64,000 nt of DNA from Bacillota bacterium. GTDB taxonomy: Bacteria > Bacillota > Bacilli > Alicyclobacillales > SLC66. This document shows, in pieces, positions 1 to 64,000 of the stretch. How positions within the stretch are numbered: the first letter of the stretch is position 1; every line of letters begins with the position of its first letter. The stretch spans positions 1 through 64,000 of the forward strand of contig JAKACV010000010.1 in assembly GCA_021821085.1 (NCBI GenBank), written 5' to 3'. A model generated the notes under the pieces. That model saw only the letters and a list, made by a program, of their open reading frames with translations. It was not told the origin of the DNA and searched no databases. A program made the position numbers and the translations under genes.

Positions 1-151
1 GCGGATTTGTTGCGGATTTTGGGATGTTTTTTCAGCGGATTCCGATGTGGAATTTCCAATTCTCAACACTGTGCAGGCAAAGCTGCTACGTCAGCAGTGG
101 AGGAAATGACAAAAACCCTAAGGTGAAAATCCCTTAAGGAATCAATAGAAA

Positions 152-427
152 TTGAATGCCGAGAGGCTATTTTCTAAAAAGGGAGGAGCCATGCAACGAG
201 CCCAAGCGTATAAAGTCATTAACGATGCATCGCGTGCCATTGGCATTACAGATCGGATCGGCACCCATACGCTGCGCAAGACGTTTGCGTATCATGCGTA
301 CATGTCGGGTACGGACATTACACGTTTGCAAAAGTTGCTGAATCATTCGTCCCCATCGATCACACTCGCGTACATCGGGATTACACAACAGGAACTGGAC
401 AATGTGTATCTGAGTTTCGAATTGTAG
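152..427 (+). pseudogene. Tyrosine recombinase (phage integrase family), C-terminal fragment
   Basis: This is the last ~85 residues of a tyrosine recombinase catalytic domain. The HTLRKT motif supplies the His-x-x-Arg of the active site, LLNHSS the following conserved His, and the Tyr in the YIGIT segment is a plausible nucleophile. The family normally has 280-400 residues, so the N-terminal DNA-binding domain and the first catalytic Arg are missing. The only in-frame start is a TTG, and the preceding ~150 bases show no matching domain in a simple reading. It is most likely a decayed integrase from a former island. Whether an intact N-terminus lies outside the window cannot be seen. Confidence 0.75.
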
Positions 428-484
428 TATATTTGTAGTATATATTAATGGAAGAAAGTCGGTTCGGGAAGGTGAGGGTAAAAA

Positions 485-799
485 ATGAATGGAGAGAATC
501 AACGAAAAAAGATTCTGGAAAAAGTTCGCCATCTCGTGACAACCACCATGAAAGAATTCCCTTGTAAGATCTATCTTTTCGGATCATTTGCACGAGGGGA
601 AGAACAATTGTCCTCTGATATTGACATTGCGATTGAAAGACCCGCTGCAGTCCCCACAAAGTTATTCTTAGATGTAAAACAGCAACTCGAAGAATCTACG
701 ATTCCCTATCGTGTAGACGTGGTCGATTTATATGACGCTTCCGAAACATTAAAAACAGAGATACACAAGGTGGGTATTGAGTGGATCGTTTCACACTAG
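485..799 (+). CDS. Minimal nucleotidyltransferase (MNT) domain protein
   Basis: A 104-residue protein with the DNA polymerase beta-like nucleotidyltransferase signature: GSFARG near residue 33, then SDIDIAI about nine residues later, giving the two metal-binding acidic residues. The length is typical for stand-alone MNT proteins. The next gene, a HEPN-domain protein, overlaps it by 19 bases, which is the classic arrangement of MNT/HEPN toxin-antitoxin pairs. In characterised pairs the MNT protein modifies (AMPylates) the HEPN RNase and so neutralises it; that role is inferred here from family and arrangement. An AGGTGAGGG stretch a few bases upstream of the ATG can serve as ribosome binding site. 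Confidence 0.88.
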   Translation: MNGENQRKKILEKVRHLVTTTMKEFPCKIYLFGSFARGEEQLSSDIDIAIERPAAVPTKLFLDVKQQLEESTIPYRVDVVDLYDASETLKTEIHKVGIEWIVSH

Positions 800-1179
800 C
801 ATTTGATCGTGCAAGTCAAGTGTTGATCACGCTTCAAAAAGCACTACAATTAAGCGAAGTCTCTGATCTTGAAAGAGATGGGGCCATTCAACGGTTTGAG
901 TACACATTTGAAGCACTGTGGAAAGCAGGACGTCATTTTTTGAGAGAATACGCAGGTTTAGATGTTGCGTCTCCAAAAGAAGTCATTCGCTCTTGCCGTG
1001 AAGTGGGTCTACTTACCTTAGATGAAACCAAACATGCTTTGGAAATGGCGCAAGATCGCAATTTGACAAGTCATACGTATGATCCCACTATCGCGGAAGA
1101 TATCTTTAAACGTCTTGGGGGCCGTGCACTACTTATGGAGAAATGGCTTAACCAAATGAAAGATAAAACTCTAAAATAA
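781..1179 (+). CDS. HEPN-domain protein (HI0074-like nucleotidyltransferase partner)
   Basis: A 132-residue, largely helical protein of the HEPN superfamily, formerly called 'nucleotidyltransferase substrate-binding protein'. It carries the R-x4-H motif (RNLTSH, around residues 98-103) that forms the RNase active site in HEPN toxins. It starts with GTG inside the end of the MNT gene, suggesting translational coupling. Together the two genes are best read as a toxin-antitoxin or abortive-defence module: HEPN as the RNA-cutting toxin, MNT as the antitoxin. The motif is intact, so nothing in the sequence suggests inactivation. Confidence 0.88.
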   Translation: MDRFTLAFDRASQVLITLQKALQLSEVSDLERDGAIQRFEYTFEALWKAGRHFLREYAGLDVASPKEVIRSCREVGLLTLDETKHALEMAQDRNLTSHTYDPTIAEDIFKRLGGRALLMEKWLNQMKDKTLK

Positions 1180-1189
1180 GGGGATTTTC

Positions 1190-1753
1190 ATGCCAAAACC
1201 TGAATCGGATCGTACAAAGCCATATACCTATGCGGATTATGTTACTTGGGATGACTCAAACCGATGGGAGTTAATCGATGGAATCCCCTATTTGTTAGCC
1301 AGTCCAACTGCAGAGCATCAGGAAATCATCATGCAGTTATCCATTGCAATTGGCAGATATGTAAGGGAGAACGGATGTCGCGCCTATAGTGCACCGATGG
1401 ATCTTGTGTTCGAGGAACACGATCAAACAGCAACCGTTGTGCAGCCTGATCTATTTGTGATGTGTGGTTCCTATGGTCGAGATCAACGAATTGTCGGTGT
1501 TCCTGTTCTCGTCATTGAAGTTTTATCTCCTTCCACTGCGAGTCATGATTTTGTCCGCAAAATGAATCTCTATAAACAAACTGGTGTAAAGGAGTATTGG
1601 ATTGTCGATCCAGCAATAAAAAGCGTGTATGTATATGAACATGATGGAAATGATCTCAGATGGCGTTCTGAGCATCAAACAGGAAACATCAGTCCAACCA
1701 TGTTTCCTGATCTAGCGATTGAACTACAGCTATTGTTCTCTGAAATGAGGTAA
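1190..1753 (+). CDS. Uma2 family (DUF820) endonuclease-like protein
   Basis: A 187-residue Uma2/DUF820 protein, a PD-(D/E)xK nuclease fold family common in multicopy in cyanobacteria and in some Firmicutes. Visible family blocks are WELIDGIPY near residue 28, VQPDLFV near 85, VIEVLSPST near 108, and KMNLYKQTGVKEYWIVDP, which holds the family's Lys and Trp-Ile-Val-Asp-Pro stretch. It begins ten bases after the HEPN gene stop with an AGGGG ribosome binding site, so it is probably in the same transcript. The biological role of Uma2 proteins is not established. Its place beside an MNT/HEPN pair suggests a defence island, which is inference. Confidence 0.85.
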   Translation: MPKPESDRTKPYTYADYVTWDDSNRWELIDGIPYLLASPTAEHQEIIMQLSIAIGRYVRENGCRAYSAPMDLVFEEHDQTATVVQPDLFVMCGSYGRDQRIVGVPVLVIEVLSPSTASHDFVRKMNLYKQTGVKEYWIVDPAIKSVYVYEHDGNDLRWRSEHQTGNISPTMFPDLAIELQLLFSEMR

Positions 1754-1865
1754 GTCGTTTCACCTTACCACGAATAAGAAAATCACCCTACCGAAACCAG
1801 ACTCTGGTTGTACGAAACGATACACTTATTTTACTAAAAATAGAATCCACAGAAGGAGGATGGCC

Positions 1866-2081
1866 ATGGCGAAGTTCACCTTTAAAGAGCTCAGCCAACA
1901 TAGACCTAATAAGTTACTCCTTTCAGAACGTTTTTCGCGCGAGAAACGTATTCGCAGAAAACCTCGAAATCCAATTGAAAGTGACATACTGCATAAACGT
2001 ATCGTGGAACGAGTCGCTGAGGAAGAGAAGAAAGGGAGGTTAACGTTTGCTAATGGAAGAATCCACATCAAACTCAAGTGA
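1866..2081 (+). CDS. Small basic protein of unknown function
   Basis: A 71-residue, very basic protein (rich in Lys, Arg and Glu) with no domain I recognise. I chose the ATG at 1866 rather than 1860 because the AGGAGG ends right at 1860, leaving normal spacing only for the later ATG. Its end overlaps the start of the next gene by about 35 bases, so the two are very likely translated together. Such a small charged partner directly before a nucleotidyltransferase-like gene is compatible with a two-gene toxin-antitoxin arrangement, but no motif proves this. Confidence 0.6.
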   Translation: MAKFTFKELSQHRPNKLLLSERFSREKRIRRKPRNPIESDILHKRIVERVAEEEKKGRLTFANGRIHIKLK

Positions 2082-2664
2082 GCAGCTAATCTCGTTTACC
2101 CGTCAGCAACTGCATCTTCTCTCCCAGAAACCTCTATCATTTGAACGTAATTTTGAGGCAATCGGCTATATAACAGCGTGTCTTCGCCATGCAGGTATTC
2201 AACCCATCGTAGTTGGCGGACAGGCGGTGGAGTTATACACGTTTAGTAATTACACTACAGTTGATGTGGATTTCGTGTTAAATGGCTATGAAATGGCCGG
2301 AAACATATTCGAGTCCATTGGTTTTATTCCAAAAGGAGCCGGACAGAGACACTGGTATCACCCGGAATTAGATTTGCCTATTGAAATTCCCGATTCGGTT
2401 CTTTTCGGTTCAACGGAAAAGGTGAATGAGATCTCGATAAATGATGTTTCAGTTTTTGTTATTGGCATTGAAGATTTGATATTAGATCGCCTAAGAGCTG
2501 GAGTTCATTGGAATTCTAATTCGGATAGGGAGTTGGCAGAATATCTACTTGATGCGTATAACGGAAAATTGGATATTGACTACATGGATAAACAGGCATC
2601 ATCAATAGAAAATCAAGTATTGGATGCATGGAGCCAATTAAAAAGCAAATACAATGTAAAATGA
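2047..2664 (+). CDS. Nucleotidyltransferase-fold protein (DUF6036/AbiEii-like)
   Basis: About 205 residues with a nucleotidyltransferase-type core. A helix-strand segment ending VVGGQAVELY is followed by TTVDVDFVL, the usual G-G...D-x-D arrangement of AbiEii-like and DUF6036 proteins. A later block IEDLILDRLRAG also occurs in this family. The start is either TTG at 2047 (7 bases after GGGAGG) or ATG at 2053; spacing favours TTG. It overlaps the small gene before it, giving a second two-gene unit beside the MNT/HEPN pair. Substrate and activity are not known. It could be the nucleotidyltransferase half of a toxin-antitoxin system. Confidence 0.65.
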   Translation: MLMEESTSNSSEQLISFTRQQLHLLSQKPLSFERNFEAIGYITACLRHAGIQPIVVGGQAVELYTFSNYTTVDVDFVLNGYEMAGNIFESIGFIPKGAGQRHWYHPELDLPIEIPDSVLFGSTEKVNEISINDVSVFVIGIEDLILDRLRAGVHWNSNSDRELAEYLLDAYNGKLDIDYMDKQASSIENQVLDAWSQLKSKYNVK

Positions 2665-2688
2665 ACCTTTTTCGATGTGGCCACTGAA

Positions 2689-2754
2689 GCCTCGCGAGAG
2701 GGCACGGCATGCGCTTCACTTGCGTGCACCGGATGCCGTGCCCTCTCGCGAGGC
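2689..2754. repeat. Perfect 22-bp GC-rich inverted repeat (hairpin)
   Basis: Arms 2689-2710 and 2733-2754 are exact reverse complements of 22 bp, very GC-rich and themselves containing TCGCGA, separated by a 22-base loop. It follows the stop codon of the gene ending at 2664 by 24 bases. There is no T-run after the stem, so it is not a textbook intrinsic terminator. It may instead be a mobile-element end or a stable RNA stem. Confidence 0.8.
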
Positions 2755-2869
2755 CGTGCAAATACGTTACGCACATACCGCACCCACTCTCTTAGTCATC
2801 CACAGTCATGCAAAATTGGCCCCCCCTCGTGATGGTGCCTGAGGATATCTTTCATTCGTTTACATATCC

Positions 2870-3390
2870 TCATTCTCTACGAGACGCTGCGCACAAGGCT
2901 AGCCCACACCGCATCTGCATCTTCCCCTGCCCGCGAATTGTGTGCACCTCAAATCCAAATGACACGTCTAAACGACTATTGACTCGCTCGATGGCCGTTC
3001 GCCTTTTATAGGCTCGCTTCCACTTGTAACTCGCTCGCTCGATCGGCGTAAAAATTCGTCTGTCTACATTCATCGGCACGCGTAGCCCACTGGCCAAAAG
3101 ACACTGCGATTGTCCCGCGCAGAGAATCCCAACCTGTTTAGCCGGACACAGTTTCTTAAGCGTTCCACGATCTTTTTCAAATTCTCCGCAAGCCATCTCG
3201 CGTCGCACGTTCGTCTCCGGACAATAGCAGTAGACAGCCCCCGTCTGATCGTACACGGCGTTTGTCTGTCCAGGCAACAGGCGCGTTTCGTCCGGGTCTT
3301 TCCACATCCTACGCAGGTCGATGATGGGCTTAATCCCGTATGCATCCCACAATCTTGTAATCAGTTTGCCGTCGTCATACCCTTTGTCCT
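2870..3390 (-). pseudogene. DDE transposase fragment, C-terminal half
   Basis: The reading frame runs from about 3390 without a start codon and shows the conserved blocks of a DDE transposase. These are a YGIKPIIDLR stretch, paired Cys residues in a CYCPET segment, FEKDRGTLK, and RRTAIERVNSRLD, which carries the catalytic Glu. The end is cut: after CGLAL the frame leaves the family sequence within six residues and stops. Family members are normally about 400 residues, so this is a 5'- and 3'-truncated relic. The exact IS family name cannot be fixed without a search. Confidence 0.75.
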
Positions 3391-3447
3391 GGAATTGTCA
3401 AATTTAGTTTAGTCCCGAAACTCGTAATTCAGGTCAATGGCTACGCC

Positions 3448-3539
3448 TAGGGATTGTGGGTGAAGTCAAGGGAAAGGTGGAGATTTTCCAGACGTTCTTT
3501 TCTGGAAAATACGGCCTGACCTTGACGAGCGAATCCCTA
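3448..3539. repeat. Nested three-part inverted repeat
   Basis: Three inverted arm pairs lie one inside another: TAGGGATT (3448) with AATCCCTA (3532), GTCAAGG (3465) with CCTTGAC (3520), and ATTTTCCAGA (3483) with TCTGGAAAAT (3501). The whole can fold into one 92-base irregular stem. It lies between two transposase relics in a stretch with no gene. It may be an IS end, an integron-like attachment site, or a structured RNA; the sequence does not decide. Confidence 0.6.
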
Positions 3540-3599
3540 AACAAAATGAGAAAAAATCTTGCGACAGATGTTGGGAGCAAGGCCTTAGCTACCCGCTTT

Positions 3600-3829
3600 T
3601 TATACTACCTTGGATAGCTGGTCTCGCTCATACTGACGACGTTTCATCAAAGGTGGATAACCATCGTTTGTTGTGTAAATTCGTTTCCGGTTATAGTGAA
3701 TTTCGATAAACCGGAAAACCATGCTTTTGACCACCTCCATCTTCAATGTTTCTGTTTTGACCTTGTAAATGCACTCTTTTTTCAGCGTGGCAAAAAAGGA
3801 CTCCATTCTGGCGTTTGGTATTAAGTCAA
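3600..3829 (-). pseudogene. IS3-family (IS150-like) transposase C-terminal fragment
   Basis: About 75 residues matching the end of an IS150-type OrfB: NARMESFFATLKKE, containing the catalytic Glu, then YNRKRIYTTNDGYPP, the usual 'Y-N-x-x-R' block near the C-terminus. The sequence upstream of NARMES (from about 3830) does not continue the transposase, so the gene is broken there. It is unrelated in detail to the intact IS3 element that begins some 50 bases further right. Confidence 0.75.
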
Positions 3830-3887
3830 TATGGTGAACACCCCGAACAAAGAATACCAAAATAGTCTGATACATTGTTGTTTTATG

Positions 3888-4718
3888 CTAGCTAGCCTTC
3901 TTGTTCACCTTTTTGAAATACACCGATTGGAATTTAACAGGAGTCCTATATCCAATCGACGAATGAATTCGCAAACGGTTGTACCAAATCTCGATGTACT
4001 CCCAGATGTCTCTATGCGCCCGTTTGCGCGTTTTGTACGTCTCTACATGTATGAGCTCACGTTTAATGACGCTGTGAAATGATTCAATGCAAGCGTTGTC
4101 GTAACAGTTGCCCTTGCGACTCATGCTGCCTTTCATCTTGTGCTTTTTCAGCCTTGCTTGGTACTCATTGGACGCATACTGGCTGCCTCGATCCGAATGA
4201 TGCAACACGCCATCAGCTGGTTTTTCCCGCTTGTACGCGTCGTCTAATGCGCTAATCACGAGTTCCTTGGTCATGCGTGAGTCGGCTTTCCATCCAACAA
4301 TTTTTCGTGTGTATAAATCCATGATACTCGCGACGTAGAGCCATCCTTCTGCGGTCCAGACATAGGTAATATCCGACATCCACACCTGGTTTGGTCGCTC
4401 GGCCGTAAACGTCTGATTTAGCACGTTGTCATCCACAGACTGATTGTGTTTGGAATGGGTTGTTGCCTTATATTTGCGGACTGTGCGGCTCTTCAGTCCA
4501 TTCTCCCGCATGATACGAGCCACTGTTTTCTGCCCAACACGTACGCCCTCGTCTCGCAACACCCGCATAATCTTTGGACTCCCGTATAAACGCCGAGAGG
4601 ACAGAAAGATTTGATGAATACGTCGGGTGAGATTCATTCGACGCTGTTTACGCTCGCTAGTAGGGCGCTTAACCCATGCATAGTACCCGCTTCGATAGAC
4701 TTCAAGCACTTTGCACAT
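3888..4718 (-). CDS. IS3-family transposase OrfB (DDE integrase core)
   Basis: The IS3 OrfB catalytic part of 276 residues. Visible in order are an HTH_21-type region (RRLYGSPKIMRVLRDEGV), the first Asp in WMSDITYVWT, the second Asp in HHSDRGSQYAS, and the Glu in ACIESFHSVIKRE, so the DDE triad is complete. It has no strong start of its own. The frame stays open upstream to the A AAA AAG heptamer in orfA, so the working product is an OrfAB fusion made by -1 frameshifting. The C-terminus, ending in HSSIGYRTPVKF and a short basic tail, looks complete. Confidence 0.9.
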   Translation of the reverse strand: MCKVLEVYRSGYYAWVKRPTSERKQRRMNLTRRIHQIFLSSRRLYGSPKIMRVLRDEGVRVGQKTVARIMRENGLKSRTVRKYKATTHSKHNQSVDDNVLNQTFTAERPNQVWMSDITYVWTAEGWLYVASIMDLYTRKIVGWKADSRMTKELVISALDDAYKREKPADGVLHHSDRGSQYASNEYQARLKKHKMKGSMSRKGNCYDNACIESFHSVIKRELIHVETYKTRKRAHRDIWEYIEIWYNRLRIHSSIGYRTPVKFQSVYFKKVNKKAS

Positions 4719-4765
4719 CCTCTGAACCGAATAGTCGAAGCGGTGATCATAGATGAATTGATACC

Positions 4766-5059
4766 TTACTTCCGGTCTGGGCTTACGATGCGCAGCGCCT
4801 TTTTTAAAATCTCTAGTTCCTCTTTCAACTCACGATTTTCCCGCTCCAAATCCCGCGTTGCTTGCGCATCTGGCTTCATATAACCAGATCCAACAAACGG
4901 GTGCTTCGGGTCGTTTTTATACTGCGCTATCCAGCCGTATAAGGTTTTCTCGGACATGCCTAAGTCCCGTGCAACCTGCGAGGCAACCCGACCCTCCTCC
5001 AAAATCATTTTCACCGTATTCAATTTAAATTCCGTGCTGTGCCTAGTTGGCTTTGTCAT
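4766..5059 (-). CDS. IS3-family transposase OrfA (helix-turn-helix)
   Basis: A 97-residue OrfA: N-terminal helix-turn-helix (SQVARDLGMSEKTLYGWIAQ) followed by a leucine-zipper-like coiled coil (RDLERENRELKEELEILKKAL). I start at the ATG of MTKPTRH (5059) rather than the ATG three codons earlier. Near its end an A6G heptamer in the reading A AAA AAG provides the -1 shift into orfB. The product binds the terminal repeats. Confidence 0.88.
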   Translation of the reverse strand: MTKPTRHSTEFKLNTVKMILEEGRVASQVARDLGMSEKTLYGWIAQYKNDPKHPFVGSGYMKPDAQATRDLERENRELKEELEILKKALRIVSPDRK

Positions 5060-5130
5060 CATAAACACCTCGAATCGATTTACTTATTTTCACACTCTCG
5101 ATTCGCTGTGTCCACCATTAGAGCCTAACA

Positions 5131-5819
5131 TCAATCAGTTGAATTTACCCTTCGCAGTCAGCGAAAAGCGAGTGCAACGTATCATGAAAAGTCTGGGATT
5201 GAGGTCTGTCGTGATCAAAAAATACAGACCTTATAAAGCAGACGCCGTGTATAACGAGGGCGAAAATTGACTCAAGCGCGATTTCTCTACCACTAAGAAA
5301 AACGAAAAATAGGTTAGCGATATCATGTATTTACACACTGTAGCGAATGGGTGGACTTACTTAGCATCCAGTATGGATTTAGCCACAAACAAGATTATCG
5401 GATGGAATTATAGTAAAATAATGGATAAAACCTGTGTACTATCCGCTCTCAATCAGGCAGTCACGACCCAGAGACCGGAACGTGGGGTAATCCTCCACTC
5501 AGACCGAGGGAGTCAGTATACAAGTCATGAGTACCGAGAGAAACTGCTTAGTCTCGGCATCCGTCAATCGTTTTCATCCAAAGGGTACCCATACGACAAC
5601 GCACCTATCGAAAGCTTTCATGCTATCTTGAAAAAAGAGATGGTCTACAGAACCGTACTTACATCTTACGAAGACGCAAATCCACAGTTATTTCAATACA
5701 TTGAGGGCCGATATAATCGTAACAGAATTCATTCAGCTATTCAGTACAAAACGCCTCAACAAATGGAAGATTTACTATCTACAAGTCGTCGCCTAAATAG
5801 TTCTTCTTTTTGTGTCTAG
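5131..5819 (+). pseudogene. IS3-family OrfB remnant with two nonsense codons
   Basis: This fragment of a second IS3-type OrfB lies right next to the intact IS3 element. It begins with SEKRVQRIMKSLGL and continues in one frame through a TGA at 5268 and a TAG around 5310. The TAG stands where relatives usually have Trp before the first Asp motif, here VSDIMY. After that come HSDRGSQYTS and PIESFHAILKKE, so the Asp and Glu motifs survive. The 5' part and orfA are missing. The end (TGTCTAG...TTGACAGAAGTCC near 5812-5838) resembles an IS3 right terminus. Confidence 0.8.
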
Positions 5820-5824
5820 CACCT

Positions 5825-6184
5825 TGACAGAAGTCCATATAGCTGCACTGAAGGAGACCGTGGCGCAGGAGACTGGCGATCCACTCCGCATCCTTGACAT
5901 CCGTCTTGCGACCCGGCACATTCTTCATGTGCTTGGCGTTGACCACAAGGATCTGTACGTCATAACTCCATGAGGTTGTAGATGGGCTTCCAGAAGGAAG
6001 TCGTGCTCGCCATGGCTACATGGGTGCACCCCAGGGACGTGATCCATTCCGCCATGGCGATGAGGTCGTCGGTCATGGCGTCAAACGTACGAACTTCCTT
6101 CCCTTTCGGCGTGATCGCACAGGCGACCACCGTCTTCTTGTGCACATCATCAATACCACAGCACCGTGCGTGCACGATGTCCAT
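5825..6184 (-). pseudogene. IS110-family transposase, N-terminal fragment
   Basis: Start of an IS110-type DEDD transposase reading from 6184. An extra Asp sits inside the usual GIDVHKK block (GIDDVHKK), followed by TVVACAITPKGKEVRTF, then an altered catalytic region (ASTTSFWKP where relatives have ESTGVYWKP). A stop follows at 5960. In a shifted frame the sequence continues with [20 protein letters not shown], the conserved DVKDAEW block. So the gene has a frameshift, a lost Glu and no C-terminal half. The 6185-6384 stretch may be part of the element's non-coding left end. Confidence 0.8.
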
Positions 6185-6384
6185 ACACTCGCATCCTTGC
6201 GACTGGATTGAGGCTGGTGCAACGACCACCCCGATCATTCTATCTCGCGTGCTTCCCTCATGGAGGGAGCAACATACAGTGGTGCACCTAGTCGATGAAG
6301 TCAGTCTATTGCTCGGGCTCAAGGCACCAAGAAACTTCGACCTACCTCGCCAACCACAACTCTTTATTCGATACGACCCCATTT

Positions 6385-6588
6385 TCATCCTGCCGATGGT
6401 GGCGCGTCCGCGCCATGGGGGTCTATTGGGTAATGACGTAGTCGATTACGAAGTTGATAAAAATTGACGTCATTGCTAGCGCACCACTCGGACACACTTC
6501 GACCACTGGCACGATATGCGGCGATGTGTGCTGCCCATTCACTTCGTGTCTGGGATTGAGTTGTTGCCAATCGAATCACTCTCCTCAA
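6385..6588 (-). pseudogene. IS66-family TnpA-like fragment
   Basis: A 67-residue reading frame with the helix-turn-helix segment of IS66 accessory protein TnpA: RSEWAAHIAAYRASGRSVSEWCASN followed by a QLRNRLR helix. IS66 TnpA is usually 100-130 residues, so the end is lost. No tnpB or tnpC follows. It lies at the break point of the arsB gene, so the IS66 insertion or a later deletion probably cut arsB. Confidence 0.6.
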
Positions 6589-6649
6589 TATTGCTAAGAA
6601 GATTATCTCGGTTGGAGCGCGCTGTTGCTAGGTGGAGATTATTTGACGT

Positions 6650-7105
6650 TTACATAAAAGGAAGCATTTTTTTCGCGTCAAACCTAAGTAACTTAATTTT
6701 TTCTAGAACAATCGGTGTTAAAATGAGCGCTGCACCGTCATTCGCAAAAAGGGCAGACACCATGGTACCAAGCAAGATGACGTAAAGAAAGACCTTGTGC
6801 CCATCCCCTTTTGCTGCGTGCGCCATCTTCAGTGCAGACCATTCAAAAAAACCGATCTTATCCAGAATCGTTGAGGTAACAATAATGGCTACAAACGTAA
6901 GCGTAGCATCCCAAACAATTCCCGTAACGGTCCATACATTGTCGAGTGTTACGACGCGTAATAACAAAGCGATGATGGCTCCACCAAGTGCGCTCCAGCC
7001 AATTGATAATCCTTTAGGTTGCCAGAGCACAAAGAGTAAAGTCACCAAAAATAGCCGAATGCAAGATATGCCATATTTCCGCTCCCCATTTGCCCTATGC
7101 ATCAC
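6650..7105 (-). pseudogene. arsB: Arsenite efflux channel ArsB, truncated
   Basis: The first ~150 residues of an ArsB/ArsAB-type membrane permease, with about four transmembrane segments. The conserved region [19 protein letters not shown] (usually [16 protein letters not shown]) is present. Full ArsB has about 430 residues and 12 membrane spans; here the frame stops after KKMLPFM, in IS-derived sequence. The protein cannot form a pump. It was the last gene of the ars operon and its start overlaps the end of arsR by 11 bases. Confidence 0.85.
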
Positions 7106-7427
7106 ACTGTATGCGCAGGCCCTTTGTTTTTAGCTGTTCAACTTCGTGTGAAACATCGGGCAAAGAGTGCACAATGGAATGGATTAACGGGAAGGCATTT
7201 CCATCTAGCGCGTAGTAGACCCATTGCGCTGTTTTACGCTCTTTAATTAGTCCCGCCTGCCGTAGTTTACGTAAATGTTGTGAAACACTTGGTTGTGACA
7301 TGCAAAAAATCGAAACCAACTCACAGACACAGAATTCATCCTGTGCAAGTAATGCCAGAATGTGCAATCGCGTTTTGTCTGCCAGAGCTTTATAGACATC
7401 TGCCATTTCTGAAAATGAATCAGCCAT
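7095..7427 (-). CDS. arsR: ArsR-family arsenite-responsive repressor
   Basis: A 110-residue winged-helix ArsR/SmtB repressor. The metal site ELVSIF is preceded by CVCEL (the C-x-C pair of type-1 ArsR proteins) at about residues 33-35, and the recognition helix [18 protein letters not shown] follows. The length is normal. It lies late in the operon rather than first, after the broken FmdE-like gene and directly before arsB. It is likely to bind the palindrome at 10955-10976 and to let go when As(III) binds its cysteines. Confidence 0.9.
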
Positions 7428-7445
7428 GATACATGATTCACCACC

Positions 7446-8109
7446 TTAAAGAACCTGTTTATAGACCACGTCCGCTCTCGGTCCTTTGTTTTCATAAGGA
7501 ACTTCTTGCCAAGCAAAACTGATTTCACGAGCAAAATAGTGATCCTCTGGCCGAGAAGGAAATAAATACGTGCGCAACCACTCATTTTGTAAATTCTTCA
7601 CTTTAGATACTGCCTCAGCTAATGCAGCATCGGTCAGATTCGTTAGACTGGATTCCTGCTCCATCATGAATTTCGGGAAAAAGTTTTCTTCTTCAATGAC
7701 CTCAACTGTTTTTCCCGAAGAAATCTGCTGAATGATGTACCATACCCCTTGTTGATTACGAACACGTGCCAAATCTCACCCGTCCACCCGTCAGATAGGC
7801 CCCTACGTCACCTAGACAGGGACTATTTCGCGAAAGAAACCTCAAGTCTGTACGATCAATAATCCCATTTGGGAAAACAACATGTACGGCTTGAGACATC
7901 GCATACATTCCTCTAAAAAGTCCATCACAAGGATGCCCATGAAAGCGAACGAGATCAATCCCCTGAATCGTCTTCGTTCTATCAGCATACCGCCCGTGAC
8001 TAGACTCTGTGTCTCGAACATAAAATACGGGAAGATACTTTGCATGCTACGCTTCTTCAGTCCAGCACCATAATTCATCACTGTGTATGTCTGTCGTCAA
8101 GCCAACCAC
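7446..8109 (-). pseudogene. FmdE-like (formylmethanofuran dehydrogenase subunit E family) gene, frameshifted
   Basis: Two frames that join into one protein. From about 8109 one frame reads TTDIHSDELWCWTEEA, then a TAG, then HAKYLPVFYVRDTESSHGRYADRT, LVRFHGHPCDGLFRGMYAM and SRNSPCLGDVGAYLTGGRVRFGT. Near 7775 it shifts to the frame RNQQGVWYIIQQISSGKTVEV and continues to the stop at 7446. The HGHPCDG segment matches the HGHxCPG metal site of FmdE-family proteins. With one nonsense and one frameshift the gene is dead. FmdE relatives with this long C-terminus occur in Firmicutes, where their role is not known. Confidence 0.7.
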
Positions 8110-8171
8110 GTTCCCACATCAAGGGTAAACAGCAACATCTCTCTTAACAATAAAGGGATGCTGTGTGTACT

Positions 8172-8516
8172 TTAGAATGTCATCACCGTATATCCTTCAC
8201 GGGCATAGCGTGAAAACGCATCTCGCGCAAACTCTAGCCTAATGCCATACTGATCAGCCATTTCACTCAATCCCCAGTTATCCACCTGGTTTGAGCAGGC
8301 GCCAACGAGAATCCCTGATGTTTTAAATTCAGTAAGAATTTGATCGACTTGAGGTGGCACTGATTTAAGTAACTTTACAGCTCCAGTGAAAAGGAACACT
8401 GCTACCGCATCAATTTGATTCTCTTCCTTTGCATCATAAATTCGCTTCGCAACGTGGAGTCCAGAGGTGACCTTATCCTTTTGATCCCATCCAGAGTTTA
8501 TGACGATTGCCGCTTT
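8172..8516 (-). CDS. DsrE-family protein, start codon unclear
   Basis: About 114 residues of a DsrE/DsrF-like fold. The frame opens right after a TAA at 8517 and reads KAAIVINSGWDQKDKV, then a V-A-VFLFTGAVKLL stretch and GILVGACSNQVDNWGL, with a single Cys in the GACSNQ loop where DsrE-type sulfur carriers have their active Cys. There is no ATG, GTG or TTG before the conserved start; the first is a GTG at 8399, about 39 codons in. The stop of the arsA-like gene is 8 bases upstream. Either a rare start codon is used or the gene has lost its ATG. Placement in the ars operon suggests thiol/persulfide chemistry with arsenic, which is inference. Confidence 0.6.
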   Translation of the reverse strand, partial: KAAIVINSGWDQKDKVTSGLHVAKRIYDAKEENQIDAVAVFLFTGAVKLLKSVPPQVDQILTEFKTSGILVGACSNQVDNWGLSEMADQYGIRLEFARDAFSRYAREGYTVMTF

Positions 8517-8521
8517 TTAAC

Positions 8522-9448
8522 TTATTGTACAACCTTATCCGTTTCAATCATCTGTACTGCAAATTCGCGCATGAGAGTCGTTCCAATCACTTCATCATCC
8601 TGAAGCGGTGCAATAGCGATAATTTGCGCTGGATGTTGTCGTTTTAGTGTATCAATATGGGCAAGCTGCAATGCTAGTCGTTTCCCAAATAGTCGACTAC
8701 TTAATGCTTCTTGTGGAAGCACTTGGTTCACCACAATCGCCTGCGTAGGAATATTTGTGCGTAAAAGATCCATCATGGCCCGATCCATTTCTGCTATCGG
8801 CGTCGTTTCAGGAAGTGTCACAAAAAACATGCCTGTTTCTTCTGGATTTTGCAACGTTGAAATTGCGGTATGCATACGGGCCAATTGCACCTCATCAAGC
8901 GCTGCGGTTTCCGCTGTAAACGCATCCTTGTGCATAAGATCTGCTTCGTAGTCCCAAGAGAGTTGTAGCAAGCGAATCGTATGACCTGTCGGTGCTGTAT
9001 CAAACACGGTGACGTCATACTCTTCTTGCAAGACATAGTCTAAAAACTCTTGAAAAACAGCAACCTCTTCCGTGCATGGTGAGTTCAATTCTTCACTCAC
9101 ACGCAGTACAGTTTCATCATCCCCAAACTGTCCACCCATAGACTGAATTACCTGCTGTTTATACGCTTCAAATGCGACCTTTGGATCAATTCGGACAAGC
9201 CACAAATTGGAATTTCCATACTGTGCCGGCGTTGATGTCACAGGCACACCGAACAAATTGCCTGTATGCGCTGCAGGATCGGTTGTCACGAGCAGAGTTT
9301 TAAACCCTTGATCCGCCGTATAGATTGCTGTAGTACAGGCGACCGTTGTTTTCCCTACCCCGCCCTTCCCTGCAAAAAAAAGACGTCGATGCTTCGTTTG
9401 CTTTGGGATGAGTACATCCCGTGGGAGTTTCTCATAAAGAAATGGCAT
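8522..9448 (-). CDS. arsA: ArsA-type ATPase, half-size, second of pair
   Basis: A 308-residue member of the ArsA/GET3 P-loop ATPases. It shows GKGGVGKT (residues ~27-34), LLVTTDPAAH (switch I), SPCTEEVAVFQEF holding a conserved Cys, and DTAPTGHT (switch II/signature). Classical bacterial ArsA is ~580 residues with two such halves fused; this gene and the preceding one are separate halves of about 300 each, so the working enzyme is probably a heterodimer. It energises arsenite export by ArsB and receives arsenite from ArsD. The start ATG overlaps the end of the previous gene by 17 bases. Confidence 0.88.
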   Translation of the reverse strand: MPFLYEKLPRDVLIPKQTKHRRLFFAGKGGVGKTTVACTTAIYTADQGFKTLLVTTDPAAHTGNLFGVPVTSTPAQYGNSNLWLVRIDPKVAFEAYKQQVIQSMGGQFGDDETVLRVSEELNSPCTEEVAVFQEFLDYVLQEEYDVTVFDTAPTGHTIRLLQLSWDYEADLMHKDAFTAETAALDEVQLARMHTAISTLQNPEETGMFFVTLPETTPIAEMDRAMMDLLRTNIPTQAIVVNQVLPQEALSSRLFGKRLALQLAHIDTLKRQHPAQIIAIAPLQDDEVIGTTLMREFAVQMIETDKVVQ

Positions 9449-10307
9449 CTTGTAAGTCCTCCCCTACCTTCTGTAACATCGCAATTCCCTTCACTTCATT
9501 TGGATAGAGCGGCATGTGTCCGATCGCTCCTTGAAAGCGGTGCGCGATCTCTGCGATCAACGGCTGTTGTTTGTTCCAGCGCCGCATCGAATAAGGATGG
9601 GTGCGCTCATCTTCCGGGATGACTCCATTGACAATGACCGCCTGATTGAGGATTGAAAGTTTTTGCAGTTCCTCGGACGATCGCATCATTTCATCCATCG
9701 ACAAAGAAGCAGGCTGTGTCACAAAAATAAATGTGGTCCGCGTTGGATTTTGCAATGCACTGACTGCACGATCATACTCCGCTTTCGATGCCATCAGAGA
9801 ATCGGCACTACCTATACACGTCTGCCCGCTTCCTTTGGCACTTTCTTCGATGTGCAAACTCCAACTCCCAGGTAATTCAAGCAAGCGCAACGTATGACCT
9901 GTCGGAGCTGTATCAAATACCACCCAGTCATATTGGGGTTCATTCATGCGTGCAATAAATTGATCAAACGTTGCGATTTCTTCCGTGCAGGGTCCGCTCA
10001 TCTTTTCTTCGACAGATCGGATAACGTCTGGTGGAAAGAGATCCACCAGCGGAGCGATCGCACGATCTTTATAAGCTTGTAGCGATGCTTGCGGATTAAT
10101 TTCTTGAATCCATAAACGGGGTACTCCTGGCACTTCGCTTGCTTCAGATCCAACTGATTGTTCAAAAACATCGCCTAGATTCGAGGCAGGATCCGTGGTG
10201 ACGAGCAAAGTTGTCTCGCCACGTTTCGCAAGCATGAGCGCCGTTGCAGAAGACAGCGAGGTTTTGCCCACGCCTCCTTTACCTGAGAAAAAAACGAACT
10301 TTGTCAT
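9432..10307 (-). CDS. arsA: ArsA-type ATPase, half-size, first of pair
   Basis: A 291-residue ArsA-type ATPase: GKGGVGKT at residues 9-16, LLVTTDPASN, GPCTEEIATFDQF with the conserved Cys, and DTAPTGHTLRLLELPGSW. It lies three bases after arsD and overlaps the second half-size ATPase, so the three are co-translated. The two halves differ clearly from each other, arguing for an old split or for a heterodimeric ancestor rather than a recent break of a fused gene. There is no linker sequence at the ends. Confidence 0.88.
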   Translation of the reverse strand: MTKFVFFSGKGGVGKTSLSSATALMLAKRGETTLLVTTDPASNLGDVFEQSVGSEASEVPGVPRLWIQEINPQASLQAYKDRAIAPLVDLFPPDVIRSVEEKMSGPCTEEIATFDQFIARMNEPQYDWVVFDTAPTGHTLRLLELPGSWSLHIEESAKGSGQTCIGSADSLMASKAEYDRAVSALQNPTRTTFIFVTQPASLSMDEMMRSSEELQKLSILNQAVIVNGVIPEDERTHPYSMRRWNKQQPLIAEIAHRFQGAIGHMPLYPNEVKGIAMLQKVGEDLQDAISL

Positions 10308-10310
10308 GTG

Positions 10311-10610
10311 TTAAGACTCCTTTACTGCAAGCACTTCATCGAGTGTAGGATAATGTTGCTGACTGCGTATTTCACCATCTACCGTCACAATGGGAAGACA
10401 TTGCATACCTTGTTGTAGCATCAGTTGATAAATTTGTGTGTTCGCTGTAAAAGCACTCGAGTCTCGGCTCAACATATGTCGCACCACCGTATGTCCATTA
10501 GCCTTTAACGTCTCTACCATTTCTCCTACGCGGATCAACTCTGGATCGGGCGAAGTTCCACACACGCCTGTAGAACAGCACATCTCTGGATCAAAAAATT
10601 CAATGACCAT
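10311..10610 (-). CDS. arsD: ArsD arsenic metallochaperone
   Basis: A 99-residue ArsD. It has the Cys-Cys pair and a third Cys in the N-terminal motif (EMCCSTGVCG, residues ~10-19), the three cysteines that bind As(III) and hand it to ArsA. The C-terminal Cys pairs of some longer ArsD proteins are absent, giving the short form. Its position just before the two ATPase genes fits this job. It may also weakly repress the operon, as reported for ArsD in E. coli plasmids. Confidence 0.9.
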   Translation of the reverse strand: MVIEFFDPEMCCSTGVCGTSPDPELIRVGEMVETLKANGHTVVRHMLSRDSSAFTANTQIYQLMLQQGMQCLPIVTVDGEIRSQQHYPTLDEVLAVKES

Positions 10611-10658
10611 TTGTCAGCCACCTCTCTACTCATCCTCGTCGCGTTAAATGCAATTAAA

Positions 10659-10931
10659 TTAACATTTCCCGGAGCCACAACCACACGATGATCCTGTGGT
10701 TTCCACCATGTTTAGCTCCGTTGGTGACTTACGGCTTAAACTGATCGCCAATTCATCAACTGCCATCGTAGTCGTTAGCTTCATGTTGCGTACTATATTA
10801 AGCACCTCTTGCACCTCTTGCTCAGTGGCTCCCAATTCTTTTGCGAGTGGCATGTGTTTCTCAAGACAAGATTCACAACTCATCGCCAAAGCAACCGCCA
10901 CGCGAATCAATTCTTTCATTACATCATTCAT
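10659..10931 (-). CDS. AhpD-like carboxymuconolactone decarboxylase-family protein with Cys-rich tail
   Basis: A 90-residue CMD/AhpD-like protein, first gene of the ars operon. The active motif is CESCLEKH (C-x-x-C then His) near residue 19, as in AhpD-type thiol peroxidase partners. An unusual C-terminal tail CGCGSGKC adds four further cysteines, which could bind a soft metal or arsenite. The ribosome binding site AAGGAGG is 8 bases from the ATG. A redox or thiol-relay role in arsenic detoxification is plausible but not shown. Confidence 0.75.
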   Translation of the reverse strand: MNDVMKELIRVAVALAMSCESCLEKHMPLAKELGATEQEVQEVLNIVRNMKLTTTMAVDELAISLSRKSPTELNMVETTGSSCGCGSGKC

Positions 10932-10954
10932 AAAAAATCCTCCTTATTAATCGT

Positions 10955-11003
10955 TATATAACTTAATAACTATATAATAATTTAACAGCAATGTATTTGT
11001 CAA
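10955..11003 (-). promoter_or_regulatory. Promoter and ArsR-type operator of the ars operon
   Basis: On the minus strand TTGACA (10998-11003) and TATTAT (10974-10979), 18 bases apart, make a sigma-A promoter. Overlapping and just after the -10 lies a near-palindrome (10955-10976) with TATATA at both ends and an AT-rich centre, typical of ArsR/SmtB operators. The first gene starts 24 bases downstream. Confidence 0.7.
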
Positions 11004-11173
11004 GCTAAAAAATTGCCGTAGGGGTTACTTGGTATTAAGTCAAGATTATTGTGTTTTGATTCTATTTTTTTGTGTTAATAAAAATCCTTTAGTGACGCGG
11101 AAAAACGGATGATTGCCTGGAATATGGTTTCCATCCATTTTTGCTTTTGTGGGTGAATTGTGGGTGAATGTGA

Positions 11174-12285
11174 TTATTGGGTGTCGGTGAACATGTGGGC
11201 CAGTGCTTCAACGGCGGGGGCCTGCATGTTAGGCAATAGATGAGAATATGTGTCCAGTGTGATGGTGATGGAACTGTGTCCGAGTCTTTCGGCCACAATT
11301 TCCGGTGATATATTCGATTTCAATAATTGTGTAGCGCAGGTGTGTCTCAAATCGTATAATCATATTTCTTTCGGCAATCCCGCTTCGGTTAGGGTGGGTT
11401 TGAAGTGGAGGTGAACTGTGCTGTGTTCGTTAAGAGGGTTCCCGTTTTTTGAAGCAAAAACGAATCCGTGATCGGTGCACGTGTCTTTGTGTGCGGCGAT
11501 CCATGCGGCTTGTGTGGTGTGGTGTTGGTTGAGTAGGGCCGCTGTGTGTTGTGTGATCTCAATGGTCCGGCGGCTGTTGGAGGTTTTTGGTTCTTTGGTT
11601 TGTCATTTTCCCGTTGTGCGTTCGAGGGAACGTTGAATCCGGACGGTTCGCATATCGTTTTCAAAGTCTGACCACAATAAACCCAGCGCTTCTCCCGGTC
11701 TGCACCCGGAATCGAGCATAAATACAAACAGCGGGTAATATATCCCGCTCCTTACCTGTGCTGTGATAAGAAAGGATTTAATTTCGTTCGTGTCCATCGC
11801 GCGAGCCTTTTTGCTTTTGACTCTTGGACTTGATACGTCGTCCATTGGGTTTTGGGCAATTAGCCCTTTGGCGACGGCGCGTTTTAGTGCTGATTTTAAT
11901 ACTACGTGTACATACTGTGCGCTTCTGGCTCCGTTTTCTTCTTTGATATTGCTGATCAGTTTTTGAAAGGAATGGCTATCATTTTGCAATTTATGTAGCG
12001 GTTGACTTCCTAGAACCGGGTACACCTTCGAGGAAAGTTGGAACGTGTAATCCCGCAATGTCCGGTCCTGAACCGTTTGTTTTGCCCAGACTTCGAGCCA
12101 TTCTTCGAGCCAGCTTTGTAGTGACTGCTGCGAAAGATTGATCAAGCCTCCGCCATTTCGTTTCATTTCAATGCGTTTTGCTTCCAACTCCGCTTGTTTT
12201 TTGCTACCAACCACGTTGTAAGATATGTACCGCTTTTTCCCGCTCTCATCTAGTCCGTCATAAATTCGGATCAACCACGTTGGTC
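11174..12285 (-). pseudogene. Tyrosine recombinase (phage integrase), multiply broken
   Basis: A phage/ICE-type integrase reading leftwards. The first 223 codons are open: an N-terminal arm-binding region (IYDGLDESGKKRYISYNVVG), a SAM-like core-binding domain, then SGCRPGEALGLLW with the first catalytic Arg. A stop follows at 11603. After that the family sequence continues only in other frames, ending with AERLGHSSITITLDTYSHL (His and nucleophile Tyr) just before a TAA at 11174. At least two frameshifts and the loss of the first ~20 residues at 12285 make it inactive. It marks a former integrated element. Confidence 0.85.
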
Positions 12286-12295
12286 TCCGGTAGTT

Positions 12296-12374
12296 TCAAA
12301 ATGGGTGCTGTCAAAATGGGTGCTTGATGTCCGCTAATGGTTCGGTTAATATAAAAATATCATGTCCGCTAATG
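12296..12374 (+). promoter_or_regulatory. Tn3 resolution site (TnpI recombination site)
   Basis: Two direct repeats TCAAAATGGGTGCT (12296 and 12311, one base apart) are followed by two copies of ATGTCCGCTAATG (12327 and 12362). In Tn4430-type transposons the TnpI site has accessory direct repeats beside a core, directly upstream of tnpI; this layout matches. The second copy contains an ATG in frame with tnpI, so it was not taken as the start codon. Confidence 0.7.
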
Positions 12375-12400
12375 TAAGCCAAGATTCGGAGGCATTACTG

Positions 12401-13318
12401 ATGAGAGAGAGAACCGGGATTTCGGAACAAGGAGCGCAGACGATTCAGGACTTTATTCAAGCTCTCACCACCCACGAAGATTTAAATCCTAAAACCCTAA
12501 AGGAATACGCAAGTGACCTGAAACATTTTATCGGTTGGTTTGAATCAACTGACCATCAGGAGGAAGAAGTGATTTTTCGAATTGAAGATGTGGCTACCCC
12601 AACATTAACACGATATCGGGAAGCCATGCAAAAAGCGATGGAATTAAAACCAGCCACCATCAACAGACGGATGATTACGCTAAAACGATATTTTGAGTGG
12701 GCCGTATCTGAATCCAAGATTCGCCGTGATCCTTCGAAGCCGGTCAAATTGGTCCCGGAAGAAAAGGTAAGCCCTCGACAGATGACGGATAAGGAAGAAG
12801 CGGCATTGATTGCCGCGGTTGAACACGGTGGCTCCCTCCGGGATCAGACAATTCTTGTTGTAATGTTTCATACCGGGTTAAGAACGATGGAGGTTTGCGA
12901 CCTTGCCCCTGGTGATGTTCAAATTGGAAAACGCAGTGATCAACTTACGGTGCGATCAGGCAAACGAAATAAACAGCGGGAAGTACCTTTGAACGCTACG
13001 TGCAGATCTGCTTTAGAAAAATACCTGGCAGTCAGCCATCCGGATGGTCCTTATTTATTTCCCTCAGAAAGAACCGGTGATCGACTGACCGAACGGGCTT
13101 TACGGCACTTGATTAAAAAATACATGAAAGCCGCTCGTCTCGAAGGTTTAAGCGCTCACGATCTGCGGCACCGGTTTGGATACGTGATGGCCGACAACAC
13201 GCCACTACACCGATTAGCACAAATCATGGGACATGACAGCCTGGATACGACGATGATTTACGTTAAGGCGACCCGTGCGGATCTGCAATCAGAAGTCGAA
13301 AAAATAGCATGGCAATGA
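12401..13318 (+). CDS. tnpI: TnpI-type tyrosine recombinase (Tn3-family cointegrate resolvase)
   Basis: A 305-residue tyrosine recombinase. The N-terminal SAM-like domain includes TLKEYASDLKHFIGWF. The catalytic part carries HTGLRTMEVCDL (Arg I), HDLRHRFG (His-x-x-Arg), IMGHDSLDTTMIYV (His and Tyr). I start at the ATG at 12401, eight bases after GGAGG, because the ATG at 12362 is part of the recombination repeat and has no ribosome binding site. It resolves cointegrates made by the Tn3-type transposase and lies directly before it. All catalytic residues are present, unlike in its neighbour tnpA. Confidence 0.85.
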   Translation: MRERTGISEQGAQTIQDFIQALTTHEDLNPKTLKEYASDLKHFIGWFESTDHQEEEVIFRIEDVATPTLTRYREAMQKAMELKPATINRRMITLKRYFEWAVSESKIRRDPSKPVKLVPEEKVSPRQMTDKEEAALIAAVEHGGSLRDQTILVVMFHTGLRTMEVCDLAPGDVQIGKRSDQLTVRSGKRNKQREVPLNATCRSALEKYLAVSHPDGPYLFPSERTGDRLTERALRHLIKKYMKAARLEGLSAHDLRHRFGYVMADNTPLHRLAQIMGHDSLDTTMIYVKATRADLQSEVEKIAWQ

Positions 13319-13332
13319 GGTGATAAACAGTA

Positions 13333-16305
13333 ATGTACGCGAGAGTAAGGGAACTGCTAACTCCAGAGGAACGGTTGCAATATTTGCAGATACCGCCCGA
13401 TCTTGGTGAATGGGAATTGGGTACCTACTTCACCCTTACCCAGCATGATCTTGAAATCATTCAACAACGGCGAAGAGATCATAACCGGCTCGGTTTTGCC
13501 GTCCAGCTATGTGTACTTCGATATCTGGGCTGGACATTTTCTGACGTGAAAGAAGTGCCGGTTCAAATTATTCGTTATCTCGCTAAACAAATCAACGTTG
13601 ATCCGGAATCTTTTGCATCATACGGCGACCGTGAAGCCACGAAATATGAGCATTTGGATGAGATAAGAAAAGAATATGGATATCAGAATTTTACCTCGGG
13701 CGAGTATCGTTCCCTGTGTAAGAATCTGTTTCCTCATGCGATGGCAAATGGGAATCCGTTGCACTTAATCCGGCTTGCGTTGGAGGACCTGAGAAAACGT
13801 AGAATCATGCTTCCTTCGATGGCCACGATTGAACGAGCAGTCTGGGAAACGCGCAAACGAACAGAGGAGAAAATATTCAAACTGCTCAGTGTCTCCCTAA
13901 CAGAAACGCAGATTACCAAGCTGGATCAAATCTTGACCACAATGCCAGAAAGTAACAGAACCTATTTGGCGTGGTTAAGGGAAATCCCCGGTACTAGTTC
14001 GCCGGAATCTTTCTTGAAGGTTATTGAAAAACTCGAATACATACGCAGACTGCATCTACAGGTCGATACGAAAGATATTCATCCGAATCGACTGCGGCAA
14101 CTTTCTAAAATCGGTTCCCGTTATGAATCTCACTCCTTTCGCCGGTTTGATGATCCGAAAAAGTACGCGATTTTGGTTGCGTACCTTTTAGAACTTATTC
14201 AAGATTTAACGGACCAGGCTTTCGAAATTCACGACAGGCAGATCATGGTACTGCTCTCCAAAGGGAAAAAAGCCCAAGAGGAAATGCAAAAGCAAAACGG
14301 TAAATCGATCAATGAAAAGATTGTTCACTTTGCCGATCTTGGAGCCGCCTTAATTAAAGCCCATAGCGAAGGGATAGATCCGTTTGTCGCACTTGAAGCT
14401 GTCATGCCGTGGGACAAGCTCGTCGCATCCGTGGAGGAAGCGAAACGACTGGCCCGCCCTGTCGATTACGATTATTTGGACTTACTTGAAAAGAAGTTCT
14501 ATGTGCTCCGGAAATATACGCCAACCTTGTTAAACTCGCTGGAATTTCGCTCAACCAAGTCAGCAGAACCTCTAATGAATGCGATCGATGTTATTAAAGA
14601 CATGAATGAAACAGGAAAGCGAAAAGTTCCAGAAGACGCACCACTGGATTTCATTTCAACCCGTTGGCAAAAGCACGTTTACGACGATGACGGAATGATC
14701 AACCGCCATTATTACGAAATGGCTGTTTTGACAGAGTTGCGCAATTACTGTCCGCTCCGGAGACGTATCCATTGTTGGAAGCCGCCAGCATAAAGATTTC
14801 GAAGAATATCTCGCACCCAAAGAGGAATGGGATCACATTGAACCAAACACTACAAAACTGGCTGTCAGTTTATCCGCAGAGGAGTATCTTGAGGAACAAA
14901 CAACCTCGCTTTTACAAAGATTAAACTGGGTTTCGGATCATATTGATGAATTGGATGGTGTAAGCGTAGAAAACGGGAAATTACACATTGAGCGGTTGGA
15001 AAAAGACGTTCCAGACGAATCAAGGGATTTCAGTCTTTCCCTCTATGAACTGCTCCCGCGAATCAAATTAACGGACCTGCTCATGGAAGTAGCCAACTGG
15101 ACAAACTTTCATGAACAATTTATTCACGCCTCCAGTAACCGCCCTCCAAATGAGGAAGAAACGTCAATCCTAATGGCCACGCTCATGGCAATGGGAACGA
15201 ATATCGGACTTACAAAAATGGCTGAAGCCACGCCGGGCATTTCATATCGGCAGATGGCCAACAATACTGCGCAGTGGCGGCTATACGAAGATGCGATGAA
15301 TAAAGCTCAGGCCGTTCTAGTAAATTTCCATCATCAGTTGGCTCTTCCGTCTTATTGGGGTGATGGCACTACGTCATCATCCGATGGAATGCGTATGCAG
15401 ATCAGCGTTTCTGCGCTTCACGCCGATGCGAATCCTCACTATGGAACCGGGAAAGGCGCCACGATTTATCGCTTCGTGAGTGATCAGTTTTCTACGTTTT
15501 ACGCAAAAGTAATCAATACCAACGCTCGGGACGCCGTGCATGTCATTGATGGACTACTGCATCATGAAACGGATCTGACCATTGAGGAACATTATACAGA
15601 TACCGCCGGATACACGGATCAAGTCTTTGGATTAACACATGTACTCGGATTCCGCTTTGCGCCACGGTTGCGCGACTTGGCTGACTCTAAACTGTATACC
15701 ATTGGAAAACCTGTTGACTTACCTAAGTTGGAGAAATTGTTACGAGGACAGATCAATATAAAGACCATACGGGAGAACTACGATGATGTGCTCCGGTTGG
15801 CTCACTCTATTCGAGAAGGTACGGTTTCTGCATCGCTTATTATGGGGAAACTCGGCTCCTACGCAAGACAAAACAGTTTGGCCACTGCGCTCCGGAAAAT
15901 GGGGAGAATCGAAAAAACGATCTTCATCCTGGATTACCTTTCAAGCGAAGCACTGCGGCGAAGAATCCACCGGGGGTTAAATAAAGGGGAAGCCATGAAC
16001 GAACTGGTCAGACGATTTTTTTCGGAAAACACGGAGAATTGCGAGAACGTGCTCTTCAAGATCAGCTCCAGCGGGCCAGCGCATTGAACATCATCATTAA
16101 TGCGATTAGTGTATGGAATACCGTTTATCTTCAGCAAGCAACAGAACATCGAAAGCAACAAGGTAGGCTTCAGGAAGAACTTCTAAATCACATTTCACCT
16201 CTCGGGTGGGAGCATATCAATTTCTTAGGCGAATACAAATTCGATTTCAGGCAAAATACGTCTCTAAATTCATTGAGACCTCTTATACAACAGGAAGTCG
16301 AGTGA
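13333..16305 (+). pseudogene. tnpA: Tn3-family transposase TnpA with two frameshifts
   Basis: A ~985-residue Tn4430-like transposase in three frames. The first 475 codons are open from the ATG at 13333 (N-terminal DUF4158 region starting LTPEERLQYL). A frame change near 14750 leads into codons for SGDVSIVGSRQHKDFEEYLAP, then a long frame (to 16087) with the DDE part: YWGDGTTSSSDGMR (first Asp), HVIDGLLHHETDL (second Asp), and the region before the Glu. A second shift near 16040 gives ALNIIINAISVWNTVYLQ and the usual end. Both shifts remove activity unless they are sequencing errors. Confidence 0.85.
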
Positions 16306-16365
16306 TCGAAGATTCAGGAATCGGCTTAGAGTAAAGAAAATCTGTTTTTCGCATCCAGAAAATGT

Positions 16366-16403
16366 CTTGGCGTATATTTTCGTTAAAATGTTGGCAGGAC
16401 CCC
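16366..16403 (+). repeat. Right terminal inverted repeat of the Tn3-family transposon
   Basis: A 38-bp sequence ending ...GGCAGGACCCC. Its reverse complement begins GGGGTCCTGCCAACATTTT and ends in CGCCAAG, the usual size and form of Tn3-family ends. It lies 60 bases after the tnpA stop. No matching left end was found between 12285 and 12401 or further left. Confidence 0.85.
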
Positions 16404-16410
16404 AACATCG

Positions 16411-16455
16411 AAAAGAGGACCCGTACTCCAGATAATGGAACGCGAGTCCTCTTTT
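16411..16455. terminator. Hairpin with T-run (putative terminator)
   Basis: A perfect 10-bp stem AAAAGAGGAC (16411-16420) / GTCCTCTTTT (16446-16455) with a 25-base loop. The A-run on one arm and T-run on the other would make it act in both directions. It lies outside the Tn3 end. Confidence 0.5.
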
Positions 16456-16554
16456 GTCACATCTTTTGTAGCCGGTCCGTTGAAACCACACGTTTTTCAG
16501 TGGCCTCTCGCTGTGGCACGGTGGTTTCTCACTTCCCAATACACGGATTCTAGA

Positions 16555-16974
16555 GACGACCACATTTGGGTGCGTTTTCAACCGAAAGTTTGGAGCGGTT
16601 TCTATGGATGAATTGGTATCTTATTTTCGGTCGTTGGTGAAGATGCGCATAGCTTTTTTAAAAATTGCAACCTCCTCTCGCAGATCACGGTTTTCCCGTT
16701 CAAGATCCCGTAAGACCTTCGCTTCCGGCTTCAGGTTCCCGCTCCCAACGAACGGGGTGGAAGGATCCTCTTTGTATTTCGCTATCCAGCCATACAACGT
16801 CTTTTGGGATATGCCAAGCTCCCGAGCGACCTGGCTCGCTGGCTTCTCACTCTCCACAGCCAATTGAACTGCATGACTTTAAATTCGTTGTTATACTTTT
16901 GTGTCATGTGGCTCACCTCGAATGACCTTATTCTTACATTCCCGATTCGTTGTATCCACTATTTCAGCCTAACA
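16555..16974 (-). mobile_element. IS3-family remnant (orfA and start of orfB)
   Basis: Right part of an IS3 element closely related to the one at 3880-5130. Its end at 16974 reads on the minus strand TGTTAGGCTGAAATAGTGGA. OrfA starts at 16907 (MTQKYNNEFK), loses frame at about codon 12, then reads AVESEKPASQVARELGISQKTLYGW to the stop at 16621. OrfB begins in the -1 frame (RYQFIHRNRSKL) and is cut near 16555. It interrupts the C-terminal end of the GNAT gene to its right. Confidence 0.8.
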
Positions 16975-17506
16975 CCAAAAGCAAATTGAATGGCTAAGTG
17001 AACAGCCTCTGTAGTCAATTCTTGACCATTGTACTGCTCATCACAGAAATATCCATTGTACAACTTTCCCACACCCCGCGAACGACGTTGCTTACATTGA
17101 CTCGTCCAATGAGCTGATCATTACGGTTGAAGAAAATACCAAATCCGTATCCAGAACCGTTTTCCCAGTTCTGGCGAACCTTCTCCAAGACTTTCCGTTG
17201 CCCATTTAACGTGTAATGTGCATCAGGTGTGAGAGGTGCAAAAGTTTGCACAAACTCTCGATTCCTCAATCATAATTTCAATAGAGGTTGTTCAAAAAGG
17301 GTCGAGAACTCTGCGGCGCAGGGCTTCGGCTTGTGCTGGACATGCGTGCTCATGTACCACCTATCGTACACTCCGCGCGCATGTCCAGACTTCACCAAAC
17401 CCCTGCTTGCATCTTACCTCAACCCTTTTTGAACAGGCTCCAATAGTGAATTAAGGTCGTCAATTTCCAATCCCCGAATATAAATGCGTTTTGAGTCTAG
17501 TCTCAT
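16975..17506 (-). pseudogene. GNAT acetyltransferase (RimJ/RimL-like), disrupted three times
   Basis: Starts at 17506 with MRLDSKRIYIRGLEIDDL behind a GAGGTG ribosome binding site. After about 22 codons a 156-bp mobile repeat is inserted (17285-17440). The gene then resumes with REFVQTFAPL, GYGFGIFFNRNDQLIGRVNVSNVVRG. A single frameshift follows near 17060, after which the right frame reads GYFCDEQYNGQELTTEAVHLAIQFAFG, the acetyl-CoA-binding end. The gene stops dead at 16974 where an IS3 remnant begins. The family is RimJ/RimL-type N-acetyltransferases of ~180 residues. Confidence 0.85.
17285..17440 (+). repeat. 156-bp MITE-like mobile repeat, copy 1
   Basis: Ends AGGTTGTTCAAAAAGGGT and (reverse-complemented) GAGCCTGTTCAAAAAGGGT form imperfect terminal inverted repeats. 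A 6-bp target duplication CAATAG flanks it (17279-17284, 17441-17446). The GC-rich interior has a second inverted pair, GGACATGCG and CGCATGTCC. There is no meaningful reading frame. It is inserted in a GNAT gene. Confidence 0.9.
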
Positions 17507-17591
17507 GGTATCACCTCAATTAAATATTCTTGTGCACTCCTTTTTCAAGAGAGTGAGAAGAAAATCTCACCGTATGTTAATGGAAATTCGG

Positions 17592-18479
17592 CTAGATGAG
17601 TATAGTTCCGGTCATCATTGTCTTGCCTGTACCTCCAACCTTAACCCTGATACCGTTTTTTCCTTGGTACACTTGAGTCTCGATTATACAAGGCATAGAA
17701 TTTATTACCCCTTGTTCAGCTTGTATTACTAGTTCATTTTTGCTATTTCCAAGTATATGAAACAAATAAGCACCAAGGGCTGCATTGCCAACCCCACATC
17801 CTGGATCTTCAATGCCTTCTCGTGGACAAATGTTTCTGGTATGTACATCGTATTTATTGTTGTATACATTAAATGTGAATAGCTGTGCTTCCTTAACACC
17901 TATCTTGGAACACAACTGCTGTAAGGATATAATATTTCTCTTAGCTTTCATAAGAACATCTAGCGATACGACAGGAACAATTAAATGGCCTAACCCAGTA
18001 TCTACTGGCAGAATCGGATAGTCGGATAGAATGTCCTTTTCTTCTAATCCGAATACATGTGCAACTGTAAAACGATTGCTTATCATTGGATGAAATATTG
18101 GCGACACTGATTCTATAAAGAATGTTCCATCTACCCCATTGATATTGACGTGACGATTTCCAGATTTCGTTTTTAGTGTGCATTCCGTTTTGCATGTGTC
18201 TAGTTGACCTGAAGTGCTCAATGCAACAAGGGCTGCAACTGTGGGATGTATAGCCAGAGAGACCTCTTCCGTTGGAGTAAAATATCTCAGTTCAAAATCA
18301 AAATCAGCATTAGTGTAAGCATTCAAAACAAATACTGTTTCTACGAGATTAAATTGTCGTGCAACTCTCAACATCATCTCGTCATTCAAAGTATTTGCAT
18401 TTAGAATAACTGCCGCTGGATTCCCCTCAAAAGCATTGTTAGTAAAGCTATTAACAACGGAAAAAGATAGTTCCCCCAC
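17592..18479 (-). CDS. PhzF family protein (isomerase-like)
   Basis: A 295-residue PhzF/YddE-type protein with the diaminopimelate-epimerase fold. Visible blocks are NSFTNNAFEGNPAAV at the N-terminus, NLVETVFVL with the family's catalytic Glu, LAIHPTVAA where most relatives have GHATLAA, and DPGCGVGNAALGAYL in the second half (relatives often DPATGSA). The length is normal and the frame intact. PhzF enzymes isomerise small acids; the substrate here is unknown and no phenazine genes are near. It lies in minus orientation 86 bases from the start of the broken GNAT gene. Confidence 0.85.
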   Translation of the reverse strand: MGELSFSVVNSFTNNAFEGNPAAVILNANTLNDEMMLRVARQFNLVETVFVLNAYTNADFDFELRYFTPTEEVSLAIHPTVAALVALSTSGQLDTCKTECTLKTKSGNRHVNINGVDGTFFIESVSPIFHPMISNRFTVAHVFGLEEKDILSDYPILPVDTGLGHLIVPVVSLDVLMKAKRNIISLQQLCSKIGVKEAQLFTFNVYNNKYDVHTRNICPREGIEDPGCGVGNAALGAYLFHILGNSKNELVIQAEQGVINSMPCIIETQVYQGKNGIRVKVGGTGKTMMTGTILI

Positions 18480-18663
18480 GCATCAAAACCTCCTGATTTG
18501 CGAAGCGATAGTTCAATAACTCGTTTTAACTTCACTTTGGTCATGCAGTGAGATTACACAGATCTTCATCCCTCATCTGTACCTTCCCACACACACTCGA
18601 GAATCTTCCTACCATCCGACCGGTCAGGTTGCATCAGGAGGGCGCTAACCATATCTTCAAAGA

Positions 18664-19235
18664 TTACTCTTTACCTATAAATCCAACGACGTCATTAGCC
18701 GATTTACGAAATATCGGAGGGAACAGCGAATCCAAATAGCTCTGGTGAAGAGCATCAACAAATACGTGGCGAAAACGACCTTCTTCGTTGGAGTCAGTAA
18801 ACATTGTTCCCGCCGGAGTATCCAAACCGTCTTTTTGTTGTGAAACATCACGGAACACAGACCAGTAATCATTGATCTCGCGTTCGTGACGCGAATCTCT
18901 AATTTACCCTTCCGTCAGACCGCAAATGTGATTCCCACAACTCTGTCTCGATAATGCAGAGCTCTAGCTTCGCCGGAACGAAGTCGTTGCCGAGTGAGGC
19001 ACATGAAGAGTTGAAGTAAACGCCCGTGATCAGTCCCAAATATGCATTCCGATAGTGTTCCAGCCGTTCATGTGCCATGGCTCGTCTGTAATCTGGTTCT
19101 TCTCGGTTTATGCCGTAAATAGAGACAGAGAAATTCTTATGACAACCATCGGCATTTTGCCAGTCACCAATCAAGAAATGATCGAAAAACTTCTTCAACC
19201 TCACAAGGTACTGAACGCCAAAATTGAATATTCAT
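18664..19235 (-). pseudogene. Unidentified gene broken by two frameshifts
   Basis: Starting at the ATG at 19235 (GGGGAGG just before it), MNIQFWRSVPCEVEEVFRSF runs 23 codons to a stop. A shifted frame continues WQNADGCHKNFSVSIYGINR through ELCIIETELWESHLRSDGR to a stop at 18899. A third frame gives REINDYWSVFRDVSQQ ... FPPIFRKSANDVVGF to 18664. All three read like parts of one protein of about 185 residues. I do not recognise the family. No signal peptide or membrane segment is seen. Confidence 0.45.
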
Positions 19236-19306
19236 TCCTCCCCAATGTGGAGAACCTCTTCGGTTTCTGCCCTCGTTAATTGAATAAAGATTCCATTAGG
19301 TGTAGT

Positions 19307-20134
19307 TCAATTTGACACAGGTTTGATTAACTCAGCTGTCACGTATGCTAAGCGAAATCCCACCCGTTCTGCATTTCGTTGTGAGTCAGATCCAGGATCG
19401 GTTTCAATGGTTGCAATACGCGCTCCATTATCCTTGGCAAATCGCAATCGCCAATCAAGTAACGCTGTTTGTAAACCACGCTTTCGATATGAAGGGCGGG
19501 TACTTGTTGCAAATAAAGCGGCAATTTCATGGTTTATTGCAAGGATTCCTCCTGCGGCAACAACTTCATTTTCAGTGGCAAGTACGGGAATACTGTTTTG
19601 CATACGAAAAAATGCTCGATCAAGATCAAGATTTTGCTCTTTTGACACATCATCCACATCGTTAAAACCCGCAGCAACGGCACGTGCCCATTCCATTTCT
19701 TCATTCGACGTGGCTATCCGAATTCTTGGATCCGATAGGTCAAACGAAGACCGCCATGCACTGAGGTCAAGAATCCATCGATATGAGAAGCTGTTAAGTA
19801 TATAACCGCGTTTCTGAGTTAATTCGATTAATGATGAGTGCGCTAAAGGACACACACGAATGACAGCTGAATGATTATTCAAATGATAAAATTCCTCTAT
19901 TTCTACCAATACTGACTCTTCAACTGGCGACAACATTCCAAGTCCTACTGTTTCATTAACGGGACACTCAGAACCGCCATAAACTGAGAGAGAGTTACCA
20001 ACTTCAATTGCTTTTGCTGTCGTGCCAAACCCTGATCTGTTCCATGCTTCAATGACTTGCTTATTTCCCTCTCGCAGATCACTTTCAATCTTGAAAGCTA
20101 AATCTTGATTAAGAAATACTGTCAATGCAATCAC
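19307..20134 (-). CDS. GNAT family N-acetyltransferase
   Basis: A 275-residue protein whose last ~110 residues form a GNAT domain. AALFATSTRPSYRKRGLQTALLDWRL supplies the acetyl-CoA pyrophosphate loop (R-x-x-G-x... in the form YRKRGLQ). The end ARIATIETDPGSDSQRNAERVGF is the usual strand-helix closing block. The N-terminal ~140 residues resemble the degenerate first GNAT half seen in two-domain acetyltransferases. The substrate is unknown. It stands alone, 66 bases downstream of the isochorismatase-like gene, and could be in one transcript with it. Confidence 0.82.
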   Translation of the reverse strand: MIALTVFLNQDLAFKIESDLREGNKQVIEAWNRSGFGTTAKAIEVGNSLSVYGGSECPVNETVGLGMLSPVEESVLVEIEEFYHLNNHSAVIRVCPLAHSSLIELTQKRGYILNSFSYRWILDLSAWRSSFDLSDPRIRIATSNEEMEWARAVAAGFNDVDDVSKEQNLDLDRAFFRMQNSIPVLATENEVVAAGGILAINHEIAALFATSTRPSYRKRGLQTALLDWRLRFAKDNGARIATIETDPGSDSQRNAERVGFRLAYVTAELIKPVSN

Positions 20135-20199
20135 TCCCGAGTATATTGCCTCGCTTTATTGCAATAGAATCTCTATCGTTTACAAGAAATATAGTGGAC

Positions 20200-20733
20200 T
20201 CACGTAATATTGAAGACTATATTTATGGATTCTTCAGTGTCTGCAAACCATCTCAATAAATCATTGTGATGGTCAATGATTTGAGTGGCTGTGAGCTTCC
20301 CGCGATTCGAGGTACTATGGGCGTCCTTTGCCACAATCACATCATATCCCAGACTGAACGCTCGACGACAAGTTGTATCGACACATAGTTCTGTCTGAAT
20401 ACCAGTCAAAACAAGTTTCCTAATCCCCTTTGTCTCCAATTCGAGTTGAAGTTTTGTTTCATAGAACGCATCAGGTGTTGTCTTTTGAATGATAACGTCT
20501 TCTTGAACAGGGGCAATTGCAGGGTGTATGTTCCATCCAGTTGTATTTGGTTCAAGCGGGTTGCCCACGCCTGCGTTGTGTTGGACATAGACGACAGGAA
20601 CACCGCAGGTTCGTGCCTTAGCTATTAACCCTTGAATCCGTTCCAGTAAAACATTCTCTTCATAAATAGGGTCTGTTTCCGCAAACATACCCACTTGCAT
20701 GTCGATAATCAACAAAGCAAAGTCATTGTTCAT
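20200..20733 (-). CDS. Isochorismatase-family cysteine hydrolase
   Basis: A 177-residue isochorismatase-like hydrolase. The catalytic triad is visible: Asp in LLIIDMQVGMF (residue ~11), Lys in IIQKTTPDAF (~84), and Cys in GIQTELCVDTTCRRAF (~117), with the conserved cis-peptide region just before it. Relatives are nicotinamidases, biurea/ureidoacrylate hydrolases and other amidases; the exact substrate is not evident. Its ribosome binding site GGAGG lies about 8 bases before the ATG. No other pathway gene lies near. Confidence 0.88.
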   Translation of the reverse strand: MNNDFALLIIDMQVGMFAETDPIYEENVLLERIQGLIAKARTCGVPVVYVQHNAGVGNPLEPNTTGWNIHPAIAPVQEDVIIQKTTPDAFYETKLQLELETKGIRKLVLTGIQTELCVDTTCRRAFSLGYDVIVAKDAHSTSNRGKLTATQIIDHHNDLLRWFADTEESINIVFNIT

Positions 20734-21267
20734 TTGCTACCTCCAATCAGCCACACATTGTTCCTTTACGTTTCGCTATGCTTCACTCCATCATATAGAA
20801 CGTACGTTCTTTTGTCGATGCGTTTTATACGTTTCGATACAGCATCTACCTGCCTCGTTAGAGACAGATCCTTTCGTCGCAATGACTGCATGTTTATGTA
20901 AAAATAAGTAAGCAGGAGTATCGGATTCTCGCCCTCGTTAATCCCCTATAACGAAAATTTCGAGGGAGGCGTTGATCATGACACAAGTGGATAAAAAGTA
21001 ACTGGTCCTACCACTGTAGCCGTGGTTTTGATAGGGTACGTCAGAGGAACAACCCATATATATCACTGATTTCTTGTACAAGAAATCAGTGATAACTCAA
21101 AACCACGACCTCCACGACATCATCAGACACACCAATCTGCGATTCTGCATGGCTTCTGCACTAGCAGAACATCCTTTAGGTCATCAGTATCGATAAACTT
21201 AGCACTGAGAACAACGACGTAAACCTATAGGGAAGAACCGCTGTTACTGCTCCAATGTGTCGAAGAA
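20734..21267. other. Gene-free stretch with structured repeat
   Basis: No convincing gene. It holds the nested palindrome listed separately at 21021-21107. A start-like stretch at about 20960-21003 (GAGGGAGGCGTTGATC before ATG) opens only a 7-codon frame. Confidence 0.5.
21021..21107. repeat. 34-bp perfect palindrome inside an 11-bp inverted repeat
   Basis: 21061-21094 is a perfect palindrome centred on TGTACA, with arms beginning TATCACTGATTTCTTG. It is enclosed by CGTGGTTTTGA (21021-21031) and its exact reverse complement (21097-21107). No T-run follows. It lies 170 bases past the htpG stop and may be a mobile-element end, a protein-binding site or an RNA stem. Confidence 0.75.
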
Positions 21268-23148
21268 TCACACCATGATTTTACATACATCATTTGTGAA
21301 ATCGACTGGATCATCGATTGGAAGCCCTTCAATAAGCAGTGCTTGGTTATATAACAGATTCGTATAAAGATGTAATTTCTCTTTGTCATGTTCAAAGGCC
21401 GCTCTTAACGATTGAAACACCTCGTGGTTGATGTTGATTTCCAATACTTTCTCGGCTTTCATGTTTTGGTTGTTTGGCATTGCTTTCAGTACCTTTTCCA
21501 TTTCTATTGTGATTTCGCCATCTGCCGTTAAGCACACAGGGTGGTTTTTAAGTCGCTTTGAAATCCGTACATCCTTTACTTTGTCTGTCAGAATCTTTTT
21601 CATCTCGTCAAACAGTACTTTGTTCTCATTCTCCTCTTCCGCCGTCTGACCCTGACTTTCATCAGCTTCAATACCCAAGTCGCCACTGGATACCGACTTG
21701 AATTCCTTCTCTTTGTACGTCATCAGCATTTTGATGGCGAATTCATCGACGTCTTCAATAAAATATAAAATTTCATACCCCTTATCTGATACAAGCTCGG
21801 TCTGAGGTAATCTATCAAGCCGTTCATACGTTTCTCCAGAAGCATAATAAATGTACTTTTGATCTTGAGACATTCTTGCAATGTATTCATCCAAAGTAAC
21901 CATTTTCTTTTCCAGCGATGAGTAAAACATTACTAGATCCTGCAATACGTCTTTATTACTTCCAAAGTCACTGTAAACCCCATACTTCAACTGTGTGCCA
22001 AAAGTTTTGTAAAAAGCTTCATATTTCTCTCTATCGTCCTTTAACATGCGTTGCAATTGACTGGTAATCTTACTCTTAATGTTCTTGGCAATTAACTTGA
22101 GTTGCTTATCTTGTTGCAAAATCTCTCTGGATATGTTTAGAGACAAATCCTCGGAATCGACCATGCCCTTGACAAAACTGTAATAGTCCGGAAGCAGGTC
22201 TGGAGATTTGCTCATGATAAGCACGCCGTTTGAATACAGTTCCAACCCTTTTTCGTATTCCTTTGTATAATAGTCATAAGGCGTCTTCTCGGGAATGTAC
22301 AAAATGGCGTTGTACCTCACAGCACCATCCACACTAATGTGCATATGTGTTAAAGGCTTGTCAAAGCCGTAATGTTTCTCGATATAAAAATTTTCATAGT
22401 CCTCGTCCGTAAGCTCATTTTTATTTTTTCTCCAAATAGGAACCATGCTGTTGATCGTTTGCTCTTCCCGATATTCTTCGTATTCTTCTTCGCTACCTTC
22501 CTTGAGCCTTTGCTGAGTCACGTCCATTTTTATAGGATAGCGGATAAAATCCGAGTACTTCTTGATGATCGATCTCAATCGATACTCGTCCAGATAGTCG
22601 TCATAGCTCTCATCTTCTGTACTCTCTTTGATTTTTAAAATAATCTCCGTACCCACAGTATCCTTGTCAGTTGGTACAATTGTGTATCCGTCAACGCCAG
22701 CAGATTCCCACTTATACGCCGTTTCACTACCTAATGCTCTGCTGATGACCGTGACCATGTCGGCAACCATAAATGACGAGTAAAAGCCAACACCAAATTG
22801 ACCGATAATGTCATGACCATCTCTCGCTTCATTTTCACTCTTAAAGGCTAAAGACCCACTCTGGGCAATCACACCCAAGTTATTTTCGACTTCTTCCTTT
22901 GTCATGCCAATACCAGTATCCACAATCGTCAAGGTTCCATTGGCCTTATCAACAATCACCTTTATATAGTAATTGTCTTTATCAAAGGTTAAGGTGCTAT
23001 CAGTTAAAGCCTTGTAGTATATTTTATCAATTGCATCGCTAGCATTTGAAATCAATTCCCTCAAAAAAATTTCACGATGAGAGTAAATGGAATGAATCAT
23101 CATTTCTAACATCCGTTTGGATTCTGCTTTAAATGGCGTTTTTTCCAT
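21268..23148 (-). CDS. htpG: Hsp90-family molecular chaperone HtpG
   Basis: A 626-residue bacterial Hsp90, full length. The GHKL ATPase domain shows [12 protein letters not shown] (catalytic Glu/Asn region), [11 protein letters not shown], and [15 protein letters not shown]; the middle domain has [16 protein letters not shown] with the catalytic Arg, and the C-terminal dimerisation part is complete. I start at the second ATG (23148, [11 protein letters not shown]), placed seven bases after AAAGGAG, not the ATG 18 bases earlier. It is a cytosolic ATP-dependent protein-folding factor. It stands alone with no stress-regulon neighbours. Confidence 0.97.
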
Positions 23149-23404
23149 AGAAACGTCTCCTTTCAAGCTTTCTCAACGTATACTTGGTGTCACCGTGATG
23201 TGCACTCCCATGAATTAGATCTTGACACCACAGAGTACTAATATCACTGTCTATTTTACATATTCTTTGGTTTTCGTCAATTTTACATTGGAGTAGTATC
23301 ATTTTAGTTGAGTCGATAAACTCATAAAACTGGAAAGAATGATATAAAAAGAAAGAAGGAATCCATAGACTGGACACTTTTAAAAAAGGTGTTCAGTTCA
23401 CCAG

Positions 23405-23683
23405 ATGCGAGTGTATGACAAAGAATTCAAAGAAGAAGCAATTAAATTGTCCTATGAAATTGGTCCAACAGCAGCCTCAAATCAATTGGGAATTCCACCA
23501 ACAACGCTTTACACATGGCGAAGCCAAATCAAAGAGCATGGATCTTTAGCATTTGTGGGTAGCGGACATCAGCGTATCGACCCCAAAACAGCAGAGATGA
23601 AAGGGCTAGAGAAAAAGATCAAAGAACTTGAATCAGCGAATAATATCTTAAAAAAGGCGTTAGCTTTTTTCGCAGAGAGCTAA
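23405..23683 (+). CDS. IS3-family transposase OrfA
   Basis: A 92-residue OrfA with helix-turn-helix (AASNQLGIPPTTLYTWRSQI) and a C-terminal coiled coil (KGLEKKIKELESANNILKKAL). It is intact in itself, but its partner orfB is broken, so the element should be immobile by itself. An A6 run (TTAAAAAAGGCG, around 23648-23659) marks the normal -1 frameshift site. It is not closely related to the OrfA at 4766-5059. Confidence 0.85.
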   Translation: MRVYDKEFKEEAIKLSYEIGPTAASNQLGIPPTTLYTWRSQIKEHGSLAFVGSGHQRIDPKTAEMKGLEKKIKELESANNILKKALAFFAES

Positions 23684-23685
23684 AA

Positions 23686-23840
23686 GAGCCTGTTCAAAAA
23701 GGGTTGAGGTAAGATGCAAGCAGGGGTTTGGTGAAGTCTGGACATGCGCGCGGAGTGTACGATAGGTGGTACATGAGCACGCATGTCCAGCACAAGCCGA
23801 AGCCCTGCGCCGCAGAGTTCTCGACCTTTTTGAACAACCT
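23686..23840 (-). repeat. MITE-like mobile repeat, copy 2 (155 bp, reverse)
   Basis: Reverse-orientation copy of the repeat at 17285, nearly identical apart from one missing G in the run near the AGGTTGTTC end. The target duplication is CTAAAA on both sides (23680-23685, 23841-23846), which read in element orientation is TTTTAG. It splits orfA from orfB of an IS3 element. Confidence 0.9.
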
Positions 23841-24106
23841 CTAAAAGAAATAGCTGCACGAGAACTGTTTCGATTTATATGGGCTCAACGGGAAAAAGAC
23901 CTGACCAAGCACAGCATGAAAGAAATGTGTAAGGTCTTACAGGTGAGTGAAGCTGGCTATTACAAATGGTTACGCACCCGGAGTCAGCCTTATAAATACG
24001 ATGAGCTTTTGGCTAAGATCCGTCAGATTCGGATCAAGTCCAAAGTGTGGTGTGAATTCCCCCATGATAGATATGGACATCGTCAATGCCTTCGGAACGA
24101 GCTTTC

Positions 24107-25534
24107 CTAACACAAAATCTCAAGTCGGCGAATGCCTTCCCAGATGGATTCTTCATTGGTCTTGGCAAAACCAAGTAGCAGCCCTTTTCGTGTAGTCTCC
24201 TGTCGATATGGATCGAGTGGGTAAATGCCCACCCCTAGTTGGGCAGCTTGATGCACCATGTTCAGTTCGTCGAATGATGCTTCCGCTTCCAAAAATAAGT
24301 GCAACCCGGTCTCACTCCCTTGTACCTGAAACCTTCGGTCTAGTCTGTAGTAACGAATCGCTTCCATCATGGATTGATGACGAGCGCAGTAGATTTTGCG
24401 TTGGCGATGGATATGCCGTGCAAATTCTCCTTGACGTATGAATTCTCCAAGCGCCAATTGTTCTATAATGGGTATTTGACGCTCGACTAAGGATTGAACT
24501 GAAGCAATCCGCTTGATTGCATGCTCAGGCCCCACGATGACCGAGAGACGAATCCCAGGAGCTAGGACTTTTGAAAGGGTCATAATGTACAAGACATGAG
24601 ACGGTGTGTCTGCATACAAAGATGGTAATGGCCCTCCATGATAACGGTACTCACCATCAAAGTCGTCTTCTATAATCCAAATATCATTCTTTACTGCGAA
24701 GTCAAGTAACTGCCTTCGTCGACGTACAGACATGACGGCACCAGTGGGACGTTGGTGTGACGGGGTGACGAATACCAGATTCGTATGCAACGGAATTTCG
24801 TCGACAATAATTCCTTCGGAATCAACTGGGACAGAAGCAACGTGGATCCCTCGGTTCGCCAAAGGGAGACGAGCGCCCGGAAATCCCGGATCCTCAATAC
24901 AAGCTAAACTATTTGGTTGAAGGATCGATTGCGCAATTAAATCCATGCTATGCTGCGCACCGGATGTGATCATAATTTGTTTATTGGAAACCTGAATTCC
25001 CCTTGCTTGCGCAAGGTACTGTTGAATAGCAACTCGGGTGGAGAGCGCGCCCTGACTTGATGTGTAACCCCAATCAGCGTCACTCATTTTTGCCATCGCC
25101 TGACCTATTGCTTTTCTCCAAGCTAACTTGAATCGCTCATCCACGTGGGGTTCCTGGTGTCGGAAATCGACTTCCACAGGGTAACCTTCGTTAATGGTCA
25201 ACCACTTACCCAACTCGTCATTCGTAGAAAGGAATGCTACGGTATCGGAGATTTCGGGAGTTGGAGGCGAAGAAATCTGAGACCTGGAAGATTTTTGACC
25301 TGCAATCACCTTCGTTCCACCCCGGCCGCTGGTTTGAAGATATCCTCTTGCAATCAGTTCCTCGTAAGCAACTTGAATGGTTGAACGGGAGACTCCAAGT
25401 TCGAGCGCAAGCGCTCTCGACGGAGGTAAGTTTGTGCCTATACTCAGTTCACCGCCATCAATTCTTTCAATAATGCTGGTTACGATTTGCTGCCACAATG
25501 GCTTTTCGGAAGCTCGGATGAGTGGCAGATACAT
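24107..25534 (-). CDS. MocR-family regulator (GntR HTH + aminotransferase domain)
   Basis: A 475-residue protein. The N-terminal ~80 residues form a GntR winged helix (LPPSRALALELGVSRSTIQVAYEELIARGYL). The rest is a type I aminotransferase fold: ITSGAQHSMDLIAQ, VTPSHQRPTGAVMS, IIEDDFDGEYRY with the PLP-binding Asp, and MTLSKVLAPGIRLSVIVGP with the PLP lysine (SK). Such regulators sense PLP or amino compounds. It is divergent from the exporter at 25676, which it probably controls through the palindrome between them. Its stop lies next to a truncated IS3 element. Confidence 0.9.
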   Translation of the reverse strand: MYLPLIRASEKPLWQQIVTSIIERIDGGELSIGTNLPPSRALALELGVSRSTIQVAYEELIARGYLQTSGRGGTKVIAGQKSSRSQISSPPTPEISDTVAFLSTNDELGKWLTINEGYPVEVDFRHQEPHVDERFKLAWRKAIGQAMAKMSDADWGYTSSQGALSTRVAIQQYLAQARGIQVSNKQIMITSGAQHSMDLIAQSILQPNSLACIEDPGFPGARLPLANRGIHVASVPVDSEGIIVDEIPLHTNLVFVTPSHQRPTGAVMSVRRRRQLLDFAVKNDIWIIEDDFDGEYRYHGGPLPSLYADTPSHVLYIMTLSKVLAPGIRLSVIVGPEHAIKRIASVQSLVERQIPIIEQLALGEFIRQGEFARHIHRQRKIYCARHQSMMEAIRYYRLDRRFQVQGSETGLHLFLEAEASFDELNMVHQAAQLGVGIYPLDPYRQETTRKGLLLGFAKTNEESIWEGIRRLEILC

Positions 25535-25568
25535 ATTATATTCATCCCTTGTAATTTTGGATTGTTAG

Positions 25569-25582
25569 AAATAGATCTATTT
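25569..25582. promoter_or_regulatory. Palindrome AAATAGATCTATTT between divergent genes
   Basis: A perfect 14-bp palindrome 35 bases from the MocR-type gene start and ~95 bases before the exporter start. MocR/GntR proteins bind such sites in divergent promoter regions, so it is a candidate operator. No direct proof is visible. Confidence 0.45.
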
Positions 25583-25675
25583 GGCTCTAGTATACCATTC
25601 AATCCCGGTGTAAAGTGAGTCAAATACTTGATACGGAGTTGGGAATGCATGCGAAGAGGAAGTAGCTATGGAAAG

Positions 25676-26671
25676 ATGAAATTGCGTTCGATTACTCTTG
25701 GAATCCTTTCGTCACTTTTCTTTTCAGTGACGTTTGTCCTCAATCGAAGGATGAGTCTCTCTGGTGAAAGTTGGATTTGGAGTGCATCGCTTCGGTATTT
25801 GTTTATGCTTCCGATGCTTTTTATCATCGTTCTATATCGGCGTACATTTCTAACAATGATCCACGAGATGATGCGATTGCCGTGGCAGTGGCTAATTTGG
25901 AGTGTGATCGGATTTGGTTTGTTTTATATTCCACTTTGCATCTCTGCAGATTTCGCGCCATCTTGGCTTATTGCAGCAAGTTGGCAGTTTACCATCATCG
26001 CAGGATCTCTGTTGGCACCGTTCTTCTATGACGTGGACGACACGACAACTGGTGTTCACAAAGTGCGAAAAAAGATACCCCTTCGAGGATTATTGATATC
26101 GGGTATCATTTTCGTTGGCATATTGGTTGTGGAATTGGGGCATGCGACGTCAACGTCTTTTTCGGATATTTGGATGGGGAGCCTACCCATTATTGTAGCA
26201 GCTTTTGCCTATCCGCTTGGAAACCGCAAGATGATGGAGATATGCACTGGACGACTTGATGCAATTGAGCGGGTATTTGGGATGACGATTGCGAGTTTAC
26301 CACTATGGATTGTCCTCTCAGTAATTGGTGTGCGGGTCGCTGGATGGCCTCCTGTCGGGCAAGTAGAGCAGACCGCAATGATCGCCTTGAGTTCAGGTGT
26401 CATCGGTACTGTCCTGTTCTTTGCAGCATCAGATTTAACAAAAGGAAACATGCATGAACTTGCTGTAGTGGAAGCCACGCAATCAGGCGAAGTTGTCTTC
26501 ACATTGCTTCTTGCCATGCTCTTTCTTTCATGGCGTCTGCCGTCTCTTGTTTCTTTGGCTGGAATTATTTTGATTGTATTAGGTATGGTTGCACATAGCT
26601 TGTGGTCGAACTCCGAGCCTGGCTCATCAAACAGGAGAGCGACCGTATTCAAGTCTTCCGATTCTCTGTAG
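25676..26671 (+). CDS. EamA/DMT-like multidrug resistance efflux transporter-family protein
   Basis: About 331 residues with roughly ten hydrophobic segments, of the DMT-type family called 'multidrug resistance efflux transporter' (PF13536-like). The N-terminal LGILSSLFFSVTFVLNRRMSLSG matches the first membrane helix of that family. I prefer the ATG at 25676 because the hydrophobic start follows directly; in-frame ATGs at 25628 and 25649 are possible. It is divergent from a MocR-type regulator, a frequent pair for exporter control. What it exports is not evident. The C-terminal ~25 residues are polar and probably cytosolic. Confidence 0.75.
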   Translation: MKLRSITLGILSSLFFSVTFVLNRRMSLSGESWIWSASLRYLFMLPMLFIIVLYRRTFLTMIHEMMRLPWQWLIWSVIGFGLFYIPLCISADFAPSWLIAASWQFTIIAGSLLAPFFYDVDDTTTGVHKVRKKIPLRGLLISGIIFVGILVVELGHATSTSFSDIWMGSLPIIVAAFAYPLGNRKMMEICTGRLDAIERVFGMTIASLPLWIVLSVIGVRVAGWPPVGQVEQTAMIALSSGVIGTVLFFAASDLTKGNMHELAVVEATQSGEVVFTLLLAMLFLSWRLPSLVSLAGIILIVLGMVAHSLWSNSEPGSSNRRATVFKSSDSL

Positions 26672-27006
26672 GAAAGTGTTATGGAAGGCATTTTTAACAA
26701 AGAGATGGTGGTTAAATGGTACATCCGTTGATTGGCGGCGTTATATCCAAACGTGGTAGAGATCATATCCACATATGAGGCGGGTTATCATATATACAAA
26801 TATTATAATCAGATTGTGCGCTCGGTGGGTACAACAGTGATGCCAGGTCCTACACACGACGAGATGGCCGCAACTGTGATCGCGAGGTTACCTTAGGAGT
26901 CTGTTTTCGCAGATCGTTCTTTTATGGCGTCACAAAAAAATGTTTTATCACCATTCTTTTTGCAATTATTTTTGTGAAAGTACTTCAGGTAATGAGTTTC
27001 TCCACT
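26672..27006. other. Gene-poor stretch with a possible C-terminal gene relic
   Basis: No full gene. On the plus strand one frame (about 26770-26898) reads GTTVMPGPTHDEMAATVIARLP before a stop, which looks like the end of a real protein, but I cannot identify it and its upstream part is out of frame. The rest is AT-rich and without features. Confidence 0.35.
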
Positions 27007-27363
27007 TCACGATAAACAATCATTTTTTTGAAACAGATCAACCCCATGCTGTAAACGTTCTCGTGCAGGATCGCCTCCTGCATTCATTGTTGCGCCGTCT
27101 GTGTTTCCTCTTCTATTCAAGCGGATGATGATTTCTGTAACAAGGCTGCCGCTGCCCACGGATGAGAAGGGAGTGGGGATGACGGACAGCCTCATGATAT
27201 CCGTCAATGCTCCTTTCGAATCTATTGTGCACCAACCTTTCGATGCTAAATGATAGAGTTCATCCATTACCTCACATTCAGCCCATTTAAGTTCGATCAC
27301 TAAGCGAGTAACGGGCAATGGATTACTTTTGAACAATAACCGAAATCCCGCCCGTGACACCAT
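27007..27363 (-). CDS. Unrecognised open frame, possibly a relic
   Basis: 118 codons without known domains. The segment VIELKWAECEVMDELYHLASKGW is protein-like, whereas the last third is low-quality. No clear ribosome binding site is seen at the start (27363). It could be a decayed fragment of a gene from the mercury region. Weakly supported. Confidence 0.25.
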   Translation of the reverse strand: MVSRAGFRLLFKSNPLPVTRLVIELKWAECEVMDELYHLASKGWCTIDSKGALTDIMRLSVIPTPFSSVGSGSLVTEIIIRLNRRGNTDGATMNAGGDPARERLQHGVDLFQKNDCLS

Positions 27364-27458
27364 TCCAATTCAGCATTCAATTGATTGATTTGCCAAGATT
27401 CCCAAGCTACTTTCATGTCGTTTACATCTTTCACGAAAAACATTCGATCTCTAAGTGA

Positions 27459-29120
27459 TCAACCAGCACAGCATGACAACTTTGAAACGTCCTTATCAAA
27501 AGTCAAGGTTGCCAGTTTCAATCCTTCCGCCATCGTCAGGTATGGGGCAAGTGTAGAACGTAAATCCTCAATCGTGAGCCCGAACTTTACAGCAAGCACG
27601 GCGGCATAGATGACATCTCCGGCATTTTCAGCCACTACATGCGCTCCAAGAATCTTTCTGGTTTTCGCATCTGCTACGAGTTTAAATACACCCGTGGTCT
27701 CTCGATTGACAAGCGCTCGTGGCACAGCCTCAAGCGGAAGAACGGACGCAATGACCTCGTACCCTGCCGACGTCGCTTCTGCCTCTGTCTGTCCAACCGT
27801 CGCAATTGCTGGACTCGTAAATGTCACGCCAGGAACTACCGTTAAATCGACTTTTTTGTGTCCACCACCCACTGTGTTTTCCGCCACGATAGCCCCTTCA
27901 TACGCTGCCACATACACAAACTGCGGCCCCATCGTCACGTCTCCTGCTGCATAAATCTGAGGATGGCTGGTACGAAGATATTCATCCACGATCACCTCAC
28001 CGCGATCACCCATTTTCACTCCGGCTGCTTGTAGATGTAAAGCTTCGGTGTTTGGTGTACGACCGGTTGCAATCAATAACGCTTCAGCTTCAACCACTTG
28101 CTCATGCCCATTCACCGTGAGGTAGACCCGTTTAGTAGTTCCGTCTTGTTCGACTCGCTTGAATGTGGCGTTGGTGATGATGTTCATGCCTTGATCTGTC
28201 AAGGCTTTTGTGATGGCTTCAGATACTTCTGGTTCATACGCTTTTAGCACCCGAGCACTTCGCTGCATGAGGGTCACTTCAGCGCCTAGATTGTGGAACA
28301 TTTGCCCTAACTCCATCGCTATGTAGCCTGACCCAATCACTGCTAGTCGCTTTGGAAGTTCTTTTACTTCGAGTGCCGTTGTACTGGTAAGATAATCTAC
28401 ATTTTTTAGTCCTTCGATGTTTGGCACAGCAGGCGATGCACCCGTTGAAATCAAGAAGTTCTGTGCCGTCATCTTGCGACCATCGACTTCAATGATCGAT
28501 GCATCGACAAATCGAGCTTCACCTTGAATCAGATGAAACCCGTACTCTTCAATTAAATCAATATACTTATGTTGACGAAGTTCGCCAACTAACTCATTTT
28601 TTCGAGCAATCAGTTGCACGATATCAATAGAACCTGCACTTGTGTTCAGCCCTTGAAATGGATTGTGCGTGGCCAAATGATTAATTTCCCCCGCTCGTAG
28701 CATGGTTTTTGAAGGAACACACCCAATGTTCACACATGTCCCACCAATCGTTCCTCGTTCCACCATGCCGACCTTTGCCCCATAAGATACAGCTTGAATC
28801 GCTGCAGAAAATGCAGATCCCCCAGAACCTATGATCAGAAGATCATAGTCATAGTGCACGCTTTTTTTAGTATCTGTATGCTGGCGTTCGTTTATCACTT
28901 CTGCTTCACCTGGCTGATAGCCAGTTTTTGCAATCGCTTGTTTCACTTCGTCTAAAAGATCGAGATTGAACAACTCAAACGTCGTTTCCCCTCGACGAAA
29001 ACTGATGGATATATTTTCCGCTCCCACACTTTGTAGGGCATGAGATACATGTCTTTCACAGTCCGTGCAGGTCATCCCTTGCACAACCAATTGAATTTGT
29101 TTTTTATTTCGTTCTGTCAT
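27459..29120 (-). CDS. merA: Mercuric reductase MerA with N-terminal HMA domain
   Basis: About 553 residues. An N-terminal heavy-metal-associated domain has [11 protein letters not shown]. The flavoprotein reductase core follows: [15 protein letters not shown] (FAD), [15 protein letters not shown] with the redox Cys pair, [12 protein letters not shown] (NADPH), and ends with the KLSCC tail whose Cys pair hands Hg(II) to the active site. It reduces Hg(II) to volatile Hg(0) with NADPH in the cytosol. I start at the ATG at 29120, just after AAAGAGGTG, not at the GTG 18 bases earlier. The neighbouring regulator and transporter genes are decayed. Confidence 0.97.
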
Positions 29121-29266
29121 TTGACACACCTCTTTCACGGGTCAAAGCCCGATAGATAGGAAGATACGAGAACTAATAAAATACCAGATACACATCCGTT
29201 ACTCATGTCACTGAAGCGGGCCATCTAATCAATCGGAGCGAATCCACCGTTCATTTTCAAACAGTG

Positions 29267-29424
29267 TTACATCCTTGTACAACTATGAATATGTTCCGCA
29301 TTATCGCCCACAATTTCCTTTGCCAATTGAAGAATGCTTCGCACACGTTCATCGGTGATTCGATACAGTACATACTTTCCATCCTGACGTGACGTCACAT
29401 ACCCACGCCACTGAAAATGTAATA
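29267..29424 (-). pseudogene. ArsR-family regulator, C-terminal fragment
   Basis: About 52 residues of the end of a CmtR/ArsR-type regulator often found in Firmicute mer operons: FQWRGYVTSRQDGKYVLYRI, then RVRSILQLAKEIVGDNAEHIHSC. The HIHSC end is typical of the metal-binding C-terminus. The helix-turn-helix half is gone and the sequence is fused to a membrane-protein relic upstream, so no repressor can be made from this copy. Confidence 0.8.
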
Positions 29425-29574
29425 TCAATCTACCGCGAGAACCGTACCGACCGTAGTTAATCCAATAGCTGTAAGAAGCACGGGAAGACCACAACACAAC
29501 ATGGCTGCAATCGGTATACCCAGTAATGCCCATGATGAGTCTGGTGATTTATTTTAATTACGACTTCGTTCCAT
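29425..29574 (-). pseudogene. MerT-like mercury transporter N-terminal relic
   Basis: From the ATG at 29574 the frame reads six codons, an in-frame TAA, then NKSPDSSWALLGIPIAAMLC followed by CGLPVLLTAIGLTTVGTVLA and a stop at 29425. The hydrophobic segment with a Cys-Cys pair matches the first membrane helix of MerT-type Hg(II) transporters. The rest of the transporter is missing and the sequence runs directly into an ArsR-type C-terminus, which points to a deletion between the two genes. Confidence 0.65.
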
Positions 29575-29843
29575 GAGTGATCCTCCAATACCGATTTTAT
29601 ATCGTACAATATTTTAATGTGTATTTTTGTATGTCAAACAAATAATATCATGATCCTTCAAATTAAGTTGCGATTTGATCCGAAAACAGTTGGAATTCAT
29701 CGGGCAACAAGACCTGGAAATATTCCGGTTTGATTGACAATTGACTCACTGCCGCGCTGTATTGAGTCACTGATTTTTGCATACATATAATCGACGATGT
29801 TATCGTTGGTGTCGCATCGCCAATGGATACCCGATTCGCCAAA

Positions 29844-29882
29844 AGTCACAGGACCACCCGTTCAACGAGTGGTCCTGTGACT
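29844..29882. terminator. 14-bp perfect hairpin (possible terminator)
   Basis: AGTCACAGGACCAC (29844-29857) pairs exactly with 29869-29882 around an 11-base loop. No T-run follows on either side, so termination is not certain. It lies between the jetC stop (30079) and the mercury relics, in an otherwise empty 500-base stretch. Confidence 0.5.
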
Positions 29883-30078
29883 CCCGATCATCATTGTCGC
29901 AAAATCGTTTGTGCTCTTTTGCATTAGGCATGAATCATTCACTTTACGTCATTGGGAGAATTTTGAATAGCGATTTTCAAGACATATAGAAGGTGTTTAC
30001 GACGATCTTGTACTATTTGTACGATTGCCAAGAAATATGAAGTGTAGACCCCAGCCTTAGTGAATCGAGAGAATCTTA

Positions 30079-33000
30079 TTACGTAAATAAACTTACCTGT
30101 TCATGTTCACTTAATCGGTATAAGGCAAATGGGTCACGATCACGAAAATAGGCCTGTTTAATTTCCTTTTCTTTCGTCATAATGGAGCCATTCCTACTCG
30201 CAGAATCACGCAAACGGCAACTATACACAATGGGAAAGTAGTCGCGAATAAACTTGCCCTCCACAAGGGCCGTCAGCGCAATGATTTGAAAACCCAACTG
30301 ATCAGCGATTAAAAAAACCGGGTCCAGTACGTGTTCGCTCGAAGCTTGGCCAAACGGATTATCCATGATCACGGTGCGGGTTCTTAATCCTTTCCGTTCC
30401 ACACGGTGGTGTTTTTCAGACAAATAGTTGAGGATGCCAAGAAAGAGCGTCATGTTTTTGCTCCATTTTTCACCACCGGACCATTTGTTTGACTCTTCCC
30501 AGGAAGTGAGCGAGCCGCTTACTTTTCCGTCATTGCTCACTTTACGGCACTTCACTTTGATCGAATCGCTGCCCATCACAATACGCAGCAGTTGCTTAGT
30601 TTGAAGCGAGATAACAATCCACTTCTTCACTTTCCCCAAATCTTCTTTTCCTTCTGAATCTTTGAATCGATCCGAATCCTGTTGCGCTAACATCCAGTCG
30701 ATGTGACTGCGAAGCACCTGCTTGCCATACTCTTCTTTCCACTCTGGCACTGTAAAGGAGTATATCTGCTTCCAATAGTCTTCTACTTTGACGCTCGTCC
30801 TTCTCGGAATGGTGTTCAATTCTGACGCCACTTTTTTTACATGGTCATGAATTTGAACAATGAAGTGTTGCAGTTGTTCATCATGTCCCCGCAGATCTTC
30901 TTCAAGAATGCGGATGCCATTCGCGATGCTCGCGCCCATCCGCTGCGCCCATTCCTGTACATCGTGGTACCCTTGTTTGTTTTCAATACCCGATATCGCC
31001 TTGTCCCTTAACCGGATGTCCTGAATCTTCTGTTGACAAAACTGCTTAAATGCTTCTTTTCCCTTGTGCAGTTTTTCGAATTGAGTCATCTGCTGACGTT
31101 CCGCTTTTTCCAGGGCCGCAATCCGTTTTTGCACCGTGTTCACCCGTTCATACGGAAAAGCCATCTGTTCTTCTTCGCTAAGTTCCAGTGTATCGATACT
31201 GGGGTGATTGAATTGGAAGCGCTCATTTTTCATTTTGAGCATTTCGCATGCTTGCTCCAACTGTCCAAAAGCCTGTCTCATGTGCAACTCTTCCTGTTCA
31301 ATCAAATCCATTTTCTTACTGAGATTCTTTTCCTCAAGCAGCAACCATTCTTGAACCGTCTCTAGATCATCAATAAATTGGTCCATCTCTTGGCCAGGAA
31401 AGTCATTTTTGAAAAATTTCATATTGGTTTCGATTTGGGCTTTTATTGCACTAACCTGATTATCAAATTCATTCACTTGATGGCGTAAAACATCCCGTTC
31501 ATTGCCAAACTTTTTAATCAGTTGTCCCAACCACAAAATGCGCTCGTCCCCGCCTATAGGAAATTCCGATTCAGAATCGATGGGCCTGTGCACCTTGGAT
31601 TGCACCGACTGCATGTCTGACTCCGCACGCCGCATGTCATTCTTATAATTTGTTATCTGATTCTCCAGTTGTTCCTGCCCTGTTTGTTTCTCCCTTAAGC
31701 GACTTAACAAGTCCTGTCGGATGCGACGAAGCGTTTCTATAGTAGATCGGGCAGGCAGCGGGGACACTTCATTCAACTCCCGATACAGTTCCTCACCCCG
31801 CAATTGAGACAGCCTCGCGCTAGTATTCTCAAGGTGTGGATTTAAATCTTTTATTTGACGGTTCAGCGCATGCTCGTCTTCTTTCAGCTTATTCCATTCC
31901 ACATCAAAATTGGCGATCTTCTCACCTTGCATCCGCTGCTCATTCTGTGCCTTTTCCATCTTCTGCTTTTGAGTAAGGTACTCGTGGGCATCCTGCACTT
32001 GGTGACTCAAGAAGGTATGAATGGTTTTTTCCTCTTGCAACTTCTCATTGTAAAGTTGCCAAGTGTCTTCATGATTTTTTATCTGTTGATCGGTCTCCTG
32101 TATGGCTTTTCCCAATGACTCGACGATGTCCTTACTCCTGAGCCAAAACTTTTTCCACTCTTGATATAAGTCATGAGGATAGTCGTTAAAAAATGATTGC
32201 ACCAAATCCAGTGATTTCTGCCTTGATTGCAGATCTCGTTCCTTCTCTTTTCGTTGGCGACTGGTTTCGTCCGCTAAACTTTTCAAGGTCGCCTTCCACT
32301 CCGCGAATCGTTGTTGATTGAGGTTGTTCCGCCAACTTTGCGGAAGGATTTGCCGTTCCTTAAGTTTATAGAATGGGGCTTTATCCGATAAGATGCTCAT
32401 TTCCCGGTTATTTGCCAACATCACAGGGAAGCGGAGTCGATCGGACACCTCCTCCAGTCGATTGGCCAAGCGATCTATTTCATCCCCTGTCGTGATCAAA
32501 GTAGCTGACCAGTAAGGATAGATGTCATATAACTCCTGCTCACTTTTTCCCGTCGTTTGACAAACTTCTTGCAAAAACTTCGTCCCCGTTTCCAGATAGT
32601 CAAACTGATCACGCCAACGATTCACCCACTTGAGCAAATCAGGTTCGGACATAAAAATGTTACTTTCCTCGTACTCGTCGCTCATTCTGGTGGCTGTTCG
32701 CTCTTTGAGGAGCAACTGTTCTTTTTCTTTCTCCAAAGCAACCACATTTTCAAGAAGAGTTTGCACAATGCTGGACTCTTTGGGGTAGAGAGAGTCCAGA
32801 TAGTTAAACTTGGGATACAACGCTTTTAACTCGATCAATACCTTCTGTTGGTAAGACTCCGCCTGTTCAAAACGATTTTTCCACTCATGAAGTCGCTCCT
32901 TTTTCTTATTTGTCTTCTTTTCGTTGCTCTCTGCCACTTGATAACGGTATTGTTGCTGATTCTTCAATGATTCTTCTAATTGCCGCGTCCACTTCGGCAG

Positions 33001-34482
33001 CATTTCCTCCACAGTCTCCTTAAGCGGATTGTGCAAAATCTTATTGGCAATACGCGTCATCTGTTCTTGCGATGCTTCCCTTATCCCTGTCAATTTTGCA
33101 TTCACTTGTAACGCTTTATTTTTATCTCCTTCAATCCAACTAGCAGACTGCTGCAGTTGTGTCAAACGGAGTTGATGAATTTCCATTTGACGCTTTAAAA
33201 TGCCCGCTTCGTTCATCAATTCGTTTTCCGCGTCCACATAATTCCCTTTGATTTGCCTAGCATTGTGCTCCAATTGCTCACGCAATAGTGAGATATCCTC
33301 ATCTTCATCCAATCGGGCAAGGCGTTCTTGTACGTATTTCTTATTGTCCTCGGCTTCGCGATTGCGCATTCGATACTTAGCATACTCAATAGTGTGTTGC
33401 TCATGTTCAGTGTCCAACATAGCGTTTTCTTTCTCATCAAGCCATCTCGATTGTTCCTGATGCTGCGATTGAAGCTGTACCAGTTGGCGCTGATCGATGG
33501 CTATCTCCCGCGACCGCTTCTGGCGCTTCACTTTACTGATGGCAGCTAACGCCTCTTCTTTTTGTGTACGGATTTGATCAAGATCCCGCTTCACCAGATC
33601 CATTTCATCGCTTGCAAAAATAAAGAGGGACTTTGTCCTTTTTTTCTCTCTTACGTATTCTTGCAATGTATCATCATATTCAGCAAATACCTGACGATAG
33701 TGTTGAATCTGTGTTTCTACCAGCTGACTCTCTGCAATCTGCATCCGCAGCAGTTTGCTCTGCTTAAAATGTTCGCGTTTTTTCTCGAATGTTTCTGAAA
33801 AACCCACAGAAACGTTTCCTGATAGCGCTTCTTCCACCGTAGGAATCAATAGTTGATCTACGAGTTGACCGGTTGTATGGCAGTCATCAAAAAATTTGTC
33901 CACGCCGCCTTCCGCACTATTGATAACTGCGATCTTGCGCCATTCTGAGGCCACGATCTGGTAGGACTGTTCCAAATAAGCATGGTATTCTTTAAGTGTA
34001 GAAAAAGTATGGGCATTCATGTGTTGTGTACTCATATACATATAATAATCGTGGATTTCGTCTTTGCCGGCAGGCCATTTTTTCCCATTTGCTTCTTTGA
34101 CAAAAGGGATGCGTTCAATTGAATGGGCGTCGCCTTCTTTATATTCGTAAACGTAACGATATGAGTCAAGTTCATTGTTAGACATAAAAAGCGTCACTGC
34201 CGTAAGGGCGTAGCGTCTGGGAATATCGGACGAAATCCATTCAATAGCGATGTGGGCAGGCGTTCCCATCAAGGTAAGTGTATCTTTTATTTTTCTTCCC
34301 GCCATGTCCACATGGGGAAGTACAGCTTGAATCGCCGTTTGGATAAAGACCGTTTTTCCCCCGCCGTTTTCAAGTAGAATCGCACCGTTATGCCCGTCGA
34401 AGGTGAATACCTCATCGTTGTAACGCTTGTTTCCTCCTTCATAAACAACATTCGTAAAGCGAATCCTCGAAATGGCTGGCAT
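30079..34482 (-). CDS. jetC: Wadjet JetC (MukB-like SMC ATPase)
   Basis: A 1467-residue SMC/MukB-type protein, the motor of a Wadjet plasmid-defence system. The Walker A is NGGGKT at residues 39-44. A very long coiled-coil region with a hinge follows. Near the end come the ABC signature WSGGEKWSKN (~1330) and Walker B TVIMDNPFG (~1370). The protein dimerises, is bridged by JetA and JetB, and loops DNA; JetD then cuts. The start codon overlaps the jetB stop. The frame is fully open over 4.4 kb, arguing for selection and against decay in spite of the jetB problem. Confidence 0.95.
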   Translation of the reverse strand: MPAISRIRFTNVVYEGGNKRYNDEVFTFDGHNGAILLENGGGKTVFIQTAIQAVLPHVDMAGRKIKDTLTLMGTPAHIAIEWISSDIPRRYALTAVTLFMSNNELDSYRYVYEYKEGDAHSIERIPFVKEANGKKWPAGKDEIHDYYMYMSTQHMNAHTFSTLKEYHAYLEQSYQIVASEWRKIAVINSAEGGVDKFFDDCHTTGQLVDQLLIPTVEEALSGNVSVGFSETFEKKREHFKQSKLLRMQIAESQLVETQIQHYRQVFAEYDDTLQEYVREKKRTKSLFIFASDEMDLVKRDLDQIRTQKEEALAAISKVKRQKRSREIAIDQRQLVQLQSQHQEQSRWLDEKENAMLDTEHEQHTIEYAKYRMRNREAEDNKKYVQERLARLDEDEDISLLREQLEHNARQIKGNYVDAENELMNEAGILKRQMEIHQLRLTQLQQSASWIEGDKNKALQVNAKLTGIREASQEQMTRIANKILHNPLKETVEEMLPKWTRQLEESLKNQQQYRYQVAESNEKKTNKKKERLHEWKNRFEQAESYQQKVLIELKALYPKFNYLDSLYPKESSIVQTLLENVVALEKEKEQLLLKERTATRMSDEYEESNIFMSEPDLLKWVNRWRDQFDYLETGTKFLQEVCQTTGKSEQELYDIYPYWSATLITTGDEIDRLANRLEEVSDRLRFPVMLANNREMSILSDKAPFYKLKERQILPQSWRNNLNQQRFAEWKATLKSLADETSRQRKEKERDLQSRQKSLDLVQSFFNDYPHDLYQEWKKFWLRSKDIVESLGKAIQETDQQIKNHEDTWQLYNEKLQEEKTIHTFLSHQVQDAHEYLTQKQKMEKAQNEQRMQGEKIANFDVEWNKLKEDEHALNRQIKDLNPHLENTSARLSQLRGEELYRELNEVSPLPARSTIETLRRIRQDLLSRLREKQTGQEQLENQITNYKNDMRRAESDMQSVQSKVHRPIDSESEFPIGGDERILWLGQLIKKFGNERDVLRHQVNEFDNQVSAIKAQIETNMKFFKNDFPGQEMDQFIDDLETVQEWLLLEEKNLSKKMDLIEQEELHMRQAFGQLEQACEMLKMKNERFQFNHPSIDTLELSEEEQMAFPYERVNTVQKRIAALEKAERQQMTQFEKLHKGKEAFKQFCQQKIQDIRLRDKAISGIENKQGYHDVQEWAQRMGASIANGIRILEEDLRGHDEQLQHFIVQIHDHVKKVASELNTIPRRTSVKVEDYWKQIYSFTVPEWKEEYGKQVLRSHIDWMLAQQDSDRFKDSEGKEDLGKVKKWIVISLQTKQLLRIVMGSDSIKVKCRKVSNDGKVSGSLTSWEESNKWSGGEKWSKNMTLFLGILNYLSEKHHRVERKGLRTRTVIMDNPFGQASSEHVLDPVFLIADQLGFQIIALTALVEGKFIRDYFPIVYSCRLRDSASRNGSIMTKEKEIKQAYFRDRDPFALYRLSEHEQVSLFT

Positions 34483-35210
34483 TACACTCTCTCCTTTTGC
34501 CTATCAAGCCCGGAAATAAAGTCAAGAATTCCACGATGATACTCGACTTCCATGTAATAGCGTTGAATAATCGTCTTCGCCTTTTCCGTCAACGTGATCT
34601 CAAAGTTGCCAAGCGTCTCGATTAGCCCCTGTTGCAACAAAAAATTTTGGACCTGAGATAAAAATCCTAGCCTGCTCACCGTCCTGCCGTCCTGCTGCCG
34701 TGTAGACTCTTTAAGATCATCAAGCGCATCCCATTTTTCCACCAATTGGCTCCAATTGTACTCGTACTCCCTGTCTAACTCTTGCAGCTTCTCCGCACTG
34801 TGTTCCTTAAACGTCTAGATACGCTGATCGAGGCCCTGCAACCAATCACCCATGATGATAAAGTCACGCGTCATTTCATACGTATGAAAACTGTCGTAAA
34901 ACTCGCCAAACAATACGATGATCGCCATGTACATCATATATAGATCAATGTTTCTCGCCCTTGCTCCAAGAAACTCTTTTTTGATTGTCGCGTTCTTCAC
35001 ATGGTAGGGAGAACTTACCGCCAGTGGCACCAGATAAAGTTTATCACCCGCAGGAAACACGGTGCAATCCACTTCTTTGGCAAACTGATCCACCAACCCT
35101 CGCACCATATCTTCCGCCAGATACTCTCTTAACTCCTCTATTTCTGCGACGCCATTCCTGCTCAATACAGAGTACAGCCGGAATGCTTTCATCACTTGTT
35201 CCTGATCCAT
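34482..35210 (-). pseudogene. jetB: Wadjet JetB (MukE-like) with in-frame amber stop
   Basis: A 242-codon frame for a MukE-like winged-helix subunit, opening at 35210 (MDQEQVMKAFRLYSVLSRNG). At codon 132 (34815-34817) there is a TAG after GLDQRI. The same frame then continues with TFKEHSAEKLQELDREYEY and LGFLSQVQNFLLQQGLIETL to the normal end at 34482, overlapping jetC. No frameshift is needed; one base change restores the gene. A GTG at 34745 might restart translation but lacks a strong ribosome binding site. It may be a real nonsense mutation, a sequencing error, or suppressed. Confidence 0.85.
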
Positions 35211-36721
35211 ACATCAAGAGTATCAGTCCCCCTTAATTCCCTTATGAATAGCATATCCTGGATCGTAAACCGCTGGTTCACGTTTACCAATTGCGGCAAC
35301 TCGATGACCCGCAATTGTTCATCACTTGCCGCTAGCTGCTTGGTTACTTCCTCCAATAAGTGATTTTCCCCTTCGTCACTTTTTCTGGCAAGAGGGGTGC
35401 GCTGATGCAAGAGCAACCAAAAATCATAAAATGACCGATTATCTAGCCAGGTTTCCTGACGGTTTGCGCGCATGTCTTCCACCACTTCCTTCAGGCAAAT
35501 TTGCTTTCGTTCCCCCATCACACCCAGAAGATAACGCATTACCTTTCCAAAGTTCTCTTTTTGAATCAAAAGATGCTGCCGCTCCTCTTCCGTGGAGACA
35601 TCCTGAAAGTCGTCCAGAGCTTCCGTCTCATTCTCTGCTCCGATACGCTGCTCCTCAAATACGGCTAGAGGGGACCAACTCACCTGCCGTTCCAAGTATA
35701 AAAAGGGCTCAATCAAAGTCCGTGCAGCGGCGATGGGCAGAGGCGAGGAAACCAGGCGTGCCGCGATTTCCTGATTAAAGTTGAAGGATTGAATCGCCAC
35801 GTAGTAGAGCGACTCTTGCGCCGCCTGCAAAGCCGTTGTCTTTAAGTCGATGCTGTCCCGCAATAATTTGGTGTGTCCGTGATGCACGTCGCTGAGTTCC
35901 CTGTCGATTCTCAAGATATAATCGTATGTCCGTTGCTCTCTCGCATCTTGTATTTCGTAACCTAGGCGCTCGATTGTCTCCCCAACAAAACCCTGTAATT
36001 CCTCAAACTCTTCATGCTCCCGCGTCAATCTGGTATTGATGTCTTCAATTGTATTTTTGTACCGCTGGAAAGTCTCTTCTGAAACGATATTGCGTTGCAC
36101 TTCATGCTTGATTGTAACGATTCGCTCCTGTAGGGATTCTACGTCGATCCGCATCTCGTCAATTTGGCGAAGAACCCCGACAAATTCCCCTTTTTCCAAC
36201 TGCTTTCGCAACAATAGCTGATTAATCGACAAATGAAACTCGCGAAAAAACTCTTTGGTGGCAAACACCAACTCCAGACCGTGCTCATCCAGCGAGTAAT
36301 ACTGCTTATTGGACTCGATGTCGCCGCGCTCTGCTTTCAAAATGGAATACTCTACCCTGTCATTTTGCCTAGTTTCCCAATTATAAAAAATTCGTGCATT
36401 GCGCTTGCCGCTTGGAGGGCGAAATGCCTCCACAATGCTTCTCGCCAATTTTTCAAACCCTTCAGACTCAAGGTCAATTTCCCCCTGATTGATGTCTTCC
36501 AGATACTGAGCCAATTCCGTAACGCCAGTCTTTTTGTTGCGCATCAGCATATTTTCAAAAAAGAACAGCAAGGTAAGCAACCCCAAACCAAAATAATCGA
36601 TCGATCGATCCTTGCGATCCTTCCCTATTTTGGCTTTCAGTTGATACAAAGGATCAAACAATGCGAGTCGCCCGATTCGCTCTCTGTAGCCTTCTGTGAT
36701 CCCGGTGAAACGAAAATTCAT
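35192..36721 (-). CDS. jetA: Wadjet JetA (MukF-like kleisin)
   Basis: A 509-residue kleisin-type subunit. The N-terminal domain (GYRERIGRLALFDPLYQLK) is followed by central coiled-coil stretches (about 190-280) and a C-terminal winged-helix-like region. It links the two JetC heads. I start at ATG 36721, seven bases after GGAGG; its ATGA overlaps the jetD stop, so the two are coupled. Its 3' end overlaps jetB by 19 bases. The family match is by operon position and general likeness more than by single motifs. Confidence 0.88.
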   Translation of the reverse strand: MNFRFTGITEGYRERIGRLALFDPLYQLKAKIGKDRKDRSIDYFGLGLLTLLFFFENMLMRNKKTGVTELAQYLEDINQGEIDLESEGFEKLARSIVEAFRPPSGKRNARIFYNWETRQNDRVEYSILKAERGDIESNKQYYSLDEHGLELVFATKEFFREFHLSINQLLLRKQLEKGEFVGVLRQIDEMRIDVESLQERIVTIKHEVQRNIVSEETFQRYKNTIEDINTRLTREHEEFEELQGFVGETIERLGYEIQDAREQRTYDYILRIDRELSDVHHGHTKLLRDSIDLKTTALQAAQESLYYVAIQSFNFNQEIAARLVSSPLPIAAARTLIEPFLYLERQVSWSPLAVFEEQRIGAENETEALDDFQDVSTEEERQHLLIQKENFGKVMRYLLGVMGERKQICLKEVVEDMRANRQETWLDNRSFYDFWLLLHQRTPLARKSDEGENHLLEEVTKQLAASDEQLRVIELPQLVNVNQRFTIQDMLFIRELRGTDTLDVWIRNK

Positions 36722-37761
36722 CAATCGTTCCTCCAAACAACGTTCGTTTGTTCTCTCATATGAGTGCGCAATGCTTCGATGGACAGCGCTTCTTGTGGAA
36801 TATAGTATCCCTGATCCAAAAGTCTTGTGATCACCGATTGATCCTGTTCCTGAAAAAACAGGAGAAAGTGCGCCAGCGCCTCTTCGTTGATTCGCTGAGT
36901 CTCCTTCCCTTTGCCATACGGTTTTGATAACATGGCCTGATATAGTGATGTGGCTGGGACTGCACCCATTTTTTCATACAAAGCATTCCAAATGGAAATG
37001 CCTTCGTGATCCAAATCGCCAAAATAATAATAAACATTGGCTGAAAAATCCGGGGGATATCCGATCTGACGAAGATGGTTTTCAATCCCAGAAACGATTT
37101 TCCAGCCAGCGCCGTACACAAGGGTCGTATAGCTAAGCTCTGGCAGGACAGGTAGCAAGGCATAATAAGTGGCCTTATTTTCCACTATCAGATGATGGAT
37201 TTTTGATAAATGCAAAAACTGCTTGGGATTGATCGCGAGCATCAGCGGATCTGGCACTGAGCTAATTTTCATTAGCTTCCATACGCTAATGTCCTCTAAG
37301 CATTTCTTTCCGCCCTTTTCGTCAATCCATTTCTCGTCTCCTATGATTTGATACGATCGCTCTGGTGCAGACGCTTCTTCGTGAGGAATTCCATAAGTCT
37401 GTAAAAAATCATTTACTTTATGAATAAGCGGAAGATCCCTCCGCCACTTGGACTCAGATGACTTAAAGTAGTGATCAAGGACGATGCTTTGATGCGACAG
37501 TAGTTGATAGGATTGAATTTCTTGTTTGAGCGGTTGTGTGAACAATGATTTCTGAATGCGATAGGTCAAGGGTAATGGTGGTTTTTTGGTGTTGTACCCA
37601 TGTTTTTTTACAGGAACCAGATATCCTTCTACCATGAGTTGTTGGATAGTTTGCGAGAATTGAATGTATGATGCATCAGCATATGCTTGACCTTCTAGAT
37701 CGCTTAAGCTGATTTCAATGGATTTATAATTTTTTATAAAAAGAAGAAACTTATCCAGCAT
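36721..37761 (-). CDS. jetD: Wadjet JetD (Toprim nuclease)
   Basis: A 346-residue JetD-type protein. The C-terminal Toprim domain has the conserved Glu in VENKATYY (~194) and the Asp-x-Asp pair in YFGDLDHEG (249-254), related to topoisomerase VI A-type subunits. The N-terminal half contains winged-helix-like DNA-binding segments. It cuts looped plasmid DNA when the SMC complex stalls. It is the first gene of the operon here (order D-A-B-C), unlike the A-B-C-D order of the best-known type I systems. The likely ribosome binding site is in the GGGGG-rich stretch upstream. Confidence 0.93.
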   Translation of the reverse strand: MLDKFLLFIKNYKSIEISLSDLEGQAYADASYIQFSQTIQQLMVEGYLVPVKKHGYNTKKPPLPLTYRIQKSLFTQPLKQEIQSYQLLSHQSIVLDHYFKSSESKWRRDLPLIHKVNDFLQTYGIPHEEASAPERSYQIIGDEKWIDEKGGKKCLEDISVWKLMKISSVPDPLMLAINPKQFLHLSKIHHLIVENKATYYALLPVLPELSYTTLVYGAGWKIVSGIENHLRQIGYPPDFSANVYYYFGDLDHEGISIWNALYEKMGAVPATSLYQAMLSKPYGKGKETQRINEEALAHFLLFFQEQDQSVITRLLDQGYYIPQEALSIEALRTHMREQTNVVWRND

Positions 37762-38160
37762 ATAGCGTACCCCCGCCTTGCACTGCTTGCCTACCTGTCA
37801 AAACAGGTTCACGTCATAACTGAGAGATTGGATCAAGACACGTTTGCGGTCACAAAATGATAATCTCCCTGATTGTTCCCAGCCTGCACTTCTGTGAAGT
37901 ATAGTTTTCTGCGCCATACGATCCATGCGTCGGAAGAGAATGTTTTTATGTAATGTAGGTGGGGAGATTCTTGCGTTCGACGACACGCATACCGCACATC
38001 CGTATGCCACGGAAATTCCCCTTCTCTATTGGCTCTACGACAGTCCAAGCAAGACATTCACGTGGGTCATGAACATTGTCGCATTGCACGCTGTTCGAGG
38101 AGAGTCCATCTCAATTGATTAGCTGTCGATGCGGATAGAGGGAAATTTGGAGGTAGCACG
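37762..38160. other. Upstream region of the jet operon, no gene recognised
   Basis: About 400 bases. Several overlapping short frames exist on both strands (e.g. minus strand 37833-38057, with a CLDC motif at the start) but none shows a known domain or ribosome binding site strong enough to call. The jet promoter should lie here. Confidence 0.4.
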
Positions 38161-38240
38161 TGAACGCATTTCAATTCTTGCACACAACGGATGTGCATTT
38201 GGGGACTCCTTTGTCAAACAAATGCAACTTGAAGTTTCAT
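38161..38240 (+). pseudogene. SbcD/YhaO-type metallophosphoesterase, N-terminal stub
   Basis: A GTG start behind GGAGG opens VNAFQFLHTTDVHLGTPLSN, the first 20 residues of a DNA-repair exonuclease of the SbcD/YhaO type; the D-x-H of the metal site is in TDVHLG. The match is lost after about 25 residues, where the ChrB-type operon begins in the other direction. The remaining ~380 residues are absent, so an insertion or deletion joined the two regions here. Confidence 0.65.
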
Positions 38241-38279
38241 CGTGATCGTCCTCAGTCTTCAGCCCCCCCTTTTTTTGGG

Positions 38280-38702
38280 TCAGGTGGTTCCCGCCTTCAG
38301 ATGTGCGTACAAAGCGTCAAATACCACACGGGCTTGCAACAAGGCCTCCAGATCATCGTTTGCTAACGACCGGATTCCCTGACAAATCGCTTCTACGCCT
38401 TCGGACTCGGGCGGTGGAAGCACGGCGGTGATACAATCGGCACCATCGACTATGCGAGCGATTTGAGACAGAATCGGATCCGTCAATCCGTATTCCTTTA
38501 AAAACGCAGCAAAACTGCACCGCCCACGGTGATGACTGAGGCGCACTCCTGGAATGTCAAACGGAACTGCGTCCAATGTTTCCTCCACCATCTGACCAGA
38601 AGGAAGAAAATGAAACTCAGCGTGTGCATCAATGTACTTCCAAATTAGCCAAACGCATGCCATCCGATCAATCCCAACTCGTTGCCAAGTCACCCATTTC
38701 AT
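38280..38702 (-). CDS. ChrB C-terminal-domain protein (chromate resistance), copy 1
   Basis: A 140-residue protein made only of the ChrB C-terminal domain: MKWVTWQRVGIDRMACVWLI (relatives: WVTRERPKIDRIACPWLI), HHRGRCSFAAFLKEYGL and IVDGADC. It lies one base after the ChrB N-terminal-domain gene, so the two together correspond to a normal ChrB split in two. ChrB regulates or supports chromate resistance in proteobacteria. The usual Cys-Pro of the CPW motif is Cys-Val here. It ends the operon. Confidence 0.8.
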   Translation of the reverse strand: MKWVTWQRVGIDRMACVWLIWKYIDAHAEFHFLPSGQMVEETLDAVPFDIPGVRLSHHRGRCSFAAFLKEYGLTDPILSQIARIVDGADCITAVLPPPESEGVEAICQGIRSLANDDLEALLQARVVFDALYAHLKAGTT

Positions 38703-39209
38703 TTACGCTTCATCCTCTCTCTCTTCGACAAACTCTGCACGGAGTAAACGTTCCAGTCTGTCATGCACAATTGCTCCGGTTGTCGAATGGAAAAAATCCT
38801 GCGCGTACGCCAGTCGAAACTGCATCATCAATCGTCGCAGCGCATCCTCCGCCTCTGCGTGTGGGGGATGCGCTGCGACCTCCCATTGCTCCAAAACCTT
38901 CGTGATACTCGTGTACCGTTCTGCCGCCTGCTCCTCAAATTGTCGCCGCAACTGGACGTCTTGCTGCGGACCGAGAGAATTTGCCTGCCAATACATCGCA
39001 GTACCACCCATTTCGACGATTTCCGCAGCGATCCATTGCAGATGTTCACGATGCCGTTCCGTGTAAGGCAGGGCGCTGACCGAATCCACCAGATATATGG
39101 CGCCAAGTTGTTTCAACTTGCGCCACACATACACCCGCTTGTTGCTGGGGTGCGCGGGCAAGACATAAATCAGAAGTAACCAAGAACAAGGAGACACCGC
39201 GCTATCCAT
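38703..39209 (-). CDS. ChrB N-terminal-domain protein
   Basis: 168 residues matching the ChrB N-terminal domain. It starts with WLLLIYVLPAHPSNKRVYVWRKLKQLGA, followed by GAIYLVDSVSALP, a segment shared with ChrB, then a helical region to EFVEEREDEA. It sits between the MFS transporter gene and the ChrB C-terminal-domain gene. A regulatory or chaperone role in resistance is likely, from family. Because the halves are separate genes, they may work as a complex. Confidence 0.78.
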   Translation of the reverse strand: MDSAVSPCSWLLLIYVLPAHPSNKRVYVWRKLKQLGAIYLVDSVSALPYTERHREHLQWIAAEIVEMGGTAMYWQANSLGPQQDVQLRRQFEEQAAERYTSITKVLEQWEVAAHPPHAEAEDALRRLMMQFRLAYAQDFFHSTTGAIVHDRLERLLRAEFVEEREDEA

Positions 39210-39224
39210 GATCGTTCGCCATCC

Positions 39225-40556
39225 TCACTGGTGGTCCGCGAACCGCAGGGGCACGCGGTGGAAATTTTGATATGTAAGCAAATCATACCCGATTTTCAAC
39301 GCTCCTGCCAAGTAAAATGGCCAACCTGCTGCAGAGAACGTCAGCAACACACCCGCAAGTGCTGGCGTCAAGGCTGCCCCGATATTGCGCGCGCCGTTAG
39401 TCCAGGTGGCCGCAAAGATTCGGTCGGACGGCGCAACCAATGCCATCGTGTACGCCTGGCGCGTGGGAACGTCCATTTGCGATAACACATGGCGCAATAG
39501 CAACAGGATCACAGCAAGTGAAGGGGTGGGCATGAGCGGAATCAGACAAAGAAACACGTTGGATGGAATATGCGTAAAGACCATCGTGTTCAGTAGACCG
39601 ATGCGCTCCCCAAGCCATGCAGCTCCAAACGTAGACAGCGCAGACAGCACATTGGTGCCAAAGAACAGCAGACCTAGTTGGGATAAATCAAAGTGGAAAC
39701 GTTCGTAAAACCAGTAGGCCAGCAAACTTTGTACAATAAATCCACTGCCAAACGCATCGAGCGCGAAGAGTGCAGACAGTGCGTAGACCCGGCGACGGAC
39801 GTACGAGGAATGTCTTTTTGAGGACTGGCTTGTTACCTCATCCGTACCGTCCATCGAATTTCCTTCATCCGTCAATTTCCTATCTTCCACCGATTCGTTG
39901 TGGTGGAGCGAATCGGTTCGAGGCCCAACGACGCTCGACTCACTTGAGCCATGCCGCCCATCAATGCGAGGCAACCGGGCATACAGCAGGCCTTGAATCA
40001 CCCCCGCAGCCATATATCCCCAAAGTAGTACACGATACGCCCCAAATCCCATGCTCAATCCGAGCGCGCCGACGAGAAGCGCCCCTGCCGATCCGCTCGC
40101 ATAACCTATAAAATTAAACCAGCTATACGCACGCAGTCGTTTTTGACCTCCGTACAGAACCGCAAGCAGAGTCTGTTCGACGGGTAAATAAGGCCCGACC
40201 TCCTTACCAGTGGGACTCACCGAACCAAACGCCACCGCAAGGCCGAGCCACCAGGGATTGCGGGTGAACAACAAAATCGGAACCATTGCGACCCACAGCC
40301 CGTTGCTCGCCAACAGTGAGGTCCGATAGCCCCACCGCTCGGAGACTCGGCGAAACAGCACGGTGAACGCAAAGGAGCCGAGTAACGCGACAGAGAATAA
40401 TGTTCCAATTTCAGCGGCAGATAGCCCCTCTGTTCTCCAATAGATCGGCAGGGCTATAGAAATCCAGCCAAAGGCCGTTTCCCGCACTGCGCGAGCCGCC
40501 AACAACAATCCCGAGGCCCCCGCTGTGCCTCCTGTAGCATTTGTCGCATGCAACAT
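39225..40556 (-). CDS. MFS transporter
   Basis: A 443-residue major facilitator with about 12 membrane segments and a long hydrophilic loop around residues 195-255. The N-half has RVSERWGYRTSLL, the usual loop 2-3 motif region (G-x-x-x-D/E-R-x-G-x-R in a weak form). No ChrA-type CHR domain is found, so if this operon confers oxyanion resistance this transporter is the export candidate. The substrate is not known. Base composition of this gene is clearly more GC-rich than its surroundings. Confidence 0.85.
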   Translation of the reverse strand: MLHATNATGGTAGASGLLLAARAVRETAFGWISIALPIYWRTEGLSAAEIGTLFSVALLGSFAFTVLFRRVSERWGYRTSLLASNGLWVAMVPILLFTRNPWWLGLAVAFGSVSPTGKEVGPYLPVEQTLLAVLYGGQKRLRAYSWFNFIGYASGSAGALLVGALGLSMGFGAYRVLLWGYMAAGVIQGLLYARLPRIDGRHGSSESSVVGPRTDSLHHNESVEDRKLTDEGNSMDGTDEVTSQSSKRHSSYVRRRVYALSALFALDAFGSGFIVQSLLAYWFYERFHFDLSQLGLLFFGTNVLSALSTFGAAWLGERIGLLNTMVFTHIPSNVFLCLIPLMPTPSLAVILLLLRHVLSQMDVPTRQAYTMALVAPSDRIFAATWTNGARNIGAALTPALAGVLLTFSAAGWPFYLAGALKIGYDLLTYQNFHRVPLRFADHQ

Positions 40557-40637
40557 AAAAGAGCCTCCTTTTTTCGTTCGTTTTTCACGCCGCAGGGGCG
40601 CGGGTGTTTATCACCACGCGCCACCTTCGTCCATCAT

Positions 40638-41567
40638 TCAATCCATTTCATGCGAGCGATTTCGTTCATCCGTCTCTTCATATACGACCGCTTGACCAGT
40701 TTTCGGCAGAAATACATACAGCCGTTGTCGCCCTTCATCAAACGTAAGGGTGTGGGCTCCCTGTTCGGTCACAATCTCCTCGACAATATCGTACGTATCC
40801 AGATCGATCGCCTGCACGCATCCCGGATCGCCGACTGCGACGTACAATCGTCTTCTCAAAACGTTTAACCACACCACATCCGGCGGACCAGCCAGCGTGC
40901 ATTCTCCAACGACACAGCCGGTATCCCGATCGAGCGCCACGAGACGACCTGCATCACAGGCGACCAGCAACCGCCCCGATGCCTCGTCCAGAGCAAGACC
41001 ATGCGGGCCTGCCGCAGCGACGGGGAACTCGACTTCCTTTTGCAAATCCGCGCCCCGCAGCCCCACCACCAGAGCAGGATCGACGATGTTCACCCAATAC
41101 AGGTCCCGTTCGGCGTCATACAAACACCACCGCGGTCTCCCAGGGAGTGCTGTCTGGGTCACTGATAAGCCGGACAGCACATCTACGAGTCTCGCCGAAT
41201 GATCCTGGACGTCCGCGATGAGAACCAGCCTTCTTCTCCCATCCCACGCCAGTCCGTTTGGCCGGGGCCCGACTGGCATCCCCCGGACTACCTGCCAGGA
41301 ATGCGCATCCACCAGGATGACGCGTCCCATTGCGCGGGCAGCGCCAACGAAAGACTGCAGTTCGGGAAGATACAAGACCCCGCTAGCGCCGGAACAGTCC
41401 GGAATGGACACCCCATGCCGCAGAAGTTGTGCGTCCAAAACCTCCAGACAGCCTTGCGCTTCGTTGGCCACTACGACTGTTCCAGTGTCCGGATCAAGAT
41501 CCGCATGGTCAAACGCGCAAGGGAAATATTGTGTAATTTGGATGGATTCCATGAGATGAAGACTCAT
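40638..41567 (-). CDS. Beta-propeller (YncE/YVTN-like) protein, cytosolic
   Basis: A 309-residue protein with six to seven weak YVTN-type repeats (units such as GRRLVLIADVQDHSARLVDV, ASGRLLVACDAGRLVALD, and RRRLYVAVGDPGCVQAIDLD, each one propeller blade). There is no signal peptide, unlike many YVTN proteins. It lies in the ChrB/MFS operon between a ChrB C-terminal-domain gene and the transporter; spacing to the upstream gene is 12 bases. It might be a scaffold or sensor for the resistance system, which is inference. Confidence 0.75.
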   Translation of the reverse strand: MSLHLMESIQITQYFPCAFDHADLDPDTGTVVVANEAQGCLEVLDAQLLRHGVSIPDCSGASGVLYLPELQSFVGAARAMGRVILVDAHSWQVVRGMPVGPRPNGLAWDGRRRLVLIADVQDHSARLVDVLSGLSVTQTALPGRPRWCLYDAERDLYWVNIVDPALVVGLRGADLQKEVEFPVAAAGPHGLALDEASGRLLVACDAGRLVALDRDTGCVVGECTLAGPPDVVWLNVLRRRLYVAVGDPGCVQAIDLDTYDIVEEIVTEQGAHTLTFDEGRQRLYVFLPKTGQAVVYEETDERNRSHEMD

Positions 41568-41579
41568 GTTTCAACCCTC

Positions 41580-42020
41580 CTACCGCAGTCCGAGTTCGTG
41601 TTGAAAGTACGCATACAAGGCATCGTACATCGGTGACTCCAGTTCAATTTTGCGATGATCCCCCTTGCCGTGCAGATAGGCGAAACCGTGCGCAATGGCT
41701 CGTAGGCCCTGACCATAGGGCGATGTGTCGATATCCGTCAGCACGTCGGCTGCGTGAACAACCTTCGCCAGTTCCGCCAGTGCGGGAATGCCAGTTAACC
41801 CGTATTTCAGCATGATCGATTCAAACGAGCAGCGGTCATCCACATGCCCTAATTCCACACCTGGCACATCGAAGGGAATGGCACCCTCCTGCTTGGCGAC
41901 TTCCTGTACCTGATCGGACGGCACGTAAAGAATCTCCGCCTCCGAATCAATGAATCTCCTGATCAACCAGGGACAAGCCACTCGATCCACGTTGGCATTT
42001 TCCCGCGTTATCCACTTCAT
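41580..42020 (-). CDS. ChrB C-terminal-domain protein (chromate resistance), copy 2
   Basis: A 146-residue ChrB C-terminal-domain protein, first gene of the operon: MKWITRENANVDRVACPWLI, RRFIDSEAEILYVPSDQV, DDRCSFESIMLKYGL, VVHAADVLTDI. The CPW motif is standard. It is clearly a paralog of the protein at 38280. A GGGAGG ribosome binding site lies 7 bases before the ATG. The doubled C-terminal domain, with one N-terminal domain and no ChrA, is a gene set I have not seen described. Confidence 0.85.
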   Translation of the reverse strand: MKWITRENANVDRVACPWLIRRFIDSEAEILYVPSDQVQEVAKQEGAIPFDVPGVELGHVDDRCSFESIMLKYGLTGIPALAELAKVVHAADVLTDIDTSPYGQGLRAIAHGFAYLHGKGDHRKIELESPMYDALYAYFQHELGLR

Positions 42021-42040
42021 TTGTCTTCCTCCCTGTGATA

Positions 42041-42090
42041 TGTAACGTATGTTACATTTATAGTCTAGTCAATTCTCTCTTTCTAGTCAA
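42041..42090 (-). promoter_or_regulatory. Promoter with operator of the ChrB/MFS operon
   Basis: TTGACT (42085-42090) and TAGACT (42062-42067) are 17 bases apart on the minus strand. A second TTGACTAGA repeat overlaps the -10 region. TGTAACGTATGTTACA (42041-42056), an inverted repeat of TGTAAC, sits just downstream of the -10, where a repressor would block transcription. Confidence 0.65.
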
Positions 42091-42252
42091 TACACAACCT
42101 ACGCTACTCACACAGTCTGCGTCTTCAAGATTCGTAGCATCACACGGGCGTTGTAAAGACCTAACGAGGGTACTGATCGAACTGATCGGCAGCCCCTTCA
42201 TCACACCAGCTACAATTTGACTGATTAACCGATAGTGATTACCAAATGCGCC

Positions 42253-42290
42253 GTAAAGCCCCGCGCTTTAGCCATAGGGGGTAGTTCAGA
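42253..42290 (+). repeat. IS605/TnpB-type right-end relic (omegaRNA-like hairpin)
   Basis: The sequence AAAGCCCCGCGCTTTAGCCA, followed by the GGGG strand and a GTAGTTCA tail, matches the usual 3' end of IS200/IS605 elements. There the end of tnpB overlaps the guide omegaRNA and a small palindrome. GCCCC pairs with GGGG(G). No tnpB reading frame is present upstream, so this is a solo end. Confidence 0.5.
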
Positions 42291-42535
42291 ATTCATACCG
42301 TCAACGACGACAAACTACTTAAAACATAGACACGTGTATTTCCACGCCTCAAGTCCGAACGGCACATCGTTCACGATGACGGACCACGATCTCCGAAACT
42401 CCAACCTTCCATGAAGAATGCGTCGGCCAAGGTGCAGTTGAAGAGCCTCCCCGCAGTATAAACTGAAACTCTGATCCCATGTTTCTACACACCAACACGC
42501 GTGGTCTGCATGGTGAACAATGGAATCTTGTCAAT
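42291..42535. other. Gene-free stretch
   Basis: Between the IS605-type end and the end of the MFS gene no gene, repeat or clear terminator was recognised. Overlapping short frames are shadows. Confidence 0.4.
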
Positions 42536-43858
42536 TCACAAAGCAGTGGAAGAATTGATGACATCACTGTCCGCAATCTCTTTCCCGGCCATTTCCTTAA
42601 GAAACAGCGTGGTGAATATAGGGACAATAAGGAATAGCGTGAATAAACCAAATACACCGCCCATGCCGAGATCGGCGAGGGTTAAACCGATGAGCAAAGG
42701 ACCTATCGTGCCGCCAATGTGACCAAATGCCGAGGCAAATCCCTGACCGGTAGCCCGCACACGTGTCGGATACTGTTCTGGAGTAAAGGTATATAGCATG
42801 GAAAACAGTCCGTTTAGTAGGAAAGAGAGTCCGCAACCAGCCGCCAAAATCTCTCCCCCGTCTGTGGCCTTCGAGAAGAAAAAGGAACTTATTCCCGCTA
42901 AAATAAAAAACAAGATGATTGTAGTCTTTCTGCCCAAACGCGTGTCCTGTATCATGGAGGCGATAACACCACCAGCCAAGGCGGCCAAATTCATGAAGAA
43001 TGAATACTCGAGTGACTTAGTGAGTGTAAAACCACGCTTCACCAGCATCGAAGGAATCCATACCAGAAACCCATAATATACGAGTTCAATAAAAAACCAT
43101 GTAATCCACAAAAGAATCGTCCGCCCTGCCAAATCAGGACCCCAGATCACTAGCAGACTACTCTTTCCTCCAAGTGCCAAACCGTCCTGCTTTGCACTTG
43201 TGGCATCATGAGTTGTATCACTGTGATCCGCTTTCCCTTTCGACGCCAACCACAACGGTGACTCCGGAAGTTTCCTCCTTATGACAAGCACGTATGCCGC
43301 CGGTAATCCGGCAATGATAAGTGCCAGCCTCCATCCCCATGGCGCGGCAGGGATAATAATCAGGCTTAATACCGAAGCGACTACCGCGCCGACGGTAAAC
43401 ATGGCGTCAGCGATACCCAAAAAACGCCCCCGTGTTTTAGCAGGCATAATTTCTGCCAGGTAGGGGGTGATTATGGCGCTTTCTCCTCCCACGCCAATGC
43501 CAGTTAAGAAACGCAAAGTGGCAAATACCCCTGCGTTCCAACTAAACGCGGCCAAAATGGTAATGATACAGAATGTCAACAGTGTGTACTGCATCACGAA
43601 CTTCCGTCCGAACCGATCTCCCGCCCATCCGGCAAAAGCGACTCCAATCACATACCCGGCAAGCGCGGTACTTCCGATGAGCCCTGCAAATGAATCGGAA
43701 ATATGAAACACCACAAGTAACGCGGCAAGTACGCCACCGACGATTGTTAAATCCAGACCTTCAAACAGAAATCCCATTGACGCCAAGAGCCAAATTTTAC
43801 GACGATCATTGACTGACGCACTGTCCAATAACCTGCTGTTCACCTTTTCACTCCCCAT
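42536..43858 (-). CDS. MFS transporter of the AAHS/sugar-porter type
   Basis: A 440-residue, 12-span MFS permease. Key motifs are GWAGDRFGRKFVM (loop 2-3), RFLTGIGVGGESAIITPYLAE (helix 4-5), PESPLWLASKG at the start of the central loop, and FTPEQYPTRVRATGQGFASAFG near helix 10. These point to the aromatic-acid/sugar-porter branch. It is the last gene of an amino-acid-derivative catabolic cluster, so it probably imports the substrate (an N-acyl- or diamino acid). The gap to the D-aminoacylase stop is about 60 bases. Confidence 0.88.
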   Translation of the reverse strand: MGSEKVNSRLLDSASVNDRRKIWLLASMGFLFEGLDLTIVGGVLAALLVVFHISDSFAGLIGSTALAGYVIGVAFAGWAGDRFGRKFVMQYTLLTFCIITILAAFSWNAGVFATLRFLTGIGVGGESAIITPYLAEIMPAKTRGRFLGIADAMFTVGAVVASVLSLIIIPAAPWGWRLALIIAGLPAAYVLVIRRKLPESPLWLASKGKADHSDTTHDATSAKQDGLALGGKSSLLVIWGPDLAGRTILLWITWFFIELVYYGFLVWIPSMLVKRGFTLTKSLEYSFFMNLAALAGGVIASMIQDTRLGRKTTIILFFILAGISSFFFSKATDGGEILAAGCGLSFLLNGLFSMLYTFTPEQYPTRVRATGQGFASAFGHIGGTIGPLLIGLTLADLGMGGVFGLFTLFLIVPIFTTLFLKEMAGKEIADSDVINSSTAL

Positions 43859-43916
43859 CCTATTTTTAATTGCAATTCAACACGAAAGTTAAAATTTCAC
43901 GGTGCCAATGTGTGCG

Positions 43917-45521
43917 TTACGTTCGTTTTGCATACCTGCGCCGCAAAACACGCCCCGCCGGTAGATCGTACCTCCTGTCGTACTCGACAATAATGCTTCC
44001 GTTAACCAAGACATAGTCGATCCCAGTTGGATATTGGCGAGGCGAAGCATACGTTGCCGTATCGTTGATAGTATCTTTATTAAAGATGACCAAATCGGCC
44101 TTCAACCCCTCTCGGACAATCCCCCTATCCTGTAGTCCTATGATTCGGGCGGGCTGTGAGGTCATGCGACGGATCATATCTTCCAGTGGAAGAACGTGCT
44201 CTTCTCGTACATACTTGCCGAGCACACGAGGAAATGTGCCATATGCCCTGGGATGAGGTTCTCCCCCCAAAAGCCCATCGCTGCCGATTGTACCGGCAGG
44301 ATGGGCCATGATTTTCTTAACCGATTCTTCATTCATGACAAAGTCGATCATACCCACCCCGTTTCTCTCTTCGGCAATCAAGTCGAGTGCAACATTAGGA
44401 AAGTCTTCTGTATCGCGCATCTTGCCAATCTCTGCGATGCTTTTGCCGACAGCGGAACGGTTAATCTCAGATTCGACCGACGTGACATAAATGCCTGACC
44501 ACCCAGCCCATTTTGACATACTGTCCCAGCCCTTTAGCCCGCTCGCCATTTCGAGTATCATGCGGTTTCGCATATGTGGGTCGCGCAATCGCTCCAGCAT
44601 CTTGTCGCTTCCACCATCTTGCGCCCACGGCGGCAGAATCGCGCTTAGCATTGTACTACCCGCTGTATACGGATACTGATCGAACGTGATTTCCACTCCA
44701 TGTTCACGGGCCTCGTCAATCAGATTCAGAACCTGTTCTGTCTTATACCAGTTGTCCTTTCCACAGTTCTTTAGGTGAGACAGGTGAAGATGAGCTCCCG
44801 TTCTGCTCATGATGGCGATGAGTTCCTGCATGGACTCTACTATTTCATCCCCTTCACTGCGTTGATGAATGACTAACGGAGCGCCATATTGGGCAATGAC
44901 TTGGCACAACGCTTCAAGTTCCTTCATTTCCGCGAAGCAACATGGGGGATATATTAGTCCGGTTGACAATCCGGCAGCCCCCTGCTCAAGCGACTGGATC
45001 AATATCTCTTGCATCTTTGCAATTTCCGTATCTGTTGCTGGGCGATTATCAATCCCCAGCACTGTCATACGAATATTCCCATGAGGAACGACGAACGCAA
45101 GATTATAACTCGGTCTTTTCCCCTGAATTTTCTGTAAATAAGAACCAACATCCGACCAATCCCAATCAATCGGCGGCGTTCCATCCAGTCCTGCTAGGTT
45201 TCTCTTCCAAATCTCCACGTACTTAGACGGTAACGGAGCGGCGGCGATACCGTCTTGCCCAAGCAAATCGGTGGTGATCCCTTGCATAATTTTCGCTTTT
45301 ATGAATGGTTGATCTAAAATAACAAGATCCGAATGTGTGTGCATGTCGATAAATCCAGGCGAAACAATTGCGCCTCGTGCATCGATAACTTGATCTGCGC
45401 TCTCATGGGATAGCTTTCCGATTGTAGCAATCTCTTCTCCTCTTATACCGATGTCCCCGTAGAACCAGGGAGATCCAGTTCCATCGACAATCTTTCCATT
45501 TAAGATCAAAACATCGAACAT
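43917..45521 (-). CDS. N-acyl-D-amino-acid deacylase (D-aminoacylase)
   Basis: A 534-residue amidohydrolase of the D-aminoacylase family. Visible are VSPGFIDMHTHSDLVI (metal His-x-His and Asp), a HLSHLKNCGKDNW block, and a GSDGLLGGEPHPRAYGTF end region. It removes the acyl group from N-acyl-D-amino acids. The length is normal for the family. It follows the M20 hydrolase gene with 22 bases between, in the same direction, so it is likely in one operon. Zinc-binding residues all appear present. Confidence 0.9.
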   Translation of the reverse strand: MFDVLILNGKIVDGTGSPWFYGDIGIRGEEIATIGKLSHESADQVIDARGAIVSPGFIDMHTHSDLVILDQPFIKAKIMQGITTDLLGQDGIAAAPLPSKYVEIWKRNLAGLDGTPPIDWDWSDVGSYLQKIQGKRPSYNLAFVVPHGNIRMTVLGIDNRPATDTEIAKMQEILIQSLEQGAAGLSTGLIYPPCCFAEMKELEALCQVIAQYGAPLVIHQRSEGDEIVESMQELIAIMSRTGAHLHLSHLKNCGKDNWYKTEQVLNLIDEAREHGVEITFDQYPYTAGSTMLSAILPPWAQDGGSDKMLERLRDPHMRNRMILEMASGLKGWDSMSKWAGWSGIYVTSVESEINRSAVGKSIAEIGKMRDTEDFPNVALDLIAEERNGVGMIDFVMNEESVKKIMAHPAGTIGSDGLLGGEPHPRAYGTFPRVLGKYVREEHVLPLEDMIRRMTSQPARIIGLQDRGIVREGLKADLVIFNKDTINDTATYASPRQYPTGIDYVLVNGSIIVEYDRRYDLPAGRVLRRRYAKRT

Positions 45522-45542
45522 TGCCCGTCCTCCCTCACCTAC

Positions 45543-46736
45543 TCAGTAGGATTGAATATTTGAAAGTCCCTCCATCAGCGCATAGTAACCGACCGACGCC
45601 TTCTCTAACTGTTCAATCTCAATGTACTCATTGTCAATATGCGCCAAAAATTCCTGCGATGGTCCAAAACCGAGCGTATTTATTCCCCTTTCTCCAGCAA
45701 AATGGCTCCCATTCGTGCAAAATGAATAATGGGAAAGTTCCGATTTTAGCCCGTGTCTTCGCAGAGAATGCAGTGCAGTTTGCACGAAGGGTTTCTGTTC
45801 GTCAAAGAGCCATGCGGGGAAAAAACGTTCGCCGCCGATCGTTTCGCCTGTATAGCATTGCTTTTGGTCGATCGCAATGGAAACGGTCGCCTCCAGTTGC
45901 GAATCTTCTTTGCGTAGTTGATCGACGATAGCGCAAAGTGGCGCCAACACAGACTCTTTTGTTTCTCCAATTAAAAGGCGTCGATCATAGGTAACCTTGC
46001 AATAAGATGGCACGACCGATGCACCGGGATACGGTGAGGACTTGATATCGGTGATCTCAAGTATTCCCTTTCCCAACACGTCGTTCTGACCTTCTTGCAA
46101 TCCCGCAATTCTATGCAAAATCGTCATCATCTTCAAAACAGCATTCACCCCGATGATCGGGTTCGAAGAGTGCGCCGATTTCCCGAACGTCTCAATGACA
46201 ATCTCTGCCCTGCCCCGTTGCCCACGGTTAAGATTTAGGTTTGTCGCTTCACCGATCACTACGTAATCAGGGTTGACGATCTTACTGACTTCTCGGGTGG
46301 CTACGCCCTCGAAACACTCTTCGTGTACGCTGCACGAAATGTAAATCACGCCCGGGAACTCCTTGTTGGTGTCTTGCGCAAAATACGTCGCTGCCGCAAG
46401 CATGGCGCTCAAGGAGCCTTTCATATCACTTGTGCCTCTCCCATATATTCGTCCCTCCCTGATTTCTGCAGCAAATGGGTCGAAAGACCACTTTTTTTCC
46501 GTGATCGGAACAGTGTCCATATGAGCGTCAAACAATACTTTTGGGCCATCTCTACTCCCCGTGATGGACAAAATCAGATTGCCAAACTTGTCTGTGACGA
46601 TTTCGTCAAACAACGCTTCTTGTGCAAACTCTTTAATGACCATGGCAACAGAAGCCTCCTCTCCGGAATAGCTTTTCTGTTGAACAAGCCGTTGACATAA
46701 ATGAATCAACTGCTCTTTTCTCTTCCCATTAAACAT
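45543..46736 (-). CDS. M20-family hydrolase, YgeY-like
   Basis: 397 residues of an M20/ArgE/DapE zinc hydrolase. LFDAHMDTVPI has the metal His and the catalytic Asp, YGRGTSDMKGSLSAML the bridging Asp, SVHEECFEGVA the catalytic Glu and metal Glu, and CTNGSHFAGE with a later His region. The last matches the YgeY subfamily next to YgeX in enterobacteria. I start at the ATG at 46736 (AGGGGG just upstream), not the ATG 27 bases earlier, which has no binding site. The substrate is not firmly known. Confidence 0.88.
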   Translation of the reverse strand: MFNGKRKEQLIHLCQRLVQQKSYSGEEASVAMVIKEFAQEALFDEIVTDKFGNLILSITGSRDGPKVLFDAHMDTVPITEKKWSFDPFAAEIREGRIYGRGTSDMKGSLSAMLAAATYFAQDTNKEFPGVIYISCSVHEECFEGVATREVSKIVNPDYVVIGEATNLNLNRGQRGRAEIVIETFGKSAHSSNPIIGVNAVLKMMTILHRIAGLQEGQNDVLGKGILEITDIKSSPYPGASVVPSYCKVTYDRRLLIGETKESVLAPLCAIVDQLRKEDSQLEATVSIAIDQKQCYTGETIGGERFFPAWLFDEQKPFVQTALHSLRRHGLKSELSHYSFCTNGSHFAGERGINTLGFGPSQEFLAHIDNEYIEIEQLEKASVGYYALMEGLSNIQSY

Positions 46737-46771
46737 CTCACGACCCCCTCCGCATTCGTCCATGAACTGCT

Positions 46772-47992
46772 CTAGCCCAGTGATAAAGCCCCTTCCCAGA
46801 CGATTTCTCGATAGTGTTCCTGATCTGTATCGCCTTCGGTACTGATGAGCATGATCCGTGACTCAAATCCCAAACCAAGCTGATCTCTTACGTTTTGCAA
46901 GGAATGTTCTTTCATCAAATAGTACAGTACCCCCGTTGTTACGGCTCCCGATTCTCCTGAGATGAGTCTCTCATCTCCACGTAGCGGGTTCCCCAAAATC
47001 CTCATGCCGAGAGCGGCAATTCTGTCATCAACGGAAATAGCTGCGTCAGTACAGCGTTTCAGAATACTCCACGCTTTTGGATTGGGTTCGCCACACGCCA
47101 ACCCAGCCATGATTGTATTCATCTCGCCGTCAACTGTTTTGACAGTGTGATCTGCGGCTGCAAACGATCTGTAAAAGCAATTTGCGGAGTGAGGTTCAAC
47201 AATGATAATCTTGGGTCTGTGTTCACGGTAATACTCTACAAAATATCCTGCTATGGCTCCCGCAAAGGAACCCACGCCTGCTTGCAACAACAGGTGGGAT
47301 GGGCGCTGCTCATGCATCTGCTCGATAGCCTCTTTGGCCAGAACTGCATACCCCTGCATAATCCATAACGGAATTTTCTCATATCCACTCCACGACGTAT
47401 CTTGAATCATGACCCAGCCATTTTCCTCTGCCTGAACTGCCACAAGACGGACGGACTCGTCGTAATTGTATTGAGTGATTTCGGCTGCCGCTCCTTCATC
47501 GCGAATCGCCTGCAACCTGGTTTGAGACGATCCCTTTGGCATGTAAATAATGGCGTTATGTCCAAGTTCATGCGCTGCCCACGCAACACCCCGTCCGTGA
47601 TTGCCGTCCGTGGCAGCGACAAAAGTAATCTCACCTGTGATTTTCTTCGACTCTGCGGACCTCAATTCAGCAAACGACAAGGTCTCGATATCGCGGTTCA
47701 ATTTCTCCGCCAAATATCTTGCAATTGCGTAAACGCCGCCCAACACTTTAAATGCGTTCAGACCAAAGCGTTGCGCTTCATCCTTGATATAAATGTCTTC
47801 AACCCCAAGATGTGCGGCTAGGTTGGTCAAACGAACTAAGGGCGTCCTTGCGTACCTGCGATTTGTGATCTGAAATTGGAGAACTTTCTCCACGTTACCG
47901 ACTGAAAACTCGGATAACGACTCTGCATGGAATCCCTCCTTCAAGATGTTTGTCGTGTACTCTAGTGGTTCCTGGTGAACGCGCTCCAGCAT
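46772..47992 (-). CDS. Diaminopropionate ammonia-lyase (YgeX-like)
   Basis: A 406-residue fold-type II PLP enzyme. The PLP lysine is in GLNAFKVLGG (about residue 78), followed by TDGNHGRGVAWAA and the C-terminal SGESGAVTTGVLYYL, which binds phosphate. It converts 2,3-diaminopropionate (L or D) to pyruvate and two ammonia. First gene of the cluster, with an AAGGAGGGGG ribosome binding site 4 bases from the ATG. Together with the M20 hydrolase it mirrors the ygeX-ygeY pair of E. coli. Confidence 0.92.
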   Translation of the reverse strand: MLERVHQEPLEYTTNILKEGFHAESLSEFSVGNVEKVLQFQITNRRYARTPLVRLTNLAAHLGVEDIYIKDEAQRFGLNAFKVLGGVYAIARYLAEKLNRDIETLSFAELRSAESKKITGEITFVAATDGNHGRGVAWAAHELGHNAIIYMPKGSSQTRLQAIRDEGAAAEITQYNYDESVRLVAVQAEENGWVMIQDTSWSGYEKIPLWIMQGYAVLAKEAIEQMHEQRPSHLLLQAGVGSFAGAIAGYFVEYYREHRPKIIIVEPHSANCFYRSFAAADHTVKTVDGEMNTIMAGLACGEPNPKAWSILKRCTDAAISVDDRIAALGMRILGNPLRGDERLISGESGAVTTGVLYYLMKEHSLQNVRDQLGLGFESRIMLISTEGDTDQEHYREIVWEGALSLG

Positions 47993-48579
47993 GTCCCCCT
48001 CCTTAACGGCGCATAATAACTCTGATTCGCAACAACTGGCGCCAAGTCTAAACGCATAGCCATGACGACTATACTACAAGCAAGAACCGTACCAACGAGA
48101 ACTGCACGTAAAAATTTCTGCAAGGCGTGACGTATATGGGTGTCAGGATGAACCCAACCACCCGTTTTAAAAATGTTCTAAATATCGTGAAATTTTTACT
48201 ACTGGGCTAGAATGGTGTGCTGATCACTGCTAGGACATAGTTATGACGAATTCACGGCGGGCATAGCACATCACCCTGGTCAAGTAACCTTTTCATCCTT
48301 ATGGTGCTTCTACACGGAGTCTATTTGGAGGAGTGTTCGGAGAATGTAGGCATCATCATGAAATAACCATATCAATTCCATCAGAATTTTGGTGCGGTCA
48401 CGGGCCTGTGTTACCCCATTATTCACCGTCCAAGTTGAAATACTTATTTTGTTACGATTCCTGAGTATCAATATGATACAAAGAAAACAAAAGTGCATCG
48501 TTGAAGGGGGTTTGCGATTGCTCAAATGCTTAGAGGGTATCAAAGCGATACTCGGATTCCGAAGTCTCAATTCGATACT
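47993..48579. other. Regulatory gap upstream of the lyase operon
   Basis: About 590 bases without a gene. On the minus strand a -24/-12-like sequence, TTGGCGCCAGTTGTTGCG, covers 48029-48046. Its GG-to-GC gap is 11 bases rather than the usual 10, so it is only a candidate sigma-54 promoter; a sigma-54 activator gene lies directly upstream. The far part (48060-48300) is AT-rich and may hold activator sites. Confidence 0.4.
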
Positions 48580-50358
48580 CTATAAGTTGAATTTTTTTAT
48601 CTTTCGGAATAAAGTGGCCCTTCCAATTCCGAGCAGATTACCCGCGTCTTCGATTGTACCACCATGCGTTTTGACATAAGCCAGCGCATTCTTTACTAAC
48701 TCCCTCTCCATTGCATCCAACGAGAACGATTGCTCTTTTACAGCTTCCCGGTTTTTGCCAAGCTCCATTTTCCCCGCACTAATCTTCCTGCTAACAAATC
48801 GGCCTGCATTATCCATTGTGATATAGCCCTGGGAAACAAAGTTAAATAAATACTCGATAACATTCTTCAGTTCCCTCACATTTCCAGGCCACCCATAGGC
48901 CAGAAACGCTTCCTTGACATCCTGGCCAATACCCAACACGCTCGCGTGAAACTGGTCATTGAAAAGTTCAATGAAGTGTTGCGTCAGAGCTATGATATCC
49001 TCATACCTGTTTCGTAAGGGTGGGAGCATAACGGGAATCACATTGAGTCGATAAAATAAATCTTCCCGAAATTTCCCTGTTTCTACCATTCTCTTTATGT
49101 CCTTATTGGTTGCCGCAACGATTCGAACATCAATCGGTATTGGACGAATTCCACCTAGTCGCTCAATCTCCCGCTGTTGAATTGCTCTGAGCAATTTCAC
49201 CTGCAACGATGGTTGCATTTCACCAATCTCATCCATGAAAATCGTTCCCGTGTTGGCCAATTCGAATTTCCCTTTCTTCCCCCCTTTAACGGCGCCAGTA
49301 AAGGATCCAGGTTCATAGCCAAACAACTCACTTTCGAGCAAATGTTCCGGAATGGCTCCGCAATTGATGGTCACAAGCGGCCCCTTCCGTCGATCGCTGG
49401 CATAATGAATGGCGCGAGCAAATTCTTCCTTGCCAGTTCCGCTCTCTCCTTGAATGAGAATAGTCGAAGCGGACTTTGAAATTTTATAGGCGTACTCCTT
49501 TAGTTCCCTAATTTGAATACTCTCGCCTATAATATTCTTAAATGCCTCTCTTTGGTCCTCATTTGTCAACACTGTGATCCATTGAATGTCATCTATATCC
49601 TGAATGACAATCATCTTCTCGGGAGTGGAACTCGAGACGATGATGTGATGACAATAGGCGAGAAAGCCCTTGTTTTGACGGTTTACATTGAGCGTGAATT
49701 TCACCTTTTCGCCCACTTGTGCGCGTTCGACAAACAGGAAAATTCTCTCCCTCGATTCCGCAGACACCTCCTGTACGGACTTTACATCAAGCAGTATTCT
49801 CGCTTTCTCATTCAAGTACTTGATACTGCCGCTATCACCCAGAATTATGATGCCCTGGTCTACCATATTGGTGATTTGGTAGAATCTCTCCGAGTGCGCT
49901 CTTAACTCAACCATCATCTCATGTTCTCGCAATTTGCTCGCGAGCAACGCAGACATCTTATATAGAAAGTTGAGTATGTCATCCGTATTTGTAAACAACC
50001 TCTTCTTTTGCCTCTCGTCAAACGCCAACAGTCCGATGACTCCGATGGCATCATCGTCCATGACAATGGGAACGCAAATCTCTCCCGTCTCGGCACAACC
50101 TCTATAGTATATGCAGTGTTCGCATATCTCATTGAACCCTGGATTCTCTATAACTGCGGATCGCATCGTCCGAATAGCAGATTGATATACGAGATCACCT
50201 TCCATTTTTTGAAGAACACCAGATTTCGTTTTACCTGTTCCTGCAATCCGAATAAGGTTATTATCGGCAATTTCAACCTCTATTCGCAACACGGCTGCAA
50301 TCGCATCTGCCATTTGCTGCACAGTATCTTTGATATCCATCAAGTTCATCGGATCCAA
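48580..50358 (-). CDS. Sigma-54-dependent transcriptional activator
   Basis: A 592-residue activator. The N-terminal part resembles a sensing domain (GAF/PAS-type; a Cys-rich patch EHCIYYRGCAE near residue 81) and a second PAS-like part follows. The AAA+ domain has GESGTGKEEFARAIH (Walker A), PGSFTGA in place of the usual GAFTGA loop, and FMDEIGEM (Walker B). A Fis-type helix-turn-helix closes the protein (GNLLGIGRATLFRKIKKF). It lies directly upstream of the diaminopropionate lyase cluster and most likely activates it. The Ser in GSFTGA is a known tolerated variant. Confidence 0.92.
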   Translation of the reverse strand: MDPMNLMDIKDTVQQMADAIAAVLRIEVEIADNNLIRIAGTGKTKSGVLQKMEGDLVYQSAIRTMRSAVIENPGFNEICEHCIYYRGCAETGEICVPIVMDDDAIGVIGLLAFDERQKKRLFTNTDDILNFLYKMSALLASKLREHEMMVELRAHSERFYQITNMVDQGIIILGDSGSIKYLNEKARILLDVKSVQEVSAESRERIFLFVERAQVGEKVKFTLNVNRQNKGFLAYCHHIIVSSSTPEKMIVIQDIDDIQWITVLTNEDQREAFKNIIGESIQIRELKEYAYKISKSASTILIQGESGTGKEEFARAIHYASDRRKGPLVTINCGAIPEHLLESELFGYEPGSFTGAVKGGKKGKFELANTGTIFMDEIGEMQPSLQVKLLRAIQQREIERLGGIRPIPIDVRIVAATNKDIKRMVETGKFREDLFYRLNVIPVMLPPLRNRYEDIIALTQHFIELFNDQFHASVLGIGQDVKEAFLAYGWPGNVRELKNVIEYLFNFVSQGYITMDNAGRFVSRKISAGKMELGKNREAVKEQSFSLDAMERELVKNALAYVKTHGGTIEDAGNLLGIGRATLFRKIKKFNL

Positions 50359-50570
50359 CCCCTTGTTGTTTCATGCTGCCTGTGCGCGGATCTCGTTTCG
50401 TCAATCACTCCGGCATGAGTTTCGACGTACCCCCATTGTGTTGGCACGTGTGAATTTGCATAAAACACAATAGCACACAAGAACACGGAAGACAAAGGCT
50501 TGTTCGCGACCACGGCGAACCCACTGTACATCCGGATTTTGTCGCCATTCTGGCGGCAGCGCACGAGTGA

Positions 50571-50615
50571 TGTTAGGCTGAAATAGTGACACAAAGAATC
50601 GGTAATGTAAGAATA
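50571..50615 (+). repeat. Solo IS3-family end
   Basis: TGTTAGGCTGAAATAGTG then ACACAAAGAATCGG and AATGTAAGAATAA match, with few differences, the terminal sequence of the IS3 remnant ending at 16974 and of the intact IS3 at 5130. No orfA follows: a carbohydrate kinase gene begins about 60 bases further on in the other direction. A trace of an excised or deleted element. Confidence 0.75.
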
Positions 50616-50674
50616 ACTAAATATTTGTCGTGTCTATTTTGGGACAGTTTGCGATGAGTTTGAGTCACAACCGT

Positions 50675-52159
50675 TTACCTTGATATATGTTGCAATCTTC
50701 GATTCAGGTCCTGCAACGATCGATATCCATCTTTGAATATTTCATATAAATCCATATAGTAGTCTTCCTCTGCTTGGTTTGGTTCAAACGTTGTTAATTT
50801 GTGATGTTTCCAAATTTGCTTGTATGCTTCCATATTAGGGATCATTCCTATAGATAATGCAGCAAGTACTGCCGCACCATACGCTGCTCCCTCAACGTGA
50901 TCTACTCTGTTCATTAGCGAGCGAAAAACATTAGAAAGAATATTCATCCATTCCGTATTATTGGCACCACCACCAGTTACACGAAACTGATCCAACTGGA
51001 TATGAACCTTTAGGAGGATTTCATAAGAATCACGCAGAGCAAACGATACTCCCTCCAAGATAGCACGCGATAAATGTGGGAGTGAATGTGTTCGATGTAA
51101 ACCAATAAACGCTCCACGCGCTAGCATATCAAGATGTGGAGTTCGCTCGCCAGATAAATAGGGGAGAAATAATAAAGGTGTATGTTTCGGAATTGTTCTG
51201 TCTTCAGTCCCTTCTATTTGATTCGTTAGATCATTCCACCATTTAATAGATGCAGCCGCAGATAACATGACTCCCATGAGTGACCAAGTTCCTTTTGTTA
51301 CAAAACAAAACTGATGTAACTGTCCCTGATTTTCTTCGTGAAAGGCGTTAACAGGTGTAAAAATCACGCCTGATGTTCCTAACGAAATATTACATCGTCC
51401 TTCATCCAAAATGCACATGCCAACAGCAGCAGCAGCCTGATCTCCGGCACCCGCAATAACGATTGTTCTTTCTGACAGTCCTAGATCATTTGCTATGTTG
51501 GGCAGGATTGTACCGCTAGAATCTAAGCATTCTAGGACAGATGGCAAACTGGAAGATTTTAAACCTACATACTCCATCATGTGGCTAGACCATTTTCGAT
51601 GCGAAACGTCAAAAAGGAGAGTCCCAGAAGCATCATTAACGTCCGTATCTAGAGAAAGGGTCAGCTTATAACGTATATAGTCTTTTGGTAACAGTACATG
51701 TTCAATACGTTTGAATACATCAGGCTCCTCATCTTTAAGCCACATAAGTTTAGGAGCAGTAAAACCTGTCACTACTTGGTTACCGGTTAAGCGATTAATC
51801 GTTTCTTGACCAAGTTCTTGCCTCATGCGTTTTGCTTGTTCTTCTGCCCTTTGATCATTCCAAAGTAGTGCCGGTCTGATCGACCGCCCTCTATCATCAA
51901 GAACAACACTTCCGTGCATTTGCCCGGTCAATCCGACAGCGCAAATGACATAATCGGGTAAACTACTTGAAATTTGTCGTATCGCGATTACAGTTGAGTT
52001 CCACCATATTTCAGGATCCTGTTCAACTTCTCCATTTTTTCCGTACATTGGTTCATAAAACTGAGTCGTCTGCCTAATTATCTTTCCAGATTCATCAGTA
52101 GCAACCACTTTGACAGATGTAGTTCCAAGATCTATGCCGATCACACAGTCACGTTTCAT
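50675..52159 (-). CDS. FGGY-family carbohydrate kinase, xylulokinase-like
   Basis: A 494-residue FGGY kinase. VIGIDLGTTSVKVVATDESG is the first phosphate motif, LTGQMHGSVVLD and LLWNDQRA match xylulokinases, GAGDQAAAAVG holds the catalytic Asp, and VTGGGANNTEWMNIL is the adenosine/glycine-rich motif. Likely reaction: ATP-dependent phosphorylation of D-xylulose or a similar ketose. I begin at the ATG of MKRDCVIG (52159); the ATG nine codons earlier lacks context. It is the last gene of the operon, 119 bases after the aldolase gene. Confidence 0.88.
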   Translation of the reverse strand: MKRDCVIGIDLGTTSVKVVATDESGKIIRQTTQFYEPMYGKNGEVEQDPEIWWNSTVIAIRQISSSLPDYVICAVGLTGQMHGSVVLDDRGRSIRPALLWNDQRAEEQAKRMRQELGQETINRLTGNQVVTGFTAPKLMWLKDEEPDVFKRIEHVLLPKDYIRYKLTLSLDTDVNDASGTLLFDVSHRKWSSHMMEYVGLKSSSLPSVLECLDSSGTILPNIANDLGLSERTIVIAGAGDQAAAAVGMCILDEGRCNISLGTSGVIFTPVNAFHEENQGQLHQFCFVTKGTWSLMGVMLSAAASIKWWNDLTNQIEGTEDRTIPKHTPLLFLPYLSGERTPHLDMLARGAFIGLHRTHSLPHLSRAILEGVSFALRDSYEILLKVHIQLDQFRVTGGGANNTEWMNILSNVFRSLMNRVDHVEGAAYGAAVLAALSIGMIPNMEAYKQIWKHHKLTTFEPNQAEEDYYMDLYEIFKDGYRSLQDLNRRLQHISR

Positions 52160-52277
52160 AAAACCCCTCATTTCTAAATAGTTCAAGAGGCAACATGTTC
52201 ACTCTTTTGACTAACAATGAGCATATTACCCCTGTTGTTTTATTTAAAAGGAAGCTATTATGATTTGATATCTGAGT

Positions 52278-53051
52278 TTAGTCAAAAAGCTTATCATGGA
52301 CAATTTTGTGGAGTTTTCTAAACATCATCTGAGCTTCATCTAAATCTCTTTGCCAAACGTTTCTTCCAATTGCAATGCCTCGAACACCAACTCCCATAGC
52401 ATCTGAAACAGAATGAAGTAAGGTGGTACTATCCCCCCCTTTCGCTCCTCCAAGAAGAACGATCGGAAGCTGAAACATTTCCACCCATTCACGTAATAGA
52501 TCCACAGTAGACGGATAAGGTACCTTTAAAATATCTGCTCCAATCTCAAAGGCTACACGAACAGAATCAGATATAAGTTGATCAAAGTGATCATGAGAAT
52601 GAAAGAGTGTGGGTTCAATAATTAATGGGACTTGCCAGCGGGCAGATTCCCTAGCTACCTGTGCGGCTAACTTCGCATTTGATAACTTCTCATTCACAGG
52701 TCCATCCCACGGTAATAGAATTTTTATTGCATCATACCCCTCAATTACAGCTTGTTCTGCGCTTCCGATAAGACCATGGGCTATTGTCACACCATCATCG
52801 TAATACGTGTCAATATTTAAAATACGAGCAGGTGCATTGACTCGATGAAATACACCTGATGCAGCCCGATTTAATCCTGGATTGAGTAAAACAGCATCAG
52901 GTTCAACCGTACTCAGTTCCTCCACTACCTTCACTGGATTACGTAAACCATCTAAATGCCCAAGTGCAATTCCGTGATCTACGGGTAAAATTACTGTGCG
53001 ACCATCAATTGGATGAAATAACCTGCCTAACCGATACTGTTTACCTGACAT
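52278..53051 (-). CDS. Class I aldolase (DeoC/LsrF/FbaB-like)
   Basis: About 257 residues of a Schiff-base aldolase with a TIM barrel. TVILPVDHGIALGHLDG opens the barrel, ADILKVPYPS carries the likely Schiff-base Lys (about residue 175), and IVLLGGAKGGDSTTLLHSV plus GVRGIAIGRNVWQ form the phosphate-binding end. LsrF (autoinducer-2 aldolase/thiolase) and FbaB-type fructose-bisphosphate aldolases are the closest described types; in the operon it probably cleaves the phosphorylated ketose. Start at the ATG of MSGKQYRL, behind GGGGGTG. Confidence 0.85.
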   Translation of the reverse strand: MSGKQYRLGRLFHPIDGRTVILPVDHGIALGHLDGLRNPVKVVEELSTVEPDAVLLNPGLNRAASGVFHRVNAPARILNIDTYYDDGVTIAHGLIGSAEQAVIEGYDAIKILLPWDGPVNEKLSNAKLAAQVARESARWQVPLIIEPTLFHSHDHFDQLISDSVRVAFEIGADILKVPYPSTVDLLREWVEMFQLPIVLLGGAKGGDSTTLLHSVSDAMGVGVRGIAIGRNVWQRDLDEAQMMFRKLHKIVHDKLFD

Positions 53052-53101
53052 GTGTAGCACCCCCGAATAAGAATAAATAATCAAATAAAGGAAAATTCAA
53101 G

Positions 53102-53635
53102 TTAAATTGCAACCCGTTGAATTCTGGGATCCGTAAATACATCACACTCATCTCGACTAGTGGATGAAAATTCTGATACTACTGCACTCTCATGCCCTGC
53201 CTGGAACCAATGAAATGTGTTTTCTTCAATCGTATATTGTTCGCCTGGATGCAACTCAATTTCATGGAAAACAGTATAATAAGGCTCACTTCCCTTTGGT
53301 ATAACAGACTTGATCTGATCTACTGGTGTACCTTCTACATAGAGATAGATAATTCCTGATCGACAGCGAAATGTTTCTTGTTTCCCTGGCTGATCTCCAA
53401 TTGAAGGATGCTTATGCTCAGGACACGTTTGACCTGGGAGCAACACGAGTTCCTTTGCACAATATCGATTGTTATTAATGTAAGTCAATAAAAATAATCC
53501 AGTCTGTCTAAACTCACCCAACGCTAAATCTGCCACTTCCATATTTTTAATCTCTTCAGGTGTGATTGCAATTCCCATTTTAATCAAAATATCCGAGCCT
53601 ATAGATTGCCAATATAGAATTTCCTCGCTTGTCAT
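53102..53635 (-). CDS. D-lyxose isomerase (cupin)
   Basis: About 177 residues of the D-lyxose ketol-isomerase family. The cupin metal ligands appear as CPEHKHPSIGDQPGKQETFRC (two His, one Glu) and a later His in NTFHWFQAG. The family converts D-lyxose to D-xylulose and D-mannose to D-fructose with Mn2+. The start at 53635 (MTSEEILYW) fits the GGGAG spacing better than the ATG three codons earlier. It lies between the PfkB kinase and aldolase genes. The substrate in this operon is inferred from family, not from sequence. Confidence 0.9.
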   Translation of the reverse strand: MTSEEILYWQSIGSDILIKMGIAITPEEIKNMEVADLALGEFRQTGLFLLTYINNNRYCAKELVLLPGQTCPEHKHPSIGDQPGKQETFRCRSGIIYLYVEGTPVDQIKSVIPKGSEPYYTVFHEIELHPGEQYTIEENTFHWFQAGHESAVVSEFSSTSRDECDVFTDPRIQRVAI

Positions 53636-53665
53636 ATGATTCATCTCCCTTTCATGATAAGAAAC

Positions 53666-54925
53666 TTACAGCGAACAATCCCCGTACATCACATGGCTGT
53701 TCACGTTCATACGATCTCTAGGGCTGTAATATAAACGTTCATAAGTAACCCATTCCGGTAACTCTAGTGTAGTAGATATACTATCCCACCCGTTTTGAAT
53801 TCTTTGCGTAACCTTTTTCCAATGTGGAATCCCACTTATGGAGTCTAGTTTCTCTACACAACATGCACCAACACCTACAGCTAACTTCATCGTTTCCTCA
53901 ATGCTTATATTCTGAATCATTCCCAACAAGAACCCAGCAATTGTGCTATCTCCAGCTCCTGTCGTTCCGAGTGTGTTAACCTGAAAACAAGGAGCGAGCA
54001 GCTCCCTGTTACTCCAATTTAGCTCCCCTTTATTGGTCCACCATTGCGGCAATAAAGAGGGATCACGGTCATCTTTATTTAATTTAGACGTGCGCACATA
54101 AAGGCCAGCACTACCCAGCTTTATACCAACAATACTCACTCCTAATTCTAAAATGCTTTTAGAGATAATTTCTAAATCCTCTTCGGTTACGGTTTCAATA
54201 AAAGACTTACTGCAAGCCTTGATCTCTTCATAGCGCATCCTGTGCATCATATACATGATCTCTTCAATGCTCGGCATGAAGATGTCCACTTCAGGTAAAA
54301 CCCGTTCAAGAAAACGAATCCAATTGACCGTTCCTGCAGGACTGTTCAAATCGGGTAATGATAGATCAAGTGAAATAATAATACCTTTGTCTCTAAGTTC
54401 CTTAAATAGTTTACGAAGACTTCTTCCCTCATCCAAATACATCCGTTCAAGCAAGGAAGGATACCCAAAATGGAATAATTGTATGCCGTTAAGTGATAGT
54501 CCTTGCACATCACAGACATCAAATTCACGATTCGTACCTGGACAATAGAGGAACATTCGATCTGTGTTCATTGGGTTTAAAACAATCACCGATGATGTCG
54601 ACTCCTCGCATTCAATAAACTCACATTCAGAGGCAGGTCCAAAGGATCCCGGTAATTGACTGAGTTGTTGTCCAATAAGATCACGCAAAATAACTCCATA
54701 TGGATCTGTTCCAATTCGAACGCCAAGCCTAACACCAAGCCCTAAACGATGTAAGGCAATACCTGTATTTAAAACCGCACCGCCAACGGAAAAACGAACC
54801 GTTTTCACATTAATTAAGGCACCCGGTTGAAACGAAGAAAATTGATTTGTAATAGAAGATAAATCAGGATAAATATCGATACTCGCATGTCCTGCGAGAA
54901 GAATCGTGGGTTGGTCTTGGCTCAT
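53666..54925 (-). CDS. PfkB-family carbohydrate kinase
   Basis: About 419 residues, longer than the common 300-320 of this family. The N-terminal ILLAGHASIDIYPDL and SVGGAVLNTGIALHRLGL (the PfkB G-G motif) and the C-terminal TLGTTGAGDSTIAGFLLGM with the catalytic Asp are clear. An extra stretch before the GAGD motif (about 280-320) accounts for the length. It phosphorylates a sugar or sugar phosphate; the substrate is unknown. I start at the ATG of MSQDQPT behind AGGGGGG. The regulator gene ends 30 bases upstream. Confidence 0.87.
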   Translation of the reverse strand: MSQDQPTILLAGHASIDIYPDLSSITNQFSSFQPGALINVKTVRFSVGGAVLNTGIALHRLGLGVRLGVRIGTDPYGVILRDLIGQQLSQLPGSFGPASECEFIECEESTSSVIVLNPMNTDRMFLYCPGTNREFDVCDVQGLSLNGIQLFHFGYPSLLERMYLDEGRSLRKLFKELRDKGIIISLDLSLPDLNSPAGTVNWIRFLERVLPEVDIFMPSIEEIMYMMHRMRYEEIKACSKSFIETVTEEDLEIISKSILELGVSIVGIKLGSAGLYVRTSKLNKDDRDPSLLPQWWTNKGELNWSNRELLAPCFQVNTLGTTGAGDSTIAGFLLGMIQNISIEETMKLAVGVGACCVEKLDSISGIPHWKKVTQRIQNGWDSISTTLELPEWVTYERLYYSPRDRMNVNSHVMYGDCSL

Positions 54926-54954
54926 CATATCCCCCCTAACAAAATCATCGCACA

Positions 54955-55731
54955 TTAAACAGGGACTCTAATTACCTGAACACCAAGTTGATTTAATACG
55001 GTGTTATGTTCATCTGAAAGTTCATGGTCCGTAATAAACAAGTCAATTTCACTCCATTGAGCAAATACATGGTAGGACTGACTTTGAAATTTACTTGAAT
55101 CCGCAACTAAAATGACTCTCTCGCTATGTTTTATCATGTGACGCTTCACTTCTGATTCATCCAAATTGGAGTTCATAATCCCTTGTTCAAGTGATAAGCC
55201 GGAAGCTGCTAAAAATAATGTCCCCACCACTAAATCAGATAAGAAGGCATTTGTTTTTGCCCCTACAATAGAGTGAGAGGAACCGCGAATTTGACCACCC
55301 ATAATTAACAGGGTTACATCACTACCCGCTAGTTCATAAGCTGCTGGAATAGAATTTGTAATCAAAACAAGGTTTGAACGATCCTTTAATAGTTTGGCTA
55401 TTTCCAAAGTAGTGGTACCAGCATCAAGTAACACGGCATCATCTTTTGTAATAAATGACACGGCAACCTGTGCAATGCTTCGTTTTTCTTGAATTCGCTC
55501 AATACTTCGGATAGAGATAGGAATATCTTTACTGTTCTCATTGATTGACTGCTTGGAAGCAATAGCTCCCCCATATACTTTTTTTAAAATACCTACCTTC
55601 TCAAGAGAGTCTAAATCGCGACGAATTGTCATCCCAGAAACAGCGAATATTCTCGTCAAATCCGAAACCCGTACCATTCCCTTTTTTTGAATCATGTCAA
55701 TAATGATAGATTGGCGTTCCACTGTTAGCAT
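54955..55731 (-). CDS. DeoR-family transcriptional repressor
   Basis: About 258 residues. The N-terminal helix-turn-helix is VRVSDLTRIFAVSGMTIRRDL with the typical DeoR MTIRRDLD signature and KKVYGGAI after it. The C-terminal sugar-phosphate sensor domain has LLDAGTTTLEIAKLL and FLAASGLSLEQGI. It probably represses this sugar operon and is released by a phosphorylated intermediate. It lies in the operon's middle and is preceded by a kinase gene; the start is the ATG at 55731 (a GTG three codons earlier is possible). Confidence 0.92.
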   Translation of the reverse strand: MLTVERQSIIIDMIQKKGMVRVSDLTRIFAVSGMTIRRDLDSLEKVGILKKVYGGAIASKQSINENSKDIPISIRSIERIQEKRSIAQVAVSFITKDDAVLLDAGTTTLEIAKLLKDRSNLVLITNSIPAAYELAGSDVTLLIMGGQIRGSSHSIVGAKTNAFLSDLVVGTLFLAASGLSLEQGIMNSNLDESEVKRHMIKHSERVILVADSSKFQSQSYHVFAQWSEIDLFITDHELSDEHNTVLNQLGVQVIRVPV

Positions 55732-55750
55732 AAGGTACACTCTTTCGATT

Positions 55751-57217
55751 TTAATAATGATGAATTACAGATGACAAGGAATTCAAAATTCCGTAATTGG
55801 CCTCACGTGCGCGTTCGTAGATCGGATAATATTTCATATACCATTCTACTCTTTGAGCATGAGGTTCAACCTGATGGAAGGGGATACCATTCTGATCCAT
55901 CGAACTCATATCCTGCCCTAAGAGTGACCTCTTTGCAAGAAACGCAGCGCCTTCAGCAGTGGGCTCTATAAAGTGATAGACATAAATGCTGGAGTTTAAA
56001 GCAGCACTAATCTCCTTGGCAAGTGCATCAGTAAAACTTTTTGTTCCCATTAATATAATCCGGCCGTTTAGCAGAGGGTGTTCTTGTAACCTGATATAGG
56101 CCTCTTTCACAGACATGACCATTCCTTCAATGACAGCTGAAACCATATCATCTGGACCATGCTTTGATGTCAGTCCAAGAAAAGCCCCTGCATTTAGTCG
56201 ATGAGGATGCCAACTACGCTCACCAGAAATTTGAGGAAGAAAGAGAAGAGGCGAATTTTGAGTAGAAACGTCCTTTAATTTTCCATAAACATCAGAGCCA
56301 ATAATGGTTGACAACCAATCAATACACATACCAAACGATAAAAGCGGAACAACAGTTAACCAGCCGAGTTGATCAACTCGTGCGAATCTAGATTCTTTTA
56401 TCTTTCCCTGTTCCTTTGGAAGGATAGTTGCAATCTGACACGATGTACCAATGTTGATAAGTACATCATTAGATTTTAGTTTTATAAGACCTGCGACACA
56501 TGGAAAGTCACCACCGCCCACAAGAAGTGAACAACCTGCAGGTAATCCAGTTAGTTCGGCCATTCTAGGTGAAACTATGCCGTCTATGGAGAAACTTGAC
56601 TGAATAAGTGGTAACTGTGACACTTGAATACCGGCAAGTTCAATGAGATAACGATCCCAAATCCACATCTCCTCATCAAACATTTGCGTCCCAGAGGCTT
56701 CAGAAAAATCGGTGACAGCACTTCCTCCAAACTGGCATCGCAACCAATCCTTTGCGCCAAGAAAACATCTTATATCAGACCACTGTTCATTCATTTGATG
56801 TTGTAACCAAAGGATTTTTGCTAAGGGCAATGTTTCATCTAGTTGAACATGTGTGTATCGAGAGTCTTTGCAATTCATTAGTTTTGCGCGAAGTATTTCC
56901 ACCTCAAGATATGCGCGGTGGTCAAACCAAAGTAAAGCTTTTGCCAAGGGACGATAAGAACTATCAACAGGAACAACGGCATGCATTTGACCTGTAAAGG
57001 CTATACTCCGTATATTCCGCAAAACCTTTGGCTCAATGTGTCTTACTGCTGTAATCGTAGCCATTAACCAGTCATCTGCGTTTTGTTCTTCAACATCTTC
57101 TTTCACTAAGTCGATGGAGTATCTCTGCCTGCTTATAGCCTGGATTGTACCTGATAAATCAGTGACCACAACTTTCACGGAAGAGGTACCAAGATCAATA
57201 CCCATTGCAAAGTCCAC
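55751..57217 (-). CDS. FGGY-family carbohydrate kinase, unusual ATP-side motif
   Basis: A 488-residue FGGY kinase starting with GTG (57217) behind AGGGGGG. FAMGIDLGTSSVKVVVTDLSG and FTGQMHAVVPVD are standard, the catalytic Asp is in LVGGGDFPCVAGL, and ISGERSWHPHRLNAG replaces the family's SGERTPH. In place of the glycine-rich GGGANN motif it has ILMGTKSFTDALAK, so the adenosine-binding loop is altered. It may use another substrate, or be partly degenerate in activity. Sits between the permease and regulator genes. Confidence 0.82.
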   Translation of the reverse strand: MDFAMGIDLGTSSVKVVVTDLSGTIQAISRQRYSIDLVKEDVEEQNADDWLMATITAVRHIEPKVLRNIRSIAFTGQMHAVVPVDSSYRPLAKALLWFDHRAYLEVEILRAKLMNCKDSRYTHVQLDETLPLAKILWLQHQMNEQWSDIRCFLGAKDWLRCQFGGSAVTDFSEASGTQMFDEEMWIWDRYLIELAGIQVSQLPLIQSSFSIDGIVSPRMAELTGLPAGCSLLVGGGDFPCVAGLIKLKSNDVLINIGTSCQIATILPKEQGKIKESRFARVDQLGWLTVVPLLSFGMCIDWLSTIIGSDVYGKLKDVSTQNSPLLFLPQISGERSWHPHRLNAGAFLGLTSKHGPDDMVSAVIEGMVMSVKEAYIRLQEHPLLNGRIILMGTKSFTDALAKEISAALNSSIYVYHFIEPTAEGAAFLAKRSLLGQDMSSMDQNGIPFHQVEPHAQRVEWYMKYYPIYERAREANYGILNSLSSVIHHY

Positions 57218-57283
57218 TTCAAACCCCCCTAGGATAAGCGTCTGCTTAGACCTTCTAACTAGGACGTACTGGCTTTGCTCCTA

Positions 57284-58300
57284 TCATGATGTTTTCTTTT
57301 CTTGTACTTCAGTTGATGAAAACACAACACTCTTTCTCTTGAATAAAACACCAAATTTGTTCCCCCCTTTTCTAACAGACCGTAGTGTATCGACTGTCAC
57401 AGCAACTAATATGACAAGACCAATCACCAAAGGTTGCCAGTAACTATCCACATTTAAAATGTTCATTCCGTCAGCTAATGTGCCAATAATGACAGCCCCT
57501 ACAAAAGCACCTGGAATAGAGCCTATCCCACCAAAAAGACTTACTCCTCCAACTACAGCAGCAGAAATTGCCTCGAATAAGGAATTACCCGCACCTGCAG
57601 TAGGATATCCGGAAGCTAAGCGGGAGGCTAATATCACGCCGCTTAGTCCCGCTAGGGTTCCGCTGATCACATAAACGGATATTTCAGTAAGCGTAGTGTT
57701 AATTCCTGATAATCGTGATGATTCCCGATTTCCACCAAAAGCGTACACATGAATACCAAATACAGTTCTTGATAGAATAATGTGAGCAAGAATTGCTACA
57801 ATCACGAATACAATAACCGGAAATGGGATAATTTTAAAAACAAATCCTTGACCTACGAAAGAAAAACCTTGGTTAATAATAGGTATTGGATTCGCTTGTG
57901 TGATAATTAGCGGAATACTGGAAGCAACACCCATTGAAGCAAATGTTGCAATAAAGGGAGGAACTTTGGTGTAACGGATGACTACCCCATTAAACAAACC
58001 AGTGATCACTCCGGAGAGAATTCCTGTGATTGCAGCTATATACCATGGAAAATGAGCTTGAAAGATTACAGCTGTGATCACACCTGATAGCGCCAAAACT
58101 GCACCGACTGAAAGGTCAATGCCTCCCGTCAATAGTACAAATGCTTCTCCTATTGCCAGTAATCCGATATTCACCGTATTAAGTAATAGGGTGAATATAT
58201 TAGATGTAGTAAAAAACATTGGGGATAAAAGCGAGAGAATAACGGAAATAATAATCAAAACAACAGTAATGCCTAGTTCATTGGGGAATTTAAACTTCAT
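57284..58300 (-). CDS. Sugar ABC transporter permease, RbsC-like
   Basis: A 338-residue inner-membrane permease of the ribose-type importers (BPD_transp_2), with about eight to ten hydrophobic segments. The helix stretch LLAIGEAFVLLTGGIDLSVGAVLALSG is the characteristic RbsC block, and ISAAVVGGVSLFGGIGSIPGAFVGA the conserved cytoplasmic loop that contacts the ATPase. It overlaps the ATPase gene by 11 bases. The substrate is a pentose or hexose judging from the rest of the operon. Confidence 0.95.
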   Translation of the reverse strand: MKFKFPNELGITVVLIIISVILSLLSPMFFTTSNIFTLLLNTVNIGLLAIGEAFVLLTGGIDLSVGAVLALSGVITAVIFQAHFPWYIAAITGILSGVITGLFNGVVIRYTKVPPFIATFASMGVASSIPLIITQANPIPIINQGFSFVGQGFVFKIIPFPVIVFVIVAILAHIILSRTVFGIHVYAFGGNRESSRLSGINTTLTEISVYVISGTLAGLSGVILASRLASGYPTAGAGNSLFEAISAAVVGGVSLFGGIGSIPGAFVGAVIIGTLADGMNILNVDSYWQPLVIGLVILVAVTVDTLRSVRKGGNKFGVLFKRKSVVFSSTEVQEKKTS

Positions 58301-59792
58301 GATGAATTCCCTCCATTGACTCTGTCAATAATTTTTCTTCTATAATATCTGAACCTCTCAGTACACTACTTATCTTTCCAGTATTCATGACAGCAACTAC
58401 ATCTGATACCGCTATTATTTCTTCAACCTCTGACGAAACTACAAGTACTGCATAACCTTCCTTTGCGAGATCGCGAATCATCATATGAATCTCAGTTTTA
58501 ACTCCAATATCCACCCCTTTTGTGGGCTCATCTAACATAAGCAATTGGCCTTCTGGAAGTAGCCAGCGTGCTAATAAAACTTTCTGCTGATTCCCTCCAC
58601 TAAGCCGTTCGATAGGTTGTTCCATATCCCCTTTAATCGATAGTTTATTTATAAATTCATCAGTTTTACTTTTTATGAGCCTCTTTTGTAAAAATCCACC
58701 CTGATTAAATTGCCTCAAATTAGCTAGTATCATATTGATCCTAGAAGATAATTGAGGAATAATTCCATTTTGCTTGCGCTCTTCAGTTAGAAGAAGGACC
58801 CCATGACGTAGTGCATAAATTGGAGATTTTGGACGATACAAATATCCGTTTAAACGCATATTCCCACTTATATACTTGCGTGCACCGTAAATCGTTTCCA
58901 AAAACTCCGTTCGCCCTGATCCAACTAGCCCGTAAATACCTATGACCTCTCCTTTGTTGACCTTGAATTGTTGGATATCCAAGACGTCTGACTTCAAATG
59001 GCTAACCTCAAGAGCAACATCAGATTGCATAGTGTCAAGTATGGTAGCCTTCTTTACAGTGACAATCTTCTTACCTGCAACAGACGCAAGAACCTCATCA
59101 CGATTAGTTTTATCTATAGAGGATGAGGAAATCATTTGACCATTACGCAAGATTGTCAAATGCGTGCACACAGAAAATGCCTCATCTATTTTGTGTGTGA
59201 TAAACAAAAAGGAAATTCCTATTCGAGAAAGAATTCGTATTGTTTGAAGAAGATCTTGAATCTCTGACATCTGCAATGCAGTCGTAGGTTCATCAAGTAA
59301 TATTAGTTTCGCATCATTATTTAATGCGCTCACAATTTCAACCAATTGCTTTGAAGCATGAGACAACGACTTTGCTTTCTCTAAGACGTTAAGGTGACCT
59401 AAATTGTGCTTACTCAAAACTTCACTTGTTACCTTCACCATCTCTCGTTTATTAATAAAACCATTCACACGAATTTCTTTTCCAAGAAAAAAGTTTTCTG
59501 TGATCGTCAATTCATCAATTAATCTCAACTCCTGAAAAACAGTGTAAATACCCATATTGCGAGCCGACCGAGGTGAAGATAATGCAACTTCACTACCGTT
59601 TATATATAGTTTACCGGACGAGGGATTCTGTGAACCAGATAGCATTCGGATCACCGTTGACTTTCCCGCACCGTTGTGACCAATTAATGCGTGAACCTCG
59701 CCAGGACGTATAGTTAGCGAAAAATCTCGTAAAACGGTAACTCCACCATAAGATTTTTCTAAGTTTTCAACTTTCAAAAACTCTTTATCCAT
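58290..59792 (-). CDS. Sugar ABC transporter ATPase, RbsA-like
   Basis: A 500-residue two-domain ATPase. First domain: GHNGAGKSTVIRML (Walker A), LILLDEPTTAL (Walker B), with a weakly conserved signature. Second domain: GLVGSGRTEFLETIYGA (degenerate Walker A), LSGGNQQKVLLARWL (signature), LMLDEPTKGVDIG. The pair of halves is typical of the ribose/xylose family, which powers one heteromeric importer. Preceded by the substrate-binding protein gene, overlapping the permease gene. Confidence 0.95.
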   Translation of the reverse strand: MDKEFLKVENLEKSYGGVTVLRDFSLTIRPGEVHALIGHNGAGKSTVIRMLSGSQNPSSGKLYINGSEVALSSPRSARNMGIYTVFQELRLIDELTITENFFLGKEIRVNGFINKREMVKVTSEVLSKHNLGHLNVLEKAKSLSHASKQLVEIVSALNNDAKLILLDEPTTALQMSEIQDLLQTIRILSRIGISFLFITHKIDEAFSVCTHLTILRNGQMISSSSIDKTNRDEVLASVAGKKIVTVKKATILDTMQSDVALEVSHLKSDVLDIQQFKVNKGEVIGIYGLVGSGRTEFLETIYGARKYISGNMRLNGYLYRPKSPIYALRHGVLLLTEERKQNGIIPQLSSRINMILANLRQFNQGGFLQKRLIKSKTDEFINKLSIKGDMEQPIERLSGGNQQKVLLARWLLPEGQLLMLDEPTKGVDIGVKTEIHMMIRDLAKEGYAVLVVSSEVEEIIAVSDVVAVMNTGKISSVLRGSDIIEEKLLTESMEGIHHEV

Positions 59793-59930
59793 TTACGACT
59801 CACTCCAAGAATGGATAGTCACATGAGAAGATCGCCAAAAAGTCGATAGAGTGTCGGAAGACCTATATAACAACTTTACCGTACTCCTCTGGCGATAATC
59901 CCATTGTGCGCAACACACGTTGATATTCCA

Positions 59931-60923
59931 TTAGTGATAGGCAATGGGAAGGTAGTGAGCCGCATCCTGCTTATCAATTTTGAAAATTTTAGTTAATACT
60001 TGTTCAGGAATTTTCCCTCCATGTAAGTACTTGTATATATTTCCGATTTCTATTTTGGACTCCAACGTAGGTTCTTGCATAGCACCAAATTTAAAGACAC
60101 TATTGTTTTCAATCGCTTGAACAGCGGCTTGACTCCCAGACAGTCCAATAACCGCGACCTGGCCCACTTTATTTGCCGCCTTCACTGCCTGAACTGCGCC
60201 AAGCCCTGATGGTCCATTAATATCATAAATAGCCTTAATATTGGGATGGGCAGCTAACATCTCAGAGGCAGCCTGTAATCCGCCGGGAGTACTCCCGTCT
60301 CCATTTAAATCAGACACCACTTTTATCCCTGGATACTGATCAATTATGCTGAAAAATCCCTGATCCCGAACATCGACAGATTCTGCTGTCTTAAAATCCA
60401 CAATTCCTATGTCTCCAGACCCCTTCAAATAAGAAGCCATCTCTTTTCCTGCAATCACACCGGCCTGAAAGTTGTTTGAACTAACAAATTCAACAATCTT
60501 TCCGCCAACTGCCTTCAATGCGGCCATATTGACGTTTGTATCTATTGTAAATACTGGTATATTCGCCTTATTCAAAGCAACAACGGCACTTGCTGCTGCG
60601 GCCGCATCTGGCGGCGCCATAATGACAGCGGTTACATGTTGTTCGATAAATGAATCCACTTGCTCAAGCATTTGTGACTGACTCATGTTTGCACCGTCAA
60701 CCAGAACCTTCATTCCGCGCTCTTGCCCATACTTCTCCAATGCACGACCCATCGTAGAAAAGTACGGATTGGTCAACGTCATAAGGGTGACGCCAATAAC
60801 GGGTTGACTACTTTTTATTGGCGTTTTGCTGGATGCACTATTACCTCCTGTTGAACCACACCCTGTCAACCCCAAAGTAAGGGAGCTAATAATCAGTGCG
60901 AAACCTATCATTCGCTTTTTCAT
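59931..60923 (-). CDS. Sugar ABC transporter substrate-binding lipoprotein, RbsB-like
   Basis: About 330 residues. The N-terminal signal ends in a lipobox (LTLGLTGCGS), so it is anchored to the membrane surface. The periplasmic-binding-protein fold of the ribose family follows (VIGVTLMTLTNPYFSTMGRALE, PDAAAAASAVVALNKANIPVFTIDTNV). First gene of the operon; start at the ATG of MKKRMIGF, eight bases after GGAGG. It captures the sugar and delivers it to the RbsC/RbsA-like transporter. Promoter elements upstream are not clear. Confidence 0.95.
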   Translation of the reverse strand: MKKRMIGFALIISSLTLGLTGCGSTGGNSASSKTPIKSSQPVIGVTLMTLTNPYFSTMGRALEKYGQERGMKVLVDGANMSQSQMLEQVDSFIEQHVTAVIMAPPDAAAAASAVVALNKANIPVFTIDTNVNMAALKAVGGKIVEFVSSNNFQAGVIAGKEMASYLKGSGDIGIVDFKTAESVDVRDQGFFSIIDQYPGIKVVSDLNGDGSTPGGLQAASEMLAAHPNIKAIYDINGPSGLGAVQAVKAANKVGQVAVIGLSGSQAAVQAIENNSVFKFGAMQEPTLESKIEIGNIYKYLHGGKIPEQVLTKIFKIDKQDAAHYLPIAYH

Positions 60924-60938
60924 CGTTCTATCCTCCAT

Positions 60939-61235
60939 TCATGGCTAATTTTTAATATCACCATATTACCTCCGTAACAAGGTAAAACGGTGTTAAGTGC
61001 ATTTGTAAGTTATATAGAAAGTATATACGCCATAAAAATCACAATAGAACAATAATTCGAACTATTTTATAGTGAACTCTACCATACTTGCACACAAATG
61101 AACATTCGAAACAGAGTCCCGCCAACATTACAACGGAAATATACGCTAAGACAAAAAACACCACCATTTCGGCAGTATTTCATACGCTAAGCATGTTCCT
61201 GTTAATTTACTTGCCAATCAAAAGACTACTTATAG
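60939..61235. other. Upstream region of the sugar operon
   Basis: About 300 AT-rich bases upstream of the substrate-binding gene, presumably holding its promoter. I could not fix a -35/-10 pair or a clear catabolite-control site. Its right part leads into an unidentified gene fragment interrupted by the 156-bp repeat. Confidence 0.4.
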
Positions 61236-61391
61236 AGGTTGTTCAAAAAGGGTCGAGAACTCTGCGGCGCAGGGCTTCGGCTTGTGCTGGACATGCGTGC
61301 TCATGTCCCACCTATCGTACACTCCGCGCGCATGTCCAGACTTCACCAAACCCCTGCTTGCATCTTACCTCAACCCTTTTTGAACAGGTTC
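61236..61391 (+). repeat. 156-bp MITE-like mobile repeat, copy 3
   Basis: Almost identical to copy 1; differences seen include CCC for TAC in the interior GTAC region and TTC instead of CTC at the right tip. Flanked by the 6-bp duplication TTATAG (61230-61235, 61392-61397). It interrupts an unidentified gene fragment. Confidence 0.9.
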
Positions 61392-61546
61392 TTATAGATT
61401 TCGCACCGAAAATTAACGGTGCGTATGTATACAACTTTCTCACTACGACTGATTTCAAAGAGTACTCGAATCGTGCCGATCCGCAACCGATCCAAACCGA
61501 TGTATCCTTTCATCTGTTTGATGTCTCCGGTTGGCGGATCGTTTAG
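61392..61546 (+). pseudogene. C-terminal fragment of an unidentified gene
   Basis: Downstream of the repeat, one frame reads NGAYVYNFLTTTDFKEYSNR and ends VSFHLFDVSGWRIV. It looks like the end of a real protein. The upstream part is cut by the repeat insertion and not recognised, so no function is given. Confidence 0.4.
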
Positions 61547-61576
61547 TAAGCCTCCTAATCATTGTGCAATCCGTTC

Positions 61577-61716
61577 TTAAACGGCCTTTAAATACTGAAT
61601 AAAATCAAAGACTGTTTTTGGTTCAGGATCTAGAAAACGTTCAATGAGGTTATGCAAATCATCTTTACGAACAACCACGACAGAATGAGGAATGGGTCCA
61701 TTCCATAAAATTTCGT
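61577..61716 (-). pseudogene. Small fragment of an unidentified gene
   Basis: About 45 codons, EILWNGPIPHSVVVVRKDDL to FDFIQYLKAV, opened by a stop and lacking a start codon. Protein-like but without a known domain; the upstream part is absent. Decayed gene end. Confidence 0.35.
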
Positions 61717-61755
61717 ATTAAACCATAGTTTTCGAGGGGCGTCTGGGTTCTCTTT

Positions 61756-63018
61756 TTATACACAATTTACTATTTTATCTGTTAATTTTTCAATTGTTCG
61801 TAAAGCGGCACGAAATAAAAGTTCCGTTCCTAAGCTCAGATCTTCGCTAGTCGCAAATTCCGCGGGATTATGACTGATCCCGTCTTTGCATCGAACAAAA
61901 ATCATTGCAAAGTCAGCAAGGTATGACATAATGACCGCATCGTGAAACGGGCCGCTCATCAGTTCGGGACAACTAAGGGACATGTTAGAACTTTCGTCAT
62001 GAAGAATCTGCATCATCCAATCCGTACAGTACCTCGGATCATTTTTCATATCTTGTTGAATAGTGTAACTCAAGTTATAGGTTTTTGCAGTCTGTGCCAC
62101 GATATCCTTAATTTGCTTTTCGTATAAGTCTCTGCGGATTTTGTCCACATCTCTCAAATCCACGGTGAACTCTACCTTTTCCGGTATGATGTTTGGAGAA
62201 TCGGGAAAGACTCTAAGACTTCCAACCGTACCCACGGTGGATGACTGTGGTTCCTGTCTCACAATCCTATTTACCGCGATGACAATTTCCGCGGCACCAA
62301 GCAACGCGTCTTGTCGCAAGTGCATAGGCACAGACCCGGCATGACCCGCGAATCCTTCTAACGTAATAGTGAACCAGGAGGGACCCGCGATACCTGTAAC
62401 AATTCCAAGTGGCTGCTGCAAGGATTCCAGTACAGGTCCCTGTTCGATGTGCAATTCAAAGTACGCACCAATTTTCCCCGGAGGATAAATGGATTCTTGC
62501 AAATACTCAGGATGGCACCCAAATTCTCTAAGTGCCTGCTCGCGACTGACCCCATCTTTGTCCTTTCTGCTCAGTTCATCGGGCTCCAACATTCCTGCTA
62601 TGCCACGGGAACCAAACAGTCCCTTTTTAAATCTCCAGCTTTCTTCATCGCAAAAGGATATCACCTCAATTGGAACGTCTGGGATAATTCCCTGTTCTGT
62701 CATGGCCTTAGCAACCTCTACACCAGCCAGAACCCCAGATACCCCGTCAAAGCGCCCTCCATAAGGTTGTGAGTCTAGGTGCGATCCCATCATTAAAACT
62801 GGTGCATTTGCCCATTTCCCCTCCAATCGTCCAATCAGGTTCCCGAAATTGTCGATTCGAACTGACATCCCGGCTTCACGCATCCATTTGCTCACAATCT
62901 CAAATGTTTCTTTTTCAATTCGGGAGAGGGTCGGTCGACAGATTCCATTTTCACCTATTTTTCCATATTGAGATAAAATATCAAAATGTTCAGCTAACCT
63001 TTTTGGGTTTATGTTCAC
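61756..63018 (-). CDS. Zn-dependent amidohydrolase (N-carbamoyl-L-amino acid hydrolase / allantoate amidohydrolase family)
   Basis: A 420-residue M20-type enzyme of the HyuC/AllC group. Metal and catalytic residues: MGSHLDSQPYGGRFDGVSG (His-Asp and bridging Asp), FCDEESWRFKKGLFGSRG (Glu pair), ELHIEQGPVLE (His), and a C-terminal SHNPAEFATSEDL His. A small dimerisation domain is inserted in the middle (GHAGSVPMHLRQDAL). It removes carbamoyl groups from amino acids, the second step after a hydantoinase. Starts with GTG behind GGGAGAG. Follows a dihydropyrimidinase gene. Confidence 0.92.
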   Translation of the reverse strand: MNINPKRLAEHFDILSQYGKIGENGICRPTLSRIEKETFEIVSKWMREAGMSVRIDNFGNLIGRLEGKWANAPVLMMGSHLDSQPYGGRFDGVSGVLAGVEVAKAMTEQGIIPDVPIEVISFCDEESWRFKKGLFGSRGIAGMLEPDELSRKDKDGVSREQALREFGCHPEYLQESIYPPGKIGAYFELHIEQGPVLESLQQPLGIVTGIAGPSWFTITLEGFAGHAGSVPMHLRQDALLGAAEIVIAVNRIVRQEPQSSTVGTVGSLRVFPDSPNIIPEKVEFTVDLRDVDKIRRDLYEKQIKDIVAQTAKTYNLSYTIQQDMKNDPRYCTDWMMQILHDESSNMSLSCPELMSGPFHDAVIMSYLADFAMIFVRCKDGISHNPAEFATSEDLSLGTELLFRAALRTIEKLTDKIVNCV

Positions 63019-63126
63019 GAGATACTCTCCCTCCGCATCATTGGCATTAACGTTCCGTTTACGGAATCAAAACTTTGTGTAGTCAAGAATGAACTGCGAC
63101 CTGTGTTGATTTCGTCGCAATATTTG

Positions 63127-64000
63127 TTACGACTGCACTGTGCCATAGGCGGCGGAAAATGGCTTTGCAGATACAAACCGTCCCTGCTCTAGATTTCCGA
63201 CGTATTCTCCATCTCTGGCAATTACCTCACCTCGCAGTAGCACGTAACGGGGTATTCCTTGTACTTCAAATCCCTCATATAGGTGATAGTCACTATTTTG
63301 CTTCTGGTTTTGTGCAGTAATTTTAATCGAGACTGTGGGGTCATACAAGACAAGATCCGCATCACTGCCAGTCGCAATGGCCCCTTTTCGAGGAAAAAGA
63401 CCCATGTATTTTGCAGGATTCGTGGATGTGAGTTCAACGAACTTATTGAGAGATATCTTTCCGGTTTGAACCCCGAATGTATAAAGCAATTGCAGCCAAT
63501 TCTCGATTCCGTTTACACCGTTAGGAATTTTCCGAAAATCGTCCAATCCTAATCGCTTCTGTTCCCTAAAATTAAAGGAGCAATGATCCGTTCCAATCGT
63601 TTGAAGCGAACCTTCAAACAGCCCTTGCCACAACTTCTCTTGGTTGAACTTATAACGCAGTGGAGGCGAACATACGTACTTAGCCCCCTCAAAATCGGGT
63701 AACTCTAAATACGATTCATCAAGTAAAAGGTACTGGGGACATGTTTCGGCAAAAACAGGTTGTCCATTTGAACGAGCTCGTCGAATTTCTTCCAAGGACT
63801 CCTCTCCCGACACGTGAACGACAAAAATAGGGGCTTCTGCAACTTTCGCTAAGGCAATTGCACGCCGCGTCGCCTCCGCCTCGACAACAATGGGTCGACT
63901 TGTTGCGTGGTACTTTGGCTCTACCTTTCCATCTGCGATCAACTGACGTTGCAACAACTCTATCACGTCCCCATTTTCTGCATGGACCATGACGAGAGCA
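63127..64000 (-). CDS. Dihydropyrimidinase/hydantoinase (start beyond the window)
   Basis: The C-terminal ~290 residues of a cyclic amidohydrolase. Visible are VHAENGDVIELLQRQL (first part of the metal site region), PIFVVHVSGEESLEEI, FAETCPQYLLLDESYLE, IGTDHCSFNF with the catalytic Asp, and PARKGAIA-like FPRKGAIATGSDADLVLYDP. The N-terminal ~180 residues with the His-x-His lie outside the window. It opens hydantoin or dihydropyrimidine rings; the next gene (61756) would remove the carbamoyl group. The two are separated by 108 bases. Confidence 0.93.
   Translation of the reverse strand, partial: ALVMVHAENGDVIELLQRQLIADGKVEPKYHATSRPIVVEAEATRRAIALAKVAEAPIFVVHVSGEESLEEIRRARSNGQPVFAETCPQYLLLDESYLELPDFEGAKYVCSPPLRYKFNQEKLWQGLFEGSLQTIGTDHCSFNFREQKRLGLDDFRKIPNGVNGIENWLQLLYTFGVQTGKISLNKFVELTSTNPAKYMGLFPRKGAIATGSDADLVLYDPTVSIKITAQNQKQNSDYHLYEGFEVQGIPRYVLLRGEVIARDGEYVGNLEQGRFVSAKPFSAAYGTVQS

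Follow-up and report, generated by a model that had tools for sequence, protein, structure and literature searches.

A recently amplified MITE with IS1182-like ends and a putative ERIC-type hairpin core in a genome of the Alicyclobacillales

What moves a short palindromic repeat through a bacterial genome, and what is its interior? The question is raised by a 64,000-nucleotide stretch of DNA (the window) from a Bacillota bacterium of the Alicyclobacillales (positions 1 to 64,000 of contig JAKACV010000010.1, assembly GCA_021821085.1), in which a sequence-only reading recognized a MITE-like element in three near-identical copies. For more than 30 years, palindromic interspersed repeats have been reported one genus at a time, and they are used for strain typing by ERIC-PCR; to our knowledge, there is no agreed account of their origin or function.

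The three copies lie where that reading placed them and are 98.7 to 100% identical over 156 bp. The element itself is one base longer than claimed, with a start at the G at 17284, a length of 157 bp, and GAG...CTC at both ends. The terminal arms of 23 nt are 87% complementary, in agreement with the imperfect terminal inverted repeats proposed, and together with the short length and the lack of coding capacity they identify the element as a MITE (Table 1).

Table 1. Positions of the element copies and associated features in the window
Feature	Position	Strand	Basis or remark
MITE copy 1, 157 bp	17284..17440	-	better-folding (RNA-sense) strand; covariance model R1 gives 162 bits on - vs 57 bits on +
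Target duplication CAATA, left, copy 1	17279..17283		sequence
Target duplication CAATA, right, copy 1	17441..17445		sequence
Terminal inverted repeat GAGGTTGTTCAAAAAGGGTCGAG, copy 1	17284..17306	+	outermost 16 bp identical to the right end of an IS1182-like element, G000:C37
Terminal inverted repeat GAGCCTGTTCAAAAAGGGTTGAG, copy 1	17418..17440	-	1 mismatch in 17 against the left end of an 89%-identical insertion sequence in G031
ERIC-like central motif GCGGAGTGTAC-GATAGGTG-GTACATGAGCA, copy 1	17347..17376	-	apical stem, invariant G.U pair, purine internal loop
MITE copy 2, 156 bp	23686..23841	+	inside an IS3-type insertion sequence
Target duplication TAAAA, left, copy 2	23681..23685		empty-site comparison
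Target duplication TAAAA, right, copy 2	23842..23846		empty-site comparison
IS3-type insertion sequence interrupted by copy 2	23288..24031	+	element-free homologues in G002, G003, and G006
MITE copy 3, 157 bp	61235..61391	-	sequence comparison
Target duplication TTATA, left, copy 3	61230..61234		sequence
Target duplication TTATA, right, copy 3	61392..61396		sequence

The genome is a 2.85-Mb draft of 107 contigs and holds at least 40 scored matches to the element and at least 49 copies according to a covariance model of the element family (R1). The terminal-repeat pattern has 185 matches, compared to 0 for the reversed pattern, which excludes chance and puts the estimated number of copies at about 90. 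In pairwise comparison, 45 full-length copies differ by 1.5% on average. The element is a recently amplified MITE, a known kind of element, and the recent movement proposed by the earlier reading is borne out. DNA similarity searches of plasmid and phage collections left it unmatched. Three shortened copies of about 92, 134, and 48 bp (G000:C45:51714-51805; L060, 3326-3459; L061, 3537-3584) keep both ends and are read as internal deletion derivatives. Many contigs of the draft stop no more than about 150 bp from a copy (L019 and L026 among others), so the assembly probably broke at the repeat, and an intact parent insertion sequence could be absent from the draft.

The sequence-only reading described an exact 6-bp duplication of the form YWWTAG. 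Six bases before each window copy do recur right after it, but the true duplication is 5 bp. Exact 5-bp duplications flank 24 of 32 copies in a first set and 42 of 51 in a larger set from the same genome, and the sixth base, G, is absent in 8 of those 24 and in 10 of those 42. Since some copies have the 5-bp repeat without the sixth base, the G of YWWTAG stands as a target preference and lies outside the duplication, which is a TWWWA within a C...G target. In RNA orientation, C precedes the duplication in 32 of 42 cases and G follows it in 28 of 42. The target is the near-palindromic C-TWWWA-G, in which the hyphens enclose the duplicated bases. Relative to flanking genes, the 51 copies show no orientation bias (25 to 19) and thus lend no support to a role as terminator or 3' untranslated region. 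An early count of 31 copies had suggested that the upstream gene is mostly codirectional, a trend that is gone with 51 copies.

Copy 2 provides an empty site. The sequence it interrupts is repeated and is an IS3-type element with HTH_Tnp_1 and rve domains. With the flanks joined and one TAAAA removed, a gapless alignment of 360 bp to G002 is obtained, with 287 identical positions, and G003 and G006 give similar matches. The failure of the flanks to rejoin into an intact site had been named as one outcome that would count against a mobile element; at the 23686 copy, they join without a gap to relatives that lack the element. The gapless empty site shows that the insertion duplicated 5 bp.

The window contains no partner transposase, as the earlier reading had stated; a decayed partner copy is found on another contig of the same genome (C37 of G000). 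Here, a gene for a DDE_Tnp_1 transposase is followed 201 bp after its stop codon by GAGGTTGTTCAAAAAG, preceded by TTATA. The C37 sequence diverges from the MITE after 16 bp, and its end is therefore no MITE fragment. The spacing of the right end from the stop codon is 201 bp in intact relatives from G057 and 206 bp in a relative from the own genome. The left end is represented in G031, where an 89%-identical transposase has GAGCCTGTTCAAGAAGG 116 bp before its start, the same spacing being 106 bp in relatives. The MITE ends GAGGTTGTTCAAAAAGG and GAGCCTGTTCAAAAAGG, with their asymmetry, both match these IS1182-like ends. The C37 and G031 copies are truncated, one on each side, and the pair of ends is drawn from two loci; an autonomous partner with the same ends, part of the definition of a MITE, is found by way of these two. 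The whole genome and related genomes had been named as the places to look for the element and for a transposase with its ends: the element occurs in both, and transposase genes with these ends were found in the truncated copies of C37 and G031.

Intact members of the group measure 1636 to 1638 bp, have TGTCCGRAAAGC ends, and occur in the own genome and, with 16 copies, in G057. Exact 5-bp duplications of the same target form as that of the MITE flank 15 of the 17 intact copies. In G057, the ends of the insertion sequence read TGTCCGAAAAG, as do the MITE ends of that genome. An intact insertion sequence with exactly the ends of the MITE described here was not found in the draft genome. The transposase shows the domains DUF772 and DDE_Tnp_1, and its best NCBIfam match is NF033551 (IS1182), as in IS1182-family insertion sequences. 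In contrast to that family, the partner stays well below the cut-off of 270 bits (102 to 110 bits for full-length proteins, 60 to 110 overall) and forms a 1636- to 1638-bp group with GAGNNTGTYCRRAAAGS ends and 5-bp duplications. It is classed as IS1182-like rather than as a family member because the cut-off is not reached. The partner of the MITE is very probably this IS1182-like DUF772 and DDE_Tnp_1 element; the link is new and assigns to a MITE family one specific IS1182-like group of transposases whose target has been measured.

Past about 17 bp, the MITE and the insertion sequences have no common sequence, so the MITE is not a simple internal deletion of its partner, and a search for the ERIC-type core within IS1182-like elements found none. 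G014 and G016 contain many MITE copies, and the transposase is unmatched in either genome. Other DDE_Tnp_1 transposases of the own genome lack such ends, except for C37 and the related C92, and single terminal motifs in relatives that were considered as possible ends of insertion sequences proved to be MITEs or chance sites. The only good plasmid match of the transposase comes from Alicyclobacillus fastidiosus, and a G057 record matches at identical positions; G057 is probably this species or close to it.

The earlier suggestion of a structured GC-rich interior extends to the whole element, which folds end to end as one hairpin (z-score about -10 on one strand and -11 on the other). The elements carried by relatives in the same family are 154 to 177 bp long and differ in their stem sequences. 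Among twelve of these elements, 25 of 46 pairs are changed on both sides, 95.9% of cells pair, and the covariation of 0.459 compares to 0.167 after shuffling and to at most 0.096 for slid structures. The loops are fixed while the stems vary: AGGTAAGA/GAGTTCT and GAGYGTAC...GTACRTGAG, the latter with a G.U pair that is invariant in 12 of 12 and 15 of 15 sequences. The unpaired loops are the most conserved positions. With R1, the family is detected in 21 of the 61 relatives, frequently in tens of copies. Among 398 genomes searched, another 10 of the phylum contain it, and several of these show TGTTCRAAAAG ends and 5-bp duplications. Rfam 15 gives no family at its gathering score in the window, and permissive searches of the element yield only chance-level matches. 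In G005, 177-bp variants (L053, 957-1133; L074, 1131-1307) have an extra GC-rich side hairpin (ATGGCGCAGGTATGCGCCC) near one end.

A hairpin of this type is known from ERIC, described as interspersed, intergenic, full-length imperfect hairpins of 127 bp with features of mobile elements (PMC2229807) and reported for Enterobacteriaceae and Vibrionaceae (PMC10969869). Both ERIC and the MITE are interspersed and form an imperfect hairpin over their full length, with the same strand folding better. The center of ERIC, GGAGCNTAC...GTANGTGA, shows the same G.U pair as the MITE core, accompanied by the AAGG...ACGCAGC loop and by GAAGT near the 3' arm. ERIC differs in its ends and stems and lacks the 5-bp C-TWWWA-G duplication. 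The MITE combines the central motif and the three loops in one full-length hairpin (the outer loop by inspection), does not contain the enterobacterial 127-bp consensus or its ends, and resides in a host of the order Alicyclobacillales. It is thus classed as a carrier of an ERIC-type core, not as ERIC itself.

The R1 match to ERIC heads the list in the right place and register but, with 5.9 bits and an E-value of 0.53, is not significant. A second model, R2, was therefore built from fifteen core-motif and related loci without any enterobacterial or Alicyclobacillales sequence. These loci were chosen largely by the central motif, so its conservation within the set cannot count as independent evidence. 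The E-values of both models are rough; the argument rests on the rank order and on the distance to the next match. In the window, R2 ranks the three MITE copies first with 27.0, 26.6, and 18.0 bits, the next match reaching 11.8. In 50 kb of E. coli MG1655, its top match is the ERIC between ybhI and ybhJ with 21.4 bits, followed by 8.9.

The exact pattern GCGGAGCGTACN{4,14}GTACGTGAGCA, which neither the window copies nor ERIC match, occurs in at least 119 stretches of the genome collection across phyla, including Mesorhizobium, Rickettsia, Pseudomonas, Listeria, Paenibacillus, Nitrospirae, Desulfobacterales, and Bacteroidota. Viral contigs contain 20 matches, compared to 0 for the reversed pattern and 0 for a two-base variant. 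Around the core motif, the second loop CAAGG.../...ACGCAGC recurs and the flanking stems covary; the ends found with the core in other phyla are different and unrelated. Two genomes that did not enter R2, Listeria fleischmannii and a Paenibacillus, contain 46 and 62 copies by this model. Seven further genomes gave 49 to 146 copies in five cases, 10 copies in a Mesorhizobium, and 1 copy in a Rikenellaceae genome. Genomes with 46 to 146 copies belong to Listeria, Paenibacillus, Pseudomonas, Fulvivirga, Rickettsia, Nitrospirae, and Desulfobacterales. As for RNA stability, one and the same strand is favored in 31 of 33 families and in ERIC, by a mean of 9.9 kcal/mol over the 33. No relevant paper on the core motif or its link to ERIC was found in the limited set of journals searched. 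What is new above all is the core that, judged from these models and motifs, is common to the MITE, ERIC, and hairpin repeats of several phyla. In Paenibacillus, longer core-bearing elements were observed (L221, L258, L262, L408, and L416), some with TGTTCAAAAAGG ends like those of the window copies; L258 shows TTTAA on both flanks.

Three other readings of these data are conceivable. The element may be an ordinary MITE: its interior would be a long, passive palindrome that copying and gene conversion within the hairpin maintain, and the likeness to ERIC would be convergent. Long palindromes can keep their pairing without selection, the copies show no orientation bias relative to genes, and a role of the core in the host is a hypothesis. 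A passive palindrome is nonetheless quite improbable: the unpaired loops are the most conserved positions, conversion to a perfect palindrome would erase the invariant G.U pair, a profile free of Alicyclobacillales and enterobacteria ranks ERIC and the window copies first, and the control patterns have no matches in viral contigs. A hairpin of single-stranded DNA, folded during replication and recognized at its loops by a recombinase or transposase as are attC sites or REP elements, with the terminal repeats being secondary, would equally account for the strand asymmetry and the conserved extrahelical bases and fits the occurrence of the core with unrelated ends. It is considered unlikely, as the duplications, the target consensus, and the ends common to insertion sequences with a DDE transposase explain the mobility without folded DNA.

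Derivation from a Tn3-family transposon (a TIME) is a far-fetched reading suggested by a broken Tn3 transposase 1.2 kb from copy 1 (DDE_Tnp_Tn3 at 14951-16087) and by the 5-bp duplications of the MITE copies, since Tn3 transposons also make AT-rich ones of this length. The MITE-end repeats do not flank the Tn3 remnant in the window, and the MITE ends match the IS1182-like group instead, which refutes this derivation. The region 12362-16087 encodes a tyrosine recombinase and then a Tn3-family transposase in two frames (a DUF4158 part and a DDE_Tnp_Tn3 part) and is read as a decayed Tn3-type transposon.

The explanation held to be likely is a MITE of two modules, with IS1182-like ends and an ERIC-type core that probably acts as RNA in cis. 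The outer approximately 17 bp at each end would constitute the first module, which corresponds to the termini of an IS1182-like insertion sequence. The transposase of this insertion sequence would cut the element and join it into C-TWWWA-G sites, leaving the 5-bp duplication. The ends, target, duplication, and empty site are direct observations, and the action of the transposase on the MITE in trans is presumed from them. The inner approximately 120 bp would form the second module, an ERIC-type core. This core folds into a single imperfect hairpin whose internal loops are conserved, would be read from one strand, most likely as an RNA segment of host transcripts, and has been combined with different ends depending on the lineage. 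Observed for the core are its paired substitutions, its fixed loops, the strand bias, and its recurrence across phyla, and we infer that RNA is its active form. It would probably act in cis on the mRNAs containing it, through processing by or protection from RNases. A precedent is found in Yersinia, where cotranscribed ERIC copies destabilize upstream mRNA in an orientation-dependent manner (reviewed in PMC2229807). Such an action on host mRNAs may make insertions tolerable or even useful.

These data suggest a common RNA-like building block in the scattered palindromic repeats of bacteria. A wider reading, for and against which the balance is about even, is that one structured RNA core, ancient or spread among phyla, lies within many classic palindromic repeats, that it is a parasite or an RNA useful to the host, that it takes the ends of any transposon at hand, and that its fixed loops bind a conserved cellular factor. 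The carriers would be ERIC, the repeats of rhizobia, Listeria, Paenibacillus, and Nitrospirae, and probably some Rickettsia palindromic elements. If one fixed-loop core underlies many repeats, their origin (shared, with swapped ends) and their function (a binder of the loops) become testable in laboratory E. coli, and a covariance model could annotate palindromic repeats across bacteria.

Two known families offer further comparisons. Rickettsia palindromic elements are hairpins of 105 to 146 bp interspersed in Rickettsia (PMC2229807), and the genome of a Rickettsia endosymbiont has 140 core-profile matches, which are likened to these elements by description only. In the Bacillus cereus group, bcr1 is 147 to 167 bp long, with a TTTAT motif, a conserved stem-loop, and up to 130 copies (PMC6542083, PMC2267715), and about half of the bcr repeat copies are found in transcripts (PMC3446304). 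It resembles the MITE in size, TTTAT motif, stem-loop, and copy number, a likeness by description only that serves as a lead. In a Nitrospirae genome (L401, L410, L418, and L426), elements with a common core have differing arms (GGAGCCTGTTCAGGG... or GGCTGCTCAAAAAG...), as if the ends had been swapped. In loci from Klebsiella, Holosporales, and Lysobacterales (L200, L248, and L268), GCGCAG and CGAGCAC seem to lie on the arms opposite to those in Mesorhizobium.
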